NCBI RefSeq assembly: GCF_016862775.1
Contig: NZ_BONP01000007.1
Location: 62,001-126,000 of the forward strand
Origin: Cellulomonas phragmiteti
Lineage (GTDB): Bacteria > Actinomycetota > Actinomycetes > Actinomycetales > Cellulomonadaceae
Direction of reading: 5' to 3'
DNA: 64,000 nucleotides
Below, one piece after another: positions 1 through 64,000 of the stretch. The position numbers and the translations under genes are program-made. Below the pieces are notes generated by a model. It did not search any database. It was not told the origin of the DNA and was given only the letters and a program-made list of their open reading frames with translations. Each line of letters opens with the position of its first letter. Position 1 is the stretch's first letter.

Positions 1-1
1 C

Positions 2-592
<591 letters not shown>

Positions 593-595
593 GCC

Positions 596-1162
596 GTGGT
601 CCCTCCCGACGACGTCGAGCCCGCCGCCGCCCTCGCGGGGGAGCCGGACGGCTTCGAGCGGCTGTGGACACCGCACCGCATGGTGTACATCGGCGGTCAG
701 GACAAGCCCGCCGACGACGCGCCCGGCGACGGCTGCCCCTTCTGCCGGATCCCCGCACTGACCGACGAGCAGGGCCTGGTCGTGCACCGGGGGAGCGTCG
801 CGTACGTCGTGATGAACCTCTACCCGTACAACTCCGGGCACCTGCTGGTGTGCCCCTACCGCCACGTCGCGGACTACACGGACCTCACGGACGACGAGAC
901 GCTCGAGGTCGCCGCGCTCACCCGCGCGGCCATGCGCGTCGCCCGCGAGGTCATGCACCCCGACGGCTTCAACCTCGGCATGAACCAGGGCCAGGTCGCC
1001 GGCGCGGGGATCCAGGCCCACCTCCACCAGCACGTCGTCCCCCGCTGGGGCGGCGACGCGAACTTCCTGCCGATCGTCGCGCGCACCCGGGCGCTGCCCG
1101 CGCTGCTGGGTGACACGCGCGCGGCGCTCGCCGCCGCCTGGCCGACCACCACGAAGGGATGA
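596..1162 (+). CDS. HIT-domain hydrolase, probable Ap4A phosphorylase
   Basis: A 188-residue histidine-triad protein. The catalytic HxHxH is seen in QAHLHQHVVPRW near residues 141-152, preceded by a typical HIT core (VMNLYPYNSGHLLVCPYRHV). A Cys pair (CPFC, near residue 45) may bind metal. The orthologue at the same place in mycobacteria (thrS-HIT-pgsA1) is known as a diadenosine tetraphosphate phosphorylase, so a role in dinucleoside polyphosphate turnover is the family-based call. The GTG start follows thrS by 3 bases, suggesting co-transcription. Exact substrate is not shown by the sequence. Confidence 0.88.
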   Translation: MVPPDDVEPAAALAGEPDGFERLWTPHRMVYIGGQDKPADDAPGDGCPFCRIPALTDEQGLVVHRGSVAYVVMNLYPYNSGHLLVCPYRHVADYTDLTDDETLEVAALTRAAMRVAREVMHPDGFNLGMNQGQVAGAGIQAHLHQHVVPRWGGDANFLPIVARTRALPALLGDTRAALAAAWPTTTKG

Positions 1163-1169
1163 GCGCCAC

Positions 1170-1778
1170 GTGCTGAGCCGACTGCGCGGGGTGATGACGC
1201 GGCTGTGGACGCCGCTCGCCGACGCGCTCCTGCGCGCCGGGGTGTCGCCGGACGCCGTGACGATCGCCGGGACGCTCGTGGTCGTCGTCACCGCGCTGTG
1301 GGCGTTCCCGACCGGCCACCTGCTCCTGGGTGCCCTGCTCATCGCCGTGTTCACGCTGACCGACTCCATCGACGGCGTGATGGCACGGCGCTCGGGCCGC
1401 AGCGGACCGTGGGGGGCGTTCCTCGACTCGACGCTCGACCGGTTCGGGGACGGCGCCATCTTCGCCGGCCTCGTGCTCTGGTACACCGGCGCGGGGGACT
1501 CGCGCCCCACCGCCGTCCTCGCCCTCGCGTGCCTCGTCCTCGGGTCGATCGTGCCCTACGCCAGGGCACGCGCCGAGGGGCTGGGCATGACGGCCAGCGT
1601 CGGCATCGCCGAGCGTGCCGACCGCCTCTTCGCGGTGCTCACCGCGACCGTCCTCGTCGGGGCGGGGCTGCCCGTCGTGGTCATGACGGTCGTGCTCGCC
1701 GTGCTCACCGTGGCCTCGGCCGTCACCGTCGTCCAGCGGATGGCGACCGTGCACCGCCAGGTCCGGGCCGCGTCGTGA
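1170..1778 (+). CDS. pgsA1: CDP-alcohol phosphatidyltransferase, probable phosphatidylinositol phosphate synthase
   Basis: This integral membrane enzyme of 202 residues carries the full CDP-alcohol phosphotransferase signature D-G-x2-A-R-x8-G-x3-D-x3-D (DGVMAR, then G, D and D of GAFLDSTLD, around residues 69-91), with hydrophobic helices on both sides. Placed just before the mannosyl-lipid genes, it most likely joins CDP-diacylglycerol and inositol phosphate, the first step of phosphatidylinositol and PIM synthesis. GTG at 1170 is chosen because it lies 7 bases after the HIT stop; the frame extends upstream only inside the HIT gene. Its stop overlaps the next start (GTGA). Confidence 0.9.
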   Translation: MLSRLRGVMTRLWTPLADALLRAGVSPDAVTIAGTLVVVVTALWAFPTGHLLLGALLIAVFTLTDSIDGVMARRSGRSGPWGAFLDSTLDRFGDGAIFAGLVLWYTGAGDSRPTAVLALACLVLGSIVPYARARAEGLGMTASVGIAERADRLFAVLTATVLVGAGLPVVVMTVVLAVLTVASAVTVVQRMATVHRQVRAAS

Positions 1779-2770
1779 GCATCGACGTGGCGCGCGCCTA
1801 CCACCTCGCCTGGCGCGTGGGGCACCGGCTGCCCGGCGTCCTGGTGCGTGCGGCCACCACGCTCGGGGCCGACGTCGCCTGGTGGCGGCGGGGGTCCGGC
1901 GTGCGCCGTCTCGAGGCGAACCTCGCCCGGGTGCGACCCGAGCTGGACGAGCGCGCGCTGCGACGGCTGTCCCGCGCCGGGATGCGCTCGTACATGCGGT
2001 ACTTCGGGGAGGCGTTCACCCTGCGCGGCCTGAGCGCCGACCAGCTCGCGGCCCGGGTGCGCGCCGAGGGCCTGGAGCACCTGCAGCCCGACCTCGACGC
2101 GGGCCGGCAGGTCGTCCTCGCGCTGGGTCACCTGGGCAACTGGGACCTCGCGGGGGCCTGGGCGACCGCTCACCTGGCACCGGTGACGACGGTCGCGGAG
2201 CGGCTGCAGCCGGAGGAGCTGTTCCAGGAGTTCCTCGCGTTCCGCGAGAGCCTCGGTCTGCGGATCATCCCCCTCACGGGTGCCGGCGACGTGTTCCGGC
2301 AGCTGGTGCGCGTCGCCCGCACGGGCCCCGGCCTGCTGCCGCTGCTGGCCGACCGCGACCTGACGGCCAAGGGGCTCGAGGTCGACCTCTTCGGCCACCG
2401 GGCCCGCGTGGCGGCCGGGCCGGCAGCCCTGGCGGTCATGACCGGCGCCACGCTGGTGCCGACCTCCGTCACGTACGAGCGGCTGCGCCGGGCGCGTCGG
2501 CGCGCGGCCGGCGGACCCTGGGGAGTCGTCATCCGCTTCTGCGCGCCCGTCACGGTCGGCGACGACGTCCCCCGCGCCGGACGCGTCCAGGCGCTCACCC
2601 AGGCCTGGGTCGACGCGCTCGCCGCGCAGATCCACGCCCACCCGCAGGACTGGCACATGCTCCAGCGCGTGTTCGTCGTCGACCTCGACCCCGCGCGTGA
2701 CGCCGCACGCCGCGCCGGCGGGGCGCCGCCGACCGGGGACGACGCGCTCGAGGTCGGGAGCACCACGTGA
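1775..2770 (+). CDS. patA: Phosphatidylinositol mannoside acyltransferase
   Basis: A 331-residue lysophospholipid acyltransferase-superfamily protein. The catalytic H-x4-D motif is HLGNWD near residues 119-124, and a second conserved block is LPLLADRDL (about residue 188). In the mycobacterial order pgsA1-patA-pimA this enzyme transfers a palmitoyl group to the mannose of PIM1/PIM2 on the cytoplasmic membrane face. The open frame extends far upstream, but inside pgsA; the GTG at 1775 overlapping the pgsA stop by four bases is the sensible start. The symbol follows position and family rather than a similarity search. Confidence 0.9.
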   Translation: MSIDVARAYHLAWRVGHRLPGVLVRAATTLGADVAWWRRGSGVRRLEANLARVRPELDERALRRLSRAGMRSYMRYFGEAFTLRGLSADQLAARVRAEGLEHLQPDLDAGRQVVLALGHLGNWDLAGAWATAHLAPVTTVAERLQPEELFQEFLAFRESLGLRIIPLTGAGDVFRQLVRVARTGPGLLPLLADRDLTAKGLEVDLFGHRARVAAGPAALAVMTGATLVPTSVTYERLRRARRRAAGGPWGVVIRFCAPVTVGDDVPRAGRVQALTQAWVDALAAQIHAHPQDWHMLQRVFVVDLDPARDAARRAGGAPPTGDDALEVGSTT

Positions 2771-3972
2771 CCGGGGGCCGCCGCCTGCGGGTGGGACTCG
2801 TGTGCCCCTACTCGTTCGACGTGCCCGGTGGCGTGCAGTTCCACGTCCGCGACCTCGCGGAGTCGCTCCTGGCGCGCGGGCACGACGTGTCGGTGCTCGC
2901 ACCGGCCTCCGACGACACCCCCGTGCCGCCGTACCTCGTGCCGGCCGGCCGGGCGGTCCCGGTGCACTACAACGGCTCGGTCGCGCGCATGACCTTCGGC
3001 CCGGTGACGGCCGGGCGCGTGCGCCGCTGGCTGGCCGCCGGGCAGTTCGACGTGCTCCATCTGCACGAGCCGGTCACCCCGAGCCTCGGGATGCTCGCGC
3101 TGTGGATCGCGGACGGCCCGGTCGTCGCGACGTTCCACACCTCGCTCGTCCGCTCCCGGCCGCTGCAGATGGCGTACCCGCTCGTGCGCCAGTCGCTCGA
3201 GAAGATCTCGCTGCGCGTCGCGGTGTCCGAGGACGCCCGGCGCACCCTCGTCGAGCACCTGGGCGGTGACGCGGTCGTCATCCCGAACGGGGTCTGGGTC
3301 GACACGTTCGCGCGGGCCGGCACCGACCCCCGCTGGACCGGGACCCCCGAGGCGCCGACCGTCGCGTTCCTCGGGCGGCTCGACGAGCCGCGCAAGGGCC
3401 TGGCCGTGCTGCTGCGCGCGGTCGCCACGGTGCTCGCCACCCACCCCGGGGCGCGGTTCCTCGTCGCCGGCAGCGGGGAGACGGGACAGGAGCAGGCGCG
3501 GGAGGTCCTCGGCGACCGGGCCGCGTCGGTCGAGTTCCTCGGCGGCGTCAGCGAGGACGACAAGGCCCGGCTGCTCGCCTCGGCCGACGTGTACTGCGCG
3601 CCGCAGACCGGCGGCGAGAGCTTCGGGATCGTCCTCGTCGAGGCGATGAGCGCCGGGACGACCGTCGTGGCGAGCGACCTCGGCGCCTTCAGCCGCGTCC
3701 TCGACGACGGCGAGGCGGGGGTGCTGTTCCGCACGGGGGACGCCGCCGACCTCGGGGCGACCCTCGTGCGCGTCCTGGGCGACGCGGACCTGCGGGAGCG
3801 TGTGAGCGCACGCGCGTCGCGCGTGGTGCGGCGGTACGACTGGTCGGCCGTGACCGACCAGGTGCTCGCGGTCTACGAGATGGCCGTCGCCGGGGGTGAC
3901 GCCCCCGTCGGGGAGGACCCGTCCTCGCTGCGCGGCGCCCGGCTGATCGAGCTCCGGCGGGGACGCACGTGA
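2767..3972 (+). CDS. pimA: GDP-mannose-dependent phosphatidylinositol mannosyltransferase
   Basis: A 401-residue GT-B glycosyltransferase of family GT4. The N-terminal Rossmann half begins [20 protein letters not shown], the hallmark start of PimA; the C-terminal half contains the donor-site E-x7-E block ([16 protein letters not shown], near residues 280-295). It transfers the first mannose from GDP-Man to phosphatidylinositol at the inner membrane face. It overlaps patA by four bases and the next gene by four bases, so the lipid block is translationally coupled. Confidence 0.95.
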
Positions 3973-4637
3973 CCGGCTGGTCGGACGGCACCGCCGTCCT
4001 GGCCGTCGTCGGCGTGGTGGCCCTGCTCGCGTGGCTCGTGTGGATCCGCGCCAACCGGCTCGACCGCCTGCACCGCAAGGTGGGCGCCTCCCGCGCGGTC
4101 GTCGACGCCCAGCTCGTGCGCCGGGCGTCCGCCGCCGCCGAGCTCGCGACGAGCGGCCTGCTCGACCCCGCCAGCTCGCTGGTCGTGGGCGAGGCCGTCT
4201 GGGAGTCGCTGACCCTGGGAGGCGCGGGGGACCCGCCGGCGGGCCTGCTCCCGGCCGACCTCAGCGACCAGCTGTCCGCTGCCACCGTCACGGGCGCGGC
4301 GGCGGACCGCGCGCAGGTCGAGAGCGAGCTCACCGCGGCGCTGCGCGTGATCCTCGACGACCCCGGCGAGGTGGCCGCGCTCGCGGACGACCCCCTCGGC
4401 GGTCGCCTGCTCGACGAGCTCGCTGCCTCCTGGTACCGCGTGCAGCTCGCCCGACGCTTCCACAACGAGGCCGTCGCCCAGACGCAGCGGGTGCGCCGGG
4501 GCGGGCTGGTGCGGCTGCTGCGTCTCGCCGGCCACGCACCGGAGCCGCGGACCCTCGAGCTCGACGACGCCTGGCCGCACGGCCTGCCGCGCCCGGGCGA
4601 GGCCCGCCCGGTGGCGCACCCGGGCGCGGACGTCTGA
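3969..4637 (+). CDS. Membrane-anchored LemA-like hypothetical protein
   Basis: 222 residues. One N-terminal transmembrane helix (about residues 8-26, [17 protein letters not shown]) is followed by a cytoplasmic or extracytoplasmic helical region with LemA-like text ([26 protein letters not shown]). No catalytic motif is visible. The GTG start overlaps the pimA stop, so it belongs to the PIM operon as its last gene. Its function is unknown; a scaffolding or envelope role is only inferred from the neighbours. Confidence 0.8.
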
Positions 4638-4703
4638 CCGCGTGCGCGTCACCGGTCCCGTCCGGGTGCCGGGCGCGGCGACCGACCGCCGGCCACGACG
4701 ACC

Positions 4704-4709
4704 TAGGAT
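4704..4709 (+). promoter_or_regulatory. Putative -10 element for pdxS
   Basis: TAGGAT fits the actinobacterial housekeeping -10 pattern TANNNT. It lies in the 173-base gap before pdxS, leaving an untranslated leader of about 95 bases. No clear -35 is seen. The rest of the gap shows GC-rich sequence without an obvious gene. Confidence 0.5.
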
Positions 4710-4810
4710 GGGTGGGCACCGACCACGGCGGCCGGCGCCATCGGTCCCGCCCGCAGGCGCTGACCGCGCGGGCGCCGGGCGTCCCGAACCACGGATCGAA
4801 GAGGTCTGAC

Positions 4811-5725
4811 GTGACCGAGAACTCCCAGCCCACCGCTGCCGCCGGTGAGGTCGGAACCGCGCGGGTCAAGCGCGGCATGGCCGAGATGCTCAAGGGCGGC
4901 GTCATCATGGACGTCGTCACGCCGGAGCAGGCGAAGATCGCCGAGGACGCCGGCGCGGTCGCCGTCATGGCGCTCGAGCGCGTGCCGGCGGACATCCGCG
5001 CGCAGGGCGGCGTCGCGCGCATGAGCGACCCCGATCTCATCGACGGGATCATCTCGACGGTCTCCATCCCCGTGATGGCCAAGGCGCGCATCGGCCACTT
5101 CGTCGAGGCCCAGGTGCTGCAGTCCCTCGGCGTCGACTACGTCGACGAGTCCGAGGTGCTGACGCCCGCCGACTTCGCGCACCACATCGACAAGTGGGCG
5201 TTCACCGTCCCGTTCGTGTGCGGGGCCACGAACCTGGGTGAGGCGCTGCGTCGCATCACCGAGGGTGCGGCGATGATCCGCTCGAAGGGCGAGGCGGGCA
5301 CGGGTGACGTGTCGAACGCGACCACCCACATGCGGACGCTGCGTGACGAGATCCGTCGTCTGACGTCGCTGCCCGAGGACGAGCTGTACCTCGCGGCCAA
5401 GGAGCTCCAGGCGCCGTACGAGCTGGTCAAGGAGGTCGCGACGGCCGGCAAGCTGCCCGTGGTGCTGTTCACCGCCGGCGGCATCGCGACGCCCGCGGAC
5501 GCGGCCATGATGATGCAGCTCGGTGCCGAGGGCGTGTTCGTCGGCTCGGGCATCTTCAAGTCGGGCAACCCGGCGGAGCGGGCCGCGGCCATCGTCAAGG
5601 CCACGACCTTCTACGACGACCCGGACGTCATCGCGAAGGTGTCGCGGGGCCTCGGCGAGGCCATGGTCGGCATCAACGTCGACGACGTCCCGGTGCCGCA
5701 CCGCCTCGCCGAGCGGGGCTGGTGA
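4811..5725 (+). CDS. pdxS: Pyridoxal 5'-phosphate synthase, synthase subunit
   Basis: 304 residues, the usual PdxS length. The TIM-barrel enzyme builds PLP from ribose 5-phosphate, glyceraldehyde 3-phosphate and ammonia supplied by PdxT. Visible marks are the start [17 protein letters not shown], the catalytic lysine region [15 protein letters not shown], and the phosphate-binding [29 protein letters not shown] 4811 is chosen from the conserved N-terminus; the frame upstream is the antiparallel/shifted coding of the previous gene. pdxT is not adjacent: a Nudix gene and an aminotransferase lie between. Confidence 0.97.
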
Positions 5726-6324
5726 CCACGCCCGACCCGCAGGCCACCGGGGCCGTCCCCGTCGCGCCCACCGGCGTCGACGGCGGCGGCCCCGCGGCCG
5801 TCCTCGGCCCCGAGTGGGTGCCCGGACCCGACGGCCTGCTGTCCCGCCGTGCGGCGCGCGTCCTCCTGCTCGACGAGGACCACCGGGTCCTGCTCGTGCG
5901 GGGGCACGACGTGGACGCGCCCGAGCGCTCGTGGTGGTTCACGGTCGGCGGCGGCATCGACGTCGGCGAGGACGCGCGCGCGGCCGCGGTGCGGGAGGTC
6001 CGGGAGGAGACCGGGATCCGGCTGACCCGCGACGACCTCGTCGGTCCGGTGTACACGCGGTCGGCCCTGTTCGACTTCGCGGCGCGCACGTGCCGCCAGG
6101 ACGAGGAGCTCTTCGTCGCGCGGGTCCGCAGCAGCGACGTCGCGCTCAGCCGTGACGGCTGGACGGACGTCGAGCGCGACGTCATCGACGAGCTGCGGTG
6201 GTGGGACGTCGACGAGCTCGAGCGGGTGCGGATCGAGGTGTTCCCCGAGGGGCTCGCGGGCCTGGTCCGGGACATCCTGGTCTGGGACGGGACCACCCGT
6301 CACCTGGGGCTCGCGCGCGAGTAG
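5722..6324 (+). CDS. Nudix hydrolase
   Basis: 200 residues. A full Nudix box G-x5-E-x7-R-E-x2-E-E-x-G is present (GGIDVGE and then REVREETGI, about residues 75-97). The first 45 residues are low-complexity, rich in Pro, Gly and Val. It overlaps pdxS by four bases, so it is probably co-translated with the PLP synthase subunit. The substrate is unknown; nucleoside diphosphate derivatives are the family norm. Confidence 0.88.
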
Positions 6325-6329
6325 CGACG

Positions 6330-6341
6330 TACCGGTCGGTA
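6330..6341 (+). promoter_or_regulatory. Palindromic operator candidate upstream of the aminotransferase
   Basis: TACCGGTCGGTA has 5-base inverted arms (TACCG/CGGTA) around GT. Such ACCG-N2-CGGT sites are common TetR-family operators in actinobacteria. It sits just upstream of the -35 region implied by the -10 at 6365. No regulator gene is adjacent. Confidence 0.35.
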
Positions 6342-6364
6342 ACATCACGGTCACGTGGCCGGGC

Positions 6365-6370
6365 TAGCGT
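6365..6370 (+). promoter_or_regulatory. Putative -10 for a leaderless aminotransferase transcript
   Basis: TAGCGT ends 7 bases before the ATG at 6378, so transcription would begin at or next to the start codon. No ribosome binding site is visible (cgccacc precedes ATG), which agrees with a leaderless mRNA. Confidence 0.45.
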
Positions 6371-6377
6371 CGCCACC

Positions 6378-7574
6378 ATGCCGCGTCCCGCCGTGTCCTC
6401 GCCCGTCGCCCGCATCCCCCGCTCGGGCATCCGCACGCTCATGGACCTCGCGCTGCGCGACCCGCAGGCCCTCCACCTCGAGATCGGGGAGCCCGACGCG
6501 GCGCCCGCGGCACACGTCGTCGAGGCCGTCGCGGCAGCGGCGCACGACGGCCGGACCGGGTACACGTCGAGCCTCGGCCTCGGGACCCTGCGTGCCGCCG
6601 CCGCCGACCGCGTGACCCGCACGCACGGCCGCGCGACCGCTCCCGACGAGGTGGTCGTGACCCACGGTGCGATGCACGGCCTGGCGATGGCCATGGCGAC
6701 GCTGCTCGCCCCGGGCGAGGAGATCCTGCTGCCCGATCCCACCTTCCCCAACTGGCAGATGGCGGCGGTGGCCGCGTCGGCCGTCCCCCGCTCGTACCCG
6801 GCACGGGCGGAGCGGGGCTTCGTCCCCGACCCGTCCGAGGTCGAGGCCTGCGTGACGCCGCGCACGCGCGCGCTCGTCGTGTGCTCGCCCAACAACCCCA
6901 CCGGGGCCGTGTACCCGCAGGACGTCGTCGCCGGGCTCGTCGAGGTCGCCCGGCGCCACGACCTGTGGCTGCTGTCCGACGAGTGCTACGAGGCCGTCAC
7001 CTTCGACGCGCCGCACGTCAGCCCGCTCGCGCACGACACCGACGGTCGCGTCGTCGCGTTCTTCAGCACCTCCAAGACCTACGCCCTGACCGGGTGGCGC
7101 ACCGGGTACGCGGTCGTGCCGGACCCCGACGTCGTCGAGGCCATGGGTCACCTCGCGGAGGCGACCGTGGCGTGCCCCTCGACGCCGGGGCAGATCGCGG
7201 CGCTCGCCGCGCTCACCGGGCCGCAGGACGGGGTGGCGGCCGCGGTGGCGTCGTACCGGGAGCGGCGGGACGCGGCCTGCGCGCTGCTCACCGCACGCGG
7301 CGTGGCGCACGTCGTGCCGCAGGGCGCGTTCTACCTCATGGTCGACGTGGGGGCGGCCGACACCGAGGACTTCGCGCAGCGGCTCCTCGCACGCCGGCAC
7401 GTGGCGGTCGCGCCGGGCGCGACCTTCGGCGAGCACGCGGCCGGGATGGTGCGGGTCTCGCTCGCGGCCCCGCGGGACCTGCTCCTCGAGGGGCTGACGC
7501 GGCTGGCCGACGAGGTCGTGGCGGCCCGTGGCCGGGACCGGTCGCGCGACGCCCTGGCGTCCTCGGGAGCCTAG
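6378..7574 (+). CDS. Class I/II pyridoxal phosphate-dependent aminotransferase
   Basis: 398 residues of the fold-type I aspartate aminotransferase family. The PLP-binding lysine lies in [15 protein letters not shown] (about residues 231-245); [11 protein letters not shown] (about residue 173) and SDECYE (about residue 214) are the usual cofactor contacts. ATG 6378 is preferred over in-frame upstream codons that lie inside the Nudix gene. Placed between pdxS and pdxT, it uses the cofactor made by its neighbours. Which amino acid it uses cannot be told. Confidence 0.9.
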
Positions 7575-7577
7575 GAT
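7572..7577 (+). promoter_or_regulatory. Putative -10 for leaderless pdxT
   Basis: TAGGAT overlaps the stop of the aminotransferase gene and ends 8 bases before the pdxT GTG. There is no ribosome binding site, so pdxT may have its own leaderless transcript. Confidence 0.45.
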
Positions 7578-7585
7578 CGTCGCTC

Positions 7586-8197
7586 GTGAGTCCGACGATC
7601 GGTGTCCTGGCCCTGCAGGGCGACGTCCGCGAGCACGTCGCCGTCCTGCACTCCCTCGGCGTCGGGGCGGTGGGCGTGCGGCGCCGCGCCGAGCTCGACG
7701 CGGTCGACGGGCTGGTGATCCCCGGCGGTGAGTCCACGACGATCGACAAGCTGCTGCGTGCGTTCGAGCTCGACGGGCCCGTCCGCGAGCGGCTGCAGGC
7801 GGGCATGCCGGCGTTCGGCTCGTGCGCGGGCATGATCCTGCTGGCCGACCGGATCATCGGCGGGATCGACGGTCAGCGCACGCTCGGCGGTGTCGACATC
7901 ACCGTGCGGCGCAACGCCTTCGGCCGGCAGGTCGACTCCTTCGAGACGGACCTCGTCATCGACGGCGTCGACGACAGCGCGACCGACCCGGTGCACGCCG
8001 TGTTCATCCGCGCGCCGTGGGTCGAGGAGGTCGGGCCCGCAGCGCGGGTCGTCGGCCGCGTCGCGGACGGTCCGGCCGCCGGTAGGATCGTCGCGGTGCG
8101 CCAGGGCCCGCGTCTCGTCACCTCGTTCCATCCGGAGGTGACCGGGGACCCGCGGGTGCACCGACTGTTCGTGCAGATCGTCCGCGACAGCCTGTGA
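7586..8197 (+). CDS. pdxT: Pyridoxal 5'-phosphate synthase, glutaminase subunit
   Basis: 203 residues, class I glutamine amidotransferase fold. It hydrolyses glutamine and passes ammonia to PdxS. The nucleophile cysteine is in [14 protein letters not shown] (about residue 79), the oxyanion loop is [12 protein letters not shown], and the His-Glu pair is in [10 protein letters not shown] near the C-terminus. The frame runs upstream into the aminotransferase gene, but the conserved start [17 protein letters not shown] fixes GTG 7586. Confidence 0.96.
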
Positions 8198-8287
8198 CGT
8201 CGCGGGACCCTCGACCCGTCCGGTGCCGGGCGGCGAGGCGGGGGAGCGACGCGGGCGCACCAGCGGAAGACGAAGGGGTAGCGAGTC

Positions 8288-9043
8288 ATGTCGGGTCACT
8301 CCAAGTGGGCCACCACGAAGCACAAGAAGGCCGTCATCGACGCGAAGCGCGGCAAGCTGTTCGCCAAGCTCGTCAAGAACGTCGAGGTGGCCGCCCGCAC
8401 GGGCGGCGGTGACCCCGCGGGCAACCCGACGCTCTTCGACGCCATCCAGAAGGCGAAGAAGTCCTCGGTCCCCAACGACAACATCGACCGGGCGGTCAAG
8501 CGCGGTTCCGGCCAGGAGGCCGGCGGTGCGGACTACCAGTCGATCACGTACGAGGGCTACGGCCCCGGCGGGGTCGCCGTCCTGGTCGAGTGCCTGACGG
8601 ACAACCGCAACCGCGCCGCGTCGGACGTGCGGGTCGCGTTCACGCGCAACGGCGGCCAGATGGCCGACCCGGGGTCCGTGGCGTACATCTTCAGTCGGCG
8701 TGGCGTCGTCATCGTCCCCCAGGAGGGCACGGACGAGGACGCCGTCATGGAGGCGGTCCTGGAGGCCGGCGGCGAGGAGGTCAACGACCTCGGTGACACG
8801 TTCGAGGTCATCAGCGCCGCGACGGACCTGGTGCCGGTGCGCACCGCGCTGCAGCAGGCGGGGATCGACTACGACTCCGCCGACGTCGTGTGGTGGCCGT
8901 CCACGCAGGTCGAGGTCGACGCGGACGGGGCGCGCAAGATCCTGCGGCTCATCGACGCGCTCGAGGACTCCGACGACGTGCAGAACGTCTACGCCAACTT
9001 CGACGCGTCCGACGAGGTCATGGCCGAGCTCGACGCCGACTGA
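8288..9043 (+). CDS. yebC: YebC/PmpR-family protein
   Basis: 251 residues beginning [23 protein letters not shown], the family signature. Members are DNA-binding regulators or, as shown more recently for some, ribosome-associated factors that relieve stalling at proline runs. It has the usual three-domain length with an acidic C-terminal half. A purine-rich site (gaagggg) lies 9-15 bases before ATG. A strong hairpin follows. It precedes ruvC as in most actinobacteria. Confidence 0.95.
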
Positions 9044-9063
9044 CCCGCCGCGCACCGCGCGCA

Positions 9064-9099
9064 CGTCGGGCCCCGTCACCGGAGTGGCGGGGCCCGACG
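9064..9099 (+). terminator. Hairpin after yebC
   Basis: A perfect 12-base inverted repeat (CGTCGGGCCCCG / CGGGGCCCGACG) encloses a smaller CAC/GTG stem. There is no T-run, as is usual in high-GC actinobacteria. It separates yebC from ruvC. Confidence 0.65.
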
Positions 9100-9126
9100 C
9101 GTGCGTCGGCCTGCGACGATGGGCGC

Positions 9127-9693
9127 GTGCGCGTGCTCGGAGTGGACCCCGGCCTGACCCGGTGCGGCCTCGGCGTCGTCGACGGGCTGCCGGGACACCG
9201 CGCGCGTCTCGTCCACGTGTCGGTCGCCCGCTCCGACGCCACGCTCGACGTCGACCAGCGGCTGCTGGTCATCGAGCGCGCCCTCGAGGAGTGCCTCGAG
9301 GAGCACGCGCCCGACACGGTCGCGGTCGAGCGGGTCTTCGCGCAGCACAACGTCAGCACGGTCATGGGCACGGCCCAGGTCGCCGGGCTCGCCATGGTCG
9401 CGGCGGCACGCCGGCGCATCCCGGTGGCGCTGCACACCCCCAGCGAGGTCAAGGCGGCCGTCACGGGGTCCGGTCGGGCCGGCAAGGCGCAGGTCCAGAC
9501 CATGGTCGCCCGGCTGCTCGGCCTCGCCGAGGTGCCGCGGCCCGCCGACGCCGCCGACGCGCTCGCCCTGGCGATCTGTCACCTGTGGCGTCCGGCGGGT
9601 GCGCTCGGTGCCCCCCAGCGCGAGCCGGGGGGCATGACGACGGCGCAGCGCCAGTGGGCGGCCGCGGAGCAGGCGGCCCGTCGCCACGCCTGA
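9127..9693 (+). CDS. ruvC: Crossover junction endodeoxyribonuclease RuvC
   Basis: 188 residues. RuvC cuts Holliday junctions after RuvAB branch migration. The acidic active site is visible: [12 protein letters not shown] (Asp near residue 7), TVAVERVF (Glu near residue 69) and the C-terminal [14 protein letters not shown] 9127 is chosen from the conserved N-terminus. A NANNNT element (GACGAT, 9115-9120) ends 6 bases before GTG, so a leaderless start is possible. The C-terminal 30 residues are variable. Confidence 0.95.
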
Positions 9694-9712
9694 CGCGGAC
9701 CACGCGTGTCGT

Positions 9713-9728
9713 TCGTACACGTGTTCGC
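9713..9728 (+). promoter_or_regulatory. LexA (SOS) box, near-consensus, before ruvAB
   Basis: TCGTAC-ACGT-GTTCGC matches the actinobacterial SOS palindrome TCGAAC-N4-GTTCGA at 10 of 12 defined bases. It sits in the 78-base gap between ruvC and ruvA, so it could drive damage-inducible ruvAB separately from ruvC. Confidence 0.55.
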
Positions 9729-9771
9729 CCCGGTGTGGCACAGTGTGGCGGTCGACGACGGGAGGAGCGCG

Positions 9772-10383
9772 GTGATCGCGTCGGTGCACGGCACGGTGCT
9801 GGCGGTACGGCTGGACTCGGCGGTCGTGGAGGTCGGCGGGGTGGGTCTGCTCCTGCAGGCGACGCCCGCGACGCTCGCGGGCCTGCGGGTCGGGCAGCCG
9901 GGCCGGGTGTTCACGTCCCTCGTCGTCCGGGAGAACGCACTGACGCTGTTCGGCTTCGCCGACGACGACGAGCGCGACGTCTTCGAGACCCTGCAGACCG
10001 TCTCGGGGGTCGGCCCCCGGCTGGCGCTGGCGATGCTCGCGGTCCACACGCCGGACGGGCTGCGCCGGGCCGTCGCGCACGAGGACCTCGCGGCGCTGAT
10101 GCGCGTGCCCGGCATCGGGCGCAAGGGGGCGCAGCGGATCGTGCTCGAGCTGGGGGAGCGGCTGGGTGCGCCGGCGCCGGCGGGCGGGGGCGCCGCGGCG
10201 GTGTCGTCGGCGGACCACCGCGAGCAGGTCGTGGAGGCGCTCGTCGGTCTGGGGTGGCCGCTGCGCGCCGCGCAGGACGCGGTCGCTTCCGTGCTGGACG
10301 GCTCGCCCGCGCCGGTGGGGGCCGACGAGGTCCCCGGCGTGCTGCGCGCGGCGCTGCGGTCGCTGGGCAGCGCCCGTGCGTGA
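9772..10383 (+). CDS. ruvA: Holliday junction branch migration protein RuvA
   Basis: 203 residues, the normal RuvA size. RuvA binds the four-way junction and loads RuvB. N-terminal OB fold ([12 protein letters not shown]), two helix-hairpin-helix motifs ([13 protein letters not shown] near residue 80, [16 protein letters not shown] near residue 115) and the C-terminal RuvB-binding domain are in order. GTG 9772 is preferred: an upstream GTG at 9706 would read through the SOS box and adds no conserved sequence. A GGAGG-like site (gggaggagc) precedes it by 5-12 bases. Confidence 0.95.
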
Positions 10384-11473
10384 CGGCGGTGCGCGGCTCG
10401 AGGTCGGTGAGCCCGGCGGGGACGCCGACCGGTACGGGGACGGCGAGCCCTACGGGTCGGAGTCGCTCGTGCGGCCCGCGGCCGACGAGCCCGAGCGCGC
10501 GGCCGAGGCGGCGCTCCGTCCGCGGCGGCTCGAGGAGTTCGTCGGGCAGCGGGTGGTCCGCGACCAGCTGTCGCTGGTGCTGCAGGCGGCGCTCGGGCGC
10601 GGGCTGGCGCCGGACCACGTCCTGCTGTCCGGCCCCCCGGGTCTGGGCAAGACGACGCTCGCGATGATCATCGCTGCCGAGCTCGGGGCGTCGCTGCGCG
10701 TCACGAGCGGCCCGGCGATCCAGCACGCGGGGGACCTCGCGGCCGTGCTGTCCTCCCTGGAGGAGGGCGAGGTGCTCTTCATCGACGAGATCCACCGGCT
10801 CGCGCGCCCGGCCGAGGAGCTGCTCTACGTCGCCATGGAGGACTTCCGTGTCGACGTGATCGTCGGCAAGGGCGCGGGGGCGAGCGCGATCCCGCTGTCC
10901 CTGCCGCCGTTCACGGTGGTCGGTGCGACGACCCGCGCCGGCCTGCTGCCCGCCCCGCTGCGCGACCGGTTCGGCTTCACCGGCCACCTCGACTTCTACG
11001 CCGACGACGAGCTCGAGCGCGTGCTCGTGCGCTCGGCCGGGCTGCTCGGTGTGCCGCTGGAGGGGACGGCCGCCGCCGAGATCGCCTCGCGGTCGCGGGG
11101 GACGCCGCGCATCGCGAACCGGCTGCTGCGCCGCGTCCGCGACTGGGCGCAGGTCCGCGGCGACGGCAGGCTCTCGCTGGCTGCCGCCCGCTCGGCGCTG
11201 CAGGTCTACGAGGTCGACGAGCGGGGCCTGGACCGGCTCGACCGGTCGGTGCTCGACGCGCTGTGCCGGCGGTTCGGCGGGGGCCCGGTCGGGCTGACGA
11301 CCCTGGCCGTCGCGGTCGGGGAGGAGCCGGAGACGGTCGAGACCGTCGCGGAGCCGTTCCTGGTGCGCGAGGGGCTCATCGGACGCACGTCGCGGGGTCG
11401 CGTGGCGCTCCCGCCCGCGTGGGAGCACCTCGGGCTGCCCGTGCCGGCGCCGTCCGACACGCTGTTCGGCTGA
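10376..11473 (+). CDS. ruvB: Holliday junction branch migration ATPase RuvB
   Basis: 365 residues. AAA+ motor of the RuvABC resolvasome. Walker A is GPPGLGKTT (about residue 84), Walker B is LFIDEIHRL (about residue 135), sensor text [18 protein letters not shown] follows, and a winged helix closes the protein. GTG 10376 overlaps the ruvA stop by eight bases; about 50 unconserved acidic residues precede the conserved [12 protein letters not shown]. Confidence 0.96.
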
Positions 11474-11559
11474 CCGTCAGCGCGCCGCGACCCGGTCGGA
11501 CGGGCCGTCGCAGGAACCTCCTGGGACGGACGGACGTTGGAGCGGCGGGCCGCGGCGCC

Positions 11560-11565
11560 TAGACT
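11560..11565 (+). promoter_or_regulatory. Putative -10 for yajC-secDF
   Basis: TAGACT fits TANNNT. A start site near 11572 would leave a leader of about 34 bases before ATG 11606. The 132-base gap after ruvB otherwise holds no gene. Confidence 0.45.
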
Positions 11566-11605
11566 GCGGCGGACGTTCGACACGATGCGGAGATACCACC
11601 ACCTC

Positions 11606-11992
11606 ATGGACTACTCGTTCCTGATCATCATGCTGCTCGCCTTCGCCGGGCTGTGGTTCATGTCGAGCCGCTCGCGCAAGCAGCAGCGCGAGGCGGCCGA
11701 CTTCCGCAGCAACCTGGCCGTGGGTGACGAGGTGATGACGGGGTCGGGCCTCTTCGGCACCGTCACCGCGCTGGAGGGTGACGTGGTCACGCTCGAGTCG
11801 ACCCCCGGCAGCTCGACGCGCTGGCTGCGTGCCGCGATCGCCCGTCGGGTCGACCCGGTCGTCGCCGACGACGCGCCGGACGACGAGCACGCCGTCGTCG
11901 AGGACGCGCCGGTGGTCGACGTGCCCGACGACCTGTCCTCGCTGCCGCCGGAGCCTCCGGCGGCCCGTGACGAGGACCGCGACACCAAGTGA
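11606..11992 (+). CDS. yajC: Preprotein translocase accessory subunit YajC
   Basis: 128 residues. One N-terminal helix (MDYSFLIIMLLAFAGLWFM) is followed by the conserved YajC body (RSRKQQREAADFRSNLAVGDEVMTGSG LFGTV) and an acidic, proline-rich tail. It joins SecDF in the accessory export complex. ATG 11606 is chosen because it begins right at the membrane segment; an ATG seven codons upstream (11585) is possible. A weak GGAG lies about 12 bases before 11606. Confidence 0.92.
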   Translation: MDYSFLIIMLLAFAGLWFMSSRSRKQQREAADFRSNLAVGDEVMTGSGLFGTVTALEGDVVTLESTPGSSTRWLRAAIARRVDPVVADDAPDDEHAVVEDAPVVDVPDDLSSLPPEPPAARDEDRDTK

Positions 11993-11998
11993 CTCCCC

Positions 11999-12022
11999 GG
12001 CCCGGGCGACGACGCCCGGGCC
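11999..12022 (+). terminator. Perfect hairpin between yajC and secD
   Basis: GGCCCGGGCG-ACGA-CGCCCGGGCC is a perfect 10-base stem with a 4-base loop, 7 bases after the yajC stop. It may attenuate or process the transcript and argues against a secD start upstream of it. Confidence 0.55.
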
Positions 12023-12075
12023 CCGACCCCACCGGCCGCGTCAGCGGGCGGTGCGCGCACGAGAGAAGAACTCCG

Positions 12076-14022
12076 TTGGCTCCTCCTCCCCGCCGCCGCG
12101 AACGGCCGGTCCGCACGCTCGTCACCCTCGCGGTGCTGACCGTCGCGCTGTTCGCCTCGATCTTCGCCGGCACCCGCTGGGGCGACGCGTCCTTGACGCC
12201 CAACCTCGCACTCGACCTCGAGGGGGGCACGCAGGTCATCCTCCAGCCGGTCGCCGAGGCGCAGGGCGACGTCACGGCCGAGACGATCGACCAGGCGATC
12301 GCGGTGATCCGCCAGCGCGTCGACGCCTCGGGCGTCGCCGAGGCCGAGATCACCAGCCAGGGCGGCGACAAGATCGTCGTCGGGCTGCCCGGCCGGCCCA
12401 GCGAGGAGACGCTCGCCCTGGTCCGGACGTCCGCGCAGATGGAGTTCCGTCCGGTGCTGGTGATGGGCGGCGCCGCGCCCACGACGCAGACGGCGGAGGA
12501 CCCCGCCGCGGAGGACGCCGCCGACCCCGCTGCGGATCCCGCCGCCGACCCCGCCGCGGAGGACGCCGCCGACCCCGCTGCCGAGGACGCGGCCACCGAC
12601 GACGCCGCAGCCGACGCCACCGCCGAGGACTCGGCCGCGGACCCCGCCGCCGAGGAGCCCGCGGCCGACGCGCCGCCGTCGGACCAGCCGACCAAGGCCG
12701 CACCGGACAACCCGAGCGACATCGCGTACTACGTGACCCCGGCCGTGCAGGCCGAGTTCGAGGCGCTCGACTGCACCCTGCCGGAGAACCGCACCGGTGG
12801 CGTCCCCGGCGACCCGGACACGGCGTTCGTCGCCTGCGACCAGGAGGGCTTCGCCAAGTTCATCCTGGGACCCGTCGAGATCCCCGGCGAGGAGATCGCC
12901 GGCGCGACGTCGAGCCTGGGCACCACGTCGACGGGAGCGTCGACCGGTCAGTGGGTCGTCAACCTCGAGTTCACCCGTGCCGGGACACCGAAGTTCACCG
13001 AGGTGACCACGCGCCTGGCGAGCCAGGGCGAGCCGCTCAACCAGTTCGCGGTCGTGCTGGACGCGCTCGTCATCTCGGCGCCGTCCGTCAACGAGGTGAT
13101 CCCCAACGGCCAGGCGCAGATCTCCGGCTCCTTCACCCGCGAGACCGCGGCGACCCTGGCCAACCAGCTGGACTTCGGCTCGCTGCCCCTGAGCTTCGAG
13201 GTGCAGAGCCAGCAGCAGATCTCCGCCACGCTCGGGTCCGAGCAGCTCCAGAAGGGTCTGCTCGCCGGGGTGATCGGCCTCCTGCTCGTGGTCGTCTACT
13301 CGCTGTTCCAGTACCGCGCCCTCGGCCTGGTGACCGTGGCCTCGCTCGTCGTCGCGGCGCTCATCACCTACGGCGTCATCACCCTGCTGTCCTGGGTGCA
13401 GGGCTACCGGCTCTCGCTGCCCGGTGTCGCGGGCCTCATCGTGGCGATCGGCATCACCGCCGACTCGTTCATCGTGTACTTCGAGCGCATCCGCGACGAG
13501 CTGCGGGACGGTCGCACCCTGCCCGCCGCCGTCGAGAAGGGCTGGGAGCGCGCTCGGCGCACGATCCTCGCCTCCGACGCGGTGAGCTTCATCGCCGCCA
13601 TCGTGCTGTACGTCCTGGCCGTCGGCGGTGTGCGCGGGTTCGCGTTCACGCTCGGCCTGACGACCGTCGTCGACCTCATCGTCGTCTTCCTGTTCACCCA
13701 CCCGGTCATGGTGCTGCTCGCTCGCACGCGGTTCTTCTCCGGTGGACACCCCGCCTCGGGTCTCGACCCGCGTCGCCTGGGAGTCGACGCCGGCCGCTAC
13801 GCCGGCCGGGGCCGGGTCGTCGAGCCCGGGCGGGTGAGCACCGCGCCCTCCGCGACCGCGTCGGCACGTGAGCCGGTCGCGGTCGGGGCCCCGGGCCAGA
13901 CGATCGCCGAGCGCCGGGCCGCGGCACGCGCCGCGCAGGCCACGGCCGCACCACCGCAGGACCCACCCACGACCGCTGACGACGCGCCCACCGACGGCCG
14001 TCCCGAGGGGAGCGACCGCTGA
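12076..14022 (+). CDS. secD: Protein translocase subunit SecD
   Basis: 648 residues; RND-type partner of SecF that uses the proton gradient to help Sec export. Six helices are expected: one near residues 14-33 and five in the C-terminal 250 residues (VIGLLLVVVYSLFQYRALG, GVAGLIVAIGITADSFIVYFERI). LDLEGGTQVIL marks the first extracytoplasmic domain. TTG 12076 is chosen: it follows the purine tract gagagaagaa, while the GTG at 11989 would translate the hairpin. Residues about 139-203 are an Ala/Asp/Glu/Pro low-complexity insertion not found in textbook SecD. The C-terminus has an extra 90-residue Ala/Arg/Pro-rich tail. Confidence 0.93.
   Translation: MAPPPRRRERPVRTLVTLAVLTVALFASIFAGTRWGDASLTPNLALDLEGGTQVILQPVAEAQGDVTAETIDQAIAVIRQRVDASGVAEAEITSQGGDKIVVGLPGRPSEETLALVRTSAQMEFRPVLVMGGAAPTTQTAEDPAAEDAADPAADPAADPAAEDAADPAAEDAATDDAAADATAEDSAADPAAEEPAADAPPSDQPTKAAPDNPSDIAYYVTPAVQAEFEALDCTLPENRTGGVPGDPDTAFVACDQEGFAKFILGPVEIPGEEIAGATSSLGTTSTGASTGQWVVNLEFTRAGTPKFTEVTTRLASQGEPLNQFAVVLDALVISAPSVNEVIPNGQAQISGSFTRETAATLANQLDFGSLPLSFEVQSQQQISATLGSEQLQKGLLAGVIGLLLVVVYSLFQYRALGLVTVASLVVAALITYGVITLLSWVQGYRLSLPGVAGLIVAIGITADSFIVYFERIRDELRDGRTLPAAVEKGWERARRTILASDAVSFIAAIVLYVLAVGGVRGFAFTLGLTTVVDLIVVFLFTHPVMVLLARTRFFSGGHPASGLDPRRLGVDAGRYAGRGRVVEPGRVSTAPSATASAREPVAVGAPGQTIAERRAAARAAQATAAPPQDPPTTADDAPTDGRPEGSDR
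12490..12690 (+). repeat. Low-complexity Ala-Asp-Glu-Pro repeat inside secD
   Basis: Imperfect repeats of gaCCCCGCCGcggaggacgcc encode runs such as DPAADPAADPAAEDAADPA. They lie in the first extracytoplasmic domain of SecD. Slippage-prone DNA of this kind usually varies in length between strains. Confidence 0.8.
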
Positions 14023-15107
14023 TGGCCAGGGGATTCGCCCAGTGGGGCAACGACCTCTACACGGGGCGCCGCTCGTACGACATCGTCGGCAGGCGCCGCA
14101 CGTGGTACCTCGTCTCGGCGGTGCTCGTCGCGATCTCGGGCATCCTGCTCGTCACGCCGGGGCTGAACCCGGGCATCGAGTTCCGGGGTGGTTCGGAGTT
14201 CACGGTGTCGGGGGTCGAGACCACCGACCAGCAGCTGGCGACGGACACCGTGCAGGCCATCGCGCCGGGGGAGACGCCCCGCGTCACGACGGTCGGCGGC
14301 TCGTCGCTGCGGATCCAGACGGCCGAGCTCACCAACGAGGAGGTCGAGGAGGTCCGCGACAGCCTCGCCGCCGCCTTCGGTGTGGACGAGGATGAGGTCA
14401 CCAGCGCCTACATCGGGCCGAGCTGGGGCCAGGACGTCTCCCAGAAGGCCCTGACGGGCCTGGTCGTCTTCCTCGCGTTCGTCGCCCTCGTCATGACCGT
14501 GTACTTCCGCAACTGGCGGATGGCCGCGGCGGCGATGCTCGCGCTGTTCCACGACCTGGCGCTCACGGTGGGCGTCTACGCGGCCGTCGGGTGGGAGGTC
14601 ACGCCCGCGACCGTGATCGGCTTCCTCACGATCCTCGGGTACTCGCTCTACGACACCGTCGTCGTCTTCGACAAGGTGCGGGAGAACACGGCGGACACGC
14701 TCGAGCAGTCGCGCTTCACGTACGCGGAGAAGGCGAACCTCGCCGTCAACCAGACCCTCGTCCGGTCGATCAACACCTCGGTGGTGGCCCTGCTGCCCGT
14801 CGTGTCGATCCTCGTCATCGGGGCGTTCATCCTGGGTGCTGGCACGCTGCGGGACATCGCGCTCGCGCTGTTCGTCGGCATGCTCGTCGGGACGTACTCG
14901 TCCGTCTTCCTCGCCACACCCCTGGAGGTGACCCTGCGCGAGCGGGAGCCCCGCATCCGTGAGCACACCACCAAGGTGCTCGCGGCCCGGGCGGGCATCG
15001 CGGACGCGGACGCGGAGAGCGTGGGCGCGGCGCCCCGCGCCACGGCCGCGCTGCGGCCCGGAGGTCACCTGGGTCCGGCGGCGCAGCCGAAGCGCAAGGG
15101 TCGATGA
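14022..15107 (+). CDS. secF: Protein translocase subunit SecF
   Basis: 361 residues. The SecF signature GIEFRGGSEF is near residue 51, with six membrane helices; GFLTILGYSLYDTVVVFDKVREN (about residue 204) is the conserved TM4 block. ATG 14022 shares one base with the secD stop, so the pair is coupled. The last 50 residues are an Ala/Arg-rich cytoplasmic tail. Confidence 0.95.
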   Translation: MARGFAQWGNDLYTGRRSYDIVGRRRTWYLVSAVLVAISGILLVTPGLNPGIEFRGGSEFTVSGVETTDQQLATDTVQAIAPGETPRVTTVGGSSLRIQTAELTNEEVEEVRDSLAAAFGVDEDEVTSAYIGPSWGQDVSQKALTGLVVFLAFVALVMTVYFRNWRMAAAAMLALFHDLALTVGVYAAVGWEVTPATVIGFLTILGYSLYDTVVVFDKVRENTADTLEQSRFTYAEKANLAVNQTLVRSINTSVVALLPVVSILVIGAFILGAGTLRDIALALFVGMLVGTYSSVFLATPLEVTLREREPRIREHTTKVLAARAGIADADAESVGAAPRATAALRPGGHLGPAAQPKRKGR

Positions 15108-15682
15108 GCGCGGTCGTGGACGGGCCGGGCGCGCAGCCCGGCCCGTCGACCGGTCGCGTCGAGCTCGCACGGCTCGTCGACGGACTCCTGCGCACCGTCC
15201 CGGACTTCCCGGAGCCCGGCATCCAGTTCCGCGACATCATGCCGCTGCTCGCCGACGCCGACGCGTTCGCCCGCGTGGTGCAGGCGCTCGCCGACCACGT
15301 GCACGGACCCGTGGACCTCGTCGCCGGCATGGAGGCGCGCGGGTTCCTGCTGGCCGCACCGGTCGCCGCGGCGCTGCGCGCCGGGGTGGTGCCGGTCCGC
15401 AAGGCCGGCAAGCTGCCCGGGCCGGTCGCGTCGCAGTCGTTCGCGCTCGAGTACGGTGTCGCGGCCGTCGAGGTGCAGCCGGGCACCATCCCCGACGGTG
15501 CGCGGGTCCTGGTCGTCGACGACGTGCTGGCGACAGGCGGGACCGCCGCGGCCACGGTGGGCCTGCTCGAGGCGTGCGGTGCGACGGTCGTCGGCCTGAG
15601 CTTCCTCGTCGAGCTCGAGGGCCTCGGCGGCCGGGCCCTGCTCCCGGGTCGCTCGGTGGACTCCCTGCTGACCCTCGGCTGA
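15104..15682 (+). CDS. apt: Adenine phosphoribosyltransferase
   Basis: 192 residues. Converts adenine and PRPP to AMP. The N-terminal FPEPGIQFRDIMPLLAD and the PRPP-binding loop VLVVDDVLATGGTAAA (about residues 135-150) are diagnostic. It overlaps the secF stop by four bases. The secDF-apt-rel order is the normal actinobacterial one. Confidence 0.95.
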   Translation: MSAVVDGPGAQPGPSTGRVELARLVDGLLRTVPDFPEPGIQFRDIMPLLADADAFARVVQALADHVHGPVDLVAGMEARGFLLAAPVAAALRAGVVPVRKAGKLPGPVASQSFALEYGVAAVEVQPGTIPDGARVLVVDDVLATGGTAAATVGLLEACGATVVGLSFLVELEGLGGRALLPGRSVDSLLTLG

Positions 15683-15754
15683 GGCGCGTCGCCCGGACGG
15701 CGCTCGCGCGGCGGCGCGACCTGTGCCGATGTCGGCCGTGGTCCGCAGCGGTCG

Positions 15755-15760
15755 TAGACT
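15755..15760 (+). promoter_or_regulatory. Putative -10 for rel
   Basis: TAGACT lies 30 bases before the rel ATG, in the 108-base gap after apt. A purine-rich site (cgggagggggt) follows at 15771-15781. Confidence 0.45.
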
Positions 15761-15790
15761 CGTCCGAACCACGGGAGGGGGTGCGCGGCG

Positions 15791-18178
15791 ATGGCCGAGA
15801 AGGTCGGATCAGGGACGGACGCGGTGACGTCGCCCGTCCCCGTGGCGCCCGCGCCCGCGGACGTCACGACACCGGGAGCGGGCGTGCCGGTGTCCCCGGA
15901 GGGCGAGCCGGTCACGGGGTCGACAAGCCGGGTGCGTGCGCGCCTGGCGCGCCTGTCGGGTCGCTCCGCGCCCGCGTACCCGGCGCTCGAGCCGGTGCTG
16001 CAGGCGGTGCGCACCAACCACCCCAAGGCCGACCTCTCGGTGATCGAGCAGGCGTACGTCGTGGCCGAGCTCGCGCACCGCGGGCAGCTGCGCAAGAGCG
16101 GCGACCCGTACATCACGCACCCCGTCGCGGTCGCGACGATCCTCGCCGAGCTCGGCATGACGCCGTCGACGATCGTCGCCGCGCTGCTGCACGACACGGT
16201 CGAGGACACCGAGTACTCCCTGGACCAGCTCCGGCGCGACTTCGGCCCCGAGGTCGCGATGCTCGTCGACGGCGTCACCAAGCTCGACAAGGTCACCTAC
16301 GGCGACGCCGCCCAGTCCGAGACCGTGCGCAAGATGGTCGTCGCGATGTCCCGCGACATCCGCGTCCTGGTCATCAAGCTCGCCGACCGCCTGCACAACG
16401 CCCGGACGTGGAAGTTCGTCTCCGCGCCGTCGGCGGAGAAGAAGGCACGCGAGACCCTCGAGATCTACGCCCCGCTGGCCCACCGCCTCGGCATGAACAC
16501 CATCAAGTGGGAGCTCGAGGACCTGTCCTTCGCGACCCTGTACCCCAAGGTGTACGACGAGATCGTCCACCTCGTCGCGGAGCGGGCCCCGGCACGCGAG
16601 GAGTACCTCGCGACCGTGCGCGAGCAGGTCGGCGCGGACCTGCGCACCGCGAAGATCAAGGCGGCCGTGACCGGGCGGCCCAAGCACTACTACTCGATCT
16701 ACCAGAAGATGATCGTGCGGGGCCGCGACTTCACGGACATCTACGACCTGGTCGGCGTGCGCGTCCTGGTCGACACCGTCCGCGACTGCTACGCGGCCCT
16801 CGGTGCGCTCCACGCGCGGTGGAACCCGGTCCCCGGCCGGTTCAAGGACTACATCGCGATGCCCAAGTTCAACCTCTACCAGTCGCTGCACACCACGGTG
16901 ATCGGGCCGGGGGGCAAGCCGGTCGAGATCCAGATCCGCACGCACGACATGCACCGGCGTGCGGAGTACGGCGTGGCGGCGCACTGGAAGTACAAGGAGA
17001 CGGCCAAGACCGGCCCGCAGGACTCCGCCGGCAACGACATGACCTGGCTGCGGCAGCTCGTCGACTGGCAGCGCGAGACCGCCGACCCCACGGAGTTCCT
17101 CGACCTGCTGCGCGACGAGATCGCCGGGGCCGAGGTGTACGTCTTCACCCCCAAGGGCGACGTGCAGGCCCTGGCGGCGGGCTCGACCCCCGTGGACTTC
17201 GCGTACGCCGTGCACACCGAGGTCGGTCACCGCACGATGGGCGCCCGGGTCAACGGGCGGCTCGTGCCGCTCGACTCGACCCTCGAGAACGGCGACGTCG
17301 TCGAGGTCTTCACGTCGAAGTCCGAGACCGCCGGGCCGAGCCGTGACTGGCTCGCGTTCGTCAAGAGCCCTCGGGCGCGCAACAAGATCCGGCAGTGGTT
17401 CACCAAGGAGCGCCGCGAGGAGGCGATCGAGCACGGCAAGGACGCGATCGCCAAGGCGATGCGCAAGCAGAACCTGCCGATCCAGCGGCTCATGTCGCAC
17501 GAGGCGCTCGTCGCGCTCGCCCACGAGATGCGCTTCGCGGACGTGTCGGCCCTGTACGCGGCCGTCGGTGAGGGCCAGGCGTCCGCCGCGTCGGTCGTGC
17601 AGCGGCTCGTGCACTCGCTCGGGGGGGAGCCCGCCCAGGAGGAGGACCTCGCCGAGGCCGCGCGCCCGGGAGCGACCGGTCGCCGGGTCCGCTCCGGTGA
17701 CCCCGGCGTGGTCGTCAAGGGCGTGGAGGACGTCTGGGTCAAGCTCTCCAAGTGCTGCACGCCCGTCCCGGGCGACCAGATCATCGGGTTCGTCACGCGC
17801 GGCGCCGGCGTCTCGGTGCACCGGACCGACTGCCTCAACGTCGAGGCCCTGCGCCGGCAGCCCGAGCGCATCGTCGACGTCGAGTGGACGCACACCAGCT
17901 CGCAGCTGTTCCTCGTCCAGATCCAGGTCGAGGCGCTGGACCGGTCGCGGCTGCTCTCGGACGTCACCCGGGTGCTGTCCGACCACCACGTCAACATCCT
18001 GTCCGCGTCGGTCTCGACCTCACGGGACCGGGTCGCACTCTCGCGCTTCGTCTTCGAGATGGCCGAGCCGTCGCACCTGGCCTCGGTGCTGACAGCCGTC
18101 CGCAAGGTCGAGGGCGTCTTCGACGTCTACCGGATCACCGGGTCGCGCGGCGCGGAGGAACCCGCCATCCGGGCCTGA
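15791..18178 (+). CDS. rel: Bifunctional (p)ppGpp synthetase/hydrolase
   Basis: 795 residues, full-length RSH protein that makes and degrades the stringent-response alarmone. Order: disordered N-terminus (1-65), HD hydrolase ([25 protein letters not shown]; about 110-250), synthetase ([34 protein letters not shown]; about 290-430), TGS ([10 protein letters not shown]...), zinc-finger-like region with KCCTPVPGD, and ACT at the C-terminus. Both catalytic halves look intact. It is the usual single actinobacterial Rel. Confidence 0.96.
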
Positions 18179-18207
18179 TCCGACGCGCTGGTCGAGGCGG
18201 GCTCGGT

Positions 18208-18792
18208 TCAGACCTGCCGCAGCGTGGCGCGGGCGGCGCGCAGCCCACGCCCGCCCGCGTGGGTCTCGAGGCGTCGCAGGGCGTCACGCGGGTCCAGGCC
18301 GTGCGGCAGCAGGTCGCGCAGCACGCGCACCGCGACCGGCGCCGGCTCCCAGCGGGCCACGTCGACGGCGGTGCGTGCCACGCTCGTGACCAGCACGTCG
18401 CCGACCTGCACCAGGTCGTCGTCGACGAGGTCGGCCTCGGCCGCGGTGCGGTCCGCGTGCGGCTCGGGACGGCGTGCGCCGGAGCGGACGAGCACGGTCA
18501 CCCGTGCCGGCGGCGGGCCGCCGGCGTGCACCCACGCGGCAGCGAGCCGGCCGACCGCGCCCCGGCGTGGCACGAGGTGCGTGAAGGCGCTCGCGCGGAC
18601 GGTCCGGTCCTCGGGTGCGCCCGCGACGCGGGACGTGTCGCGCCACAGGGGCACGAGCACCCCGTCCAGGTGCAGCCCGGTCCACACCCAGGCCGGGAGG
18701 TCGTCACGCCGGAGCACGACGGGGCCGGGAGCCGGGGGTCGTGGCCGCAGCCGGCGCAGGGCGGACGGGGTGGCCGGGTCGCCGTCGGTCAT
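18208..18792 (-). CDS. AbiEi-like hypothetical protein
   Basis: 194 residues, Arg/Ala-rich. The body (AWVWTGLHLDGVLVPLW, ASAFTHLVPRRGAVGRLAAAWVHAGG, VTSVARTAVDVARW, DALRRLETHAGGRGLRAARATLRQV) resembles the C-terminal half of actinobacterial proteins often named AbiEi-family antitoxin-like, including the gene at 55057. No N-terminal winged helix and no toxin partner are present, so a working toxin-antitoxin role is not supported. ATG 18792 is chosen; longer reads pass through the hairpin at 18799-18846. It lies downstream of, and on the same strand as, the DUF349 gene. Confidence 0.65.
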   Translation of the reverse strand: MTDGDPATPSALRRLRPRPPAPGPVVLRRDDLPAWVWTGLHLDGVLVPLWRDTSRVAGAPEDRTVRASAFTHLVPRRGAVGRLAAAWVHAGGPPPARVTVLVRSGARRPEPHADRTAAEADLVDDDLVQVGDVLVTSVARTAVDVARWEPAPVAVRVLRDLLPHGLDPRDALRRLETHAGGRGLRAARATLRQV

Positions 18793-18798
18793 GGACGC

Positions 18799-18846
18799 CA
18801 GGATGCCCGCCCGCACCCCGGGGTGGGGGCGCGGACGGGCATCCTG
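18799..18846 (-). terminator. Nested inverted repeat between the DUF349 gene and the AbiEi-like gene
   Basis: Outer arms CAGGATGCCCG (18799-18809) and CGGGCATCCTG (18836-18846) are perfect, and inside them lies the palindrome CACCCCGGGGTG. It begins 7 bases before the AbiEi-like ATG and 27 bases after the DUF349 stop. It could end the DUF349 transcript and also hide the next start. Confidence 0.55.
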
Positions 18847-18872
18847 TGGACGGACGGACGAGGTGCGGTCCG

Positions 18873-20612
18873 TCAGCCGCGGGCGTCCTGCGCGGCGCGC
18901 TGCACCTGCTCGAGCCACGAGCGGCGGGCGTCGAGGGCGGCCTGCGCCTCCTTGACCCGGCGCTGGTCACCCGCGGCCTTCGCGGCCTCGAGGTCGGCCT
19001 CCAGGCCGGCGATCGCCTGCTCGAGCTGGGCGGCAGCCCCCTCGGCGCGCGCTCGCGTCTCGGGGTTGCTGCGTCGCCACTGCGCGGAGTCGGCGTCGCG
19101 CACCGCGCTCTCGACGGCGCGCATCCGGCCCTCGACGCGCTGGACGTCGGCGCGCGGCACCTTCCCGGCGGCGTCCCAGCGGTCCTGCAGGGAGCGCAGC
19201 GCGGCCTTCGCCGCTGCGAGGTCCCGGATGGGGAGCAGCGCCTCGGCCTCGACCAGGAGCGCCTCCTTGACCTGCAGGTTGGCGCGGAACTCCTCGTCGA
19301 TGGCCTGGTTGGCCGTGTCGCGGGCCGCGAAGAACGCGTCCTGCGCCGTGCGGAACCGGGCCCACAGCGCGTCGTCGACCTGGCGGTTCGCGCGGCCTGC
19401 GGCCTTCCAGCGCGTCATGAGGTCACGGAACGCCGCGGACGTGGCGCCCCAGTCCGTGCTGCTCGCGAGCCGCTCTGCCTCGGCCACCAGCTGCTCCTTG
19501 ACGGTCTTCGCCTCGGAGTTGCGGGCCTCGAGCTCGGCGAAGAAGTGACGACGCTCCCGGTCGAAGGTGGTGCGGGCGTGGCTGAACCGCTTCCAGAGGG
19601 ACTCCTCCGTCGGCCGGTCGATGCGCGGACCGGACCGCTGAGCGTCCTTCCACTGGTCGAGCAGCGTGCGCAGCTGCTCACCGGCGGGCCGCCACTGGAT
19701 GCGTGCAGGGTCGGTGGTCGCGATCTTCTCGGCCTGCTCCACGATCTGCGTGCGCGCGGCGACCGCGGCCTCCCGCGCGGCGGCGCGCTCGGCATCCGCC
19801 TGGGCGCGACGCTCGGCGGCACGGGTGCGCAGACCGTCGAGCCGCGCGCGCAGCGCGTCGAGGTCGCCGACGGCGGCCGGCTCGGCGAGCTCCTCGGTGA
19901 GCCGGTTGAGCGTCTGGTCGATCTCCTTGACCGACAGGTCGGTGGCCGACAGCCGCGCGTCGAACAGCGCGACCTTGGCCTGCAGGTCCAGGAACCGTCG
20001 CACGTACAGGGCGAGGGCCTCCGGTGCGCTGGCGCCGGGGAACTGCCCGACGACCCGCTCGCCGGTCGCCTCGACGACGTGGACCGTCCCGTCCTCGTCG
20101 ACGCGGCCGAAGGTCGCCGCGTGCGCCGCAGCGGCCTCCTCGTCCGGCGTGGGCACCGGCACCGCAGGCGCCGACGGTGACGCCGCGACGGCGGACGGAC
20201 GGGGCAGGGGCCGCGGGACCGGTCGCACCGAGGCGGGGGAGGGCCGGGGCGCCGGTGCGGGCGCGGGGGTCCCTGCCTCGGCCGGGGCGGCCACGTCGGT
20301 CGCCTCGTCGACGCCGCCGTCGGCTGCGTCCTCGGTGGTCGCCTCGGTGGTGACGTCCTCGGTGGTCGCCTCGGCGATCTCGTCGGACGCGACTGCGTCG
20401 GTTGTCTCCTGGACGCCGCCGTCGGCTGCGTCCTCGGTGGTCACCTCGTCGGCTGCGTCCTCGGTGGTCACCTCGGTGGGTGTGTCCTCGGTGGTGACGT
20501 CGTCCTCGGTCGTGCCGGTGGCGTCCGCCGCGGACGTGTCCGCAGCGCCGCCCGCGAGGGGGGGAGCCTGCTCGGCGTCGTCCTGGGACGACGTCGTCGG
20601 GTGCTCGGTCAC
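18873..20612 (-). CDS. DUF349 repeat protein
   Basis: 579 residues. The first 155 are low-complexity, with imperfect repeats of TTEDAADGGV; then comes a small domain (FGRVDEDGTVHVVEATGERVVGQFPG) and several tandem DUF349 helical repeats of about 70 residues with the W-x2-A/L pattern (e.g. LMTRWKAAGRANRQVDDALWARFR, LQDRWDAAGKVPRADVQRVEGR). DUF349 proteins are cytoplasmic coiled helical proteins of poorly known function, linked to (p)ppGpp or RNA biology in a few species. GTG 20612 overlaps the cyclophilin stop. Confidence 0.85.
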   Translation of the reverse strand: MTEHPTTSSQDDAEQAPPLAGGAADTSAADATGTTEDDVTTEDTPTEVTTEDAADEVTTEDAADGGVQETTDAVASDEIAEATTEDVTTEATTEDAADGGVDEATDVAAPAEAGTPAPAPAPRPSPASVRPVPRPLPRPSAVAASPSAPAVPVPTPDEEAAAAHAATFGRVDEDGTVHVVEATGERVVGQFPGASAPEALALYVRRFLDLQAKVALFDARLSATDLSVKEIDQTLNRLTEELAEPAAVGDLDALRARLDGLRTRAAERRAQADAERAAAREAAVAARTQIVEQAEKIATTDPARIQWRPAGEQLRTLLDQWKDAQRSGPRIDRPTEESLWKRFSHARTTFDRERRHFFAELEARNSEAKTVKEQLVAEAERLASSTDWGATSAAFRDLMTRWKAAGRANRQVDDALWARFRTAQDAFFAARDTANQAIDEEFRANLQVKEALLVEAEALLPIRDLAAAKAALRSLQDRWDAAGKVPRADVQRVEGRMRAVESAVRDADSAQWRRSNPETRARAEGAAAQLEQAIAGLEADLEAAKAAGDQRRVKEAQAALDARRSWLEQVQRAAQDARG

Positions 20613-21391
20613 TGGATCTCCACTCCCTCGATGGTGACGTCGGAGACCGGACGCTCGCTGCCGTCCTGGGTCCCCGCGTCAGCGATGGCCTTCACCACGT
20701 CCAGACCGGACGTGATCTGGCCGAACACGGTGTAGCCGCCCGCCGCGTCGGACGGGATCTGCGAGTCCTCGTAGACGAGGAAGAACTGGGAGCCCATCGA
20801 CTCGCCGTCACCGCCGATGCGGGCCATGGCGATCGTGCCGGCGGGGTAGACGTCGTCACCGGGGGCGTTCTCCACGGGACCCCAGGCGTACCCGGGCCCG
20901 CCCGTCCCCGTGGCGGTCGGGTCGCCGCACTGCAGGACGTGGATGCCCTGCGTGACGAGGCGGTGGCACAGGGTTCCGTCGAAGTAGCCCTCGCCGGCGA
21001 GGGTCACGAAGTTCGCGACCGCCTGGGGCGCCGCGGCGCCGTCGAGCTCGACGCCGATGTCCCCGGCGGACGTGCTGATCGTGCCGGTCCACGTCCGGTC
21101 CTGCGCGAGCGAGGCCTCGGGGACGACACCACCGTTGCCGGTGCGGGCGGGGAACGTGGCCGGAGCCGCCGCGGGGGGCGCCGCGGTGTCGGTGGGCGAA
21201 ACCTCGGGCCGGCCGGAGTCGCGCGAGAGGTTGACCACGGCGACCGCGACCAGCGCCAGCGCGAGCACCGCGACGACGCCGCCGGCGATGACGCGCGTGC
21301 GCCGCTGCCGGGCACGCTGTGCCTCGAGCTGACGTGCGTGCTGCTTCTCGTACCGACGGCGCTCGTACTCGCGCTCCCGCTTCGAAGACAC
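20609..21391 (-). CDS. Membrane-anchored cyclophilin-type peptidyl-prolyl isomerase
   Basis: 260 residues. A basic N-terminus (SSKREREYERRRYEKQHARQ) and one helix (about residues 33-53) anchor a cyclophilin domain outside the membrane. Active-site text is recognisable but variant: CHRLVTQGIHVLQCGDP replaces the usual FHR-x7-QGGD, and GSQFFLVYEDSQIP is normal. It probably folds exported proteins. GTG 21391 is supported by GAGGAG 7-12 bases upstream; codons further upstream precede no conserved sequence. A homologue stands beside rel and hisS in mycobacteria. Confidence 0.9.
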   Translation of the reverse strand: MSSKREREYERRRYEKQHARQLEAQRARQRRTRVIAGGVVAVLALALVAVAVVNLSRDSGRPEVSPTDTAAPPAAAPATFPARTGNGGVVPEASLAQDRTWTGTISTSAGDIGVELDGAAAPQAVANFVTLAGEGYFDGTLCHRLVTQGIHVLQCGDPTATGTGGPGYAWGPVENAPGDDVYPAGTIAMARIGGDGESMGSQFFLVYEDSQIPSDAAGGYTVFGQITSGLDVVKAIADAGTQDGSERPVSDVTIEGVEIQ

Positions 21392-21419
21392 CGATCTCCT
21401 CGTCTCGTCGTGCCGGCCG

Positions 21420-21435
21420 GGTACGGCGCCGTACC
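21420..21435. promoter_or_regulatory. 16-base perfect palindrome in the divergent region
   Basis: GGTACGGC-GCCGTACC is a perfect palindrome in the 220-base gap between the cyclophilin (minus) and metallo-beta-lactamase (plus) genes. It lies in the presumed leader of the cyclophilin gene. It could be an operator; no regulator is known. Confidence 0.35.
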
Positions 21436-21491
21436 GCCGATGCACCGCCGTCAGACCTGCTACCGGCCGGACACGTGCCGGACCCCCGGAC

Positions 21492-21497
21492 AGTCTA
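21492..21497 (-). promoter_or_regulatory. Putative -10 for the cyclophilin gene
   Basis: On the minus strand this reads TAGACT, a TANNNT match. It would give a leader of about 95 bases that contains the palindrome at 21420-21435. Confidence 0.35.
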
Positions 21498-21597
21498 GGC
21501 AAGGCGCGGGCGTCGTCGCGCACGTGCGCCACGGGCCGGCACGCCGTGGCGTGGCCCGATCGACGGCCCGGTCGACGGGCCGGGGCGGCCGCTCGTC

Positions 21598-21603
21598 TAC
21601 CGT
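21598..21603 (+). promoter_or_regulatory. Putative -10 for a leaderless metallo-beta-lactamase-fold gene
   Basis: TACCGT ends 8 bases before ATG 21612, and no ribosome binding site is visible. Confidence 0.4.
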
Positions 21604-21611
21604 GCTGTGCC

Positions 21612-22334
21612 ATGCAGGTCCTCACCGTGGTCGCTCCGGTCTTCGCCGCTCGCTGCTCCGTGCTCGTGGCCGACGACGGCGCGTGCGTCGTCGTCGACCC
21701 GGGTGCAGGCGCCGGGGAGCAGGTCCGGGCGCTGGTGACCGCCCACGGGCTGCGACCGCGCGCCGTCCTCGTGACGCACGGTCACGCGGACCACACGTGG
21801 GACGCGCCGATGCTGTCGCGGGACCTCGACGTACCGGTCCTGCTGCACGCGGCCGACGCCTACCGGCTCGAGGACCCCTTCGGGACCCTCGGGGTGCTGG
21901 ACCCGCGGCACGACCCGTCCGGCCCCCTCGCCCAGGCGCTGCGCGCCGCGGGTGTCGACGTCACCGGGTGGCGGCCGCCCGAGCGCGTCGAGGCGTTCGG
22001 GTCGGCCGGTGGCGGCCGCACCCCCGACGTCGACCTCGACCTCGGCGGCGTGCGCGTCCTGGCCCGGCATGCCCCCGGGCACACCGAGGGCTCGACGCTG
22101 TACCTCCTCGACGCCGGTGACCCCGACCCCGTCGTGCTGTCCGGCGACGTGCTGTTCGCCGGCAGCATCGGGCGGACGGACCTGCCCGGCGGGGACCCCG
22201 CGGCCATGGCGGCCACGCTGCGCGACGTCGTCGCCACCCTGCCCGCCGCCTCGCGCGTGCTGCCCGGTCACGGCCCGGCCACCGACGTCGCCACCGAGCT
22301 GGCGACCAACCCGTACCTGGTGCGCGGCCGCTGA
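21612..22334 (+). CDS. Metallo-beta-lactamase-fold hydrolase (glyoxalase II-like)
   Basis: 240 residues. The metal-binding HxHxDH motif is THGHADHT (about residues 57-63); later ligands are in HAPGHTEGS (about residue 158) and PGHGPATD near the end. Orthologues sit between ppi and hisS in mycobacteria and are called glyoxalase II-like. ATG 21612 begins at the conserved first strand (MQVLTVVAPVFAARCSVLV). The substrate is not known. Confidence 0.88.
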   Translation: MQVLTVVAPVFAARCSVLVADDGACVVVDPGAGAGEQVRALVTAHGLRPRAVLVTHGHADHTWDAPMLSRDLDVPVLLHAADAYRLEDPFGTLGVLDPRHDPSGPLAQALRAAGVDVTGWRPPERVEAFGSAGGGRTPDVDLDLGGVRVLARHAPGHTEGSTLYLLDAGDPDPVVLSGDVLFAGSIGRTDLPGGDPAAMAATLRDVVATLPAASRVLPGHGPATDVATELATNPYLVRGR

Positions 22335-22395
22335 CCCCGACCCCGGGACGGACGCGCGTGCGTCGTCGTCGTGCCGGTCTGGGATCATCGGGAGC

Positions 22396-23790
22396 ATGGC
22401 GCGTCCCACACCCCTGTCCGGATTCCCCGAGTGGCTGCCCGACGGGCGCATCGTCGAGCAGCACGTGCTCGACGTGCTGCGTCGCACCTTCGAGCTGCAC
22501 GGGTTCGCCGGCATCGAGACCCGTGCGGTCGAGCCGCTCGACCAGCTGCTGCGCAAGGGGGAGACCTCCAAGGAGGTCTACGTGCTGCGCCGGCTGCAGG
22601 CGGCCGACGAGGAGTCCGCCGGCCGCGCCCGCGGGGACTCCGACGGGGCCGGGCTCGGCCTGCACTTCGACCTCACCGTGCCGTTCGCGCGGTACGTGCT
22701 CGAGAACGCCGGGCACCTGGCGTTCCCGTTCCGTCGGTACCAGATGCAGAAGGTGTGGCGCGGCGAGCGGCCCCAGGACGGCCGGTTCCGTGAGTTCGTG
22801 CAGGCCGACATCGACGTCGTCGGCGCGGGCTCGCTCCCGTACCACTACGAGGTCGAGCTGCCGCTCGTGATGGCCGACGCGCTGGGGGCCCTGCGCGAGC
22901 TCGGCGTGCCGCCGGTGCGCATCCTGGTGAACAACCGCAAGGTCGCCGAGGGGTTCTACCGCGGGCTCGGGCTCGACGACGTCGAGGCGGTGCTGCGCGG
23001 CATCGACAAGCTCGACAAGATCGGCCCCGACGCGGTCGGCGAGCTGCTCGTCGCCGAGGCCGGCGCCACGTCCGCGCAGGCCGCCGCCTGCCTCGCGCTC
23101 GCGGGCATCAGCGGCGACGACGCGACGGTCGTCGACCGCGTGCGCGAGCTCGCCGCCCGGCACGACGCCTCGACCGACCTCCTCGAGGAGGGCCTGGCCG
23201 AGCTGGGCGCCCTCGTGGCGGCCGCGGCCGCGCGCGCCCCGGGCGTGCTGGTCGCCGACCTGCGCATCGCGCGCGGCCTCGACTACTACACCGGCTCGGT
23301 CTACGAGACCGTGCTCGTCGGACACGAGGACCTCGGGTCGATCTGCTCGGGCGGGCGCTACGACACCCTCGCGTCCGACGGCACCACCACGTACCCCGGC
23401 GTCGGGCTGTCCATCGGGGTCTCGCGGCTGGTCTCACGCCTGCTGTCGGCCGGCCTGGTGCGCGCGACCCGCTCGGTGCCCACCGCCGTCCTCGTCGCCG
23501 TGACGTCCGAGGAGCTGCGCTCGCGGTCCGACGCGGTCGCCGCCGAGCTGCGCGCCCGCGGCGTGCCCACCGAGGTGGCGCCCAGCGCCGCCAAGTTCGG
23601 CAAGCAGATCCGTCACGCCGACCGTCGCGGCATCCCGTTCGTGTGGTTCGTGGGCGACGCGACGCAGGACGGCGCGCCCGGTCAGGACGAGGTCAAGGAC
23701 ATCCGCTCGGGCGAGCAGGTGCCGGCGGACGCGGCCACCTGGGCGCCCCCGGCCGAGGACCTGCTGCCCCGCGCGGTCGCGGTGGGCTGA
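22396..23790 (+). CDS. hisS: Histidyl-tRNA synthetase
   Basis: 464 residues. Class II synthetase charging tRNA-His. Motif 2 region RYQMQKVWRGERPQDGRFREFVQADIDVVG and the His-specific RGLDYYTGSVYE and GGRYD are present, followed by an anticodon-binding domain (VPTAVLVAVTSEEL). ATG 22396 has a GGGAG-like site close upstream. Slightly longer than average because of short Ala/Arg-rich insertions. Confidence 0.96.
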   Translation: MARPTPLSGFPEWLPDGRIVEQHVLDVLRRTFELHGFAGIETRAVEPLDQLLRKGETSKEVYVLRRLQAADEESAGRARGDSDGAGLGLHFDLTVPFARYVLENAGHLAFPFRRYQMQKVWRGERPQDGRFREFVQADIDVVGAGSLPYHYEVELPLVMADALGALRELGVPPVRILVNNRKVAEGFYRGLGLDDVEAVLRGIDKLDKIGPDAVGELLVAEAGATSAQAAACLALAGISGDDATVVDRVRELAARHDASTDLLEEGLAELGALVAAAAARAPGVLVADLRIARGLDYYTGSVYETVLVGHEDLGSICSGGRYDTLASDGTTTYPGVGLSIGVSRLVSRLLSAGLVRATRSVPTAVLVAVTSEELRSRSDAVAAELRARGVPTEVAPSAAKFGKQIRHADRRGIPFVWFVGDATQDGAPGQDEVKDIRSGEQVPADAATWAPPAEDLLPRAVAVG

Positions 23791-23841
23791 CCCCGGCGGG
23801 CGCGGCCGCCGACACCCGGTGGGTGACTCGCGCGCGAGCGC

Positions 23842-23870
23842 TTGACCCGACATCGAACACGTGTTCGAAT
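23842..23870 (+). promoter_or_regulatory. SOS-controlled leaderless promoter with perfect LexA box
   Basis: TTGACC (-35, 23842-23847), a 17-base spacer and TCGAAT (-10, 23865-23870). The spacer and -10 are covered by the perfect palindrome TCGAAC-ACGT-GTTCGA (23853-23868), the actinobacterial LexA consensus. The predicted start site is at or next to the GTG at 23877. LexA bound here would block polymerase directly. Confidence 0.82.
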
Positions 23871-23876
23871 CCAGGG

Positions 23877-24920
23877 GTGCGGTGGGACGGTCAGAAGGTC
23901 AACGCGGGGGAGCATGACGCGCTCCCGGGCCTGGACCTGCGCACGCTGCCCGGCCTCGTCCGCAGCGTGCGCCCGCCGGACTTCGCCGGCGTGACGTTCC
24001 ACGAGGTGCTCTCGCGCACCGCCCTCAACCGCGTCCCGGACGCGTCGTCCGTCCCGTTCCGCTGGACGGTCAACCCGATGCGCGGCTGCCTGCACGCGTG
24101 CCGGTACTGCTTCGCCCGGGGCACCCACCGCTACCTCGACCTGGACGCCGGACAGGACTTCGACACCCAGATCGTCGTCAAGACCAACGTCGTCGAGGTC
24201 CTGCGCGCCGAGGTGGCGCGCCGGTCGTGGCGGCGCGAGCACGTCGCGCTCGGCACCAACACCGACCCCTACCAGCGGGCCGAGGGCCGGTACGAGCTCA
24301 TGCCCGGGATCATCGACGCGCTCGCGGGCTCCGGGACGCCGCTGTCGGTGCTCACCAAGGGCACGCTCCTGCGCCGGGACCTGCCGCTGCTGGCGGCCGC
24401 GGCACGGGACGTCCCGGTGTCGCTGGCCGTGTCGGTCGCCGTCCTGGACGACGACCTGCAGCAGCAGCTCGAGCCCGGCACGCCCACGGCACGGGCGCGC
24501 CTGTCCCTGGTGCGGGCGATCCACGACGCCGGGCTGCCCGTCCACGTCATGGTCGCGCCCGTGCTGCCCTGGCTCACGGACTCCACCGAGCACCTCGACC
24601 GGCTGCTCGCCGCCGTCGCGGCCGCCGGCGCGCAGCGGGCGAGCGTCATGGCGCTGCACCTGCGTCCCGGTGCGCGGGAGTGGTTCCTCGCCTGGTTGGC
24701 GCGCGACCGTCCGGACCTCGTCGCGGGGTACGACCGCGTGTTCCGCGGCGGCTCGTACGCGCACGCCGAGTACCGGGCGTGGCTCGAGGCACGGGTCCGC
24801 CCGCTGCTGGCCCGGCACGGCCTGGACCGGGCGCCCGCCGACGACGGCGGGGTCCGGTGGGGCCGGGACGGCGCCGGGGCGCAGGCAGCGGCAGTGGAGC
24901 TGCAGCCCAGCCTCTTCTGA
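23877..24920 (+). CDS. Rv2578c-family radical SAM protein, SOS-regulated
   Basis: 347 residues. The iron-sulfur cluster motif C-x3-C-x2-C is GCLHACRYCFARGTH (about residues 65-79). The rest follows the spore-photolyase-like radical SAM family seen in actinobacteria next to hisS/aspS (Rv2578c in M. tuberculosis); there is no intein here. The reaction is unknown. GTG 23877 starts the conserved RWDGQKV; it lies 6 bases after the -10, so the message is probably leaderless. The perfect LexA site suggests a part in the DNA-damage response, perhaps nucleic-acid repair or modification. Confidence 0.9.
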   Translation: MRWDGQKVNAGEHDALPGLDLRTLPGLVRSVRPPDFAGVTFHEVLSRTALNRVPDASSVPFRWTVNPMRGCLHACRYCFARGTHRYLDLDAGQDFDTQIVVKTNVVEVLRAEVARRSWRREHVALGTNTDPYQRAEGRYELMPGIIDALAGSGTPLSVLTKGTLLRRDLPLLAAAARDVPVSLAVSVAVLDDDLQQQLEPGTPTARARLSLVRAIHDAGLPVHVMVAPVLPWLTDSTEHLDRLLAAVAAAGAQRASVMALHLRPGAREWFLAWLARDRPDLVAGYDRVFRGGSYAHAEYRAWLEARVRPLLARHGLDRAPADDGGVRWGRDGAGAQAAAVELQPSLF

Positions 24921-24980
24921 GCGGGCCGCGACGTCCGGCGCCCGGGACGGATCGACGTGGGGCGCGGCCGCGCGCGCACC

Positions 24981-24986
24981 TATGAT
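24981..24986 (+). promoter_or_regulatory. Putative -10 for aspS
   Basis: TATGAT is a close match to the -10 consensus, 48 bases before the aspS GTG. A short purine tract (gaaggacc) lies before the start. Confidence 0.5.
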
Positions 24987-25034
24987 CGTCGGGACGCCCG
25001 ACCGGGCGCAGATCCCCGACCTGAAGGACCTTCC

Positions 25035-26816
25035 GTGCTGCGCACCCACACCGCCGGCTCGCTGCGGGCCGAGCACATCGGCACCACCGTCACCCTCACG
25101 GGCTGGGTGGACCGGCGTCGCGATCACGGCGGGGTCGCGTTCGTCGACCTGCGGGACGCCTCGGGCATCGCCCAGGTCGTCGTGCGCGACGAGGCGGTCG
25201 CCCACGGGCTGCGCGCCGAGTACGTCCTGCAGGTGACGGGCGAGGTCGGTCGGCGTCCCGCGGGCAACGAGAACCCGAACCTCGCGACGGGCGAGATCGA
25301 GGTCGTCGCGCACGAGGTGGTCGTGCTCAACGAGTCCGCCCCGCTGCCGTTCCAGGTCTCGGCGTCCGTCGACGAGCCCGTGGGCGAGGAGGCGCGCCTG
25401 CGCTACCGCTACCTCGACCTGCGTCGCGCCGCCCCCGCGCACGCGATCCGGCTGCGTGCCCAGGTCAACCGCGCCGCACGGACGGTCCTCGACGAGCGCG
25501 GCTTCGTCGAGGTCGAGACGCCCACCCTCACCCGCTCGACCCCCGAGGGCGCCCGCGACTTCGTGGTCCCCGCCCGGCTGGCGCCCGGCAGCTGGTACGC
25601 GCTGCCGCAGTCGCCGCAGCTGTTCAAGCAGCTGCTCATGGTCGGCGGGCTCGAGCGGTACTACCAGATCGCCCGCTGCTACCGCGACGAGGACTTCCGC
25701 GCCGACCGGCAGCCGGAGTTCACGCAGCTCGACGTCGAGGCGTCCTTCGTCGACCAGGACGACGTCATCGAGCTGGCCGAGGCCGTGCTGACGTCGCTGT
25801 GGGACCTCATCGGGTACGCGATCCCGACGCCGATCCCGCGCATGACGTACGCCGACGCGATGCGCCGCTACGGCAGCGACAAGCCCGACCTGCGCTTCGG
25901 CCTCGAGCTGACCGACCTCACCACGTACTTCGCCGACACCCCGTTCCGCGTGTTCCAGGCGCCGTACGTCGGCGCCGTCGTGCAGCCGGGTGGGGCGAGC
26001 ACGCCGCGCCGCGGGTTCGACGCGTGGCAGGAGTGGGCCAAGCAGCGCGGCGCCAAGGGGCTGGCGTACGTCACCGTGGGCGAGGACGGGGAGCTCGGCG
26101 GCCCCGTCGCCAAGAACATCACCGACGCCGAGCGGGCGGGCCTCGCGGCTGCCGTGGGCGCCCAGCCCGGTGACGCGGTGTTCTTCGCGGCGGGCAAGGT
26201 GAGCGAGGCGCGCGCTCTGCTCGGCGCCGCGCGCCTCGAGATCGGGCGCCGCGGCGGGCTGATCAACGAGGACGCGTGGTCGTTCGTGTGGGTCGTCGAT
26301 GCACCGCTCTTCAAGCCCACGGGCGAGGACGACGACGTCGCCGTCGGCGGCGGTGCCTGGACCGCCGTGCACCACGCCTTCACCTCGCCGACCCCGGAGT
26401 GGATCGACCGCTTCGAGGAGGCCCCGGGCGAGGCGTTGGCCTACGCCTACGACATCGTGTGCAACGGCAACGAGATCGGCGGCGGCTCGATCCGTATCCA
26501 CCGCCGTGACGTGCAGCAGCGGGTGTTCGAGGTCATGGGCATCGGGCAGGAGGAGGCCCAGGAGAAGTTCGGCTTCCTCCTGGACGCCTTCGCGTTCGGG
26601 GCGCCGCCGCACGGCGGCATCGCGTTCGGCTGGGACCGCATCGTCACGCTGCTGACGCGCTCGGACTCGATCCGCGAGGTCATCGCCTTCCCCAAGTCCG
26701 GTGGCGGCTACGACCCGCTGACCGGTGCGCCCGCGCCGATCTCGCCGGAGCAGCGCCGCGACACCGGCGTCGACGCCCGGCCCAAGCCCGCGGCGGGTGC
26801 CGCCGTCCAGGGGTGA
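25035..26816 (+). CDS. aspS: Aspartyl-tRNA synthetase, likely non-discriminating
   Basis: 593 residues with an N-terminal OB anticodon domain, class II core ([37 protein letters not shown]) and the bacterial GAD insert (about residues 300-415). Residue 31 is His (RRRDHGG); in studied bacterial enzymes His here goes with relaxed specificity, charging tRNA-Asn as well, while Leu marks the strict E. coli type. That implies a GatCAB amidotransferase in the genome. GTG 25035 precedes the conserved [13 protein letters not shown]. Confidence 0.95.
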
Positions 26817-26832
26817 GCACAGGTCGCACCGG

Positions 26833-27594
26833 ATGAGCGCCGATCTGCTCGCACGCCTTCCGCAGGCCCTGCGCGAGCGCCGTGACGTCCTCGACGGTCG
26901 GGACCGCTGGGCCGACGCCACGGTGCTCGCGGCGAGCGACGCCGCGGCCGTCCTGGCGGTCCCGGCGACCGCCGGGGGCACCCTCGTGTGGGCCCTGGGT
27001 GACGAGCACCAGCTGGGGCAGCTCGTCCCCGACGTGCTGGTCGCGCACGGACCCGGGGTCCGCTGGCTCACCGCGCCGCGTGCCGTGCCCGTCCCGGGAC
27101 GTGCGCTCGCCGCCGCGGGCGTCGTGCGCTCCACGTCCTGGGACCGGCTCACGACGGACGTCGCACCCTCGCCGCAGCCGGGGGAGGACGTGGTCCGCGA
27201 GCTCGACCCCGAGCGGGACGGCGACGTGATCGGCGCGTGCCTCGACGTCGCGAACCCGACGACGCAGGCGCGCCCCGGGTCGCCGGACGACGCCGCGTGG
27301 TGGGGCGTCCGGGGGCCCGGCGGTGACCTGCTCGGGGTGCTCGGCGTCGCGGCGCGGCCCGGCGGGGCGAGGCACCTGCACGGGCTCGGGGTCGTCCCGG
27401 CCGCGCGCGGGCGGGGCCTGGGTGCCGCGCTCACGGCGACGGCCACGCGACGCGCGCTCGCCGCGGGCGCCCCGTGGCTGTCGCTCGGGATGTACGCGGA
27501 CAACGTGCACGCACGCCGCGTCTACGACGCGCTGGGCTTCCGCGTCGACGTCGAGAACGCGGGGTACGGCCCGCCCGGGCTGACTCGTCCCTAG
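26833..27594 (+). CDS. GNAT-family N-acetyltransferase
   Basis: 253 residues. The C-terminal half is a GNAT domain: HLHGLGVVPAARGRGLGAALT (acetyl-CoA loop R-G-x-G-L-G, about residue 193) and the final NVHARRVYDALGFR. The N-terminal half is less conserved and may be a degenerate second GNAT-like domain. It starts 16 bases after aspS. The substrate is unknown. Confidence 0.85.
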   Translation: MSADLLARLPQALRERRDVLDGRDRWADATVLAASDAAAVLAVPATAGGTLVWALGDEHQLGQLVPDVLVAHGPGVRWLTAPRAVPVPGRALAAAGVVRSTSWDRLTTDVAPSPQPGEDVVRELDPERDGDVIGACLDVANPTTQARPGSPDDAAWWGVRGPGGDLLGVLGVAARPGGARHLHGLGVVPAARGRGLGAALTATATRRALAAGAPWLSLGMYADNVHARRVYDALGFRVDVENAGYGPPGLTRP

Positions 27595-28067
27595 GTGCGC
27601 GGCCCCCGCGGTGGTTCGGCGCGCACCGTCGCCGAGCGCCCCGTGCGGCGCCGCGCCAGCACGTCCACCGCCAGCACGTCCACCACGGTGACGACGCCCA
27701 CCCCGGCCGCGTAGGCCGCCAGGTCGGTCGCCACGAAGGTGGTGCCCAGCACGTACGCGGCCGGTGGCCACGCCGTGGCGACAGCGGCCGGGACGTCCGT
27801 GAGCTGCGCCAGCTCGACGACGACGCACACGCCGAGCGCCGTCCCCGCCGCAGTCGTCGGCCGCGTCCGCGGCGCCACCAGGAGCACCGCCAGGTGGACG
27901 AGCGCGGCGTACAGCGCACCGCCCGCCAGGTCCGCCACGAGGTCGTCCCCGCGCGACACGACGAGGCCGGTCACGAGCACGGCCGTCGCGCTGAGCCCCG
28001 TCAGCGATCGCCGTCGACCGGCAGGCGGTCCCGGGGGCGGGGCGACGCGTGGGGGAGGTGGGGGCAT
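27591..28067 (-). CDS. DUF2809-like small membrane protein
   Basis: 158 residues with four to five hydrophobic helices (LTGLSATAVLVTGLVVS, GGALYAALVHLAVLLVA, GTALGVCVVVELAQLT, TDLAAYAAGVGVVTVVDVLAV). The VELAQL and GTTFVATDLAAYAAG texts suit the DUF2809 family. It ends tail to tail with the GNAT gene, sharing four bases. ATG 28067 is 20 bases after the transporter stop, so the two may be co-transcribed. Function unknown. Confidence 0.78.
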   Translation of the reverse strand: MPPPPPRVAPPPGPPAGRRRSLTGLSATAVLVTGLVVSRGDDLVADLAGGALYAALVHLAVLLVAPRTRPTTAAGTALGVCVVVELAQLTDVPAAVATAWPPAAYVLGTTFVATDLAAYAAGVGVVTVVDVLAVDVLARRRTGRSATVRAEPPRGPRT

Positions 28068-28087
28068 GTCCGGACCCTCGGCGCGTC

Positions 28088-30319
28088 TCAGTGGATGATC
28101 GCGAACCGGTCGTACAGCCGGCGCAGGGGACGCGGTGCCCACCAGTTGGCGCGGTCGAGGACCGTCATCGTCGCCGGGACGAGGAGCAGGCGCACGAGCG
28201 TCGCGTCGATCAGCACGGCGAACGCGAGCGCGAAGCCCACCTGCTTGATGACGACGAGGTCGCCGGCGACGAAGCCCGCGAACACCACGATGATGATCGC
28301 CGCCGCCGACGTGATGATCCGCCCCGACCGCTGCAGCCCGAGCAGGACCGCCCGGTCGGTGGGCATACCGGTGTCGTACAACTCCTTGATGCGTGCCAGC
28401 AGGAAGACCTCGTAGTCCATCGCCAGACCGAACGCGAACGCGATCACGAGCGCCAGCACGTACGTCTCGATGCCACCGGTCGAGGTGAAGCCGAGCAGGC
28501 CCTCGAGGTGCCCGTCCTGGAACGCCCAGACCAGGACGCCGAGCGACGCGACGATCGACAACGCGTTGGTCACCAGCGCCTTGACGGGGATCACGACGGA
28601 CCCGGTCATGAGGAACAGCAGCACCAGCGTGGCCGCCCCCACGATCCCGAGCGCGATCGGGGCGCGCGCCAGCAGCGCGTCGGTGAAGTCGATCTGCGAC
28701 GCGGCCTGCCCCACCACCCAGCGCTCGAACGGGGCGTCGAGGCCGCGCACCTCCCGCACGACGTCGGCCGCGACCGCGCCACCGGGGTCGTCGGTGTCCG
28801 CGCGCACGCCGATGACGACGTAGGCGCCCAGCGCCGCCGGGGGGTCGACCGCCACGACACCGGGCAGCTCCGCCAGCTCGTCCGTCCACGCGGTGGCGTC
28901 CGGCAACGAGGCGGCGGCGACGACCGTGACCGCCGCCGACGAGGCGGCCGGGTAGTTCTCCTCCAGGTCCGCCACGTACGCGCGCTGCGTCGTGCCCTCC
29001 GGGAGCAGCTCGAGACCGCTGATCCGCAGCTGCATGTGCAGGGCCGGCGACGCCAGCAGGGCCAGCAGCGCCACCGACCCCAGCATCACCCACCACGGAT
29101 GGCGCTGCACCCGGCCCGCCAGCGACGAGAACGCACCCTCCTCGGCGCCCACGTCCGAGGCGCGGCGCAGGCCCGGCACGCGGGCGAGCAGCCCGGGCCT
29201 GGCCAGCCGGCGGCCCGTCAGCACCAGCAGCGCGGGGACGAGCGTCACCGCCGTCGCCACCGCGACCAGCACGACCGCGACGCCGCCCGCGCCGACCGCC
29301 CGCAGGATGTCCGGCCGGAACACCAGCAGCCCCGCGATCGACACCGCCACCGTCACCGCCGAGAACACCACCGTGCGCCCCGCGGTCGCCATCGTCCGCT
29401 CGACCGCGGTGACCACGGCGCCGTCACCGCGACGACGCCGGCTGCCCGCGCCGTCGTCGGCCCCGACCGTGCGGTGCAGCTCCTCGCGGTACCTCGAGAC
29501 GATGAGCAGCCCGTAGTCGATCGACAGCCCCAGCCCGAGCACGGTCACGACGTTCACCACCGACGCGTCGACGTCCATGACGTACGTCAGCGCGAGGAGG
29601 GCGCCCAGGCCGCCCGCGATCGACGCGAGCGCTCCCGCCATCGGCATCCCGGCGGCGAGGAACCCGCCGAACACGACCACCATGATGAGCAGGGCGATCG
29701 GCAGCGCCACGAGCTCGCCGGTGCGCAGGTCGTCCTCGACCTGCTGCGTGATCTCCTCGACGATCAGGTGCTCGGCCCCGACCACACCACCGACCGTCGG
29801 TGCCACGGCACGCAGCTCGCCCGGCACGTCCGCCAGGCGCTCCTCCACGGCGGCGAGCGCGCTCGCCTGCCGGGCACCACCCAGGTCCGGCTCGAGCTCG
29901 ACCACGAGGAGGAACCCGTCGCCGTCCTGGGCGAGCAACGGCGCGGCCGCCGGGTTGGTGACGCCCCCCGGGAGGACGAGCGGGTCGATGACGGACGCCA
30001 CCCCGTCGACCGCCGCGAGGTCGGCGCGCGCCGGCTCGAGCGCCGGCCCGACCTCCGGGTCCGCCGGATCGAGGCCCGACAGCACGAGGTTCACGTTGGG
30101 GCCGGTCGTCCGCTCGTCCGCGAGGATCTGCAGCCCGCGGGTCGACTCCGCGCCCGGCACTCCCGGCGAGCCCGTGGCGACCCGGTCGAACAGGTTCTCG
30201 CCGTGCACCCCCTGGACCGCCAGGGCGTACCCCAGGACCGTGAGCACCAGCCAGGCGACGACCGTCAGACGCGGGTGGTGGGCGACGGTGCGACCCAGGC
30301 GAGCGAACACGCGGGTCAT
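28088..30319 (-). CDS. MMPL/RND-family membrane transporter
   Basis: 743 residues, the usual size for a single-chain MMPL transporter. First helix at residues 15-35, an extracytoplasmic domain, helices 2-6 with GLGLSIDYGLLIVSRYREEL (about 265), then the same plan repeated, ending AFAFGLAMDYEVFLLARIKELYD. The two acidic repeats with D-Y in TM4 and TM10 are the proton-relay hallmark. It probably exports a lipid or small molecule. The frame is open far upstream but only as antisense to rarA; ATG 30319 begins MTRVFARLGRTVAHHP. Confidence 0.93.
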   Translation of the reverse strand: MTRVFARLGRTVAHHPRLTVVAWLVLTVLGYALAVQGVHGENLFDRVATGSPGVPGAESTRGLQILADERTTGPNVNLVLSGLDPADPEVGPALEPARADLAAVDGVASVIDPLVLPGGVTNPAAAPLLAQDGDGFLLVVELEPDLGGARQASALAAVEERLADVPGELRAVAPTVGGVVGAEHLIVEEITQQVEDDLRTGELVALPIALLIMVVVFGGFLAAGMPMAGALASIAGGLGALLALTYVMDVDASVVNVVTVLGLGLSIDYGLLIVSRYREELHRTVGADDGAGSRRRRGDGAVVTAVERTMATAGRTVVFSAVTVAVSIAGLLVFRPDILRAVGAGGVAVVLVAVATAVTLVPALLVLTGRRLARPGLLARVPGLRRASDVGAEEGAFSSLAGRVQRHPWWVMLGSVALLALLASPALHMQLRISGLELLPEGTTQRAYVADLEENYPAASSAAVTVVAAASLPDATAWTDELAELPGVVAVDPPAALGAYVVIGVRADTDDPGGAVAADVVREVRGLDAPFERWVVGQAASQIDFTDALLARAPIALGIVGAATLVLLFLMTGSVVIPVKALVTNALSIVASLGVLVWAFQDGHLEGLLGFTSTGGIETYVLALVIAFAFGLAMDYEVFLLARIKELYDTGMPTDRAVLLGLQRSGRIITSAAAIIIVVFAGFVAGDLVVIKQVGFALAFAVLIDATLVRLLLVPATMTVLDRANWWAPRPLRRLYDRFAIIH

Positions 30320-30414
30320 GCTCGCAGGTGACGGGTCCCCGGCGCATGTCACGGCACCGGGCCGCAGGGTCGCGCACGCCCGTGACCGGGCGGCCGCGCC
30401 GGGGCCACGGTGCG

Positions 30415-30420
30415 TAGGCT
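30415..30420 (+). promoter_or_regulatory. Putative -10 for leaderless rarA
   Basis: TAGGCT ends 7 bases before ATG 30428. No ribosome binding site is seen. Confidence 0.45.
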
Positions 30421-30427
30421 CGCCCGC

Positions 30428-31837
30428 ATGGACCTGTTCGACGCGGTCTCCTCGACCGCGCAGGGGCTGCCCGCGCCGTCCGCCGGAGCGCCCCTCGCCG
30501 TGCGGATGCGCCCGCGCACCCTCGGTGAGGTGGCCGGCCAGGCGCACCTGCTCGTGCCCGGCTCGCCCCTGCGCCGCCTCGTCGAGCCCGCCGACGAGGG
30601 CACCCGGCGCGCCGCACCGTCGTCCGTCGTGCTCTGGGGGCCCCCGGGCACCGGCAAGACGACGCTCGCCTACCTCGTCGCCAGCACCTCCGGGCGCCGG
30701 TTCGTCGAGCTGTCCGCCGTGACAGCCGGCGTCAAGGACGTCCGCGCCGTCGTCGAGGACGCCCGCCGCCGGCTCGCCGCCGACGGCTCCGAGACCGTCC
30801 TGTTCATCGACGAGGTGCACCGCTTCACCAAGGCGCAGCAGGACGCGCTCCTGCCGAGCGTGGAGAACCGCTGGGTGACGCTCGTCGCCGCGACGACCGA
30901 GAACCCCTCCTTCTCGGTCAACTCCCCGCTGCTGTCCCGCTCGCTGCTCCTGACCCTGCAGCCGCTGACGACCGACGACGTCCGGGCCCTCGTCGAGCGT
31001 GCCGTGCGCGACGAGCGCGGCCTCGGCGGCGCCGTCGCCCTCGACGACGACGCCGTCGACCACCTGCTGCGCCTCGCGGGCGGCGACGCGCGCAAGGCCC
31101 TGACGATCCTCGAGGCCGCCGCGGGCTCCGGCCTGTCCGACCGCGGCCCCGACGTCGACGCCGCGACGCCCGTGACGATCGACCTCGCGACCGTCGAGCG
31201 CGCGATCGACGTCGCCGCCGTGCGCTACGACCGCGACGGCGACCAGCACTACGACGTCATCAGCGCGTTCATCAAGTCGATGCGCGGCTCCGACGTCGAC
31301 GCCTCCCTGCACTACCTGGCCCGCATGGTCGCCGCGGGGGAGGACCCCCGCTTCATCGCCCGGCGCATCGTCATCGCCGCGGCCGAGGACGTCGGCATGG
31401 CCGACCCCAGCGCGCTGCAGACCGCCGTCGCGGCTGCGCAGGCCGTCGCGCTCATCGGCATGCCCGAGGCCCGCATCATCCTCGCCGAGGCCGTCGTGCA
31501 CCTGGCGACGGCCCCGAAGTCCAACGCCGCGTACCTCGGGATCGACCGGGCGCTCGCGGACGTGCGGGCGGGACGGATCGGGACCGTGCCGGCGCACCTG
31601 CGGGACGCGCACTACGCCGGCGCGCAGGGGCTCGGCCACGGCGCGGGGTACCGCTACGCGCACGACGCGCCGCACGCGGTCGCCGCCCAGCAGTACCTCC
31701 CGGACGAGCTCGCCGGGACCCGGTACTACGAGCCGTCCGACCGCGGGTACGAGCGCTCCGTCGGCGAGCGCCTGACCCGGATCCGGGCGGTGCTCGACCC
31801 GTCGGGACGTCCGTCGGGGGACGCGGGGCCGACGTGA
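30428..31837 (+). CDS. rarA: Replication-associated recombination protein RarA (MgsA)
   Basis: 469 residues. AAA+ ATPase that acts at stalled forks. Walker [10 protein letters not shown] (about residue 75), Walker [10 protein letters not shown] (about residue 126), sensor AATTENPSF, and the C-terminal tetramerisation part ([29 protein letters not shown]). Start chosen by the conserved MDLFDAV and the -10 just upstream. Its position near alaS is typical. Confidence 0.95.
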
Positions 31838-31917
31838 GGTGGTGCGCGGGCGCGGTCGCCGGGCCGAGCCGGAGCCGGCTGTGGGCCGGTGACGTCGGGC
31901 CGCCGCCGATCGTCGGG

Positions 31918-32132
31918 TAGTATCGACCGGTCGTCCGCCGTGCGCGGACGCCAGCACATCAGCACTCAGCATCAGCACAGCACCTGGGGCCCTAGCCCGC
32001 GGCACCGGTCGTCCTCGTGACGGACCGGGTGGCCGCACCGTGGTCGGCCCCACGCCCGCCGGAACCACTTCCGTCCGGACCTCGTCCGGAGCGCGGGTGT
32101 GCTCGTCCATCGACACGACAGGAAGTACCACT
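31918..32132 (+). promoter_or_regulatory. rpsD promoter and long structured leader
   Basis: TAGTAT (31918-31923) is a good -10. It leaves a leader of about 200 bases before the rpsD GTG. The leader holds a perfect hairpin TCCGGAC-CTC-GTCCGGA (32074-32090) and other GC-rich complementary stretches. S4 is a known autoregulator of its own operon in several bacteria, so an S4-binding leader is a reasonable inference. No open reading frame is convincing in the 295-base gap. Confidence 0.5.
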
Positions 32133-32759
32133 GTGAGCAGCGTGACCCGCTCGCGTCGCCAGGTCCGCCTGAGCCGCGCGCTCGGCCTGGCCCTGACGCC
32201 CAAGGCCGTCAAGCACTTCGAGAAGCGCCCCTACCCGCCCGGTGAGCACGGCCGCGCCCGTCGCCGCACCGAGTCCGACTACGCGGTGCGTCTGCGCGAG
32301 AAGCAGCGGCTGCGCGCGCAGTACGCGCTGCGCGAGAAGCAGCTCGCCAAGGCGTACGAGAACGCCCGCAAGGCCCCGGGCCTGACCGGTGAGGCCCTCG
32401 TCGAGGACCTCGAGACGCGTCTGGACGCCCTCGTCCTGCGTGCCGGGTTCGCGCGCACCATCCTGCAGGCGCGCCAGACGGTCACGCACCGTCACGTGCT
32501 CGTCGACGGCAAGATCGTCGACCGTCCGTCCTTCCGCGTGAAGGAGGGCCAGACGCTGCAGATCAAGCCGAAGTCCCAGGCCACCGTGCCGTTCCAGGTC
32601 GCCGCCGCCGGCGCCCACCGCGACGTCCTGCCGACGCTGCCGGGCTACCTCGAGGTCCAGCTCGAGAAGCTCAGCGCCACGCTGGTGCGTCGCCCCAAGC
32701 GCGCCGAGGTCCCCGTGACGTGCGAGGTCCAGCTGGTCGTGGAGTACTACGCCCGCTGA
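32133..32759 (+). CDS. rpsD: 30S ribosomal protein S4
   Basis: 208 residues. Primary 16S rRNA-binding protein. [17 protein letters not shown] and the S4 RNA-binding domain ([31 protein letters not shown], about residues 95-125) are clear. It lacks the N-terminal zinc cysteines found in some S4 forms. GTG 32133 has GGAAG 8-12 bases upstream; upstream in-frame codons lie in the leader. The stand-alone place beside rarA and alaS is the actinobacterial norm. Confidence 0.96.
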
Positions 32760-32769
32760 CGCACCTCCG

Positions 32770-32810
32770 ACGAACGCCTCGCCGCGCACCACGTGCGGCG
32801 GGGCGTTCGT
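32770..32810 (+). terminator. Terminator hairpin after rpsD
   Basis: ACGAACGCCTCGCCGC and GCGGCGGGGCGTTCGT form a 16-base stem with one G-U pair, 11 bases after the stop. The loop is short and itself partly paired (GCAC/GTGC). Confidence 0.75.
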
Positions 32811-32851
32811 GCGTCGGGGCCGACACGCACAGACGGGCGGGGTCACCCGGG

Positions 32852-32857
32852 TAGGGT
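32852..32857 (+). promoter_or_regulatory. Putative -10 for the DUF948 gene
   Basis: TAGGGT lies 50 bases before ATG 32907; a strong GGAGGAGG site (32892-32899) follows. Confidence 0.4.
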
Positions 32858-32906
32858 GGCGAGGTCCGGTCGCGGACGAGCAGGTACGGGCTGGAGGAGG
32901 ACGGGC

Positions 32907-33275
32907 ATGGTCTCGATCGGTGACGTCGCAGGGCTGATCGCCGCAGTGGCGTTCGTGGCCCTCGTCGGGTTCCTCGCACGTCCCCTCCTGCGGCTGGCCG
33001 ACGTCCTCGACGAGGCGCGCGCCTCGGTCAAGGAGATCACCGACCACGCCCTGCCCGTGCTCGACGAGACGGCCAAGGTCGTCGCGTCGTCGGCCGTGCA
33101 GATGGACAAGGTCGACACGGTGACGACCGCCGCCGCCCAGGTCAGCGAGAACGTGTCCGCGCTGACGTCGCTGGTCACGGCCACGGTCGGGGCTCCGCTG
33201 CTCAAGGTCGCCGCGTTCTCCTACGGCGTGCGTCGCGCCCTGGCGGGGCTGCGCGGCGGCGGTGCGGGACGGTGA
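32907..33275 (+). CDS. DUF948-like membrane-anchored protein
   Basis: 122 residues. One N-terminal helix (about 5-25, AGLIAAVAFVALVGFLA) is followed by a heptad-rich helix (LLRLADVLDEARASVKEITDHALPVLDETAKVVASSAVQMDKVDTV), typical of DUF948. ATG has a strong Shine-Dalgarno sequence. It forms a pair with the next gene directly upstream of alaS, a pairing common in actinobacteria. Function unknown. Confidence 0.85.
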   Translation: MVSIGDVAGLIAAVAFVALVGFLARPLLRLADVLDEARASVKEITDHALPVLDETAKVVASSAVQMDKVDTVTTAAAQVSENVSALTSLVTATVGAPLLKVAAFSYGVRRALAGLRGGGAGR

Positions 33276-33655
33276 GGCGGCTCTTCTGGGTCGGCGTCGG
33301 CGTCGCGGTGACCGTGGTCGTGATCCGCCGGGGCCGCCGCGTGGTCGAGCAGTACGTACCGGCCGGGACGACGGACGCCGTCGAGGGCGCCGTGCGGCTG
33401 TCCGGCGCGCTGCGTGCCGCACGGGACGACTTCCGCGCAGGCGTCGCGCAGCGCGAGGCCGAGCTGCTCGACGCGCTCGTCGGCGGCGCCGACGTCGACG
33501 CCCTGCGCGCCGCCGCCCCCCGGCACCGTGCCGAGCTGCGCGAGACGTTCGGTCGCCCCCCGCGGGACGACCTGGCCCGGGACCTGTCCGCCCGGGGGTG
33601 GGCCGACGAGCCCGTCACCGACCCGGACGACGACGCGCAGGCCCCCTTCTTCTGA
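33272..33655 (+). CDS. Small hypothetical membrane protein upstream of alaS
   Basis: 127 residues. A short N-terminal hydrophobic segment (LFWVGVGVAVTVVVI) precedes a helical, charged body (VRLSGALRAARDDFRAGVAQREAELLDALVG) and an acidic tail ending APFF. It resembles the small conserved protein (DUF6167-like) that follows DUF948 genes before alaS. The GTG start overlaps the previous stop by four bases. Function unknown. Confidence 0.8.
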   Translation: MRRLFWVGVGVAVTVVVIRRGRRVVEQYVPAGTTDAVEGAVRLSGALRAARDDFRAGVAQREAELLDALVGGADVDALRAAAPRHRAELRETFGRPPRDDLARDLSARGWADEPVTDPDDDAQAPFF

Positions 33656-33741
33656 GCGGTCCGCCGCTCCCTCCCCGGCACGCCGGGTCCACCCGAACCT
33701 TCCACTGCCCCGAGCGGTGGACCGCACCTGACGAGGACGAC

Positions 33742-36435
33742 ATGCGCACCGCCGAGATCCGCCAGCGCTGGCTCGACTACTTCGCGAGCAAGGACCACGC
33801 CATCGTGCCGTCCGTGCCGCTCATCTCCCCGGACCCGTCGATCCTGTTCACGATCGCCGGGATGGTGCCGTTCATCCCGTACATCCTCGGGACCCAGGAC
33901 GCGCCCTGGCCGCGGGTCGCCAACGCGCAGAAGTGCATCCGCACCAACGACATCGAGAACGTCGGACGCACCACGCGGCACGGCACGTTCTTCCAGATGC
34001 TCGGCAACTTCTCGTTCGGCGACTACTTCAAGGACGGCGCCATCGAGCTCGCCTGGGGCTTCCTCACGGGCTCGCAGGCCGACGGCGGCCTCGGGCTCGA
34101 CGGCGACCGGTTCTGGGTGACGATCTGGGACCAGGACACCGAGGCGGCGGACGCGCTCGTGCGCGTCGGCGTCGACCCGCGCCACATCGTGCGGCTCCCG
34201 CGCGAGGAGAACTTCTGGGACACCGGCCAGCCCGGGCCCGCCGGCCCCTGCGCCGAGTGGCACTACGACCGCGGTCCCGAGTTCGGGCCCGACGCCGTGG
34301 GCGGCACGGTCGACCCCGGGGGCGACCGGTACCTCGAGATCTGGAACCTCGTGTTCGACCAGTTCGTGCGGGGCGAGGGGCAGGGCAAGGACTACCCGCT
34401 GCTCGGTGAGCTCGAGCGCAAGGCCATCGACACGGGTGCGGGCCTCGAGCGCATCGCCTACCTGCTGCAGGGCAAGAACAACCTGTACGAGACCGACGAG
34501 GTCTTCCCGGTCATCGAGCGTGCCGCGGAGCTCGCGGGCCGCCGGTACGGCACCGGCGGCGAGGACGACGTGCGCCTGCGGGTCGTCGGCGACCACGTGC
34601 GCTCGGCGCTCATGCTCATCGCGGACGGCGTGACCCCGTCCAACGAGGGGCGCGGCTACGTGCTGCGTCGGCTCGTGCGGCGCGCTGTCCGCTCGATGCG
34701 CCTGCTGGGCGTGCCCGGGGCGGCGCTGCCCGAGCTGCTGCCCATCAGCCGGGACCTCATGTCGGCGTCGTACCCCGAGGTCGCGCGCGACTTCGACCGC
34801 ATCGCGCAGGTCGCGTACGGCGAGGAGGAGGCGTTCCTGCGGACCCTGACGTCCGGCACGACGATCTTCGAGGGCGCCGTCTCGACGGCGAAGTCCCGCG
34901 CGGGCGACTCGACCGCGGCGCTGAGCGGCGAGCAGGCGTTCGCGCTGCACGACACCTACGGGTTCCCCATCGACCTCACGCTCGAGATGGCCGCCGAGCA
35001 CGGTGTGAGCGTCGACGAGCAGGCGTTCCGCACGCTCATGCAGGCGCAGCGCGACCGCGCCCGCGCCGATGCGCTCGCCAAGAAGACGGGGCACGCGGAC
35101 ACCTCGGCGTACCAGCAGCTGCAGCAGTCGCTGAGCGCCGAGAACGGCGGCGGCGTGCGGTTCGTCGGCTACACGGACACGACCGCCGAGACGAAGGTGG
35201 TCGGTCTGCTGGTCGACGGCGTCCCGGCACCCGCGGCCACGGCACCCGCACAGGTGCAGGTCGTCCTCGACGTCACACCCTTCTACGCCGAGTCGGGCGG
35301 TCAGCTCGCCGACACGGGCACCATCCGCCTCGTCAACGGCGGGATCGTCGAGGTCGACGACGTCCAGGCGCCCGTCAAGGGGCTCTCGGTGCACCAGGGC
35401 CGGCTCGTCGACGGCACCCTCACGCTCGGGGACGCCGGCGTCGCGACCATCGACACGGCGCGACGGCGGGCGATCGCGCGCGCCCACACCGCGACGCACA
35501 TGGTCCACCAGGCGCTCCGCGAGGAGCTCGGGGACACGGCCACGCAGGCCGGCTCGGAGAACGCGCCCAGCCGGCTGCGGTTCGACTTCCGCTCCGGCGG
35601 TGCCGTGCCCGCGTCCTCGCTGTCGCAGATCGAGGGCCGGGTCAACGAGCGGCTGCAGGACGACCTCGAGGTCACCGACCGCACGATGGCGATCGACGAG
35701 GCGCGCGCGCTCGGTGCGATGGCGCTGTTCGGGGAGAAGTACGGCAACCAGGTGCGGGTCGTCTCCATCGGAGGTGACTGGTCGCGCGAGCTGTGCGCGG
35801 GCACGCACGTGCGTCGCTCCGGCGAGCTCGGGCTGGTCACGCTGCTCGGCGAGTCGTCCATCGGGTCAGGGGTCCGGCGCGTCGACGCCCTGGTCGGGGA
35901 CTCGGCGTACGGGTACCAGGCCAAGGAGCGCGCGCTGGTCAGCCAGCTGTCCGGTCTGCTCGGCGCGCGGCCCGACGAGCTCGGGGACCGTGTGTCGTCG
36001 TTGCTGACCCGGGTGCGCGAGTCCGAGAAGGAGCTCGCCGCGCTGCGGCAGGCCCAGGTGCTGGCGGCCGCAGGCTCGCTCGCCGCGGCCCCGCAGCAGG
36101 TCGGCGCAGTCCGGGTCGTCACGCACGACGCGGGTGAGGTCGCCGCACCGGACGACCTGCGCACGCTCGCGCTCGACGTGCGCGGCCGGCTGGGGGAGTC
36201 GTCCCCGGTCGTGGTCGCCGTGGGGGGCGTCGCCAAGGGACGACCCGTCGTGGTGATCGCGACCAACGCGGCCGCGCGGGAGGCCGGGCACCGGGCAGGG
36301 GCGCTCGTGCGGACCGCCTCGGGTGTGCTCGGCGGCGGCGGTGGCGGCAAGGACGACGTCGCCCAGGGCGGCGGCACGGACGCGACCCGGTTGACCGACG
36401 CGCTCGACGGCGTCGTCGCGGCGGTCCGTGGCTGA
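33742..36435 (+). CDS. alaS: Alanyl-tRNA synthetase
   Basis: 897 residues, full length. Catalytic core begins IRQRWLDYFASKDHAIVPS; the editing domain zinc ligands are in RAHTATHMVHQALRE and LCAGTHVRRSGEL (about residues 580 and 685); the C-terminal glycine-rich C-Ala region GGGGGGKDDVAQGGG ends the protein. ATG 33742 follows a purine site (acgaggacg). Upstream reading is out of phase with the previous gene. Confidence 0.97.
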   Translation: MRTAEIRQRWLDYFASKDHAIVPSVPLISPDPSILFTIAGMVPFIPYILGTQDAPWPRVANAQKCIRTNDIENVGRTTRHGTFFQMLGNFSFGDYFKDGAIELAWGFLTGSQADGGLGLDGDRFWVTIWDQDTEAADALVRVGVDPRHIVRLPREENFWDTGQPGPAGPCAEWHYDRGPEFGPDAVGGTVDPGGDRYLEIWNLVFDQFVRGEGQGKDYPLLGELERKAIDTGAGLERIAYLLQGKNNLYETDEVFPVIERAAELAGRRYGTGGEDDVRLRVVGDHVRSALMLIADGVTPSNEGRGYVLRRLVRRAVRSMRLLGVPGAALPELLPISRDLMSASYPEVARDFDRIAQVAYGEEEAFLRTLTSGTTIFEGAVSTAKSRAGDSTAALSGEQAFALHDTYGFPIDLTLEMAAEHGVSVDEQAFRTLMQAQRDRARADALAKKTGHADTSAYQQLQQSLSAENGGGVRFVGYTDTTAETKVVGLLVDGVPAPAATAPAQVQVVLDVTPFYAESGGQLADTGTIRLVNGGIVEVDDVQAPVKGLSVHQGRLVDGTLTLGDAGVATIDTARRRAIARAHTATHMVHQALREELGDTATQAGSENAPSRLRFDFRSGGAVPASSLSQIEGRVNERLQDDLEVTDRTMAIDEARALGAMALFGEKYGNQVRVVSIGGDWSRELCAGTHVRRSGELGLVTLLGESSIGSGVRRVDALVGDSAYGYQAKERALVSQLSGLLGARPDELGDRVSSLLTRVRESEKELAALRQAQVLAAAGSLAAAPQQVGAVRVVTHDAGEVAAPDDLRTLALDVRGRLGESSPVVVAVGGVAKGRPVVVIATNAAAREAGHRAGALVRTASGVLGGGGGGKDDVAQGGGTDATRLTDALDGVVAAVRG

Positions 36436-37006
36436 CGGCGCGCGCGCCGCGGGGTCGGACGCCGACGCGGTGATGCGCGGCGTCCGGCTGGCGGTCGACG
36501 TCGGGACCGTGCGCGTCGGGGTCGCCGCGAGCGATCCCGACGGCACGCTCGCGACGCCGGTCGAGACGCTCGCGCGCGCGAGCGGCAAGCCGTCGTCGAC
36601 GTCGTCCGACGTCGCGCGGATCGCGGACGAGGCGCGGGAGCGACGTGCGGATGTCGTGTACGTCGGCCTTCCACGTCATCTGTCCGGGGCCGAGGGGTCG
36701 TCGGCAGGGGTCGCTCGCGCGTACGCTGTCGCACTGGCGCACGCGGTCGGACCCGTCCAGGTCCGGCTCGTGGATGAGCGGATGAGCACGGTGTCCGCGC
36801 ATCACGCGCTCCAGGCGGCCGGCCGATCCGGGCGCCGCCACCGGCAGGTCGTCGACCAGGCGGCCGCGGTGGTGATCCTGCAGCACGCGCTGGACACGGA
36901 GAGGTCCACGGGGCGGCGACCCGGGGAACGGGTCGAGGTCGCCCCGTACCGCTCCGTCCCGGAGCACGGGGGCGTTGCGGGCGACGGCACGACGACTGTG
37001 GAGTGA
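36428..37006 (+). CDS. ruvX: YqgF/RuvX-family putative Holliday junction resolvase
   Basis: 192 residues with an RNase H-like fold: RLAVDVGTVRVGVAASDPDG (about residue 20), VVYVGLPRHLSG, LVDERMSTVSA and VDQAAAVVILQHALD carry the conserved acidic residues. Members process pre-16S rRNA ends and may cut recombination intermediates. GTG 36428 overlaps the alaS stop by eight bases. An Arg/Gly-rich tail of about 35 residues follows the domain. Confidence 0.92.
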   Translation: MADGARAAGSDADAVMRGVRLAVDVGTVRVGVAASDPDGTLATPVETLARASGKPSSTSSDVARIADEARERRADVVYVGLPRHLSGAEGSSAGVARAYAVALAHAVGPVQVRLVDERMSTVSAHHALQAAGRSGRRHRQVVDQAAAVVILQHALDTERSTGRRPGERVEVAPYRSVPEHGGVAGDGTTTVE

Positions 37007-37013
37007 CGCGCAG

Positions 37014-38228
37014 GTGAGCAACCAGACGGAGTGGTGGGCCCCGGTGAAGGCGGACGAGAGCGTGACCGACCTGTTCGGCGGCGATCGTGCCGCGGCTGCA
37101 CCGGCTGCCGCCGAGCCGCGCCGTCGGTCCCGCGCGTCGGGGCGCAAGCGTGAGGAGCGCATGCGCAAGCAGCGCCGCCGGCGGTCGGTCTCCGTCCTCG
37201 TCGTCGCGCTCGTGCTGGTCGCCGGCGCGGGCTACGTCGTCGTCTCCCTCATGGGGGGATCGTTGTTCGGCGGGGGAGCGAGCCAGGCGCGTGAGGTGAC
37301 GGACTACCCGGGTCCGGGCCGCCCGGGCGCGCCGACCATCGTCATCAACGCCGGGGACTCGGGCGCCGCCATCGCCACCACCCTGCACCAGGCCGGGATC
37401 GTGGCCTCCGAGAGCGCCTTCCGGACCGCCTTCGAGGCGAACCCCGACGCGGCGCTCATCCAGCCCGGCACCTACCAGCTCATGCTCGAGATGAAGGCGG
37501 AGGACGCGGTCCGCTCGCTGCTCGACCCGAAGAGCAAGGTGTCGATGAAGGTGACGATCCCGGAGGGGTTCACCGCCGAGGACATCTTCACGCGGATCAA
37601 CACGGTGACCTCCATCAGCGTCGACGAGCTGCGCGCCGCGGCGGCGGACCCCGCCGCGACCGGGCTGCCGGCCGAGGCCGGGGGCAACGTCGAGGGGTGG
37701 CTCTTCCCGTCGACCTACCAGATCGAGCCCAACACGTCGGCGTCCGCGGTCCTGGCGCAGATGGTCACCAAGACGGTGGAGACCCTCACGTCGAAGGGCG
37801 TGCCGCAGGACCAGTGGCTGGAGGTGCTGACGAAGGCGTCCCTCATCGAGAAGGAGGCCAAGGTCGACGCCGACCGGCCCGTGATGGCGCGAGCGATCCA
37901 GAACCGGATCGACCGGGGGATGACCCTCGACATCGACGCCGCCGTCGCGTACGGCCTGCAGATCCCGGGCACGCAGCTGACCCGCGACCACATCCAGGAC
38001 CCGTCGAACCCGTACAACACGTACCGGCACGTGGGCCTGCCGCCGACGCCCATCGCCGCCCCGGGGGCCACGTCGATCGACGCGGTGCTCGCCCCGGCGG
38101 ACGGCAACTGGGTGTTCTGGGTCGCGATCAACCTGGACACCGGCGAGACGCGCTTCGCGGAGACCTACGACGAGCACCAGGACAACGTCGCGCTGCTGCG
38201 GCAGTGGCAGGCGGAGAACTCGGGGTGA
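37014..38228 (+). CDS. mltG: Endolytic murein transglycosylase MltG
   Basis: 404 residues. Basic, disordered N-terminus; one membrane helix at about residues 58-80; then a LysM-like and YceG domain outside the membrane. The catalytic glutamate is in KASLIEKEAKV (near residue 279), and HIQDPSNPYNTYRHVGLPPTPI is the family signature. It cuts nascent glycan strands and sets their length. GTG 37014 is preceded by acgcgcag, a weak site, 7 bases after ruvX. Confidence 0.95.
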   Translation: MSNQTEWWAPVKADESVTDLFGGDRAAAAPAAAEPRRRSRASGRKREERMRKQRRRRSVSVLVVALVLVAGAGYVVVSLMGGSLFGGGASQAREVTDYPGPGRPGAPTIVINAGDSGAAIATTLHQAGIVASESAFRTAFEANPDAALIQPGTYQLMLEMKAEDAVRSLLDPKSKVSMKVTIPEGFTAEDIFTRINTVTSISVDELRAAAADPAATGLPAEAGGNVEGWLFPSTYQIEPNTSASAVLAQMVTKTVETLTSKGVPQDQWLEVLTKASLIEKEAKVDADRPVMARAIQNRIDRGMTLDIDAAVAYGLQIPGTQLTRDHIQDPSNPYNTYRHVGLPPTPIAAPGATSIDAVLAPADGNWVFWVAINLDTGETRFAETYDEHQDNVALLRQWQAENSG

Positions 38229-39091
38229 CGACCGGGGGACGCCGCGCGGCGGTCCTCGGGCACCCCGTCGCCCACTCGCTGTCACCCGTGCTGCACCGCG
38301 CCGCCTACGCGGCGCTGGGGCTCGACGGCTGGCGGTACGACGCGGTCGACGTCACGGAGGAGCAGCTCCCCGAGCTGCTGGCGGGCCTCGACGGGACGTG
38401 GGCGGGCCTGAGCCTGACGATGCCGCTCAAGCAGACGGTGATGCCGCTGCTCGACCACGTCGAGCCGCTGGCGCAGGTGGTGGGCGCGGTCAACACGGTG
38501 CTGGTACAGGGGTCCGGGCCGGGACGCAGCCTGACGGGCGCGAACACGGACGTGCACGGCATCGTCGCGGCCCTCGGCGAGGTGGGTGTCAGCGGTGACG
38601 TGCGCTCGGCCGCCGTGGTCGGCGCAGGGGCGACCGCGGCCTCGACGCTCGCGGCGCTCGCCCAGCTCGGGTGCGCCACCCCCCGGGTGTACGTGCGGTC
38701 CCAGGCGCGCGCGGGTGGCCTGGTGCGCGCTGCGCACCGTATGGGCGTCGAGCCGCGCCTGTGCCGGCTCGAGGACGCGCCGGGGGAGATCGGCCGGTGC
38801 GACGTCGTGGTCAGCACCCTGCCCGCCCACGCGGCCGACCCGATCGCCAACGCGCTCGGTGCCGGGGCGTCGGGTGCCCGCGCCGGAGGGGCCCTGCTCG
38901 ACGTCTGCTACGACCCGCGCCCGACCGCCCTGGCCGGCGCGTGGGCGCTGCGCGGCGGTCGGGTGGTCGGGGGGGAGCGCATGCTCCTGCACCAGGCCGT
39001 GGAGCAGGTGCGGCTGATGACCGGTCGCGCGGCACCGGTGGCGGCCATGGACGCGGCGCTCGGCACGGTGCTGGCTCCCACGTCCGCCTGA
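38225..39091 (+). CDS. aroE: Shikimate dehydrogenase
   Basis: 288 residues. NADP-dependent reduction of 3-dehydroshikimate. VLGHPVAHSLSPVLHRAAYAALGL (shikimate binding), SLTMPLKQTVMPLLD (catalytic Lys), GAVNTVL and the dinucleotide loop VVGAGATAASTLAALAQLG (about residue 126) are visible. Overlaps mltG by four bases. The rest of the pathway (aroC, aroK, aroB) continues at 51915, beyond the pilus locus. Confidence 0.95.
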   Translation: MTTGGRRAAVLGHPVAHSLSPVLHRAAYAALGLDGWRYDAVDVTEEQLPELLAGLDGTWAGLSLTMPLKQTVMPLLDHVEPLAQVVGAVNTVLVQGSGPGRSLTGANTDVHGIVAALGEVGVSGDVRSAAVVGAGATAASTLAALAQLGCATPRVYVRSQARAGGLVRAAHRMGVEPRLCRLEDAPGEIGRCDVVVSTLPAHAADPIANALGAGASGARAGGALLDVCYDPRPTALAGAWALRGGRVVGGERMLLHQAVEQVRLMTGRAAPVAAMDAALGTVLAPTSA

Positions 39092-39151
39092 CTCGGGTCA
39101 CCCGTACGGGCTCCCGACAGGGGTCGTGACGCGGAGCCGGTGGTCGCGCGC

Positions 39152-39179
39152 TTCAGAGTCCACCGGCGCGTGCCGATGG
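39152..39179 (+). promoter_or_regulatory. FliA/SigD-type promoter candidate, pilB
   Basis: TTCA (39152-39155), 16 bases, GCCGAT (39172-39177). It follows the motility-sigma pattern CTCA-N15-17-GCCGAT and resembles the three other pil promoters. Start site near 39186; a perfect AGGAGG (39211-39216) then precedes GTG 39224. Confidence 0.55.
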
Positions 39180-39223
39180 CCTCCACGGGGTCGGACTCGG
39201 CCCCGGGACGAGGAGGCGTGCGC

Positions 39224-40897
39224 GTGAAGCAGCTTGGGGAGATCCTGCTGACCGAGGGTCTGGTGACGGAGGCGCAGCTGCTGGCGGCGATCGACGAACA
39301 GGTCTCGATGGGGACGTCGCTCGGGCGCACGCTCGTCGAGCTGGGGATCCTCACGGAGTCGCAGCTGGTGCGGGCCCTGGCTGCGCAGGTCGGCATGGAG
39401 TTCGTCGACCTGGACGAGTACCCGGTGGACCGCAACGCGGTGTCGCTGGTGGCAGAGAGCCTGTGCCGGCGGCACGCCGTGCTGCCCGTGGCGCTGCGGG
39501 ACGGCGCGATCGTGCTGGCGACGGCCGACCCGGGCAACGTCGTCGCCGTCGACGACGTGCGGACGCTGTCCGGCCGCCGCGTGATCCCGGTGGTCGCGAC
39601 GTACGACAACGTGCTGCGGGCCATCGACCGGTTCTGCCGCGCGGACGGCGAGATGGAGAACCTGTCGTCGGCGTTCGTCGAGGAGACCTCGGAGCCGGAG
39701 ACCGACCTCAGCCGGATCGGTGACGTCGTCGACGACGACGCCCCGATCGTCCGGTACGTGAACCTGCTGGTGACGCAGGCGATCACCGACCGGGCGTCCG
39801 ACATCCACATCGAGCCCTCCGAGCACGACCTGCGGGTGCGGTACCGGATCGACGGCGTGCTGCACGAGACGCAGCGCTCGCCCAAGAACATCATCGGCGG
39901 GGTCATCAGCCGCGTGAAGATCATGAGCGACATCGACATCGCCGAGAAGCGCAAGCCGCAGGACGGCCGCATGTCCGTCACCCACAACGGTCGCAAGATC
40001 GACCTGCGCGTGGCGACGCTGCCGACCGTGTGGGGCGAGAAGATCGTCATGCGTATCCTCGACAACTCGACCGCGAGCCTGGACCTGCGCGACCTGTCGT
40101 TCCTCGAGCACAACTACACGACGTACCGCGAGTCGTACACCAAGCCCTACGGGATGATCCTGGTGACGGGCCCGACCGGGTCGGGCAAGTCCACGACGCT
40201 GTACGCGACGCTCAACGCGGTCTCCAAGCCGGAGATCAACGTCATCACCGTCGAGGACCCGGTCGAGTACCGGCTGCCGGGCATCAACCAGGTGCAGGTC
40301 AACCCGAAGGCGGGGCTGACGTTCGCCGCCGCGCTGCGCTCGATCCTGCGCTCGGACCCCGACGTGGTGCTGCTCGGTGAGATCCGTGACCACGAGACGG
40401 CGCAGATCGCCGTCGAGGCCTCGCTCACCGGTCACCTGGTGCTGTCGACCCTGCACACCAACGACGCCCCCTCCGCGGTGACCCGCCTCACGGAGATGGG
40501 CATCGAGCCCTTCCTCGTGGGCTCGGCGCTGGACTGCGTGGTCGCCCAGCGGCTCGCGCGGCGGCTGTGCCCGAAGTGCAAGGAGGCGTACGAGCCCACC
40601 CCGGTCGAGCTGGAGGCGGCGCAGTTCCCGTGGGTCCCCGGCGAGCCCATGCCCCAGCTGTACCGGCCCGCCGGCTGCTCGTCGTGCTCGCGCACCGGCT
40701 ACAAGGGTCGCCTCGCCCTGCACGAGGTCATGCGGGTCACCGAGGACATCGAGCGGCACGCCGTGGCGCACTCCTCGTCGGCGGACATCGGGGCGACGGC
40801 GGCCAAGCAGGGCATGCGCCGGCTGCGCGAGGACGGCTGGTACAAGGTCGCCGACGGGCAGACGTCCATCGAGGAGATCCTGCGCGTCGTCGCCTGA
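39224..40897 (+). CDS. pilB: Type IV pilus assembly ATPase PilB
   Basis: 557 residues. An MshEN/T2SSE N-terminal domain (KQLGEILLTEGLVTEAQLLAA) is followed by the GspE ATPase: Walker A GPTGSGKST (about residue 316), DVVLLGEIRD Walker B, His boxes (STLHTNDAPSAVTRL), and a four-cysteine zinc site (CPKCKEAYEP, CSSCSRTGYKG). It powers pilus extension from the cytoplasm. GTG 39224 is chosen for AGGAGG with a 7-base spacing; ATG 39176 overlaps the promoter -10. Confidence 0.95.
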   Translation: MKQLGEILLTEGLVTEAQLLAAIDEQVSMGTSLGRTLVELGILTESQLVRALAAQVGMEFVDLDEYPVDRNAVSLVAESLCRRHAVLPVALRDGAIVLATADPGNVVAVDDVRTLSGRRVIPVVATYDNVLRAIDRFCRADGEMENLSSAFVEETSEPETDLSRIGDVVDDDAPIVRYVNLLVTQAITDRASDIHIEPSEHDLRVRYRIDGVLHETQRSPKNIIGGVISRVKIMSDIDIAEKRKPQDGRMSVTHNGRKIDLRVATLPTVWGEKIVMRILDNSTASLDLRDLSFLEHNYTTYRESYTKPYGMILVTGPTGSGKSTTLYATLNAVSKPEINVITVEDPVEYRLPGINQVQVNPKAGLTFAAALRSILRSDPDVVLLGEIRDHETAQIAVEASLTGHLVLSTLHTNDAPSAVTRLTEMGIEPFLVGSALDCVVAQRLARRLCPKCKEAYEPTPVELEAAQFPWVPGEPMPQLYRPAGCSSCSRTGYKGRLALHEVMRVTEDIERHAVAHSSSADIGATAAKQGMRRLREDGWYKVADGQTSIEEILRVVA

Positions 40898-40918
40898 CGC
40901 GCACGCCCCGGCGGTGCG

Positions 40919-40947
40919 CTCAAGTCGCGCCCCGCCGGGGCCGATGG
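40919..40947 (+). promoter_or_regulatory. FliA/SigD-type promoter candidate, pilT-pilC
   Basis: CTCAAGTCG at 40919 and GCCGATGG at 40940, that is CTCA-N17-GCCGAT. The spacing is identical to the pilA and pilM sites. It sits 60 bases before the pilT GTG in the 110-base gap after pilB. Confidence 0.68.
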
Positions 40948-41007
40948 TGTAGGCGGACCCGCATCGTGCGCGGGCGTCCGTGCGTGGACCGGTTGGAGGC
41001 AGACGAC

Positions 41008-42495
41008 GTGAGTGAGACCTACAGGGCACCGTCCGGGGAGCCCACGCGGCCGCTGCCCCCGTACCGGCCAGCGGGACCCCAGACCGGGCCCGCCGCGGCG
41101 TTCGGGGGGCCGACGTACCAGCCGGTGCCGTCGCAGAGCCAGGTCCCGGTGGCGCCGCCGGCGACCGGGTACCCCGCGGTACCGGCCGGGAGCGTCCCGC
41201 CGCCGATGCACCACCCCGCACCGGCCGCCCCCCAGGTGCCGAGGCCGGCCGGTCCGCCGGCAGCGGGGCAGCCGGCCGCCGCGCCGCCGCGTCCTGCGGC
41301 CGCGAGTGGGCCGGGCCGCACGGGGACGTCCTCGGGCCGGCAGGACGGCGACATCGCGATCGACGAGGTGCTGCGGGAGATGCACCGCCTCGGTGCGTCC
41401 GACGTGCACCTGACCTCGGGGACCGCGCCGATGGTCCGCATCTCGGGTGCGCTGCGCCCTCTCGAGCAGTTCGGGGTGATGACCCCCGAGCCGCTGCGAC
41501 GCAGCCTGTACTCGTTCCTCACCCAGAAGCAGCGCGAGACCTTCGAGGCCAACCTCGAGCTCGACATCTCCTACGCCGTGCGGGGTCTGGCACGCTTCCG
41601 CGTCAACCTCTACCAGCAGCGGGAGTCGGTGGGCGCCGCCTTCCGCGTGATCCCCTACGAGATCAAGCCGCTTGAGGAGCTCGGGGTGCCTGCCTCGGTG
41701 GGGTCGTTCGCGGGCCTGCCGCGTGGTCTGGTGCTGGTCACCGGACCGACCGGCTCGGGCAAGTCGACGACGCTGGCCTCGATCATCGACCTCGCCAACC
41801 GCACGCGCGAGGACCACATCATGACGGTCGAGGACCCCATCGAGTTCCTCCACCGGCACAAGAAGTGCATCGTCAACCAGCGCGAGGTCGGCGCGGACAC
41901 GCACTCGTTCGCCAACGCGCTCAAGCACGTCCTGCGGCAGGACCCCGACATCATCCTCGTGGGGGAGATGCGCGACCTGGAGACGATCTCGGTCGCGCTG
42001 ACCGCGGCCGAGACCGGCCACCTGGTCTTCGCGACCCTGCACACCCAGGACGCCGCGCAGACCATCGACCGCATCATCGACGTCTTCCCGTCCGGCCAGC
42101 AGGCGCAGGTCCGTACCCAGCTCGCCAGCGCGATCCAAGGTGTCGTGTGCCAGACCCTTGCCAAGAAGGCGAACGGCGCCGGCCGGGTGGTGGCGACCGA
42201 GGTCATGCTCGCGACGCCCGCCATCCGCAACCTCGTGCGCGAGGGTAAGACGCACCAGATCTACTCGGCGATGCAGGCGGGCGCCGACAACGGCATGCAC
42301 ACGATGGACCAGAACCTGGCCGAGCTCGTCAAGCGCGGCAAGATCACGTACGAGGTGGGTCTGGACAAGGCGCACCACATCGAGGACTTCAACAAGCTCG
42401 TCGGACGCACCTCGCGCGTGCGCCAGGGTGCGTCCTCGACCCAGAGCTTCGGCGGGGCCACGGCGCCCGGCATCTCCAGCCTCGGAGGTTACTGA
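41008..42495 (+). CDS. pilT: Type IV pilus retraction ATPase PilT with disordered N-terminal extension
   Basis: 495 residues, about 140 longer than usual PilT. Residues 1-112 are Pro/Ala/Gly-rich and disordered. The PilT core starts DIAIDEVLREMHRLGASDVHLTSG; Walker A is GPTGSGKSTT (about residue 246), ILVGEMRDLETI is the AIRNLVRE-preceding Walker B, and AIRNLVREGKTHQI is the PilT-specific C-terminal motif. It should power pilus retraction and twitching. GTG 41008 has GGTTGGAGG about 8-16 bases upstream. Confidence 0.94.
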   Translation: MSETYRAPSGEPTRPLPPYRPAGPQTGPAAAFGGPTYQPVPSQSQVPVAPPATGYPAVPAGSVPPPMHHPAPAAPQVPRPAGPPAAGQPAAAPPRPAAASGPGRTGTSSGRQDGDIAIDEVLREMHRLGASDVHLTSGTAPMVRISGALRPLEQFGVMTPEPLRRSLYSFLTQKQRETFEANLELDISYAVRGLARFRVNLYQQRESVGAAFRVIPYEIKPLEELGVPASVGSFAGLPRGLVLVTGPTGSGKSTTLASIIDLANRTREDHIMTVEDPIEFLHRHKKCIVNQREVGADTHSFANALKHVLRQDPDIILVGEMRDLETISVALTAAETGHLVFATLHTQDAAQTIDRIIDVFPSGQQAQVRTQLASAIQGVVCQTLAKKANGAGRVVATEVMLATPAIRNLVREGKTHQIYSAMQAGADNGMHTMDQNLAELVKRGKITYEVGLDKAHHIEDFNKLVGRTSRVRQGASSTQSFGGATAPGISSLGGY

Positions 42496-43721
42496 TGGCC
42501 GTCATGCGCACGTACGAGTACGAGCTGTCGGACCGCAGCGGCAAGGTCGTCAAGGGCCGCATCGACGCGCAGAACGAGGACGCGGTCGCCAACCGCCTGC
42601 GCCAGATGGGCATGGCGCCCATCGCGATCACCGAGATCTCGACGACGGGCCTGAGCACCGAGATCACGATCCCCGGGTTCGGGGACCGCGTGAAGCTCAA
42701 GGACCTCGCCATCATGGCGCGCCAGCTCGCCACCATGATCAGCGCCGGCTTGTCCCTGCTGCGGGCGCTGACGATCCTCGCCGAGCAGACCGAGAGCAAG
42801 CCCCTCGGCAAGGCGCTGGGCACCGTGCGCAGCGACGTCGAGACGGGCGGGGCCCTGTCCGAGTCGCTCTCGAAGCACAAGGAGATCTTCCCGCCGCTGA
42901 TGATCAACATGATCCGTGCGGGCGAGGTCGGCGGGTTCCTCGAGGATGCGCTGACCTCGGTGGCGGAGAACTACGAGTCCGAGGTCAAGCTCCGCGCGCA
43001 GATCAAGTCCGCGATGACGTACCCCGTCATGGTGTTCGCGATGGCGATCCTCGCGGTCGTGGGCATGCTGCTGTTCATCGTGCCAATCTTCGAGCAGATG
43101 TTCACCGACCTCGGGGGCGCGCTGCCAGCGCCCACCCAGTTCCTCGTCTTTCTCTCGAGCATCATGAAGTGGGCGGCGCCGCTGCTGGCGGTCATCGTCG
43201 TGATCTTCTCGATTTGGTGGCGCAAGCACAAGAACGACGACGCGATCCGTTCCCGCGTGCAGCCGCTGACGATGCGGGTCCCGATCTTCGGGATGCTGTT
43301 CAAGAAGGTGGCGATCGCGCGCTTCACGCGCAACTTCGGCACGATGCTCGGCGCCGGCGTCCCGATCCTGCAGGCCCTGGACATCGTGGGCGAGACGAGC
43401 GGGAGCTACGTCATCGAGATGGCGGTCAAGGACATCCAGAACGGCGTGCGCCAAGGTCAGCCGCTCTCGTTGCCCCTGGCCAGGCACACGGTGTTCCCCC
43501 CCATGGTGGTGCAGATGATCGCCACGGGTGAGGACGCGGGCTCCCTCGAGCAGATGCTGAAGAAGATCGCCATCTTCTACGACGAGGACGTCGAGGCGAC
43601 CACGGACCAGCTGACGAGCCTCATCGAGCCGCTGATGATCGCCATCCTCGGCGTGATCATCGGCGGCATGATCATCGCCCTCTACATGCCGATCTTCTCG
43701 ATCTTCGAGCTCGTGCAGTGA
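42495..43721 (+). CDS. pilC: Type IV pilus inner membrane platform protein PilC
   Basis: 408 residues with two T2SF domains (LAIMARQLATMISAGLSLLRALTILAEQ and ARFTRNFGTMLGAGVPILQALDIVGE), each followed by membrane helices (YPVMVFAMAILAVVGMLLFIVP; LIEPLMIAILGVIIGGMIIALYMP). It forms the rotor above the PilB and PilT motors. ATG 42495 shares one base with the pilT stop. Confidence 0.96.
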   Translation: MAVMRTYEYELSDRSGKVVKGRIDAQNEDAVANRLRQMGMAPIAITEISTTGLSTEITIPGFGDRVKLKDLAIMARQLATMISAGLSLLRALTILAEQTESKPLGKALGTVRSDVETGGALSESLSKHKEIFPPLMINMIRAGEVGGFLEDALTSVAENYESEVKLRAQIKSAMTYPVMVFAMAILAVVGMLLFIVPIFEQMFTDLGGALPAPTQFLVFLSSIMKWAAPLLAVIVVIFSIWWRKHKNDDAIRSRVQPLTMRVPIFGMLFKKVAIARFTRNFGTMLGAGVPILQALDIVGETSGSYVIEMAVKDIQNGVRQGQPLSLPLARHTVFPPMVVQMIATGEDAGSLEQMLKKIAIFYDEDVEATTDQLTSLIEPLMIAILGVIIGGMIIALYMPIFSIFELVQ

Positions 43722-43770
43722 GGTGTCACCCGTCTGCTGAACGGCCGTCCGGGTGAACGTGGCCGCAGGG

Positions 43771-43799
43771 CTCAAGGCGTGGCCCGGGCATCCCGATGA
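43771..43799 (+). promoter_or_regulatory. FliA/SigD-type promoter candidate, pilA
   Basis: CTCAAGGCG at 43771 and CCCGATGA at 43792, CTCA-N17-CCCGAT. The leader to the pilA ATG is about 65 bases and contains the inverted pair GCCGGC-ctcg-GCCGGC region. The 147-base gap holds no gene. Confidence 0.68.
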
Positions 43800-43868
43800 G
43801 CAGCACGTAGCACCGAACCGCCGGCCTCGGCCGGCACCTGAAACCCGACACCGAAGGCAGGCATCACC

Positions 43869-44276
43869 ATGATTGCTCGCGTCCGCAAGGCCATGGACGA
43901 GCGCGAGAAGGGCTTCACGCTCATCGAGCTCCTCGTCGTCATCATCATCATCGGCATCCTCGCCGCGATCGCCATCCCGGCGTTCCTCAACCAGCGCCAG
44001 AACGGCTGGGCCGCCCAGGTCGAGTCCGACGTCAAGAACGCGGCCATCGCGGCCGAGTCCTACGCGGTGGGCAACAACGGGTCCTACGCGGACCTGGACG
44101 CGGCCGCGCTCACGGACAACGGCTTCCGGTCGACCGCGGACGTCACGGTCCGGGTTGAGGACGCCAACGCCGACACCTACACGCTCGTCGGCTCGCACGT
44201 CCGCCTCGGCGGCGAGACTGAGCGCTCGTGGACGTACGACAGCGCGACCGGCGTGATCGACGACTCGGACGACTGA
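43869..44276 (+). CDS. pilA: Type IV major pilin
   Basis: 135 residues. Class III signal: MIARVRKAMDEREKG|FTLIELLVV, cleaved by PilD between Gly15 and Phe16, with Glu5 of the mature protein present. The hydrophobic spine (LIELLVVIIIIGILAAIAIPAFLNQ) and the alpha-N helix (NGWAAQVESDVKNAAIAAESYAVG) are standard; the C-terminal domain is short (about 75 residues) and lacks cysteines. A purine site (gaaggcag) precedes ATG. The strong hairpin after the gene fits high pilin expression. Confidence 0.95.
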   Translation: MIARVRKAMDEREKGFTLIELLVVIIIIGILAAIAIPAFLNQRQNGWAAQVESDVKNAAIAAESYAVGNNGSYADLDAAALTDNGFRSTADVTVRVEDANADTYTLVGSHVRLGGETERSWTYDSATGVIDDSDD

Positions 44277-44297
44277 TAGGTCCGGCTAGTTCGGTTC

Positions 44298-44339
44298 CAG
44301 GGGTGTGGGGCGTCGCGCACGCGGCGCCCCACACCCCTG
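44298..44339 (+). terminator. Strong hairpin between pilA and the minor pilin operon
   Basis: CAGGGGTGTGGGGCG (44298-44312) and CGCCCCACACCCCTG (44325-44339) form a perfect 15-base stem, 21 bases after the pilA stop. It probably stabilises or ends the pilA message and lowers read-through into the minor pilins. The rest of the 159-base gap has only a GGAGG site before GTG 44436. Confidence 0.75.
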
Positions 44340-44435
44340 AGGCACACCCGCCCGGCGCGCAGGGCACCGCACGACCGGCACCACGCACGCACCACCCGCA
44401 GCACCCCTTGACACCGAGCTCCCCGGAGGCCCGCA

Positions 44436-45815
44436 GTGCGCACCTGGTGGCACCGCCTGCACCGCGTCACCCGCGACGAGGGCGGCCTGAGCCTCGTCGA
44501 GGTCCTCGTCGCGATGCTGATCTTCGCGATGGTGAGCGTGGGGCTCGCGTACTCGATGATCGGGACGCTCAACCTGACCCGCGAGGCGCGCGTGCGGGTC
44601 GTCGCGGCCAACCTCGCGGCCGACGAGATCGACCTCGCGCGTGACACGGACGACCTGTTCGGCCTGCTCGACCGGACCCGGGAGATCACGCTCAACGGGG
44701 ACGTGTTCCGCGTGCAGCGCAGCACGCAGTGGGTGTCCGACCCCGCCGCGGACTTCTCCTGCGGCGCGAGCGGCGGCGGCGGCACGCTGCGCTACAAGCG
44801 CGTCAACGTCACCGTCACGTGGGGCGGCATGCGCGCCGGTGCCGCACCCGTGCGCAGCGACACGGTCCTCAACCCCGACGACCACATCAACGACCCGACC
44901 AAGGGCACGATCCTCGTGTCGGTCCTGCGGGCCGACGGCACGGGTAACCCGAACGTCGCGATCACGGCGACCCCGTCGACCGGATCGGTCATCAGCTCCA
45001 CCGACGCCCAGGGGTGCACCTACATCCTTCGGGTCAACCCGGGGTCCTACACCATCCGCGCGCAGCGCACCGGGCACGTGAGCGACGCGCAGACGGCCAC
45101 GCCCGCGCAGACCGTGTCCGTCACGCCGGGCACCACGGCCTCGGTCGGCTTCCAGCTGGACCAGGCGGCGACGTTCGACGCGGTGCTCGCCCCGGGCGCG
45201 CCGGTCGGCACGCGGGTCCCGACCGGGACGTCGATGCCCGTGTCGATGGTCAGCACGTACGGCATCGCGACCCCGGCGCCCGTCGGCGGCGGTGGCACGC
45301 TGACACCGCGGTACTCGCTGCACCCCTTCACCTCGGGGTACCAGCCCTTCGCCGGCTCGTGCCTCTCCTCCGACCCCCGCGCCTGGCCCGAGACCGTCGA
45401 GGGAGCCACCACGTTCCGCGCCGAGCTGCCCGAGCCGGTCGCGGCAGCACCCGGCACCACGGTGACGATGCCGGTCCCGATGGGACTGGTCCAGGTCAGC
45501 GGCGGCGGCTCGGGCACCTACCTGCGGGCGGAGTCGGTGACGCCGGCGACGACCGATCCCCCCACGCCGACCTGCGCCTCGACCGTGTCGTACGCGTACG
45601 GCAGCGTCGTCCCCGCGGCCGGATCGACGGTCGTCATCGCCCTGCCCTACGGGACGTGGCGCCTGCTGCAGGGCAGCAGCACGTCCCAGACCAGCCAGCT
45701 GAACAGCACGCGCGTCACGCCTCTCGTGCTGCCGGAGCCCAGCGTGCCCCAGCGGATCACGACGACGACGGCCGGTGTCATCACGGTCGACCCGCGCACG
45801 GCGGTGGCACCGTGA
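44436..45815 (+). CDS. Large minor pilin (PilV-like) with adhesin-like C-terminal region
   Basis: 459 residues. Class III signal: cleavage after Gly17 in TRDEGG|LSLVEVLVAMLIFAMV, Glu at mature position 5. After the helix comes a long exported part: a carboxypeptidase-regulatory or Ig-like unit (ILVSVLRADGTGNPNVAITATPSTG ... ILRVNPGSYTIRAQRTGH, about residues 165-215) and a Thr/Pro/Val-rich C-terminus. The size and beta-sandwich look suit a tip adhesin. GTG 44436 has GGAGG 7-11 bases upstream. It overlaps the next gene by four bases. Confidence 0.85.
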   Translation: MRTWWHRLHRVTRDEGGLSLVEVLVAMLIFAMVSVGLAYSMIGTLNLTREARVRVVAANLAADEIDLARDTDDLFGLLDRTREITLNGDVFRVQRSTQWVSDPAADFSCGASGGGGTLRYKRVNVTVTWGGMRAGAAPVRSDTVLNPDDHINDPTKGTILVSVLRADGTGNPNVAITATPSTGSVISSTDAQGCTYILRVNPGSYTIRAQRTGHVSDAQTATPAQTVSVTPGTTASVGFQLDQAATFDAVLAPGAPVGTRVPTGTSMPVSMVSTYGIATPAPVGGGGTLTPRYSLHPFTSGYQPFAGSCLSSDPRAWPETVEGATTFRAELPEPVAAAPGTTVTMPVPMGLVQVSGGGSGTYLRAESVTPATTDPPTPTCASTVSYAYGSVVPAAGSTVVIALPYGTWRLLQGSSTSQTSQLNSTRVTPLVLPEPSVPQRITTTTAGVITVDPRTAVAP

Positions 45816-46504
45816 ACGCCCTGCGGCGCCGACTGCACGTCGCCGGGCGCGGCGACCGCGGACTGACGCTGCCGGAGCTGCTCGTCACGATGTTCCTGCT
45901 GTCGATGATCACGGTGCTCATGGTCGGCACGATCTCCGGCTTCTCCCGCGCGTTCACCCGCGACCGCGCAGCGAGCGACTCGACCATGGTGGCCGCGACG
46001 GCCATGAAGGAGGTCACGCGCGTCGTCCGCTCGGGCACCGAGCTGCGCCTGACTGGCGGTGGCGCGACCAACGCCCCGGTCTTCATCGAGGCCCGGCCCG
46101 ACACCCTGACGATGTACGCGTACGTCGACACGTCAGCGGCGGCGCCGCGACCCATCAAGGTGCGCTTCGCGATCGACGCCCAGCGGCGGCTGATCGAGAC
46201 ACGGTGGCCCGTCACCAACACGGCCGCCCCGTGGACGTTCGCGGCCATGACCAGCCCGTCGTCCAGCCGGCCCGTCGCGCGGTTCATCCCCACGACCGCG
46301 GGGCCCTTGTTCGTGTACCTCGACAAGGACGAGAACCCGCTGGTCCCCGGCGCCGGCGGGCTCACGGCCGACCAGATCAAGAACGTCGCGGCCGTGCGGG
46401 TCACGATCACCGTGCAGGGCGACATCACCGGCCGCGCCGATGCGGTCACCGTCCAGAACGCCGTCGGCATCCCCAACCTCGGCATCTCCAGAGTGAGGCC
46501 ATGA
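45812..46504 (+). CDS. Minor pilin (PilW-like)
   Basis: 230 residues. Class III signal: GRGDRG|LTLPELLVTMFLLSMITVLMVG, Gly17/Leu18 cleavage, mature Glu5 present. The C-terminal part is beta-rich and Ala/Thr-rich, ending in GDITGRADAVTVQNAVGIPNLG, similar to PilW/GspJ proteins. GTG 45812 and the stop at 46504 both overlap their neighbours, so the three minor pilin genes are coupled. Likely part of the priming tip complex. Confidence 0.85.
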   Translation: MNALRRRLHVAGRGDRGLTLPELLVTMFLLSMITVLMVGTISGFSRAFTRDRAASDSTMVAATAMKEVTRVVRSGTELRLTGGGATNAPVFIEARPDTLTMYAYVDTSAAAPRPIKVRFAIDAQRRLIETRWPVTNTAAPWTFAAMTSPSSSRPVARFIPTTAGPLFVYLDKDENPLVPGAGGLTADQIKNVAAVRVTITVQGDITGRADAVTVQNAVGIPNLGISRVRP

Positions 46505-48279
46505 TGCACATCCTCCGTCTGATCCGTACCCGCATCGACGACCGTGAACGCGGCATCGCCATGGTCATGGTCATCGGCATGACGGTCCTGCTCAGCGGGC
46601 TCGTCGTCGCCGGGATCGCCTACGGGACGGGTGCCGCCCGCCAGTCGCAGCGCGACCAGAACTGGAGCTCGGCCCTCGCCGCGGCCTATGCCGGGATCGA
46701 GGAGTACGAGAGCCGGCTCGCGAACGACCTCGGGTACTTCGCGTACGGCAACCCCGCCGCCCCTTTCAGCGCGACGAGCGCGGCCCGCCTCACGCTGCCC
46801 AGCGGTGCGAGCGCGAACCCGGCCTTCGGTCTCGGACCCTCGGGTACGTGGGCGAACGTCGCCGGCAGCGCGGGGGCGGCGCAGTTCCGGTACGAGGTCG
46901 ACAGCTCCCGCTTCTACATCGACGGCACCCTGCGCCTGCGGTCCACCGGGCGCGCCGGTGGTGAGACGCGCACGATCGTGGCCGACATCAAGCAGAAGGG
47001 CTTCATCGACTTCCTGTACTTCACGGACTACGAGGTCATGGACCCGCAGGCGCTGAACCCCACGAGCACCGCCGACTGCGCCATCCACTACTACGACGCA
47101 GCGAGCCGCTCGCACTGCAGTACCATCTTCTTCGGCGGCGCCGACGTGATCAACGGGCCGTTGCACACCAACGACGCGCTCCAGACGAACGGCCCGGCGC
47201 GGTTCAACGGCAAGGTGACCACGGCGTACAAGGCGGCCTCGGGCGCCAACTACGTCCGCAGCGGCGGGACGGCCCCGACGTTCTACATCGCGGGCGACCC
47301 GCAGAGCATCGCGACGATCGGGATGCCGGCGACGAACTCCCAGATCAAGAAGGAGACGCGGTCGGACCTGCCGGCCGAGGTCCCGGTCACCGGCTGCCTG
47401 TACACCGGCCCGACGAAGATCACCTTCCACGACAACGGTCAGATGACCGTCATCTCCCCGTGGACGAAGGCGACGAACACGACGGGAACATCCGACACGA
47501 CCGGCACGGCACCCGCGAAGTGTGGGACCCCGGGTGCGTCCGGTCTCGCGGCGAAGACGGGGTCGGTCTTCACGGGACAGCGCATCAACATCCCGCAGAA
47601 CCTTGTCGTCTACGTGCAGAACGTGCCCTCCGTGGCGGGCAACGTCAACACGACGTCGGGGTCGACGACCCCGACGGGCTCGGTGACGTGCCCCTCCGGC
47701 GGCAACGCCATCGGGTACCCCATGACGGACGAGACGGCGCCGTTCTCCGGCGCGTACGGCTGCCGCAACGGCGACGTGTTCGTGCAGGGCACCCTCAAGG
47801 GCAACATGACGATCGCGTCCGAGAACTACATCTACGTGACGGGCGACATCCGGTACAGCAACAGCGGTGAGGACATGCTCGGCCTGGTCGGCAACAACGC
47901 CGTGTGGGTCTACAACCCGATGAGGGTCACCACCTCGTGGAGCACCACGACGTACACCGCGCTCCTGTCGGGGAGCAACCGGCGGATCGACGCCGCCATC
48001 CTGTCCGTCGCGCACACGTTCATGGTGCAGAACTACAACCGGGGCAGCGCCCGCGGGACCCTGACGGTCAACGGCGCGATCGGGCAGAAGTTCCGCGGCC
48101 CGGTCGGCACGGGCTCGGGCGCGTCCATGACCACCGGCTACGGCAAGGACTACAACTACGACGAGCGCTTCCGCTACACGGCGCCGCCCAAGTTCCTGTC
48201 ACCGGTCACGACCACCTACGGTGTGAGCGTGTGGATCGAGGTGGAGCCGGCGTTCCGGCCCGACGGCAGCGTGAGCTGA
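46501..48279 (+). CDS. PilX-like pilus-cluster protein, large, lacks pilin Glu5
   Basis: 592 residues. One N-terminal helix (GIAMVMVIGMTVLLSGLVVAGIAYGTG) after a basic stretch with RG|IAMVM, a PilX-type N-terminus without Glu at position 5. The exported region has a right-handed or bactofilin-like repeated beta look (FGGADVINGPLHTNDALQTNG, VQGTLKGNMTIASENYIYVTGDIRYSNS) that resembles DUF4900-type proteins of other pilus clusters. Six or more cysteines may form disulfides. ATG 46501 overlaps the previous stop; ATG 46504 is possible. Exact role unknown; tip or base component inferred. Confidence 0.78.
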   Translation: MMHILRLIRTRIDDRERGIAMVMVIGMTVLLSGLVVAGIAYGTGAARQSQRDQNWSSALAAAYAGIEEYESRLANDLGYFAYGNPAAPFSATSAARLTLPSGASANPAFGLGPSGTWANVAGSAGAAQFRYEVDSSRFYIDGTLRLRSTGRAGGETRTIVADIKQKGFIDFLYFTDYEVMDPQALNPTSTADCAIHYYDAASRSHCSTIFFGGADVINGPLHTNDALQTNGPARFNGKVTTAYKAASGANYVRSGGTAPTFYIAGDPQSIATIGMPATNSQIKKETRSDLPAEVPVTGCLYTGPTKITFHDNGQMTVISPWTKATNTTGTSDTTGTAPAKCGTPGASGLAAKTGSVFTGQRINIPQNLVVYVQNVPSVAGNVNTTSGSTTPTGSVTCPSGGNAIGYPMTDETAPFSGAYGCRNGDVFVQGTLKGNMTIASENYIYVTGDIRYSNSGEDMLGLVGNNAVWVYNPMRVTTSWSTTTYTALLSGSNRRIDAAILSVAHTFMVQNYNRGSARGTLTVNGAIGQKFRGPVGTGSGASMTTGYGKDYNYDERFRYTAPPKFLSPVTTTYGVSVWIEVEPAFRPDGSVS

Positions 48280-48283
48280 TCGC

Positions 48284-49081
48284 GTGATCGCACCGCTGCT
48301 CGTCCTCGCGGGTGTGGTGGGGCTCGTCATCGGGTCCTTCCTCAACGTCGTCGTCTGGCGGGTCCCCCGGGGCGAGTCGGTCGTGCGGCCGCCGAGCGCG
48401 TGCCCGCGGTGCGGTCACGGGATCCGGCCCCGGGACAACGTCCCGGTGCTCGGGTGGCTGGCCCTGCGAGGGCGGTGCCGCGACTGCGGCGAGCCGATCC
48501 CCGTGCGGTACCCGCTGGTCGAGGCCGGGACCGGGGTGGCGTTCGTGGCCGCCACCGCGTGGCTGCTCTCGCGTGACGACGGCCTGTGGCTGCTGCCGGC
48601 CGTCTGGTACCTCGTGGCGGTCGGCATCGCGCTCGCGCTGATCGACCTGGACACGCACCGGCTCCCGGACGTCCTGGTGCTGCCGTCGTACGTGGTCGCG
48701 CTCGTCCTGCTCGCCGTCGCGTCCGCCGGGACCGGGCAGTGGGACGCGCTGGTGCGCGCCGGCATCGGCGGCGCCGCGCTCTGGGTCTTCTACTTCGTCC
48801 TCGTGCTCGTGTACCCCAGCGGGATGGGCTTCGGCGACGTGAAGCTCGCCGGTGTGCTGGGGATGTACCTGGCGTGGGTCGGCTGGGGCGCGCTGGTCGT
48901 CGGCGGCTTCGCGGCCTTCCTGTGTGGCGGCGTGTACGCGCTCGGCCTGCTGGTGCTGCGCCGCGCAGGCCGCAAGTCGGGCGTCCCGTTCGGCCCCTGG
49001 ATGCTCGTCGGATGCGCTGTGGGCCTCGTCGTGGGGGAGGCGCTGTGGAGCGCCTACCTCGACGCGGCGCTCGGCGCCTGA
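48284..49081 (+). CDS. pilD: Prepilin leader peptidase/N-methyltransferase PilD
   Basis: 265 residues, eight helices. The N-terminal methyltransferase-type domain has both zinc Cys pairs (CPRCGHGI, CRDCGEPI). The peptidase aspartates lie in ALIDLDTHRLPD and GMGFGDVKLAG (G-x-G-D motif). It cleaves the signals seen in the pilin genes just upstream. GTG 48284 follows the previous stop by four bases. Confidence 0.95.
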   Translation: MIAPLLVLAGVVGLVIGSFLNVVVWRVPRGESVVRPPSACPRCGHGIRPRDNVPVLGWLALRGRCRDCGEPIPVRYPLVEAGTGVAFVAATAWLLSRDDGLWLLPAVWYLVAVGIALALIDLDTHRLPDVLVLPSYVVALVLLAVASAGTGQWDALVRAGIGGAALWVFYFVLVLVYPSGMGFGDVKLAGVLGMYLAWVGWGALVVGGFAAFLCGGVYALGLLVLRRAGRKSGVPFGPWMLVGCAVGLVVGEALWSAYLDAALGA

Positions 49082-49128
49082 GACCCCGGCCTGCGCGGAC
49101 CCGCGGCACAACGGCACCCGGCGGCACG

Positions 49129-49157
49129 CTCAAGGCGGGCGACGCGGCGACCGATAC
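49129..49157 (+). promoter_or_regulatory. FliA/SigD-type promoter candidate, pilM-pilN-pilO
   Basis: CTCAAGGCG at 49129 and ACCGATAC at 49150, CTCA-N17-ACCGAT. The nine bases CTCAAGGCG are identical to the pilA site. It is 36 bases upstream of the pilM GTG, which has AAGGGA at 49181-49186. Confidence 0.68.
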
Positions 49158-49192
49158 AGCAGTGGTTGCTGCGACGCTCGAAGGGATGCCAC

Positions 49193-50257
49193 GTGGGTAA
49201 GACACGTGTGATCGGCCTGGACATCGGGACCACCCATGTCCGCGCCGCGGAGCTGGAGTTCGGTAGTGGAGGGACGTCTGCGACGGCCCGCCCCCGGCTC
49301 CTCAAGCTGGGCGTCGCGCCCCTGCCCCCCGGGGCGGTGCGCGAGGGTGAGGTGGTGGAGCGGCAGACGGTCGGCAGCGTCATCAAGCGACTGTGGGCCG
49401 AGCAGAAGTTCAGCCACAAGAACGTCGTCCTGGGCATCGGCAACCAGCGGGTCGTGGTCCGTGACCTCGACCTGCCCGCCATGCCGATGGCGCAGGTGCG
49501 CTCGTCGCTGCCGTTCCAGGTGGCCGACCTCATCCCCGTGGCCGTGGACGACGCCATCCTCGACTACCTGCCCGTCGGCTCGCGGCAGGGCGACAGCGGC
49601 GAGGTCATGCAGGGCCTGCTCGTCGCGGCCACGAAGGACACGGTCACCGCCAACACCGCGGCGGTCGAGATCGCCGGCCTGCGGCCCGTCGTCGTCGACC
49701 TCGGTGCGTTCGCGTTGTCACGGGCGATCGCGCGCGGCGGGGCGCTCGACCACACCATCGCCGTGGTCGACATCGGTGCACGTGTCACGACCGTCGCGGT
49801 CGTGGCCCAGGGCGTGCCGCGCATGGTCCGCATGCTGCCCTCCGGTGGCCAGGACGTGACCGAGGCGGTCGCGGCCGCGCTGCAGATCCCGCTCGACCAG
49901 GGCGAGATGGCCAAGCGCGCGATCGGCGTGGGCCACGCGGTCCCGCCCGAGCAGGAGCGCGCCGCCGAGCAGATCGTCACCGTCGTCTCGGCGCTCGTCG
50001 AGGCCGTGCGCAACACGATCGTCTACTACTCCAGCACCCACCCGGGCGCCGGTGTCGAGCACCTCATGCTCACGGGCGGTGCCTCGCAGCTGCCGGGGCT
50101 CGGTCAGTACCTCTCGACCGCGACCCGGCTGCCGGTCAGCGGGGGGCAGCCGCTCGACAACGTCGACGTGGACCGCGCCGTCTCCTACCCGCGTCTCTCC
50201 GAGGAGCAGCACACCATGGCGATCGCCCTGGGTCTGGCGATGGGATCCGTCGCATGA
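49193..50257 (+). CDS. pilM: Type IV pilus assembly protein PilM
   Basis: 354 residues. Actin/FtsA-like fold: TRVIGLDIGTTHVRAAELE (phosphate 1), AVVDIGARVTTVAVVAQG (phosphate 2) and EHLMLTGGASQLPGLGQYL (adenosine). It is the cytoplasmic ring that links PilB/PilC to PilN. GTG 49193 is chosen for the site AAGGGA at 7-12 bases; an upstream ATG is not supported. Overlaps pilN by four bases. Confidence 0.95.
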   Translation: MGKTRVIGLDIGTTHVRAAELEFGSGGTSATARPRLLKLGVAPLPPGAVREGEVVERQTVGSVIKRLWAEQKFSHKNVVLGIGNQRVVVRDLDLPAMPMAQVRSSLPFQVADLIPVAVDDAILDYLPVGSRQGDSGEVMQGLLVAATKDTVTANTAAVEIAGLRPVVVDLGAFALSRAIARGGALDHTIAVVDIGARVTTVAVVAQGVPRMVRMLPSGGQDVTEAVAAALQIPLDQGEMAKRAIGVGHAVPPEQERAAEQIVTVVSALVEAVRNTIVYYSSTHPGAGVEHLMLTGGASQLPGLGQYLSTATRLPVSGGQPLDNVDVDRAVSYPRLSEEQHTMAIALGLAMGSVA

Positions 50258-50943
50258 GCACCGTGCTCAGCCGTCCCATCGCGACGAAGAAGTCGCGCGC
50301 CACGGGGTTCCCCTCCGTGCCGCAGGTCAACCTGCTGCCACCCGAGTACGGCGCGCGGCATGCGCTGGCGCAGCTGAAGCGGCGCCTGCTGTTCGCGCTG
50401 GCCGTCGTGCTCGCTGCCGCGGCCGTCGCGTACGGCGTCGCGTTCACGTCCCTCACCACGGAGCGTGCGGCGCAGAACCGTGCCGAGCAGGAGACGACGC
50501 GTCTGCTGCAGGCGCAGAAGGAGTACGCCGAGGTGCCGCAGGTCCTCGGCCAGCTGAGCCGCGCCCAGGACGCACGAGCTCTCGCGACGTCGACCGAGAT
50601 CATGTGGTCGCCCTACCTGCGCGCCATCGGCGCGGTCATGCCCGAGGGCGTGCTGCTCTCGCAGTTCGTCATGACCGGGGCGACCCCCATGCTGGCGCCG
50701 GCGCCGCCGTCGAACACGCTGCAGGACCCGACGGTCGCGGGCATCGCCTTCGAGGCGATCTCGGACGAGCTGGTCGACACCGCGGCGTGGGTCGACGCGC
50801 TCAACGCCATGCCCGGCTTCCACGGCGCGTGGGTGAGCAGCGCGTCGGCCGACGAGTACAACGGCCAGCCCGTCTACCGGTACACGAGCACGGTGCGGAT
50901 CACCGACGCCGTGTACGCCGACCGCTTCGCCCAGGGGGAGTGA
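50254..50943 (+). CDS. pilN: Type IV pilus alignment protein PilN
   Basis: 229 residues. The cytoplasmic tail carries the PilM-docking motif VNLLPPEY (residues 25-32). One helix (about residues 48-68, LFALAVVLAAAAVAYGVAF) and a coiled coil (LTTERAAQNRAEQETTRLLQAQKEYAEV) lead to a ferredoxin-like exported domain. ATG 50254 overlaps pilM. It pairs with PilO. Confidence 0.92.
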   Translation: MSTVLSRPIATKKSRATGFPSVPQVNLLPPEYGARHALAQLKRRLLFALAVVLAAAAVAYGVAFTSLTTERAAQNRAEQETTRLLQAQKEYAEVPQVLGQLSRAQDARALATSTEIMWSPYLRAIGAVMPEGVLLSQFVMTGATPMLAPAPPSNTLQDPTVAGIAFEAISDELVDTAAWVDALNAMPGFHGAWVSSASADEYNGQPVYRYTSTVRITDAVYADRFAQGE

Positions 50944-50944
50944 C

Positions 50945-51778
50945 GTGAACTCGAAGTCATCGGCATGGGTCGGCGGCACCGTCGTCGTCTCCGTGCTCAT
51001 CCTCGCGCTCGCCTGGTTCGTGGCGATCTCGCCGACCCTCGCGTCGGCCTCCTCCGCCCGGACGGACACCCAGGCGGCCGAGATGCGGAACTCCCAGCTG
51101 GAGGTCCAGCTCGCGGAGCTGAAGGCGCAGTTCGCGAACCTCGACGCCTCCAAGGCCGAGCTGGCGGCGCTGCGGCTGCAGATCCCGACCGAGACCCAGC
51201 TCGCCGAGTACATCCGGACGATGCAGGCGCACGCCGAGGCCTCGGGTGTGACGATCGTCGAGCTGGACGTCGCGGAGCCCGAGGCGGTCGCGCCGGCGGA
51301 CGTCGCTGTCGAGGCACCGACGACGGAGGAGCCGGCAGCCGAGGAGGGCGCCGAGGGTGACTCCGCGGCGGAGGGCGCCGAGGGCGGAGCGCTGCCCGAC
51401 GGCAGCGCTCCGGCCGAGCAGGTCCCGAGCGGGCCCGTCCCGGTCGAGGCGTTCGCGGGCTACCAGATCCAGGTGACGGTGGTCGGGACGGCGGCCAACG
51501 GCGTCGCCTTCCTCGAGAAGATGCAGACGGTCGGTGACCGGCTCTTCCTCGTCACCGAGTACGACGGCAGAGGCCTCGCGGCCGAGGCTGCGAAGGGCAT
51601 GCGCCCCGAGACGCAGGAGGGTGACATGGAGCTCAAGCTCACCGGCTACGTCTGGGTCCTGCCGCCGCTCGCCCGCGACGCGGTCGCACCGAGCGAGCCC
51701 GAGGACGGAGTGCTCGCTCCGCTGCCCGGCGGGGCCGACCCCCGGCTCGGCGCCGAGGGCAACGGCACCGTCGGCTGA
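50945..51778 (+). CDS. pilO: Type IV pilus alignment protein PilO
   Basis: 277 residues. N-terminal helix (about 8-28), coiled coil (AAEMRNSQLEVQLAELKAQFANLDASKAELAALRLQ with LPTE-like IPTETQLAEYIRTMQ), an acidic low-complexity stretch (about residues 125-155), then the PilO domain (FAGYQIQVTVVGTAANGVAFLEKMQ). The acidic insert is unusual. It follows pilN by one base. No pilP or pilQ follows, as expected without an outer membrane. Confidence 0.9.
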   Translation: MNSKSSAWVGGTVVVSVLILALAWFVAISPTLASASSARTDTQAAEMRNSQLEVQLAELKAQFANLDASKAELAALRLQIPTETQLAEYIRTMQAHAEASGVTIVELDVAEPEAVAPADVAVEAPTTEEPAAEEGAEGDSAAEGAEGGALPDGSAPAEQVPSGPVPVEAFAGYQIQVTVVGTAANGVAFLEKMQTVGDRLFLVTEYDGRGLAAEAAKGMRPETQEGDMELKLTGYVWVLPPLARDAVAPSEPEDGVLAPLPGGADPRLGAEGNGTVG

Positions 51779-51788
51779 CACGACGACC

Positions 51789-51833
51789 CACGGAAGCGGC
51801 CCGCACGAGCACCTCGTGCGGGCCGCTTCCGTG
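51789..51833 (+). terminator. Terminator after pilO
   Basis: CACGGAAGCGGCCCGCACGAG and its exact complement form a perfect 21-base stem with the 3-base loop CAC, 10 bases after pilO. It closes the pilus locus before aroC. Confidence 0.9.
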
Positions 51834-51914
51834 TGCCCGCGCGAGCGGCCGTGGTGTCGTCCGCGCTGAGGGATCGCGCACCGGTGGCGTGCGCGCACGT
51901 GAAATGATCCCCGC

Positions 51915-53132
51915 ATGCTTCGTTGGTTGACCTCCGGTGAGTCCCACGGCCCCGCGCTCGTCGGCATCCTCGACGGCCTGCCCGCCGGCGTGCGGGTGCA
52001 GACCTCGGACGTGCAGGCCGCGCTGGCGCGCCGCCGCCTGGGGTACGGGCGCGGCGCCCGCATGAAGTTCGAGCAGGACGCGGTCCGCCTGCTCGGCGGC
52101 GTGCGGCACGGCCTGACCCAGGGCGGCCCCGTCGCGATCGAGGTCGCCAACTCCGAGTGGCCCAAGTGGGCCGACGTGATGTCCGCCGACCCGGTGCCGC
52201 CCGAGGCGTTGACGGTCGACGCCGGCACCGGCGACGTCCGCGAGATCGCGCGCAACCGCCCCCTGACCCGCCCCCGCCCCGGGCACGCCGACCTGATCGG
52301 CATGCGCAAGTACGGCTTCGACGACGCCCGCCCGGTCCTGGAGCGCGCGTCGGCCCGCGAGACGGCGACGCGGGTCGCGCTCGGCACCGTCGCGGCCGCG
52401 TTGCTCGAGCAGGTCGCCGGCGTGCGGCTCGTGTCGCACGTCGTGGCGATCGGCCCGGTCACGGTCCCCGACGACGCCCCCGCGCCGACCCCGGACGACG
52501 TCGCCGCGCTGGACGCCGACCCGGTGCGCTGCTTCGACGCCGCGACGAGCGCCGCGATGGTCGCCGAGATCGACCAGTGCCACAAGGACGGCGACACCCT
52601 CGGGGGCGTCGTCGAGGTCCTCGTGCACGGTCTGCCGTCCGGTGTGGGGACGTACGTGCAGGCCGACGGACGGCTCGACGCCCGGCTCGCCGCCGCGCTC
52701 ATGGGCATCCAGGCGATCAAGGGCGTGGAGGTCGGCGACGGCTTCCGCACCGCCGCCCGGCGCGGGTCGCAGGCCCACGACGAGATCGAGCGCGACGCCT
52801 CGGGCCGCATCGTGCGGCGCACCAACCGGGCCGGCGGCATCGAGGGTGGCATGTCGAACGGCGAGGTCGTGCGCGTGCGCGCGGCGATGAAGCCGATCTC
52901 GACGGTCCCGCGCGCGCTGGCGACCGTCGACACCGCCACGGGCGAGCCCGTGACGGCGCACCACCAGCGCTCCGACGTGTGCGCGGTGCCCCCGGCGGCC
53001 GTGGTCGCCGAGGCGATGGTCGCGCTCGTCGTCGCGCAGACGCTGCTGGAGAAGACGGGCGGGGACAGCGTCGCGGAGGTCCGTCGCAACCTCGAGGCGT
53101 ACCTCGCGTCGGTCCCGGACCTGCTGACCTGA
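51915..53132 (+). CDS. aroC: Chorismate synthase
   Basis: 405 residues. Makes chorismate from EPSP with reduced flavin. The start [75 protein letters not shown] and [11 protein letters not shown] are diagnostic. A -10-like TGAAAT (51900-51905) ends 9 bases before ATG, so transcription may start close to the codon. A 13-base tandem repeat crosses the stop. Confidence 0.97.
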
Positions 53133-53153
53133 CCTGCTGACCTGACCTGCTGA
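53118..53153 (+). repeat. 13-base tandem repeat across the aroC stop
   Basis: GACCTGCTGACCT occurs twice in full (53118-53130, 53131-53143) and a third time in part (GACCTGCTGA). The first copy holds the last codons of aroC and its stop begins in it. It looks like a recent slippage duplication. Confidence 0.9.
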
Positions 53154-53213
53154 GCCGAGCGGATCGCGGTCGACCGGCTCGTGGACCACCCGGACCGGTG
53201 CTCACAGCCCGAC

Positions 53214-53219
53214 TAGGCT
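53214..53219 (+). promoter_or_regulatory. Putative -10 for leaderless aroK
   Basis: TAGGCT ends 6 bases before the aroK GTG. There is no ribosome binding site (gcggac precedes GTG). Confidence 0.45.
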
Positions 53220-53225
53220 GCGGAC

Positions 53226-53786
53226 GTGCCTCCAGCTACCCCGTCCGGTCCGCGTGTCGTGCTCATCGGCCCCCCGGGGGCGGGCAAGTCGACGGTGGCC
53301 GCCGCCCTGGCCCAGCGCTGGCAGCTCACCGCCCGCGACACCGACACGGACGTCGAGACGACCGCCGGCAAGTCGGTCGCGGACGTCTTCGTCGAGGACG
53401 GCGAGCCGCGCTTCCGTGAGCTCGAGCGCCAGGCCGTCGCGACCGCGCTCGCCGAGCACGACGGCGTCCTGGCCCTGGGCGGCGGCGCGGTGCTGGACCC
53501 GCAGACGCAGGACGCGCTGCGGTCGTACCGCGACGGCGGCGGCGTCGTGGTGTTCCTCGACGTGAGCCTCGCGCACGCCGCGCCGCGCGTCGGGCTCAAC
53601 CAGTCGCGTCCGCTGCTCGTGGGCAGCCCCCGGGCGCAGTGGCAGGCACTCATGGACGCCCGGCGTCCGGTCTACGAGGAGGTCGCGACCGTGCAGGTGT
53701 CGACGGACGGGCTGCGCCCGGTGGAGGTCGCCGAGTCGATCGAGACGGCGCTGCGCGAGCAGCGCGTCACGGAGCCGGGCGCATGA
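53226..53786 (+). CDS. aroK: Shikimate kinase
   Basis: 186 residues. Walker [10 protein letters not shown] (about residues 14-22), [19 protein letters not shown] (shikimate-binding Asp) and [10 protein letters not shown] (Walker B-like) are typical, with the lid NQSRPLLVG. It phosphorylates shikimate. GTG 53226 is close to a -10 element. It overlaps aroB by four bases. Confidence 0.95.
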
Positions 53787-54904
53787 GCGGCGAGGCGGTC
53801 GTCCCGGTCGCGGGGGAGCAGCCGTACGACGTCGTCATCGGGCGGCACCTGCTCGGCCACCTGCCCGCGATGCTCGGCGACACCGTCCGACGGGTGCTCG
53901 TCGTCCACCCCACCGCCCTGGCCACGTCGGCCGAGACGGTGCGCGAGGACCTCGTCGCGCACGGCTACGAGGTCTACCTCGCGCAGGTGCCCGACGCCGA
54001 GGAGCAGAAGACAGCGCAGGTCGCCGCGTTCTGCTGGGGCGTGCTCGGCCAGGCCGACTTCACACGCTCCGACGCCGTCGTCGGCCTCGGCGGGGGAGCG
54101 ACGACCGACCTGGCCGGGTTCGTCGCGGCGACCTGGCTGCGCGGCGTCCGGGTCGTCCAGGTCCCCACCACGGTGCTCGGCATGGTCGACGCCGCCGTGG
54201 GCGGCAAGACCGGGATCAACACCGCCGAGGGCAAGAACCTCGTCGGCGCGTTCCACCCACCCGCCGGCGTGCTCTGCGACCTGGCGTCCGTGGAGTCGAT
54301 GTCCCCCTACGACTTCGTCGCCGGGCTCGCCGAGATCGTCAAGTGCGGGTTCATCGACGACCCCCGCATCCTCGAGCTCGTCGAGGAGAACACCGCGCTG
54401 CTGCAGGACCCCGTGGCCGCCGCGTCCTCACCCGTGCTCGCCGAGCTCGTCGAGCGGGCCGTGCGCACCAAGGCCCGCGTCGTCGGGGAGGACCTGCGCG
54501 AGGCCGGGCTGCGGGAGATCCTCAACTACGGCCACACCTTCGCCCACGCCGTCGAGCAGGTCGAGCGCTACCGCTGGCGCCACGGCGCGGCCGTCTCGGT
54601 GGGCATGGTCTACGTCGCCGAGCTCGCACGGCTCGCCGGACGCCTCGACGACGACGTCGTCGAGCGTCACCGCAGCGTCCTGACGGCCCTCGGCCTGCCG
54701 ACGACGTACCGGGGTGACCGCTGGGAGCAGCTGCTCGCCGCGATGCGGCGCGACAAGAAGACCCGCGGGGACCTCCTGCGCTTCGTCGTCCTCGACGGCC
54801 TGGCGCGCCCCTCACGCCTCGAGGGCCCCGACCCGACGCTCCTGGCGGCCGCCTACGCGGAGATCTCCGCGGCCCCGGAGCCCACGACGGGCATCCTCCT
54901 GTGA
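53783..54904 (+). CDS. aroB: 3-dehydroquinate synthase
   Basis: 373 residues. Early shikimate pathway, DAHP to dehydroquinate, NAD and metal dependent. [55 protein letters not shown] and [13 protein letters not shown] (metal ligands) are clear. ATG 53783 overlaps aroK. No aroQ follows in this window; the next DNA is a hairpin. Confidence 0.96.
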
Positions 54905-54905
54905 C

Positions 54906-54954
54906 GTGAGAGCGAGGAGCCCGGGCCTCCGGTGCCCGGGTTCCTCGCTCTCAC
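54906..54954 (+). repeat. Hairpin repeat, copy 1 (after aroB)
   Basis: A 21-base stem with one G-U pair and a 7-base loop, starting 2 bases after the aroB stop. It is a likely terminator. A 49-base element about 85% identical to it occurs at 55962-56010, on the other side of the next gene; the core CCCGGGCCTCCGGTGCCCGG is identical in both. Confidence 0.85.
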
Positions 54955-55056
54955 CGGTCCGCGGTGAGCCGCCCACAGGCAGCGGAGCCAGCGGGGTGGT
55001 GCACAGACCACCTCGGGGTCCGTCCCGGTGACCCGTCGCGCAGCAGGGTCGTGGAC

Positions 55057-55965
55057 ATGGCCCGCGCCGTCGACCCGACCTGGACCCCGCCCGCCGCAGC
55101 CGCGCGGCGTGGTGTCTTCACCCGGGCGGAGGCGCTCGCCGCGGGTCTCACCGAGGACCAGGTGCGCCACCGCATCGAGTCGGGCGTCTGGCGGCGCGTC
55201 TGCGGAGCCGGGCTGGTGCTCGCCACGACACCGCCGGGCCCATGGCTCGACGCGCACGCCGCGGTGGTGACCTGGCCCGGGGCGACCCTTGCGCTCACCA
55301 GCGCGGCGCTGGTGCACGGCATGCCGGTGCCCGACGACGGCCGCGTGCACGTGGTCGTGACCGGGCCCCGCGCCCGGCGTGGCCGGCTGGTCCCGCACCG
55401 GCACGCGCTCACTGCGGCGGACCGAATCGTCCTCGCCGGGGTCGACGTCACGGGGCGTGCCCGCACCGCGGTCGACTGCCTCGGGTGGCTGTCGCGCGAC
55501 GGCGCCGCCCGCCTGCTCGCCTGGGTCGGGACCCGCAGGATCCTCGGCGCGGACGACCTCGACGGCTGGGTGCGGACCCACCCCGGACACCGCGGCAACG
55601 CTCAGCGCACCTGGTGCGCCGAGCGGCTGCGCAGCGGGGCTCTGAGCGTGGCCGAGGAACGGCTGCAGGACCTCCTGCGCGGCGCGGGCGTGGCCGGCTG
55701 GACCGCGAACGCTCCGCTCCTCGACACGCTCGGCGTGCCCGCAGTCGTCGACGTCTGGTTCGCGGACGTCCGCCTCGTGGTGGAGGTCGACGGACGCGTC
55801 GCGCACGGCCCCGACCGGTTCCAGGGCGACCGCACCCGTCAGAACCTGCTCGTCCGCGCGGGCTGCACGGTGCTGCGCTACACGTGGGACGACCTGACCC
55901 GCCGCAGCGACGAGGTGGTCGCCCAGATCCTGGCCACGCTCCACCGGCTCCGCGCGACCCGGTGA
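55057..55965 (+). CDS. AbiEi N-terminal plus DUF559 (Vsr-fold) protein
   Basis: 302 residues. An N-terminal winged-helix-like part (ARRGVFTRAEALAAGLTEDQVRHRIESGVWRRV) resembles the AbiEi antitoxin N-domain; a middle part (TLALTSAALVHGMPVP, GRARTAVDCLGWL) follows; the C-terminus is a DUF559/Vsr-like endonuclease fold (VVDVWFADVRLVVEVDGRVAHGPDRFQGDRTRQNLLVRAGCTVLRYTWDDL) with the E-V-D and R-x2-N-L residues. Common in actinobacteria in many copies; function unproven. ATG 55057 is chosen; GTG 54964 would begin inside the hairpin flank. It stands alone between two hairpins. Confidence 0.82.
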   Translation: MARAVDPTWTPPAAAARRGVFTRAEALAAGLTEDQVRHRIESGVWRRVCGAGLVLATTPPGPWLDAHAAVVTWPGATLALTSAALVHGMPVPDDGRVHVVVTGPRARRGRLVPHRHALTAADRIVLAGVDVTGRARTAVDCLGWLSRDGAARLLAWVGTRRILGADDLDGWVRTHPGHRGNAQRTWCAERLRSGALSVAEERLQDLLRGAGVAGWTANAPLLDTLGVPAVVDVWFADVRLVVEVDGRVAHGPDRFQGDRTRQNLLVRAGCTVLRYTWDDLTRRSDEVVAQILATLHRLRATR

Positions 55966-56010
55966 GAGAGAGCTTCCCGGGCCTCCGGTGCCCGGATTCC
56001 TCTCCCTCAC
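55962..56010 (+). repeat. Hairpin repeat, copy 2 (after the AbiEi/DUF559 gene)
   Basis: Same length (49 bases) and same core as the copy at 54906-54954, with about seven differences. The outer stem is less perfect here. It begins inside the stop codon of the AbiEi/DUF559 gene. Confidence 0.82.
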
Positions 56011-56011
56011 G

Positions 56012-56037
56012 ATCCTTGTGATGGGGATAACAAGGAT
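56012..56037 (+). promoter_or_regulatory. Operator candidate O1 upstream of the SatD-like gene
   Basis: ATCCTTGT-N10-ACAAGGAT has perfect 8-base inverted arms. Its half-site (ACAAG) is shared with the second palindrome at 56055. The stretch is clearly richer in A and T than the rest of the window and includes GATAAC, a possible -10. Confidence 0.6.
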
Positions 56038-56054
56038 GAAGGTTTGTAGGTGAG

Positions 56055-56078
56055 GGAACAAGGTGGCATGCTTGTTCC
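56055..56078 (+). promoter_or_regulatory. Operator candidate O2 touching the SatD-like start codon
   Basis: GGAACAAG-N8-CTTGTTCC has perfect 8-base inverted arms and ends exactly at the base before ATG 56079. In RNA it could also form a hairpin that hides the start. No normal ribosome binding site exists apart from it. Confidence 0.6.
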
Positions 56079-56672
56079 ATGTTCGTGCTCACGATCGACC
56101 AGAGGGGCAGCCGGCACGGCACCGACCGCGTCCCCGAGCTGCTCGACGCGCTCGCGGGCACCCGGGTGCTGCGCGGGTTCGAGCGCACGGTGGGGGACGA
56201 GGTGCAGGGGGTCCTCGACGACCCGGAGGTGGTCGTCGACACGGCGCTGCGCGTGCTGCGCGACGGCGGGTGGAGCGTGGGGATCGGCGCCGGTGCCGTC
56301 GACGAGCCGCTGCCGGCGTCGCCGCGGGAGGGCGCCGGACCGGCGTTCGTGCTCGCACGCGACGCCGTCGAGGCCGCCAAGAGCCGTCAGCGCCCGGTCC
56401 CGGTCGCGGTGCGTGGCGCGGACGAGGTCGCGGCGTCGGACGCCGACGCCGTGCTGGCCCTGCTCGGTGCCGTGGCCGCGCGGCGCACGGACGCCGGCTG
56501 GGCGGCGGTCGACGCCGCACGGGAGGCGGAGGCCGGCGGGCAGGACGTCGTCGCCCGTGCGCTCGGCGTGTCCCAGCAGGCCGTGAGCCAGCGGCTGCGG
56601 ACCGCGATGTGGGCGGAGGAGGTCGCCGCACGCCCCGCTGCGGCGCGCCTGTTGACGCGCGCCGCCGGCTGA
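56079..56672 (+). CDS. SatD-like protein with C-terminal helix-turn-helix
   Basis: 197 residues. The N-terminal part (MFVLTIDQRGSRHGTDRVPELLDAL, VGDEVQGVLDDPEVVVDTALRVLRDGGWSVGIGAG) resembles the SatD family, and the C-terminus (GQDVVARALGVSQQAVSQRLRTAMW) is a sigma-like or MarR-like helix-turn-helix. Two palindromes abut its start, so it may repress itself. The membrane protein at 56689 follows after 16 bases, a pairing I recall from other actinobacteria. The biological role is unknown. Confidence 0.75.
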   Translation: MFVLTIDQRGSRHGTDRVPELLDALAGTRVLRGFERTVGDEVQGVLDDPEVVVDTALRVLRDGGWSVGIGAGAVDEPLPASPREGAGPAFVLARDAVEAAKSRQRPVPVAVRGADEVAASDADAVLALLGAVAARRTDAGWAAVDAAREAEAGGQDVVARALGVSQQAVSQRLRTAMWAEEVAARPAAARLLTRAAG

Positions 56673-56688
56673 GGACAGGGTCTGCTGC

Positions 56689-57120
56689 GTGCACCCTGCC
56701 CTCGTGGCCGGCATCTGGGCCGGCGCGCTCCTCGTGTCCTCCCTCGGTGGCTGGCTCGTCACGCGTCTCGTCCTGCAGCTGGCGTCCCGCTCGCGCGACG
56801 CCGGGCGGCGACGGCCCGACCGCCACGGCCCCGTCCTGCTCGAGCCGCTGCGCATCAGCGACGGGCCGGTCGGGGAGGGCGCGCAGATCGTCCTGCGCGG
56901 CGGGACCTGGATCGGGGTGCTCGAGCGGCTCGCGGTCACGGGGAGCCTGCTGGCCGGTGTGCCGGAGGGTGTCGCCGTGGTCGTCGCGGTCAAGGGCCTG
57001 GGGCGCTACCCCGAGCTGCGGGAGAACCCCGGAGCGTCCGAGCGCTTCGTCATCGGGACGCTGGCGTCGCTCGTCTGGTCGGGCGTCGCGGGGCTCGTCG
57101 CCCTGCGCCTGCTGTCCTGA
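56689..57120 (+). CDS. Small membrane protein, partner of the SatD-like gene
   Basis: 143 residues with three to four helices (ALVAGIWAGALLVSSLGGWLVTRLVLQLA at 3-31; LERLAVTGSLLAGVPEGVAVVVAVKGLG at about 79-106; FVIGTLASLVWSGVAGLVALRLLS at the end). The pattern VKGLGRYPELRE followed by ERFVIGTLASLVWSG recurs in actinobacterial membrane proteins beside SatD-like genes. GTG 56689 is the only sensible start. Function unknown. Confidence 0.75.
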   Translation: MHPALVAGIWAGALLVSSLGGWLVTRLVLQLASRSRDAGRRRPDRHGPVLLEPLRISDGPVGEGAQIVLRGGTWIGVLERLAVTGSLLAGVPEGVAVVVAVKGLGRYPELRENPGASERFVIGTLASLVWSGVAGLVALRLLS

Positions 57121-57200
57121 CAGCACGCCCCGTCAGGCCCCGGCCGGGCGCCGCGCGAGCGGCGTGCGGGCGGCGTGCGGGCGGACGACGGCCTGGGCGC

Positions 57201-57387
57201 TAGGATGGTCGACGGCCTGCGGCCGGTCCGTGCACCCGGTGCACCGGCCCGGCCGGGCACAGCGAGTCGGACGCGACGGGCACCCGGTGCCCGCGGGCCG
57301 GCTCCGCGGCCGGCAGCCGTCCCGTGGGGCGCTGCGCTCCGGACGCGCCGCACGGCGCGCACCACCACCGACGGGAGAACGACGCTC
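57201..57387 (+). promoter_or_regulatory. efp promoter and long structured leader
   Basis: TAGGAT (57201-57206) is a good -10, leaving a leader of about 175 bases. The palindromic 11-mer GCACCCGGTGC occurs twice (57232-57242 and 57280-57290), the second inside a perfect stem CGGGCACC-C-GGTGCCCG (57277-57293). A purine site (gggagaacg) precedes GTG 57388. No gene is seen in the 267-base gap. Confidence 0.5.
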
Positions 57388-57951
57388 GTGGCGACCACCA
57401 ACGACCTGAAGAACGGCATCGTGCTGCGCATCGACGGCCAGCTCTGGACCGTCGTGGAGTTCCAGCACGTCAAGCCCGGCAAGGGAGGCGCGTTCGTCCG
57501 CACCAAGCTGAAGAACGTGCTGTCCGGCAAGGTCGTCGACCGCACGTTCAACGCGGGCATCAAGGTCGAGACCGCCAACGTCGACAAGCGCGACATGCAG
57601 TACCTGTACAAGGACGGCGACGACTTCGTGTTCATGGACACGGACACGTTCGACCAGCTCAACGTGCCCGCGGCGACCGTCGGCGACGCCGCCAACTTCA
57701 TGCTCGAGTCGCAGACGGCGCTCGTCGCGACGAACGAGGGCGTGCCGCTGTACGTCGAGCTGCCGCCGTCGGTGGTGCTCGAGGTCACGTACACCGAGCC
57801 CGGCCTGCAGGGCGACCGCTCGTCGGCCGGCACCAAGCCCGCGACCCTGGAGACCGGCTACGAGATCCAGGTCCCGCTGTTCCTCGAGGCCAACACCAAG
57901 GTCAAGGTCGACACCCGTGACGGGTCGTACCTCGGCCGTGTGAACGACTGA
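57388..57951 (+). CDS. efp: Translation elongation factor P
   Basis: 187 residues, three OB-like domains. It rescues ribosomes stalled at proline runs. The loop lysine that contacts the peptidyl site is in [14 protein letters not shown] (about residue 33). [26 protein letters not shown] and the C-terminal [28 protein letters not shown] are standard. GTG 57388 is fixed by the conserved start [19 protein letters not shown]. Next to nusB, as usual. Confidence 0.97.
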
Positions 57952-57952
57952 C

Positions 57953-58369
57953 GTGGCCGCCCGGACCAAGGCGCGCAAGCGCGCGCTCGACGTGCTGTTC
58001 GAGGCCGAGCAGCGTGGCCTCGACGTCGCCGAGCTCCTCGCGCGGCGCGTCGTGGAGCCCGGGGCCGAGACGTCGCTGCCGCAGTACTCGGTCGACATCG
58101 TCGAGGGCGTCCTCGCCCACGCCGAGCGCATCGACGAGCTGCTCGCGACGCACGCGCACGGCTGGACGGTCGACCGCATGCCCGCGGTGGACCGCGCGCT
58201 GCTGCGCCTGGGCACCTGGGAGATCCTCTGGAACGACGACGTGCCGGACGCCGTCGCCGTCGACGAGGCGGTCTCCCTGGCACGCGAGCTGTCGACCGAC
58301 GAGTCGCCCGCGTTCGTCAACGGGCTGCTCGGCAGGCTCGTCGTCCTCAAGCCGACGCTGCTCGCCTGA
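57953..58369 (+). CDS. nusB: Transcription antitermination protein NusB
   Basis: 138 residues. RNA-binding all-helical protein that with NusE (S10) binds boxA of rRNA operons. ARTKARKRALDVLFEAEQRG and the final DEAVSLARELSTDESPAFVNGLLGRL are diagnostic. GTG 57953 follows the efp stop by one base, so efp-nusB is one unit. Confidence 0.95.
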   Translation: MAARTKARKRALDVLFEAEQRGLDVAELLARRVVEPGAETSLPQYSVDIVEGVLAHAERIDELLATHAHGWTVDRMPAVDRALLRLGTWEILWNDDVPDAVAVDEAVSLARELSTDESPAFVNGLLGRLVVLKPTLLA

Positions 58370-58389
58370 CGCCTGCGGTACGCCGCACC

Positions 58390-58425
58390 CGACGCCCGGG
58401 CACCCTCACAGGTGCTCGGGCGTCG
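58390..58425. terminator. Bidirectional terminator between nusB and the GGDEF-EAL gene
   Basis: CGACGCCCGGGCACC and GGTGCTCGGGCGTCG pair over 15 bases with one G-U, loop of 6. It lies 20 bases after nusB and overlaps the last codons of the convergent gene, so it can serve both. Confidence 0.75.
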
Positions 58426-60742
58426 TGTCGTCCAGGGGGCCGGGCACGACCCGCAGCGCCCGCGGCGCGAGCCGGGGACGACGCTCGGGCAGCCGGGTCG
58501 CCGTGCGTCGCGGGTCGCCGGTCGCCGCGACGGCCCCGGGCAGACGTGGCTGCGGCCGTGCGCCGCGTACGGGCAGGCCCGGGGCGGGCCGGCCCACGAA
58601 GTTCCCCTGCGCCTGCGGGACGCCGAGCTCCACGAGCATCTGCAGGTCCCCGGCCGACTCCACGCCCTCGGCGACGACGTCGAGGCCGTGGTGCTCGGCC
58701 AGCGCGACGATGGCGCGGACCGGCCCGGCGCCCCGAGGGGTGCGGACCTCCCGGACGAACGAGCGGTCGATCTTCAGCACGTCGACGGGCAGGCGCGCCA
58801 GGCGTGCCAGCGAGCTGAACCCGGTGCCGAAGTCGTCGAGCGCGATCCGCGCCCCCCGCGCCCGCAGCTCCGAGAGCACCGGGACGGCGGACGACGTCCG
58901 CAGCATCGTGCTCTCGGTGATCTCGATGGTCAGGTGCTCCCACGGCCCGCCGGACCAGGCCGCATCGATGCGCTCGAGCACGTCCTGCTCGTGCAGCTCG
59001 CGTGCCGAGAGGTTCACCGCGACGGGCATGTGGTGCCGGTCGAGCGCCCGCCGCGCCTGCCGGATCATCGAGCGGCCGATCGGCACGATCAGGCCGCTCT
59101 GCTCGGCGAGCGTCAGCCAGTGCTCGGGCAGGATGAAGCTGTCGCCCTCGTGCCAGCGGGCGAGCGCCTCCAGCCCCACGACCTCCAGGGTCCGGGTGTC
59201 CACGATGGGCTGGAAGTACGCGGTGATGCGGTCCTCCTCGACCGCGCGCTCGAGGGCGGTCCGCAGCCGGCGCGCGTCCTCCGCGCGTGCCCGCAGCGCC
59301 GGGTCGAAGACGCGGTGCCCGGACGCGGTGCGCTTGGCCTCGAGCATCGCGGCGTCCGCGTGCCGCAGGAGCGCGTCGGGGTCGACGACGTCGCTGGGGT
59401 TCCAGGTCGCGACGCCGCAGGTCAGCCGCGGGCCTGCGGCGGTGCCGACGCGTGCGCCGAACCCGCTGCGGATGCGGCGGGCGAGGTCGTCGAGCTCGTC
59501 GTCGGACGGGGCGCGCGAGACGACGACCGCGAACTCGTCCCCGGCGAGGCGGGCCACGTACGTGTCGTCGTCGACCCAGGTCCGCAGGAACCCGGCGGTC
59601 CGGCGCAGCAGGTCGTCACCCGCGGCGTGGCCCTCGCGGTCGTTGACGTCCTTGAAGCCGTCGATGTCGCAGTACACGACCGAGACGCGCGTCCGCTCGA
59701 CCGCGGCGCGCTCGAGCACCTCGAACAGGTGCGTGTCGACGGCGCGACGGTTGGGCAGACCCGTGAGGGTGTCGGTGACGGCCGCCCGGGACAGCCTGTC
59801 CGTCAGCGTGTAGCGCTCCGCGGCGGTCGAGACCACGAGGCCGAGGTCGATGAGGAACGTCCGCTCGTGCGGTGCGAGCCGGTCCGGGTCGGCGGGGAAG
59901 AGGTCGGCCACGTACCGGTCGCGCTGCAGCGGACGCAGCGAGCCCTCGATGCTCGGGTCGCCCAGCACCTCGCGGGCCGCGTCCCGCGCCTGCAGCAGCA
60001 GGGCGTCGGCGTCGCGGTGGAACCAGGCGTTGTTGGTGACGGAGGACAGGGCGTCACGCATGAGCTCGCGCCGGCGCGCGGTCACCTGGGTGTGCCGCAG
60101 GCGCACGGTGGCCAACCACTCGAGCCCGACGGCGAGCGGCAGCGGCCACAGGCTCGCGAGCATCGCGCCGACGGGCCGCCCCGCGACGAGGATCCCGGTC
60201 GTCAGCATCGCGAGGGACGTGCCGGCGGCGGCGACGAGGAGCCAGCCCATCGCCCGCAGCCGGACGGTGCCCAGGGCCGCGACGACGTAGCCGACGGCGA
60301 TCGCGAGCAGGACGAAGAGCAGGGCGACCGCGGCGGGCCGTCCGGTGGGGATCCCCGGCGCGTCGAGCGGGCCGCTCGTGAAGAACCACAGCGCCGCCCG
60401 CAGCACCAGGACGGCGACCGCGGCCGTGACCCAGGGACGCAGCCGCGGCCCGGCCCCGCCGAACGCGCGCGTCGCCGGCAGGCACAGCAGCGCGACGACG
60501 CCGACGAGCTGGCCGTGCAGGAACGACAGCGCCTCGCGCAGGTCGGGGTCGGTGGCCACGCCGTGGACGCCCGCGACGAGCACGAGGCCGGCCATGGCGA
60601 GGGACAGCGCGAGCGCCCACCCGGACCCGTCCGAGCGCAGCGCACCGCGCCACCAGACCCACTGCAGCACGCAGAAGCCGCCGACCAGGCCGGTTGCGAG
60701 GAACTGCAGGACGGTGGTCCACAGGGGGACGTCGCCGAGCAT
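58406..60742 (-). CDS. Membrane GGDEF-EAL cyclic-di-GMP enzyme
   Basis: 778 residues from ATG 60742. Seven or so membrane helices (about residues 5-215), a linker, a GGDEF domain (about 325-485, RLAGDEFAVVV so the A-site is AGDEF, with CDIDGFKDVND metal site), and an EAL domain (about 500-745) that keeps every catalytic mark: EALARW, NLSARE, EITES, ALDDFGTGFSSL, KIDRSFV, EGVES, QGNFVG. Phosphodiesterase activity is likely; cyclase activity is possible. ATG 60775 and TTG 60784 are alternative starts; 60742 is chosen because a promoter-like motif lies between. No ribosome binding site supports any of them. Confidence 0.93.
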   Translation of the reverse strand: MLGDVPLWTTVLQFLATGLVGGFCVLQWVWWRGALRSDGSGWALALSLAMAGLVLVAGVHGVATDPDLREALSFLHGQLVGVVALLCLPATRAFGGAGPRLRPWVTAAVAVLVLRAALWFFTSGPLDAPGIPTGRPAAVALLFVLLAIAVGYVVAALGTVRLRAMGWLLVAAAGTSLAMLTTGILVAGRPVGAMLASLWPLPLAVGLEWLATVRLRHTQVTARRRELMRDALSSVTNNAWFHRDADALLLQARDAAREVLGDPSIEGSLRPLQRDRYVADLFPADPDRLAPHERTFLIDLGLVVSTAAERYTLTDRLSRAAVTDTLTGLPNRRAVDTHLFEVLERAAVERTRVSVVYCDIDGFKDVNDREGHAAGDDLLRRTAGFLRTWVDDDTYVARLAGDEFAVVVSRAPSDDELDDLARRIRSGFGARVGTAAGPRLTCGVATWNPSDVVDPDALLRHADAAMLEAKRTASGHRVFDPALRARAEDARRLRTALERAVEEDRITAYFQPIVDTRTLEVVGLEALARWHEGDSFILPEHWLTLAEQSGLIVPIGRSMIRQARRALDRHHMPVAVNLSARELHEQDVLERIDAAWSGGPWEHLTIEITESTMLRTSSAVPVLSELRARGARIALDDFGTGFSSLARLARLPVDVLKIDRSFVREVRTPRGAGPVRAIVALAEHHGLDVVAEGVESAGDLQMLVELGVPQAQGNFVGRPAPGLPVRGARPQPRLPGAVAATGDPRRTATRLPERRPRLAPRALRVVPGPLDDTTPEHL

Positions 60743-60751
60743 GTGGGGTAC

Positions 60752-60778
60752 ATCGGCGTCCCCCCGACCGGACATGAA
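60752..60778 (-). promoter_or_regulatory. FliA/SigD-like promoter candidate, GGDEF-EAL gene
   Basis: On the minus strand TTCA (60778-60775) is followed after 17 bases by GCCGAT (60757-60752). This is the pil-promoter pattern with the same spacing. The start site would fall near ATG 60742. The first box is the weaker TTCA form, so this is less certain than the pil sites. Confidence 0.35.
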
Positions 60779-60796
60779 CGGCAACCGGGTGACTGA

Positions 60797-62594
<1,798 letters not shown>

Positions 62595-62598
<4 letters not shown>

Positions 62599-63896
62599 CG
62601 ACGTATCTGCTGACCGGGGCCCGGCCGCTGGGCGGGGACCCGACCGACGTGCTCGTCGCCGACGGCGTGGTGGCCGCGCTCGGAGCCGACGCCCGGCGGG
62701 CGGGCGCACAGGTCGTGGAGGCCGACGGGCTGGTCCTGCTGCCCGGCCTCGTCGACCTGCACACCCACCTGCGCGAGCCGGGCCGCGAGGACGCCGAGAC
62801 CGTGGAGTCCGGGACGCGCGCCGCGGCGCTCGGCGGCTTCACCGCGGTGCACGCCATGGCGAACACGACGCCGACGCAGGACACCGCGGGGGTCGTGGAG
62901 CAGGTGTGGCGGCTGGGCCGGGACGCCGGGTGGTGCGACGTGCACCCCGTCGGCGCGGTGACGGTGGGCCTGGAGGGGGAGCGGCTGGCGGAGCTGTCGG
63001 CGATGGCGCGGTCCGCCGCCGCGGTGCGCGTCTTCTCCGACGACGGCAAGTGCGTGCACGACCCGGTCGTCATGCGTCGCGCGCTGGAGTACGTCAAGGC
63101 GTTCGACGGCGTGGTGGCGCAGCACGCGCAGGAGCCGCGTCTGACCGAGGGCGCGCAGATGCACGAGGGCGTCGTGTCAGCCGAGCTCGGGCTCACCGGC
63201 TGGCCGGCCGTCGCGGAGGAGGCCGTCGTCGCGCGTGACGTCCTGCTCGCGGAGCACGTCGGCTCGCGCCTGCACGTCCTGCACCTGTCGACCGCCGGCT
63301 CGGTCGACATCGTGCGGTGGGCCAAGGCCCGCGGCATCGCCGTGACCGCCGAGGCCACGCCGCACCACCTGGCGCTCACCGACGACCTGGTGCGCGGGTA
63401 CGACCCGCGCTTCAAGGTGAACCCGCCCCTGCGGACCGCCGAGGACGTCGAGGCCGTGCGCCAGGGCCTCGCCGACGGCACGATCGACGTCGTGGGGACC
63501 GACCACGCCCCGCACCCGCGCGAGGACAAGGACTGCGAGTGGGGCGCGGCCGCTTTCGGCATGACGGGCCTGGAGACCGCGCTGTCGGTGGTCCAGGAGG
63601 TCATGGTCGACACGGGTCGGCTGACGTGGGCCGACGTCGCGCGGGTCATGTCGACGGCACCGGCGCACATCGGTCGGCTGACCGGCCAGGGGCGGCCCAT
63701 CGCGGTCGGTGAGCCCGCGAACCTCACACTCGTGGACCCGGCCGCCCGCCGCGTCGTCGTCCCCGAGGAGCAGGCCACCGCCAGCGTCAACTCGCCGTTC
63801 GCGGGCCGCGAGCTGCCCGGACGCGTGGTCGCGACCTTCCTGCGCGGCCGTGCGACGGTGCTCGACGGCGCGCTCGTCGAGGGGACGCACCGCTGA
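62595..63896 (+). CDS. pyrC: Dihydroorotase
   Basis: 433 residues, type I (class I) dihydroorotase, amidohydrolase fold. Metal ligands are in [10 protein letters not shown] (about residue 54), [14 protein letters not shown] and GTDHAPH (about residue 305). FFDDGK-like [10 protein letters not shown] is the substrate loop. It overlaps pyrB by four bases and the next gene by one base. Confidence 0.97.
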
Positions 63897-64000
63897 TGCC
63901 CGTCTGGCTCTCCGTCATCGTCCTCGTCGGCCTCGCGGTGCTCGGGCTGTGGGGCATGTGGCACGGGTGGCAGTCGCGCGCCCGGCGCACGTCCGCCCTC
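63896..64000 (+). CDS. Small membrane protein of the pyr operon, 5' part only
   Basis: Thirty-five codons are visible from ATG 63896 to the window edge, all open. They encode a membrane helix (VWLSVIVLVGLAVLGLWGMWHGWQ) and a basic start of a cytoplasmic part. The place between pyrC and (beyond the edge) probably carA fits the conserved membrane or export protein of actinobacterial pyr operons (Rv1382 position). Function unknown. Confidence 0.8.
   Translation, partial: MPVWLSVIVLVGLAVLGLWGMWHGWQSRARRTSAL

Follow-up and report, generated by a model that had tools for sequence, protein, structure and literature searches.

Two questions are raised by the type IV pilus genes in the window, the 64,000-nucleotide stretch of Cellulomonas phragmiteti DNA analysed here: which sigma factor transcribes them, and are they switched on together with swimming? 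A first-pass annotation had claimed that four pilus promoters share a flagellar-type signature with fixed spacing. It had taken the whole pilus machine as a motility-sigma regulon that may be turned on together with the flagella. All four sites were confirmed in the sequence with their motifs and spacings, i.e. an exact 17-base gap from CTCA to the -10 hexamer at pilT, pilA and pilM, and TTCA-N16 at pilB. The sites and the genes around them are as follows.

39152..39177, + strand: promoter-like site of pilB, seen in the sequence, variant TTCA-N16-GCCGAT
39224..40897, + strand: pilB, extension ATPase with an N-terminal MshE-type c-di-GMP-binding motif (TIGR02538 634 bits, below the cut-off of 676; NF053729 57.3 bits, cut-off 38)
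40919..40945, + strand: promoter-like site of pilT, CTCAAGTCGCGCCCCGCCGGGGCCGAT, CTCAAG form, CTCA-N17-GCCGAT, putative WhiG class
41008..42495, + strand: pilT, retraction ATPase (TIGR01420 487 bits, cut-off 319)
42495..43721, + strand: pilC, platform protein (NF052607 383 bits, below its cut-off)
43771..43797, + strand: promoter-like site of pilA, CTCAAGGCGTGGCCCGGGCATCCCGAT, CTCAAG form, CTCA-N17-CCCGAT, putative WhiG class
43869..44276, + strand: pilA, probable major pilin, 'major' by position (TIGR02532 prepilin domain 35.4 bits, cut-off 16.3)
44436..45815, + strand: minor pilin-like gene, PilV-like (TIGR02523 27.8 bits, below the cut-off of 52.2)
48284..49081, + strand: probable prepilin peptidase (pilD), named by eye from its sequence; no NCBIfam match; precedes pilM in most relatives
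49129..49155, + strand: promoter-like site of pilM, CTCAAGGCGGGCGACGCGGCGACCGAT, CTCAAG form, CTCA-N17-ACCGAT, putative WhiG class
49193..50257, + strand: pilM, first gene behind the pilM site (TIGR01175 194 bits, cut-off 133)

All four sites carry a -10 of the form NCCGAT, which is kept across the genus; its first base is G in two of them. The -35 TAAA of flagellar-type promoters is absent and CTCA or TTCA stands in its place. CTCAAG can be read as CTAAAG with one base changed. Could such sites be chance matches in a GC-rich genome? With a free spacer (14-18) the window contained the same three matches against 1.87 expected, and 31 of 100 shuffles reached three. This count alone is not significant, as a chance origin would have it. 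At fixed spacing CTCA-N18-CCGAT again matched three times, at pilT, pilA and pilM only, with 0.43 expected and none of 100 shuffles reaching three. Thus, the signal consists of the fixed spacing and the location at gene starts. Genome-wide, CTCA-N17-NCCGAT had 22 matches, compared with a single one for the reversed pattern. Fifteen of the 22, including all eight CTCAAG matches, were intergenic and lay within 100 nt of a co-directional start as called with a simple purpose-made gene caller. The 60 Cellulomonas genomes contained 1435 matches versus 73 for the control. The fixed-spacing counts, together with footprints across 54-58 genomes, refuted chance, which we regard as exceedingly improbable. 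Searched against Rfam at gathering thresholds, the window returned no match.

Counterparts of the sites were present in Cellulomonas in front of pilB in 52/54, pilT in 48/54 (the AAG-type N17 at the same place in 46/54), pilA in 23/55 (sought in the 250 nt after pilC) and pilM in 57/58 genomes; shuffled means were 0.2-1.1. G046 and G053, in which PilM was not found, were left out throughout, as were G012, G013, G037 and G051 for pilB and pilT and G012, G037 and G051 for pilA; pilM itself is present in 58/60 genomes. At pilB 40 matches had N17 and ten N16, at pilM 50 had N17 and eight N16, with CTCAAG-N16 in G001, G017, G035 and G038. The pilB site is a weaker relative. In most other Cellulomonas examined it reads CTCA-N17-TGCCGAT; AAG is missing in nearly all species and TTCA-N16 occurs in the window's own clade. 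G058 encodes both WhiG and FliA, yet each of its four pilus genes has an N16 site and flgB an N17 site. The start of the motif lies at a conserved distance from that of the gene, mostly 62-73 nt at pilM and 67-94 nt at pilB. This distance argues against an activator binding site next to which the housekeeping sigma factor would transcribe, as do the two boxes at fixed spacing, the -10, which agrees in its core with the flagellar consensus given in PMC8325347, and the cognate sigma gene in the genome. Such an activator site would be compatible with a -35 unlike the TAAA quoted in the same source; we consider it very unlikely.

The predicted sigma factor gene is encoded outside the window (G000:C1:219404-220081). 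As the first-pass annotation had anticipated, it belongs to the FliA/WhiG family (257 bits, cut-off 189.6). Against 6pfj chain A, which we take to be S. venezuelae WhiG, the protein scored 278 bits, versus 160 for the best FliA entry; it just misses the NCBIfam WhiG equivalog cut-off (329.5 vs 343). The gene sits in an rpsB/tsf neighbourhood; a recombinase-like gene upstream and rpsB nearby are seen here and in most loci read (gene names by eye). In a tree from which the mis-trimmed row WhiG_G087 was set aside and which did not include FliA of G217, G316 and G089, 20 WhiG rows grouped together at 100/100. Judged by neighbourhood and similarity it is a WhiG orthologue. No site that would point to autoregulation was found around the called whiG start, in a stretch reaching from -300 to +120 nt (20 loci; G091 not counted).

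Over cut-off, WhiG was present in 55/60 Cellulomonas genomes. The pilus-bearing drafts G007, G013, G050 and G056 kept the motif and had no WhiG match over cut-off, likely due to assembly gaps; in G056 the C-terminal half of WhiG lies at a contig edge. A second, flagellar FliA paralogue was present in 44/60 genomes, and its presence tracked that of a near-complete FlhA (42/60), two fragmented drafts excepted. In the window's genome FlhA and the flagellar FliA, the two flagellar genes searched, were not found.

Do flagellar promoters of the relatives share the pilus motif? The 181 Cellulomonas pilus matches had 156 N17, 23 N16, one N15 and one N18 spacer. The 35 flagellar and chemotaxis matches had 33 N16, one N15 and one N17, and 20/55 flagellar upstream regions had no match. 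The N17/N16 difference between pili and flagella had p = 1.6e-22 for all genomes and 4e-11 for the same ten Cellulomonas genomes (Fisher), values which overstate independence because the genomes are related. In nine flagellar clusters a scan that also permitted TAAA, CTAA, TTAA and CAAA returned only CTCA and TTCA. Flagellar matches outside the genus were 15 N16 and one N15. Since 16-base spacers without AAG predominate at the flagellar and chemotaxis promoters of flagellated Cellulomonas, pili and flagella there do not appear to form one promoter class; exceptions are G058 and some pilM sites.

This bears on a single motility-sigma regulon as read in the first-pass annotation, in which the same factor would act at the same promoter and have pili and flagella on together. 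The common promoter family with its CTCA...CCGAT core fits, as would WhiG acting above FliA in flagellated Cellulomonas. Against it stand the flagellar genes not found in the window's genome and the mostly N16 flagellar promoters of the relatives. Furthermore, a search by eye for flagellar genes behind the 22 N17 sites recognised none; Pfam scanning covered 10 of the 15 intergenic targets. We consider a single regulon improbable. What stood of the earlier claim is a probable flagellar-type sigma factor for the pili, with WhiG encoded and the promoters conserved in the genus; a regulon shared with swimming did not hold up for this genome.

A WhiG-like N17 site also precedes fliA in 17/19 Cellulomonas by a relaxed pattern, which was fixed after some of those sites had been seen; the shuffled mean was 0.035. 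Both boxes were exact (CTCAAG and NCCGA) in 12/17, the rest having TTCAAG, GTCAAG, GACGA or GTCGA, and the -10 never ended in T. The two Cellulomonas without an N17 site were G016 (GTCAAG-N18) and G047 (none). Outside the genus it was found in 0/6 (G105 and G123 N18; G347 N21; G087, G210 and G274 none). These counts omit 7/32 loci, G217, G316, G089, G007, G049, G030 and G009, for which no upstream stretch was obtained. Because of this site WhiG could act above FliA in flagellated Cellulomonas. 'Turned on together' is not supported for the window's genome, and a weaker form may apply to flagellated Cellulomonas by way of such a cascade.

We therefore favour, with good though incomplete confidence, the following reading of the sequences: a flagellar-type sigma factor, namely WhiG, uses the four sites as promoters, a separate FliA serves the N16 flagellar promoters, and WhiG can stand above FliA. 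RNA polymerase with WhiG would recognise CTCAAG as an extended -35 and NCCGAT as the -10, CTCA and the hexamer being 17 bases apart. It would drive the pilus genes as units, i.e. pilB, pilT-pilC, pilA onward and pilM onward; because the pilC start overlaps the pilT end these two are probably on one transcript. Elsewhere in the genome WhiG would also drive a second pilT and other genes. In flagellated Cellulomonas FliA, encoded near the flagellar genes, would read a sister promoter with N16 and no AAG for flagella and chemotaxis, and fliA behind its N17 site would be under WhiG. In the window's species the FliA branch would be absent and WhiG retained for pili. Possibly, one ancestral flagellar-type promoter was split in Cellulomonas by one spacer base and AAG into CTCAAG-N17 with WhiG (pili, fliA) and CTCA(G/C)-N16 with FliA (flagella, chemotaxis). 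This would be a hierarchical circuit of which flagella-less species keep only the upper layer, a proposal that could equally well be right or wrong. If true, WhiG can switch on pili alone, or pili and then flagella. The data suggest two separate but linked motility programmes in the swimming relatives, and pili and flagella that can be operated independently or one after the other.

An alternative is a single class of promoters in which the spacer is loose, WhiG and FliA overlap fully and 16 or 17 bases tune strength or timing, not sigma choice. It draws on the mixed cases, i.e. CTCAAG-N16 at pilM in the four genomes named, TTCA-N16 at pilB in the window's clade and the all-N16 pilus genes of G058, and on Actinoplanes, in which, according to PMC8325347, WhiG-like sigma factors read both pili and flagella. 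The strong separation by spacing and AAG inside the same genomes speaks against it. N16 counts per genome were higher with FliA (33.2 vs 24.1 without, p = 5e-5) and N17 counts were not (23.0 vs 27.2 without), G053 (61% complete) being left out. An N16 excess over the control persisted without FliA (15.9 vs 26.1 with FliA), as a loose spacer would predict; part of it may be coding bias, and WhiG itself may read some N16 sites.

Genomes at class level were informative in both directions. CTCAAG-N17 was found at at least one pilus position in 13/16 pilus genomes with WhiG and in 0/4 without, a comparison which rests on only four WhiG-less pilus genomes and on sites counted without a gene caller. 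The two pilus genomes with a FliA-type factor and no WhiG, the large G274 and G210, had only N16 at pilus positions (3/3 matches, pilB in both genomes among them), which argues against a loose spacer. On the other side, CTCAAG-N16 also occurred at pilus positions of G089, G316, G087 (two) and G123, so that the split is looser outside the genus. Taken together, we regard a loose spacer as possible, albeit doubtful. CTCAAG-N17 with WhiG at pili and N16 at flagella both extend past Cellulomonas; the N17 site at fliA was confined to Cellulomonas among the genomes read. In G254, which has three PilM copies and of which one cluster was read, a CTCAAG-N14 match precedes pilD.

If WhiG and FliA do read different spacers as we favour, the WhiG sigma3-sigma4 linker, which is about ten residues longer than that of FliA, could measure the spacer. 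Of the genomes with a single WhiG copy and a scanned pilus cluster, G058 and G123 had the largest linker deletions, both with N16 pilus promoters; other N16 cases have a full-length linker. As a full explanation linker length was rejected: nine Cellulomonas WhiG one residue shorter (lengths by eye) go with N17 at pilM, and G001, G017, G035 and G038 have N16 there despite a full linker.

How does this compare with known systems? WhiG is known for Streptomyces sporulation. The Cellulomonas protein is similar (278 bits, above) and sits in an rpsB/tsf neighbourhood, a gene order which Streptomyces whiG presumably shares; however, the candidate targets are pilus genes and others, not sporulation regulators. 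Actinoplanes promoters have a CTCA...GCCGAT form. For Actinoplanes missouriensis, Kimura in 2019 and Hashiguchi in 2020 reportedly described that factors of the FliA family control the pili and flagella of zoospores. The pili of both organisms would be under a flagellar-type sigma factor, yet in Cellulomonas pili and flagella mostly have different spacer classes and, putatively, different sigma paralogues. The GCCGAT core of the -10 is shared with E. coli FliA and B. subtilis SigD promoters (consensus as quoted in PMC8325347); these differ by -35 TAAA instead of CTCA, and pili are the predicted targets here. Local synteny of whiG-like genes is reported in PMC4255298, a 2013 review according to which the part of WhiG in the motility of motile simple actinobacteria had not yet been analysed.

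WhiG-controlled pili are already published: in Rubrobacter radiotolerans a WhiG-RsiG-c-di-GMP switch controls type IV pili, as stated in PMC8325347. Alike are the WhiG orthologue, the flagellar-type promoters within a type IV pilus cluster and, in the window's genome, FlhA and FliA not being found; unlike are -35 CTCAAG instead of TAAA and, in the genus, two promoter classes with two sigma paralogues. The open-licence literature, covered mostly by listings, returned no prior description of the spacer split, the WhiG-to-fliA link or WhiG control of Cellulomonas pili. In dozens of species, with FliA naturally absent from some, two FliA-family paralogues of one genus go with two promoter classes whose main difference is a single base; how paralogous sigma factors keep their regulons separate thereby becomes directly testable.

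As to the c-di-GMP part of the switch, no GGDEF or EAL domain was found in the 10 of 15 intergenic targets Pfam-scanned; three more targets are pilT, pilA and pilM. The RsiG-like protein of the window's genome scored 22 bits to PF22802, below the cut-off of 27; this family matched in 29/60 Cellulomonas genomes, over cut-off in two. The entry 6pfj_T, annotated as AmfC protein, is one that we take to be S. venezuelae RsiG. A weak alignment of the RsiG-like protein to it (E 0.24) gives R, G, R, R and D as the residues of the first E(X)3S(X)2R(X)3Q(X)3D motif; three of five c-di-GMP contact residues would be replaced, a difference from the Rubrobacter switch. In the four loci read, the RsiG-like gene lies between crp- and nth-like genes (names by eye).

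All four promoter-like sites that the first-pass annotation had claimed for the pilus genes were found in the sequence as described, three of them with a 17-base spacer (N17) between CTCA and the -10 hexamer NCCGAT.

Sites upstream of the pilus genes
62001-126000 of contig 7: the window, from a 4.15 Mb genome
39152-39177: pilB site, TTCA-N16-GCCGAT, end 46 nt before the start codon
40919-40945: pilT site, CTCAAG, exactly 17 bases from CTCA to the -10 hexamer, end 62 nt before the start codon
43771-43797: pilA site, CTCAAG, exactly 17 bases from CTCA to the -10 hexamer, end 71 nt before the start codon
49129-49155: pilM site, CTCAAG, exactly 17 bases from CTCA to the -10 hexamer, end 37 nt before the start codon

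In the window PilT, PilM and a prepilin domain exceeded the NCBIfam cut-offs; PilB, PilC and PilV were the best matches for their genes, all below cut-off. Judged by PilM, the closest named relative is Cellulomonas sp. KH9 (85%), and the genus was taken as Cellulomonas on this basis. The fixed-spacing pattern matched the window at the pilT, pilA and pilM sites only (three matches vs 0.43 expected). When the spacing was freed to 14-18, the match number in the window alone was unremarkable. The whole genome contained 22 matches of the fixed pattern and one of the reversed control, more than chance would give. Fifteen of the 22 were intergenic and at most 100 nt from a co-directional start, among them all eight CTCAAG matches of the genome. 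The totals for 60 Cellulomonas genomes were 1435 and 73 for motif and reversed control.

Some N17 sites lie elsewhere in the genome. A CTCAAG-N17 site precedes a LuxR-type regulator (PF00196, L008:961-1404); the motif lists of G003 and G019 include sites that closely resemble it. Another is about 10 nt before the called start of a second pilT-like gene (T2SSE domain, L013:1501-2625) outside the pilus cluster. A pair of oppositely oriented N17 sites, separated by 1.5 kb, lies in loci L020 and L021, and one of the pair precedes a NERD/UvrD helicase gene; for G003 and G019, pairs resembling it by spacing and direction are listed.

To assess conservation, pilus regions from 57 relatives were scanned in four 250-nt stretches for the pattern [CT]TCA-N14-19-NCCGAT. 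In this sequence-based footprint of related, hence not independent, genomes a site was present before pilB in 52/54 (shuffled mean 0.3), pilT in 48/54 (0.2) and pilM in 57/58 (0.4), and at the pilA position after pilC in 23/55 (1.1). Across species boxes, spacing and distance to the gene were kept, and the bases between the boxes varied. Leaving pilB aside, 123 of 129 pilus hits carried the AAG extension (CTCAAG), 115 of them combined with N17. The pilB sites (L046-L102) form a separate type: most read CTCA-N17-TGCCGAT and lack AAG, and those of the window's clade read TTCA-N16.

Which sigma factor might read these sites? The first-pass annotation had proposed looking for a fliA/whiG gene, and one gene of this family exceeded the cut-off in the window's genome (257 bits). 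Its product scored 278 bits against 6pfj chain A, which we take to be S. venezuelae WhiG, vs 160 bits against the best FliA entry. By eye, it is flanked by recombinase-like and M23 peptidase-like genes followed by rpsB and tsf, and the neighbourhood is similar in most of the 20 whiG loci for which genes were called. WhiG was over cut-off in 55/60 genus genomes; the others (G007, G013, G050, G053, G056) are all drafts, and in G056 the C-terminal half of WhiG is at a contig edge. The second paralogue, FliA (155-172 bits), is listed in 44 of the 60; where closed genomes were compared, some 22-33 kb separated it from FlhA. Near-complete FlhA was found in 42; G013 and G050, which have FliA without it, are fragmented into about 920 and 530 contigs, respectively. 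In a tree, with one mis-trimmed row disregarded, 20 WhiG rows formed a 100/100 group to which no FliA row belonged. G020 (L239/L240) and G051 (L241/L242) each have two WhiG copies, one per genome with a shorter sigma3-sigma4 linker.

Flagellar genes had a different spacer. In nine flagellated Cellulomonas, with gene names assigned by eye from protein starts, 16 bases were seen before flagellin, FlgB, FlbD, FliM, CheA, FlgN and receptor genes, with one N15. Counted per flagellar gene in ten Cellulomonas, 55 upstream regions gave 35 hits (33 N16, 1 N15 and 1 N17, the latter at flgB of G058); outside the genus 30 regions gave 16 (15 N16, 1 N15). In contrast, Cellulomonas pilus hits were 156 N17, 23 N16, 1 N15 and 1 N18. 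The N17/N16 difference was significant (Fisher, p 1.6e-22 for all genomes, 4e-11 within the same ten), although related genomes are not independent. The AAG extension was present in 124/181 pilus hits vs 1/35 flagellar hits. Genome-wide, with G053 left out, N16 matches averaged 33.2 with FliA (n 43) and 24.1 without (n 16; p 5e-5), whereas N17 matches went in the reverse direction (23.0 vs 27.2; p 0.018). An N16 excess over control persisted without FliA (average 15.9), a point against the split being clean. In G044, the closed sister genome, N16 showed no excess (14 vs 15 control; N17 35 vs 1), and in the window's genome a small one (17 vs 8). In G058 (L099, L192), where WhiG and FliA are both encoded, each of the four pilus genes has an N16 site and flgB an N17 site; this apparent exchange shows that the two classes can be swapped or cross-read. 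The motility-sigma regulon inferred by the first-pass annotation is supported in part: the pilus genes share a flagellar-type motif and WhiG is encoded. A single joint regulon of pili and flagella is unlikely: neither FlhA nor the FliA paralogue was found in the window's genome, the absence of flagella being judged on these two only, and the relatives' flagellar sites are mostly N16.

A PilM search in 296 genomes of the class yielded 73 positives including the window's own; pilus regions were taken from 20 of the other 72, and the same 20 were searched for FliA/WhiG. WhiG was present in 16, presumably including G086, where it is in two pieces. CTCAAG-N17 occurred at one or more of the four pilus positions in 13/16 genomes with WhiG vs 0/4 without. 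The three exceptions were G123 (N16), G091 (TTCA-N15) and G113 (none; short stretch, pilM only). In G263 and G254 the top FliA/WhiG matches, at 107 and 126 bits, stayed below cut-off, and none of the four pilus positions had a CTCAAG site; a single TTCA-N16 match lay in the region ahead of pilB in G254. The only factors of this family in G274 and G210 were FliA-type, placed by the tree apart from the WhiG group, and CTCA-N16 was seen at pilB in both and also at pilT in G210. CTCAAG-N16 was seen at a few pilus positions of the WhiG genomes G089, G316 and G087; the split is therefore looser outside the genus. According to PMC8325347, type IV pili of Rubrobacter are controlled by WhiG via flagellar-type promoters, and pili and flagella of Actinoplanes are both read by WhiG-like sigma factors. 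A WhiG pilus regulon in Cellulomonas would therefore belong to a kind already described. In the literature searched we found no prior description of a spacer split between two sigma paralogues, nor of a WhiG-like site upstream of fliA.

Such a site precedes fliA itself in Cellulomonas. The pattern [CTG]TCAAG-N17-NNCGA, relaxed after some of the sites had been seen, matched 17/19 genes 69-99 nt before a conserved near-N-terminal codon (shuffled mean 0.035); 12 of the 17 have CTCAAG and NCCGA exactly. The site of the fliA gene in Cellulomonas is not of the flagellar class. The simplest reading is that WhiG would switch on fliA in Cellulomonas. The base following CGA was A, C or G, never T; therefore, these -10 elements would be weak or special. 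Outside the genus, none of six fliA genes read had an N17 site, and two had N18. The Cellulomonas site lies close to the gene start (e.g. L110, L115, L116, L192, L247, L248, L253, L254, L255), perhaps giving a nearly leaderless transcript.

The sole RsiG-like match in the window's genome scored 22 bits, below the family cut-off of 27.

L036:1222-1695 (contig 19 of the window's genome), minus strand: RsiG-like gene, also in L043, L044 and L045

In these four Cellulomonas loci it sits between crp- and nth-like genes (names by eye). Aligned with a chain that we take to be S. venezuelae RsiG, three of five contact residues of the first c-di-GMP motif are replaced (weak alignment, E 0.24). The protein possibly belongs to a divergent, so far unrecognised RsiG group. 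Given these replacements and the score below cut-off, the Rubrobacter c-di-GMP switch may take an altered form in this genome. The N-terminus of PilB (window 39230-39388) matched the MshE-type c-di-GMP-binding motif NF053729 with 57.3 bits (cut-off 38); c-di-GMP may thus act directly on the pilus motor.
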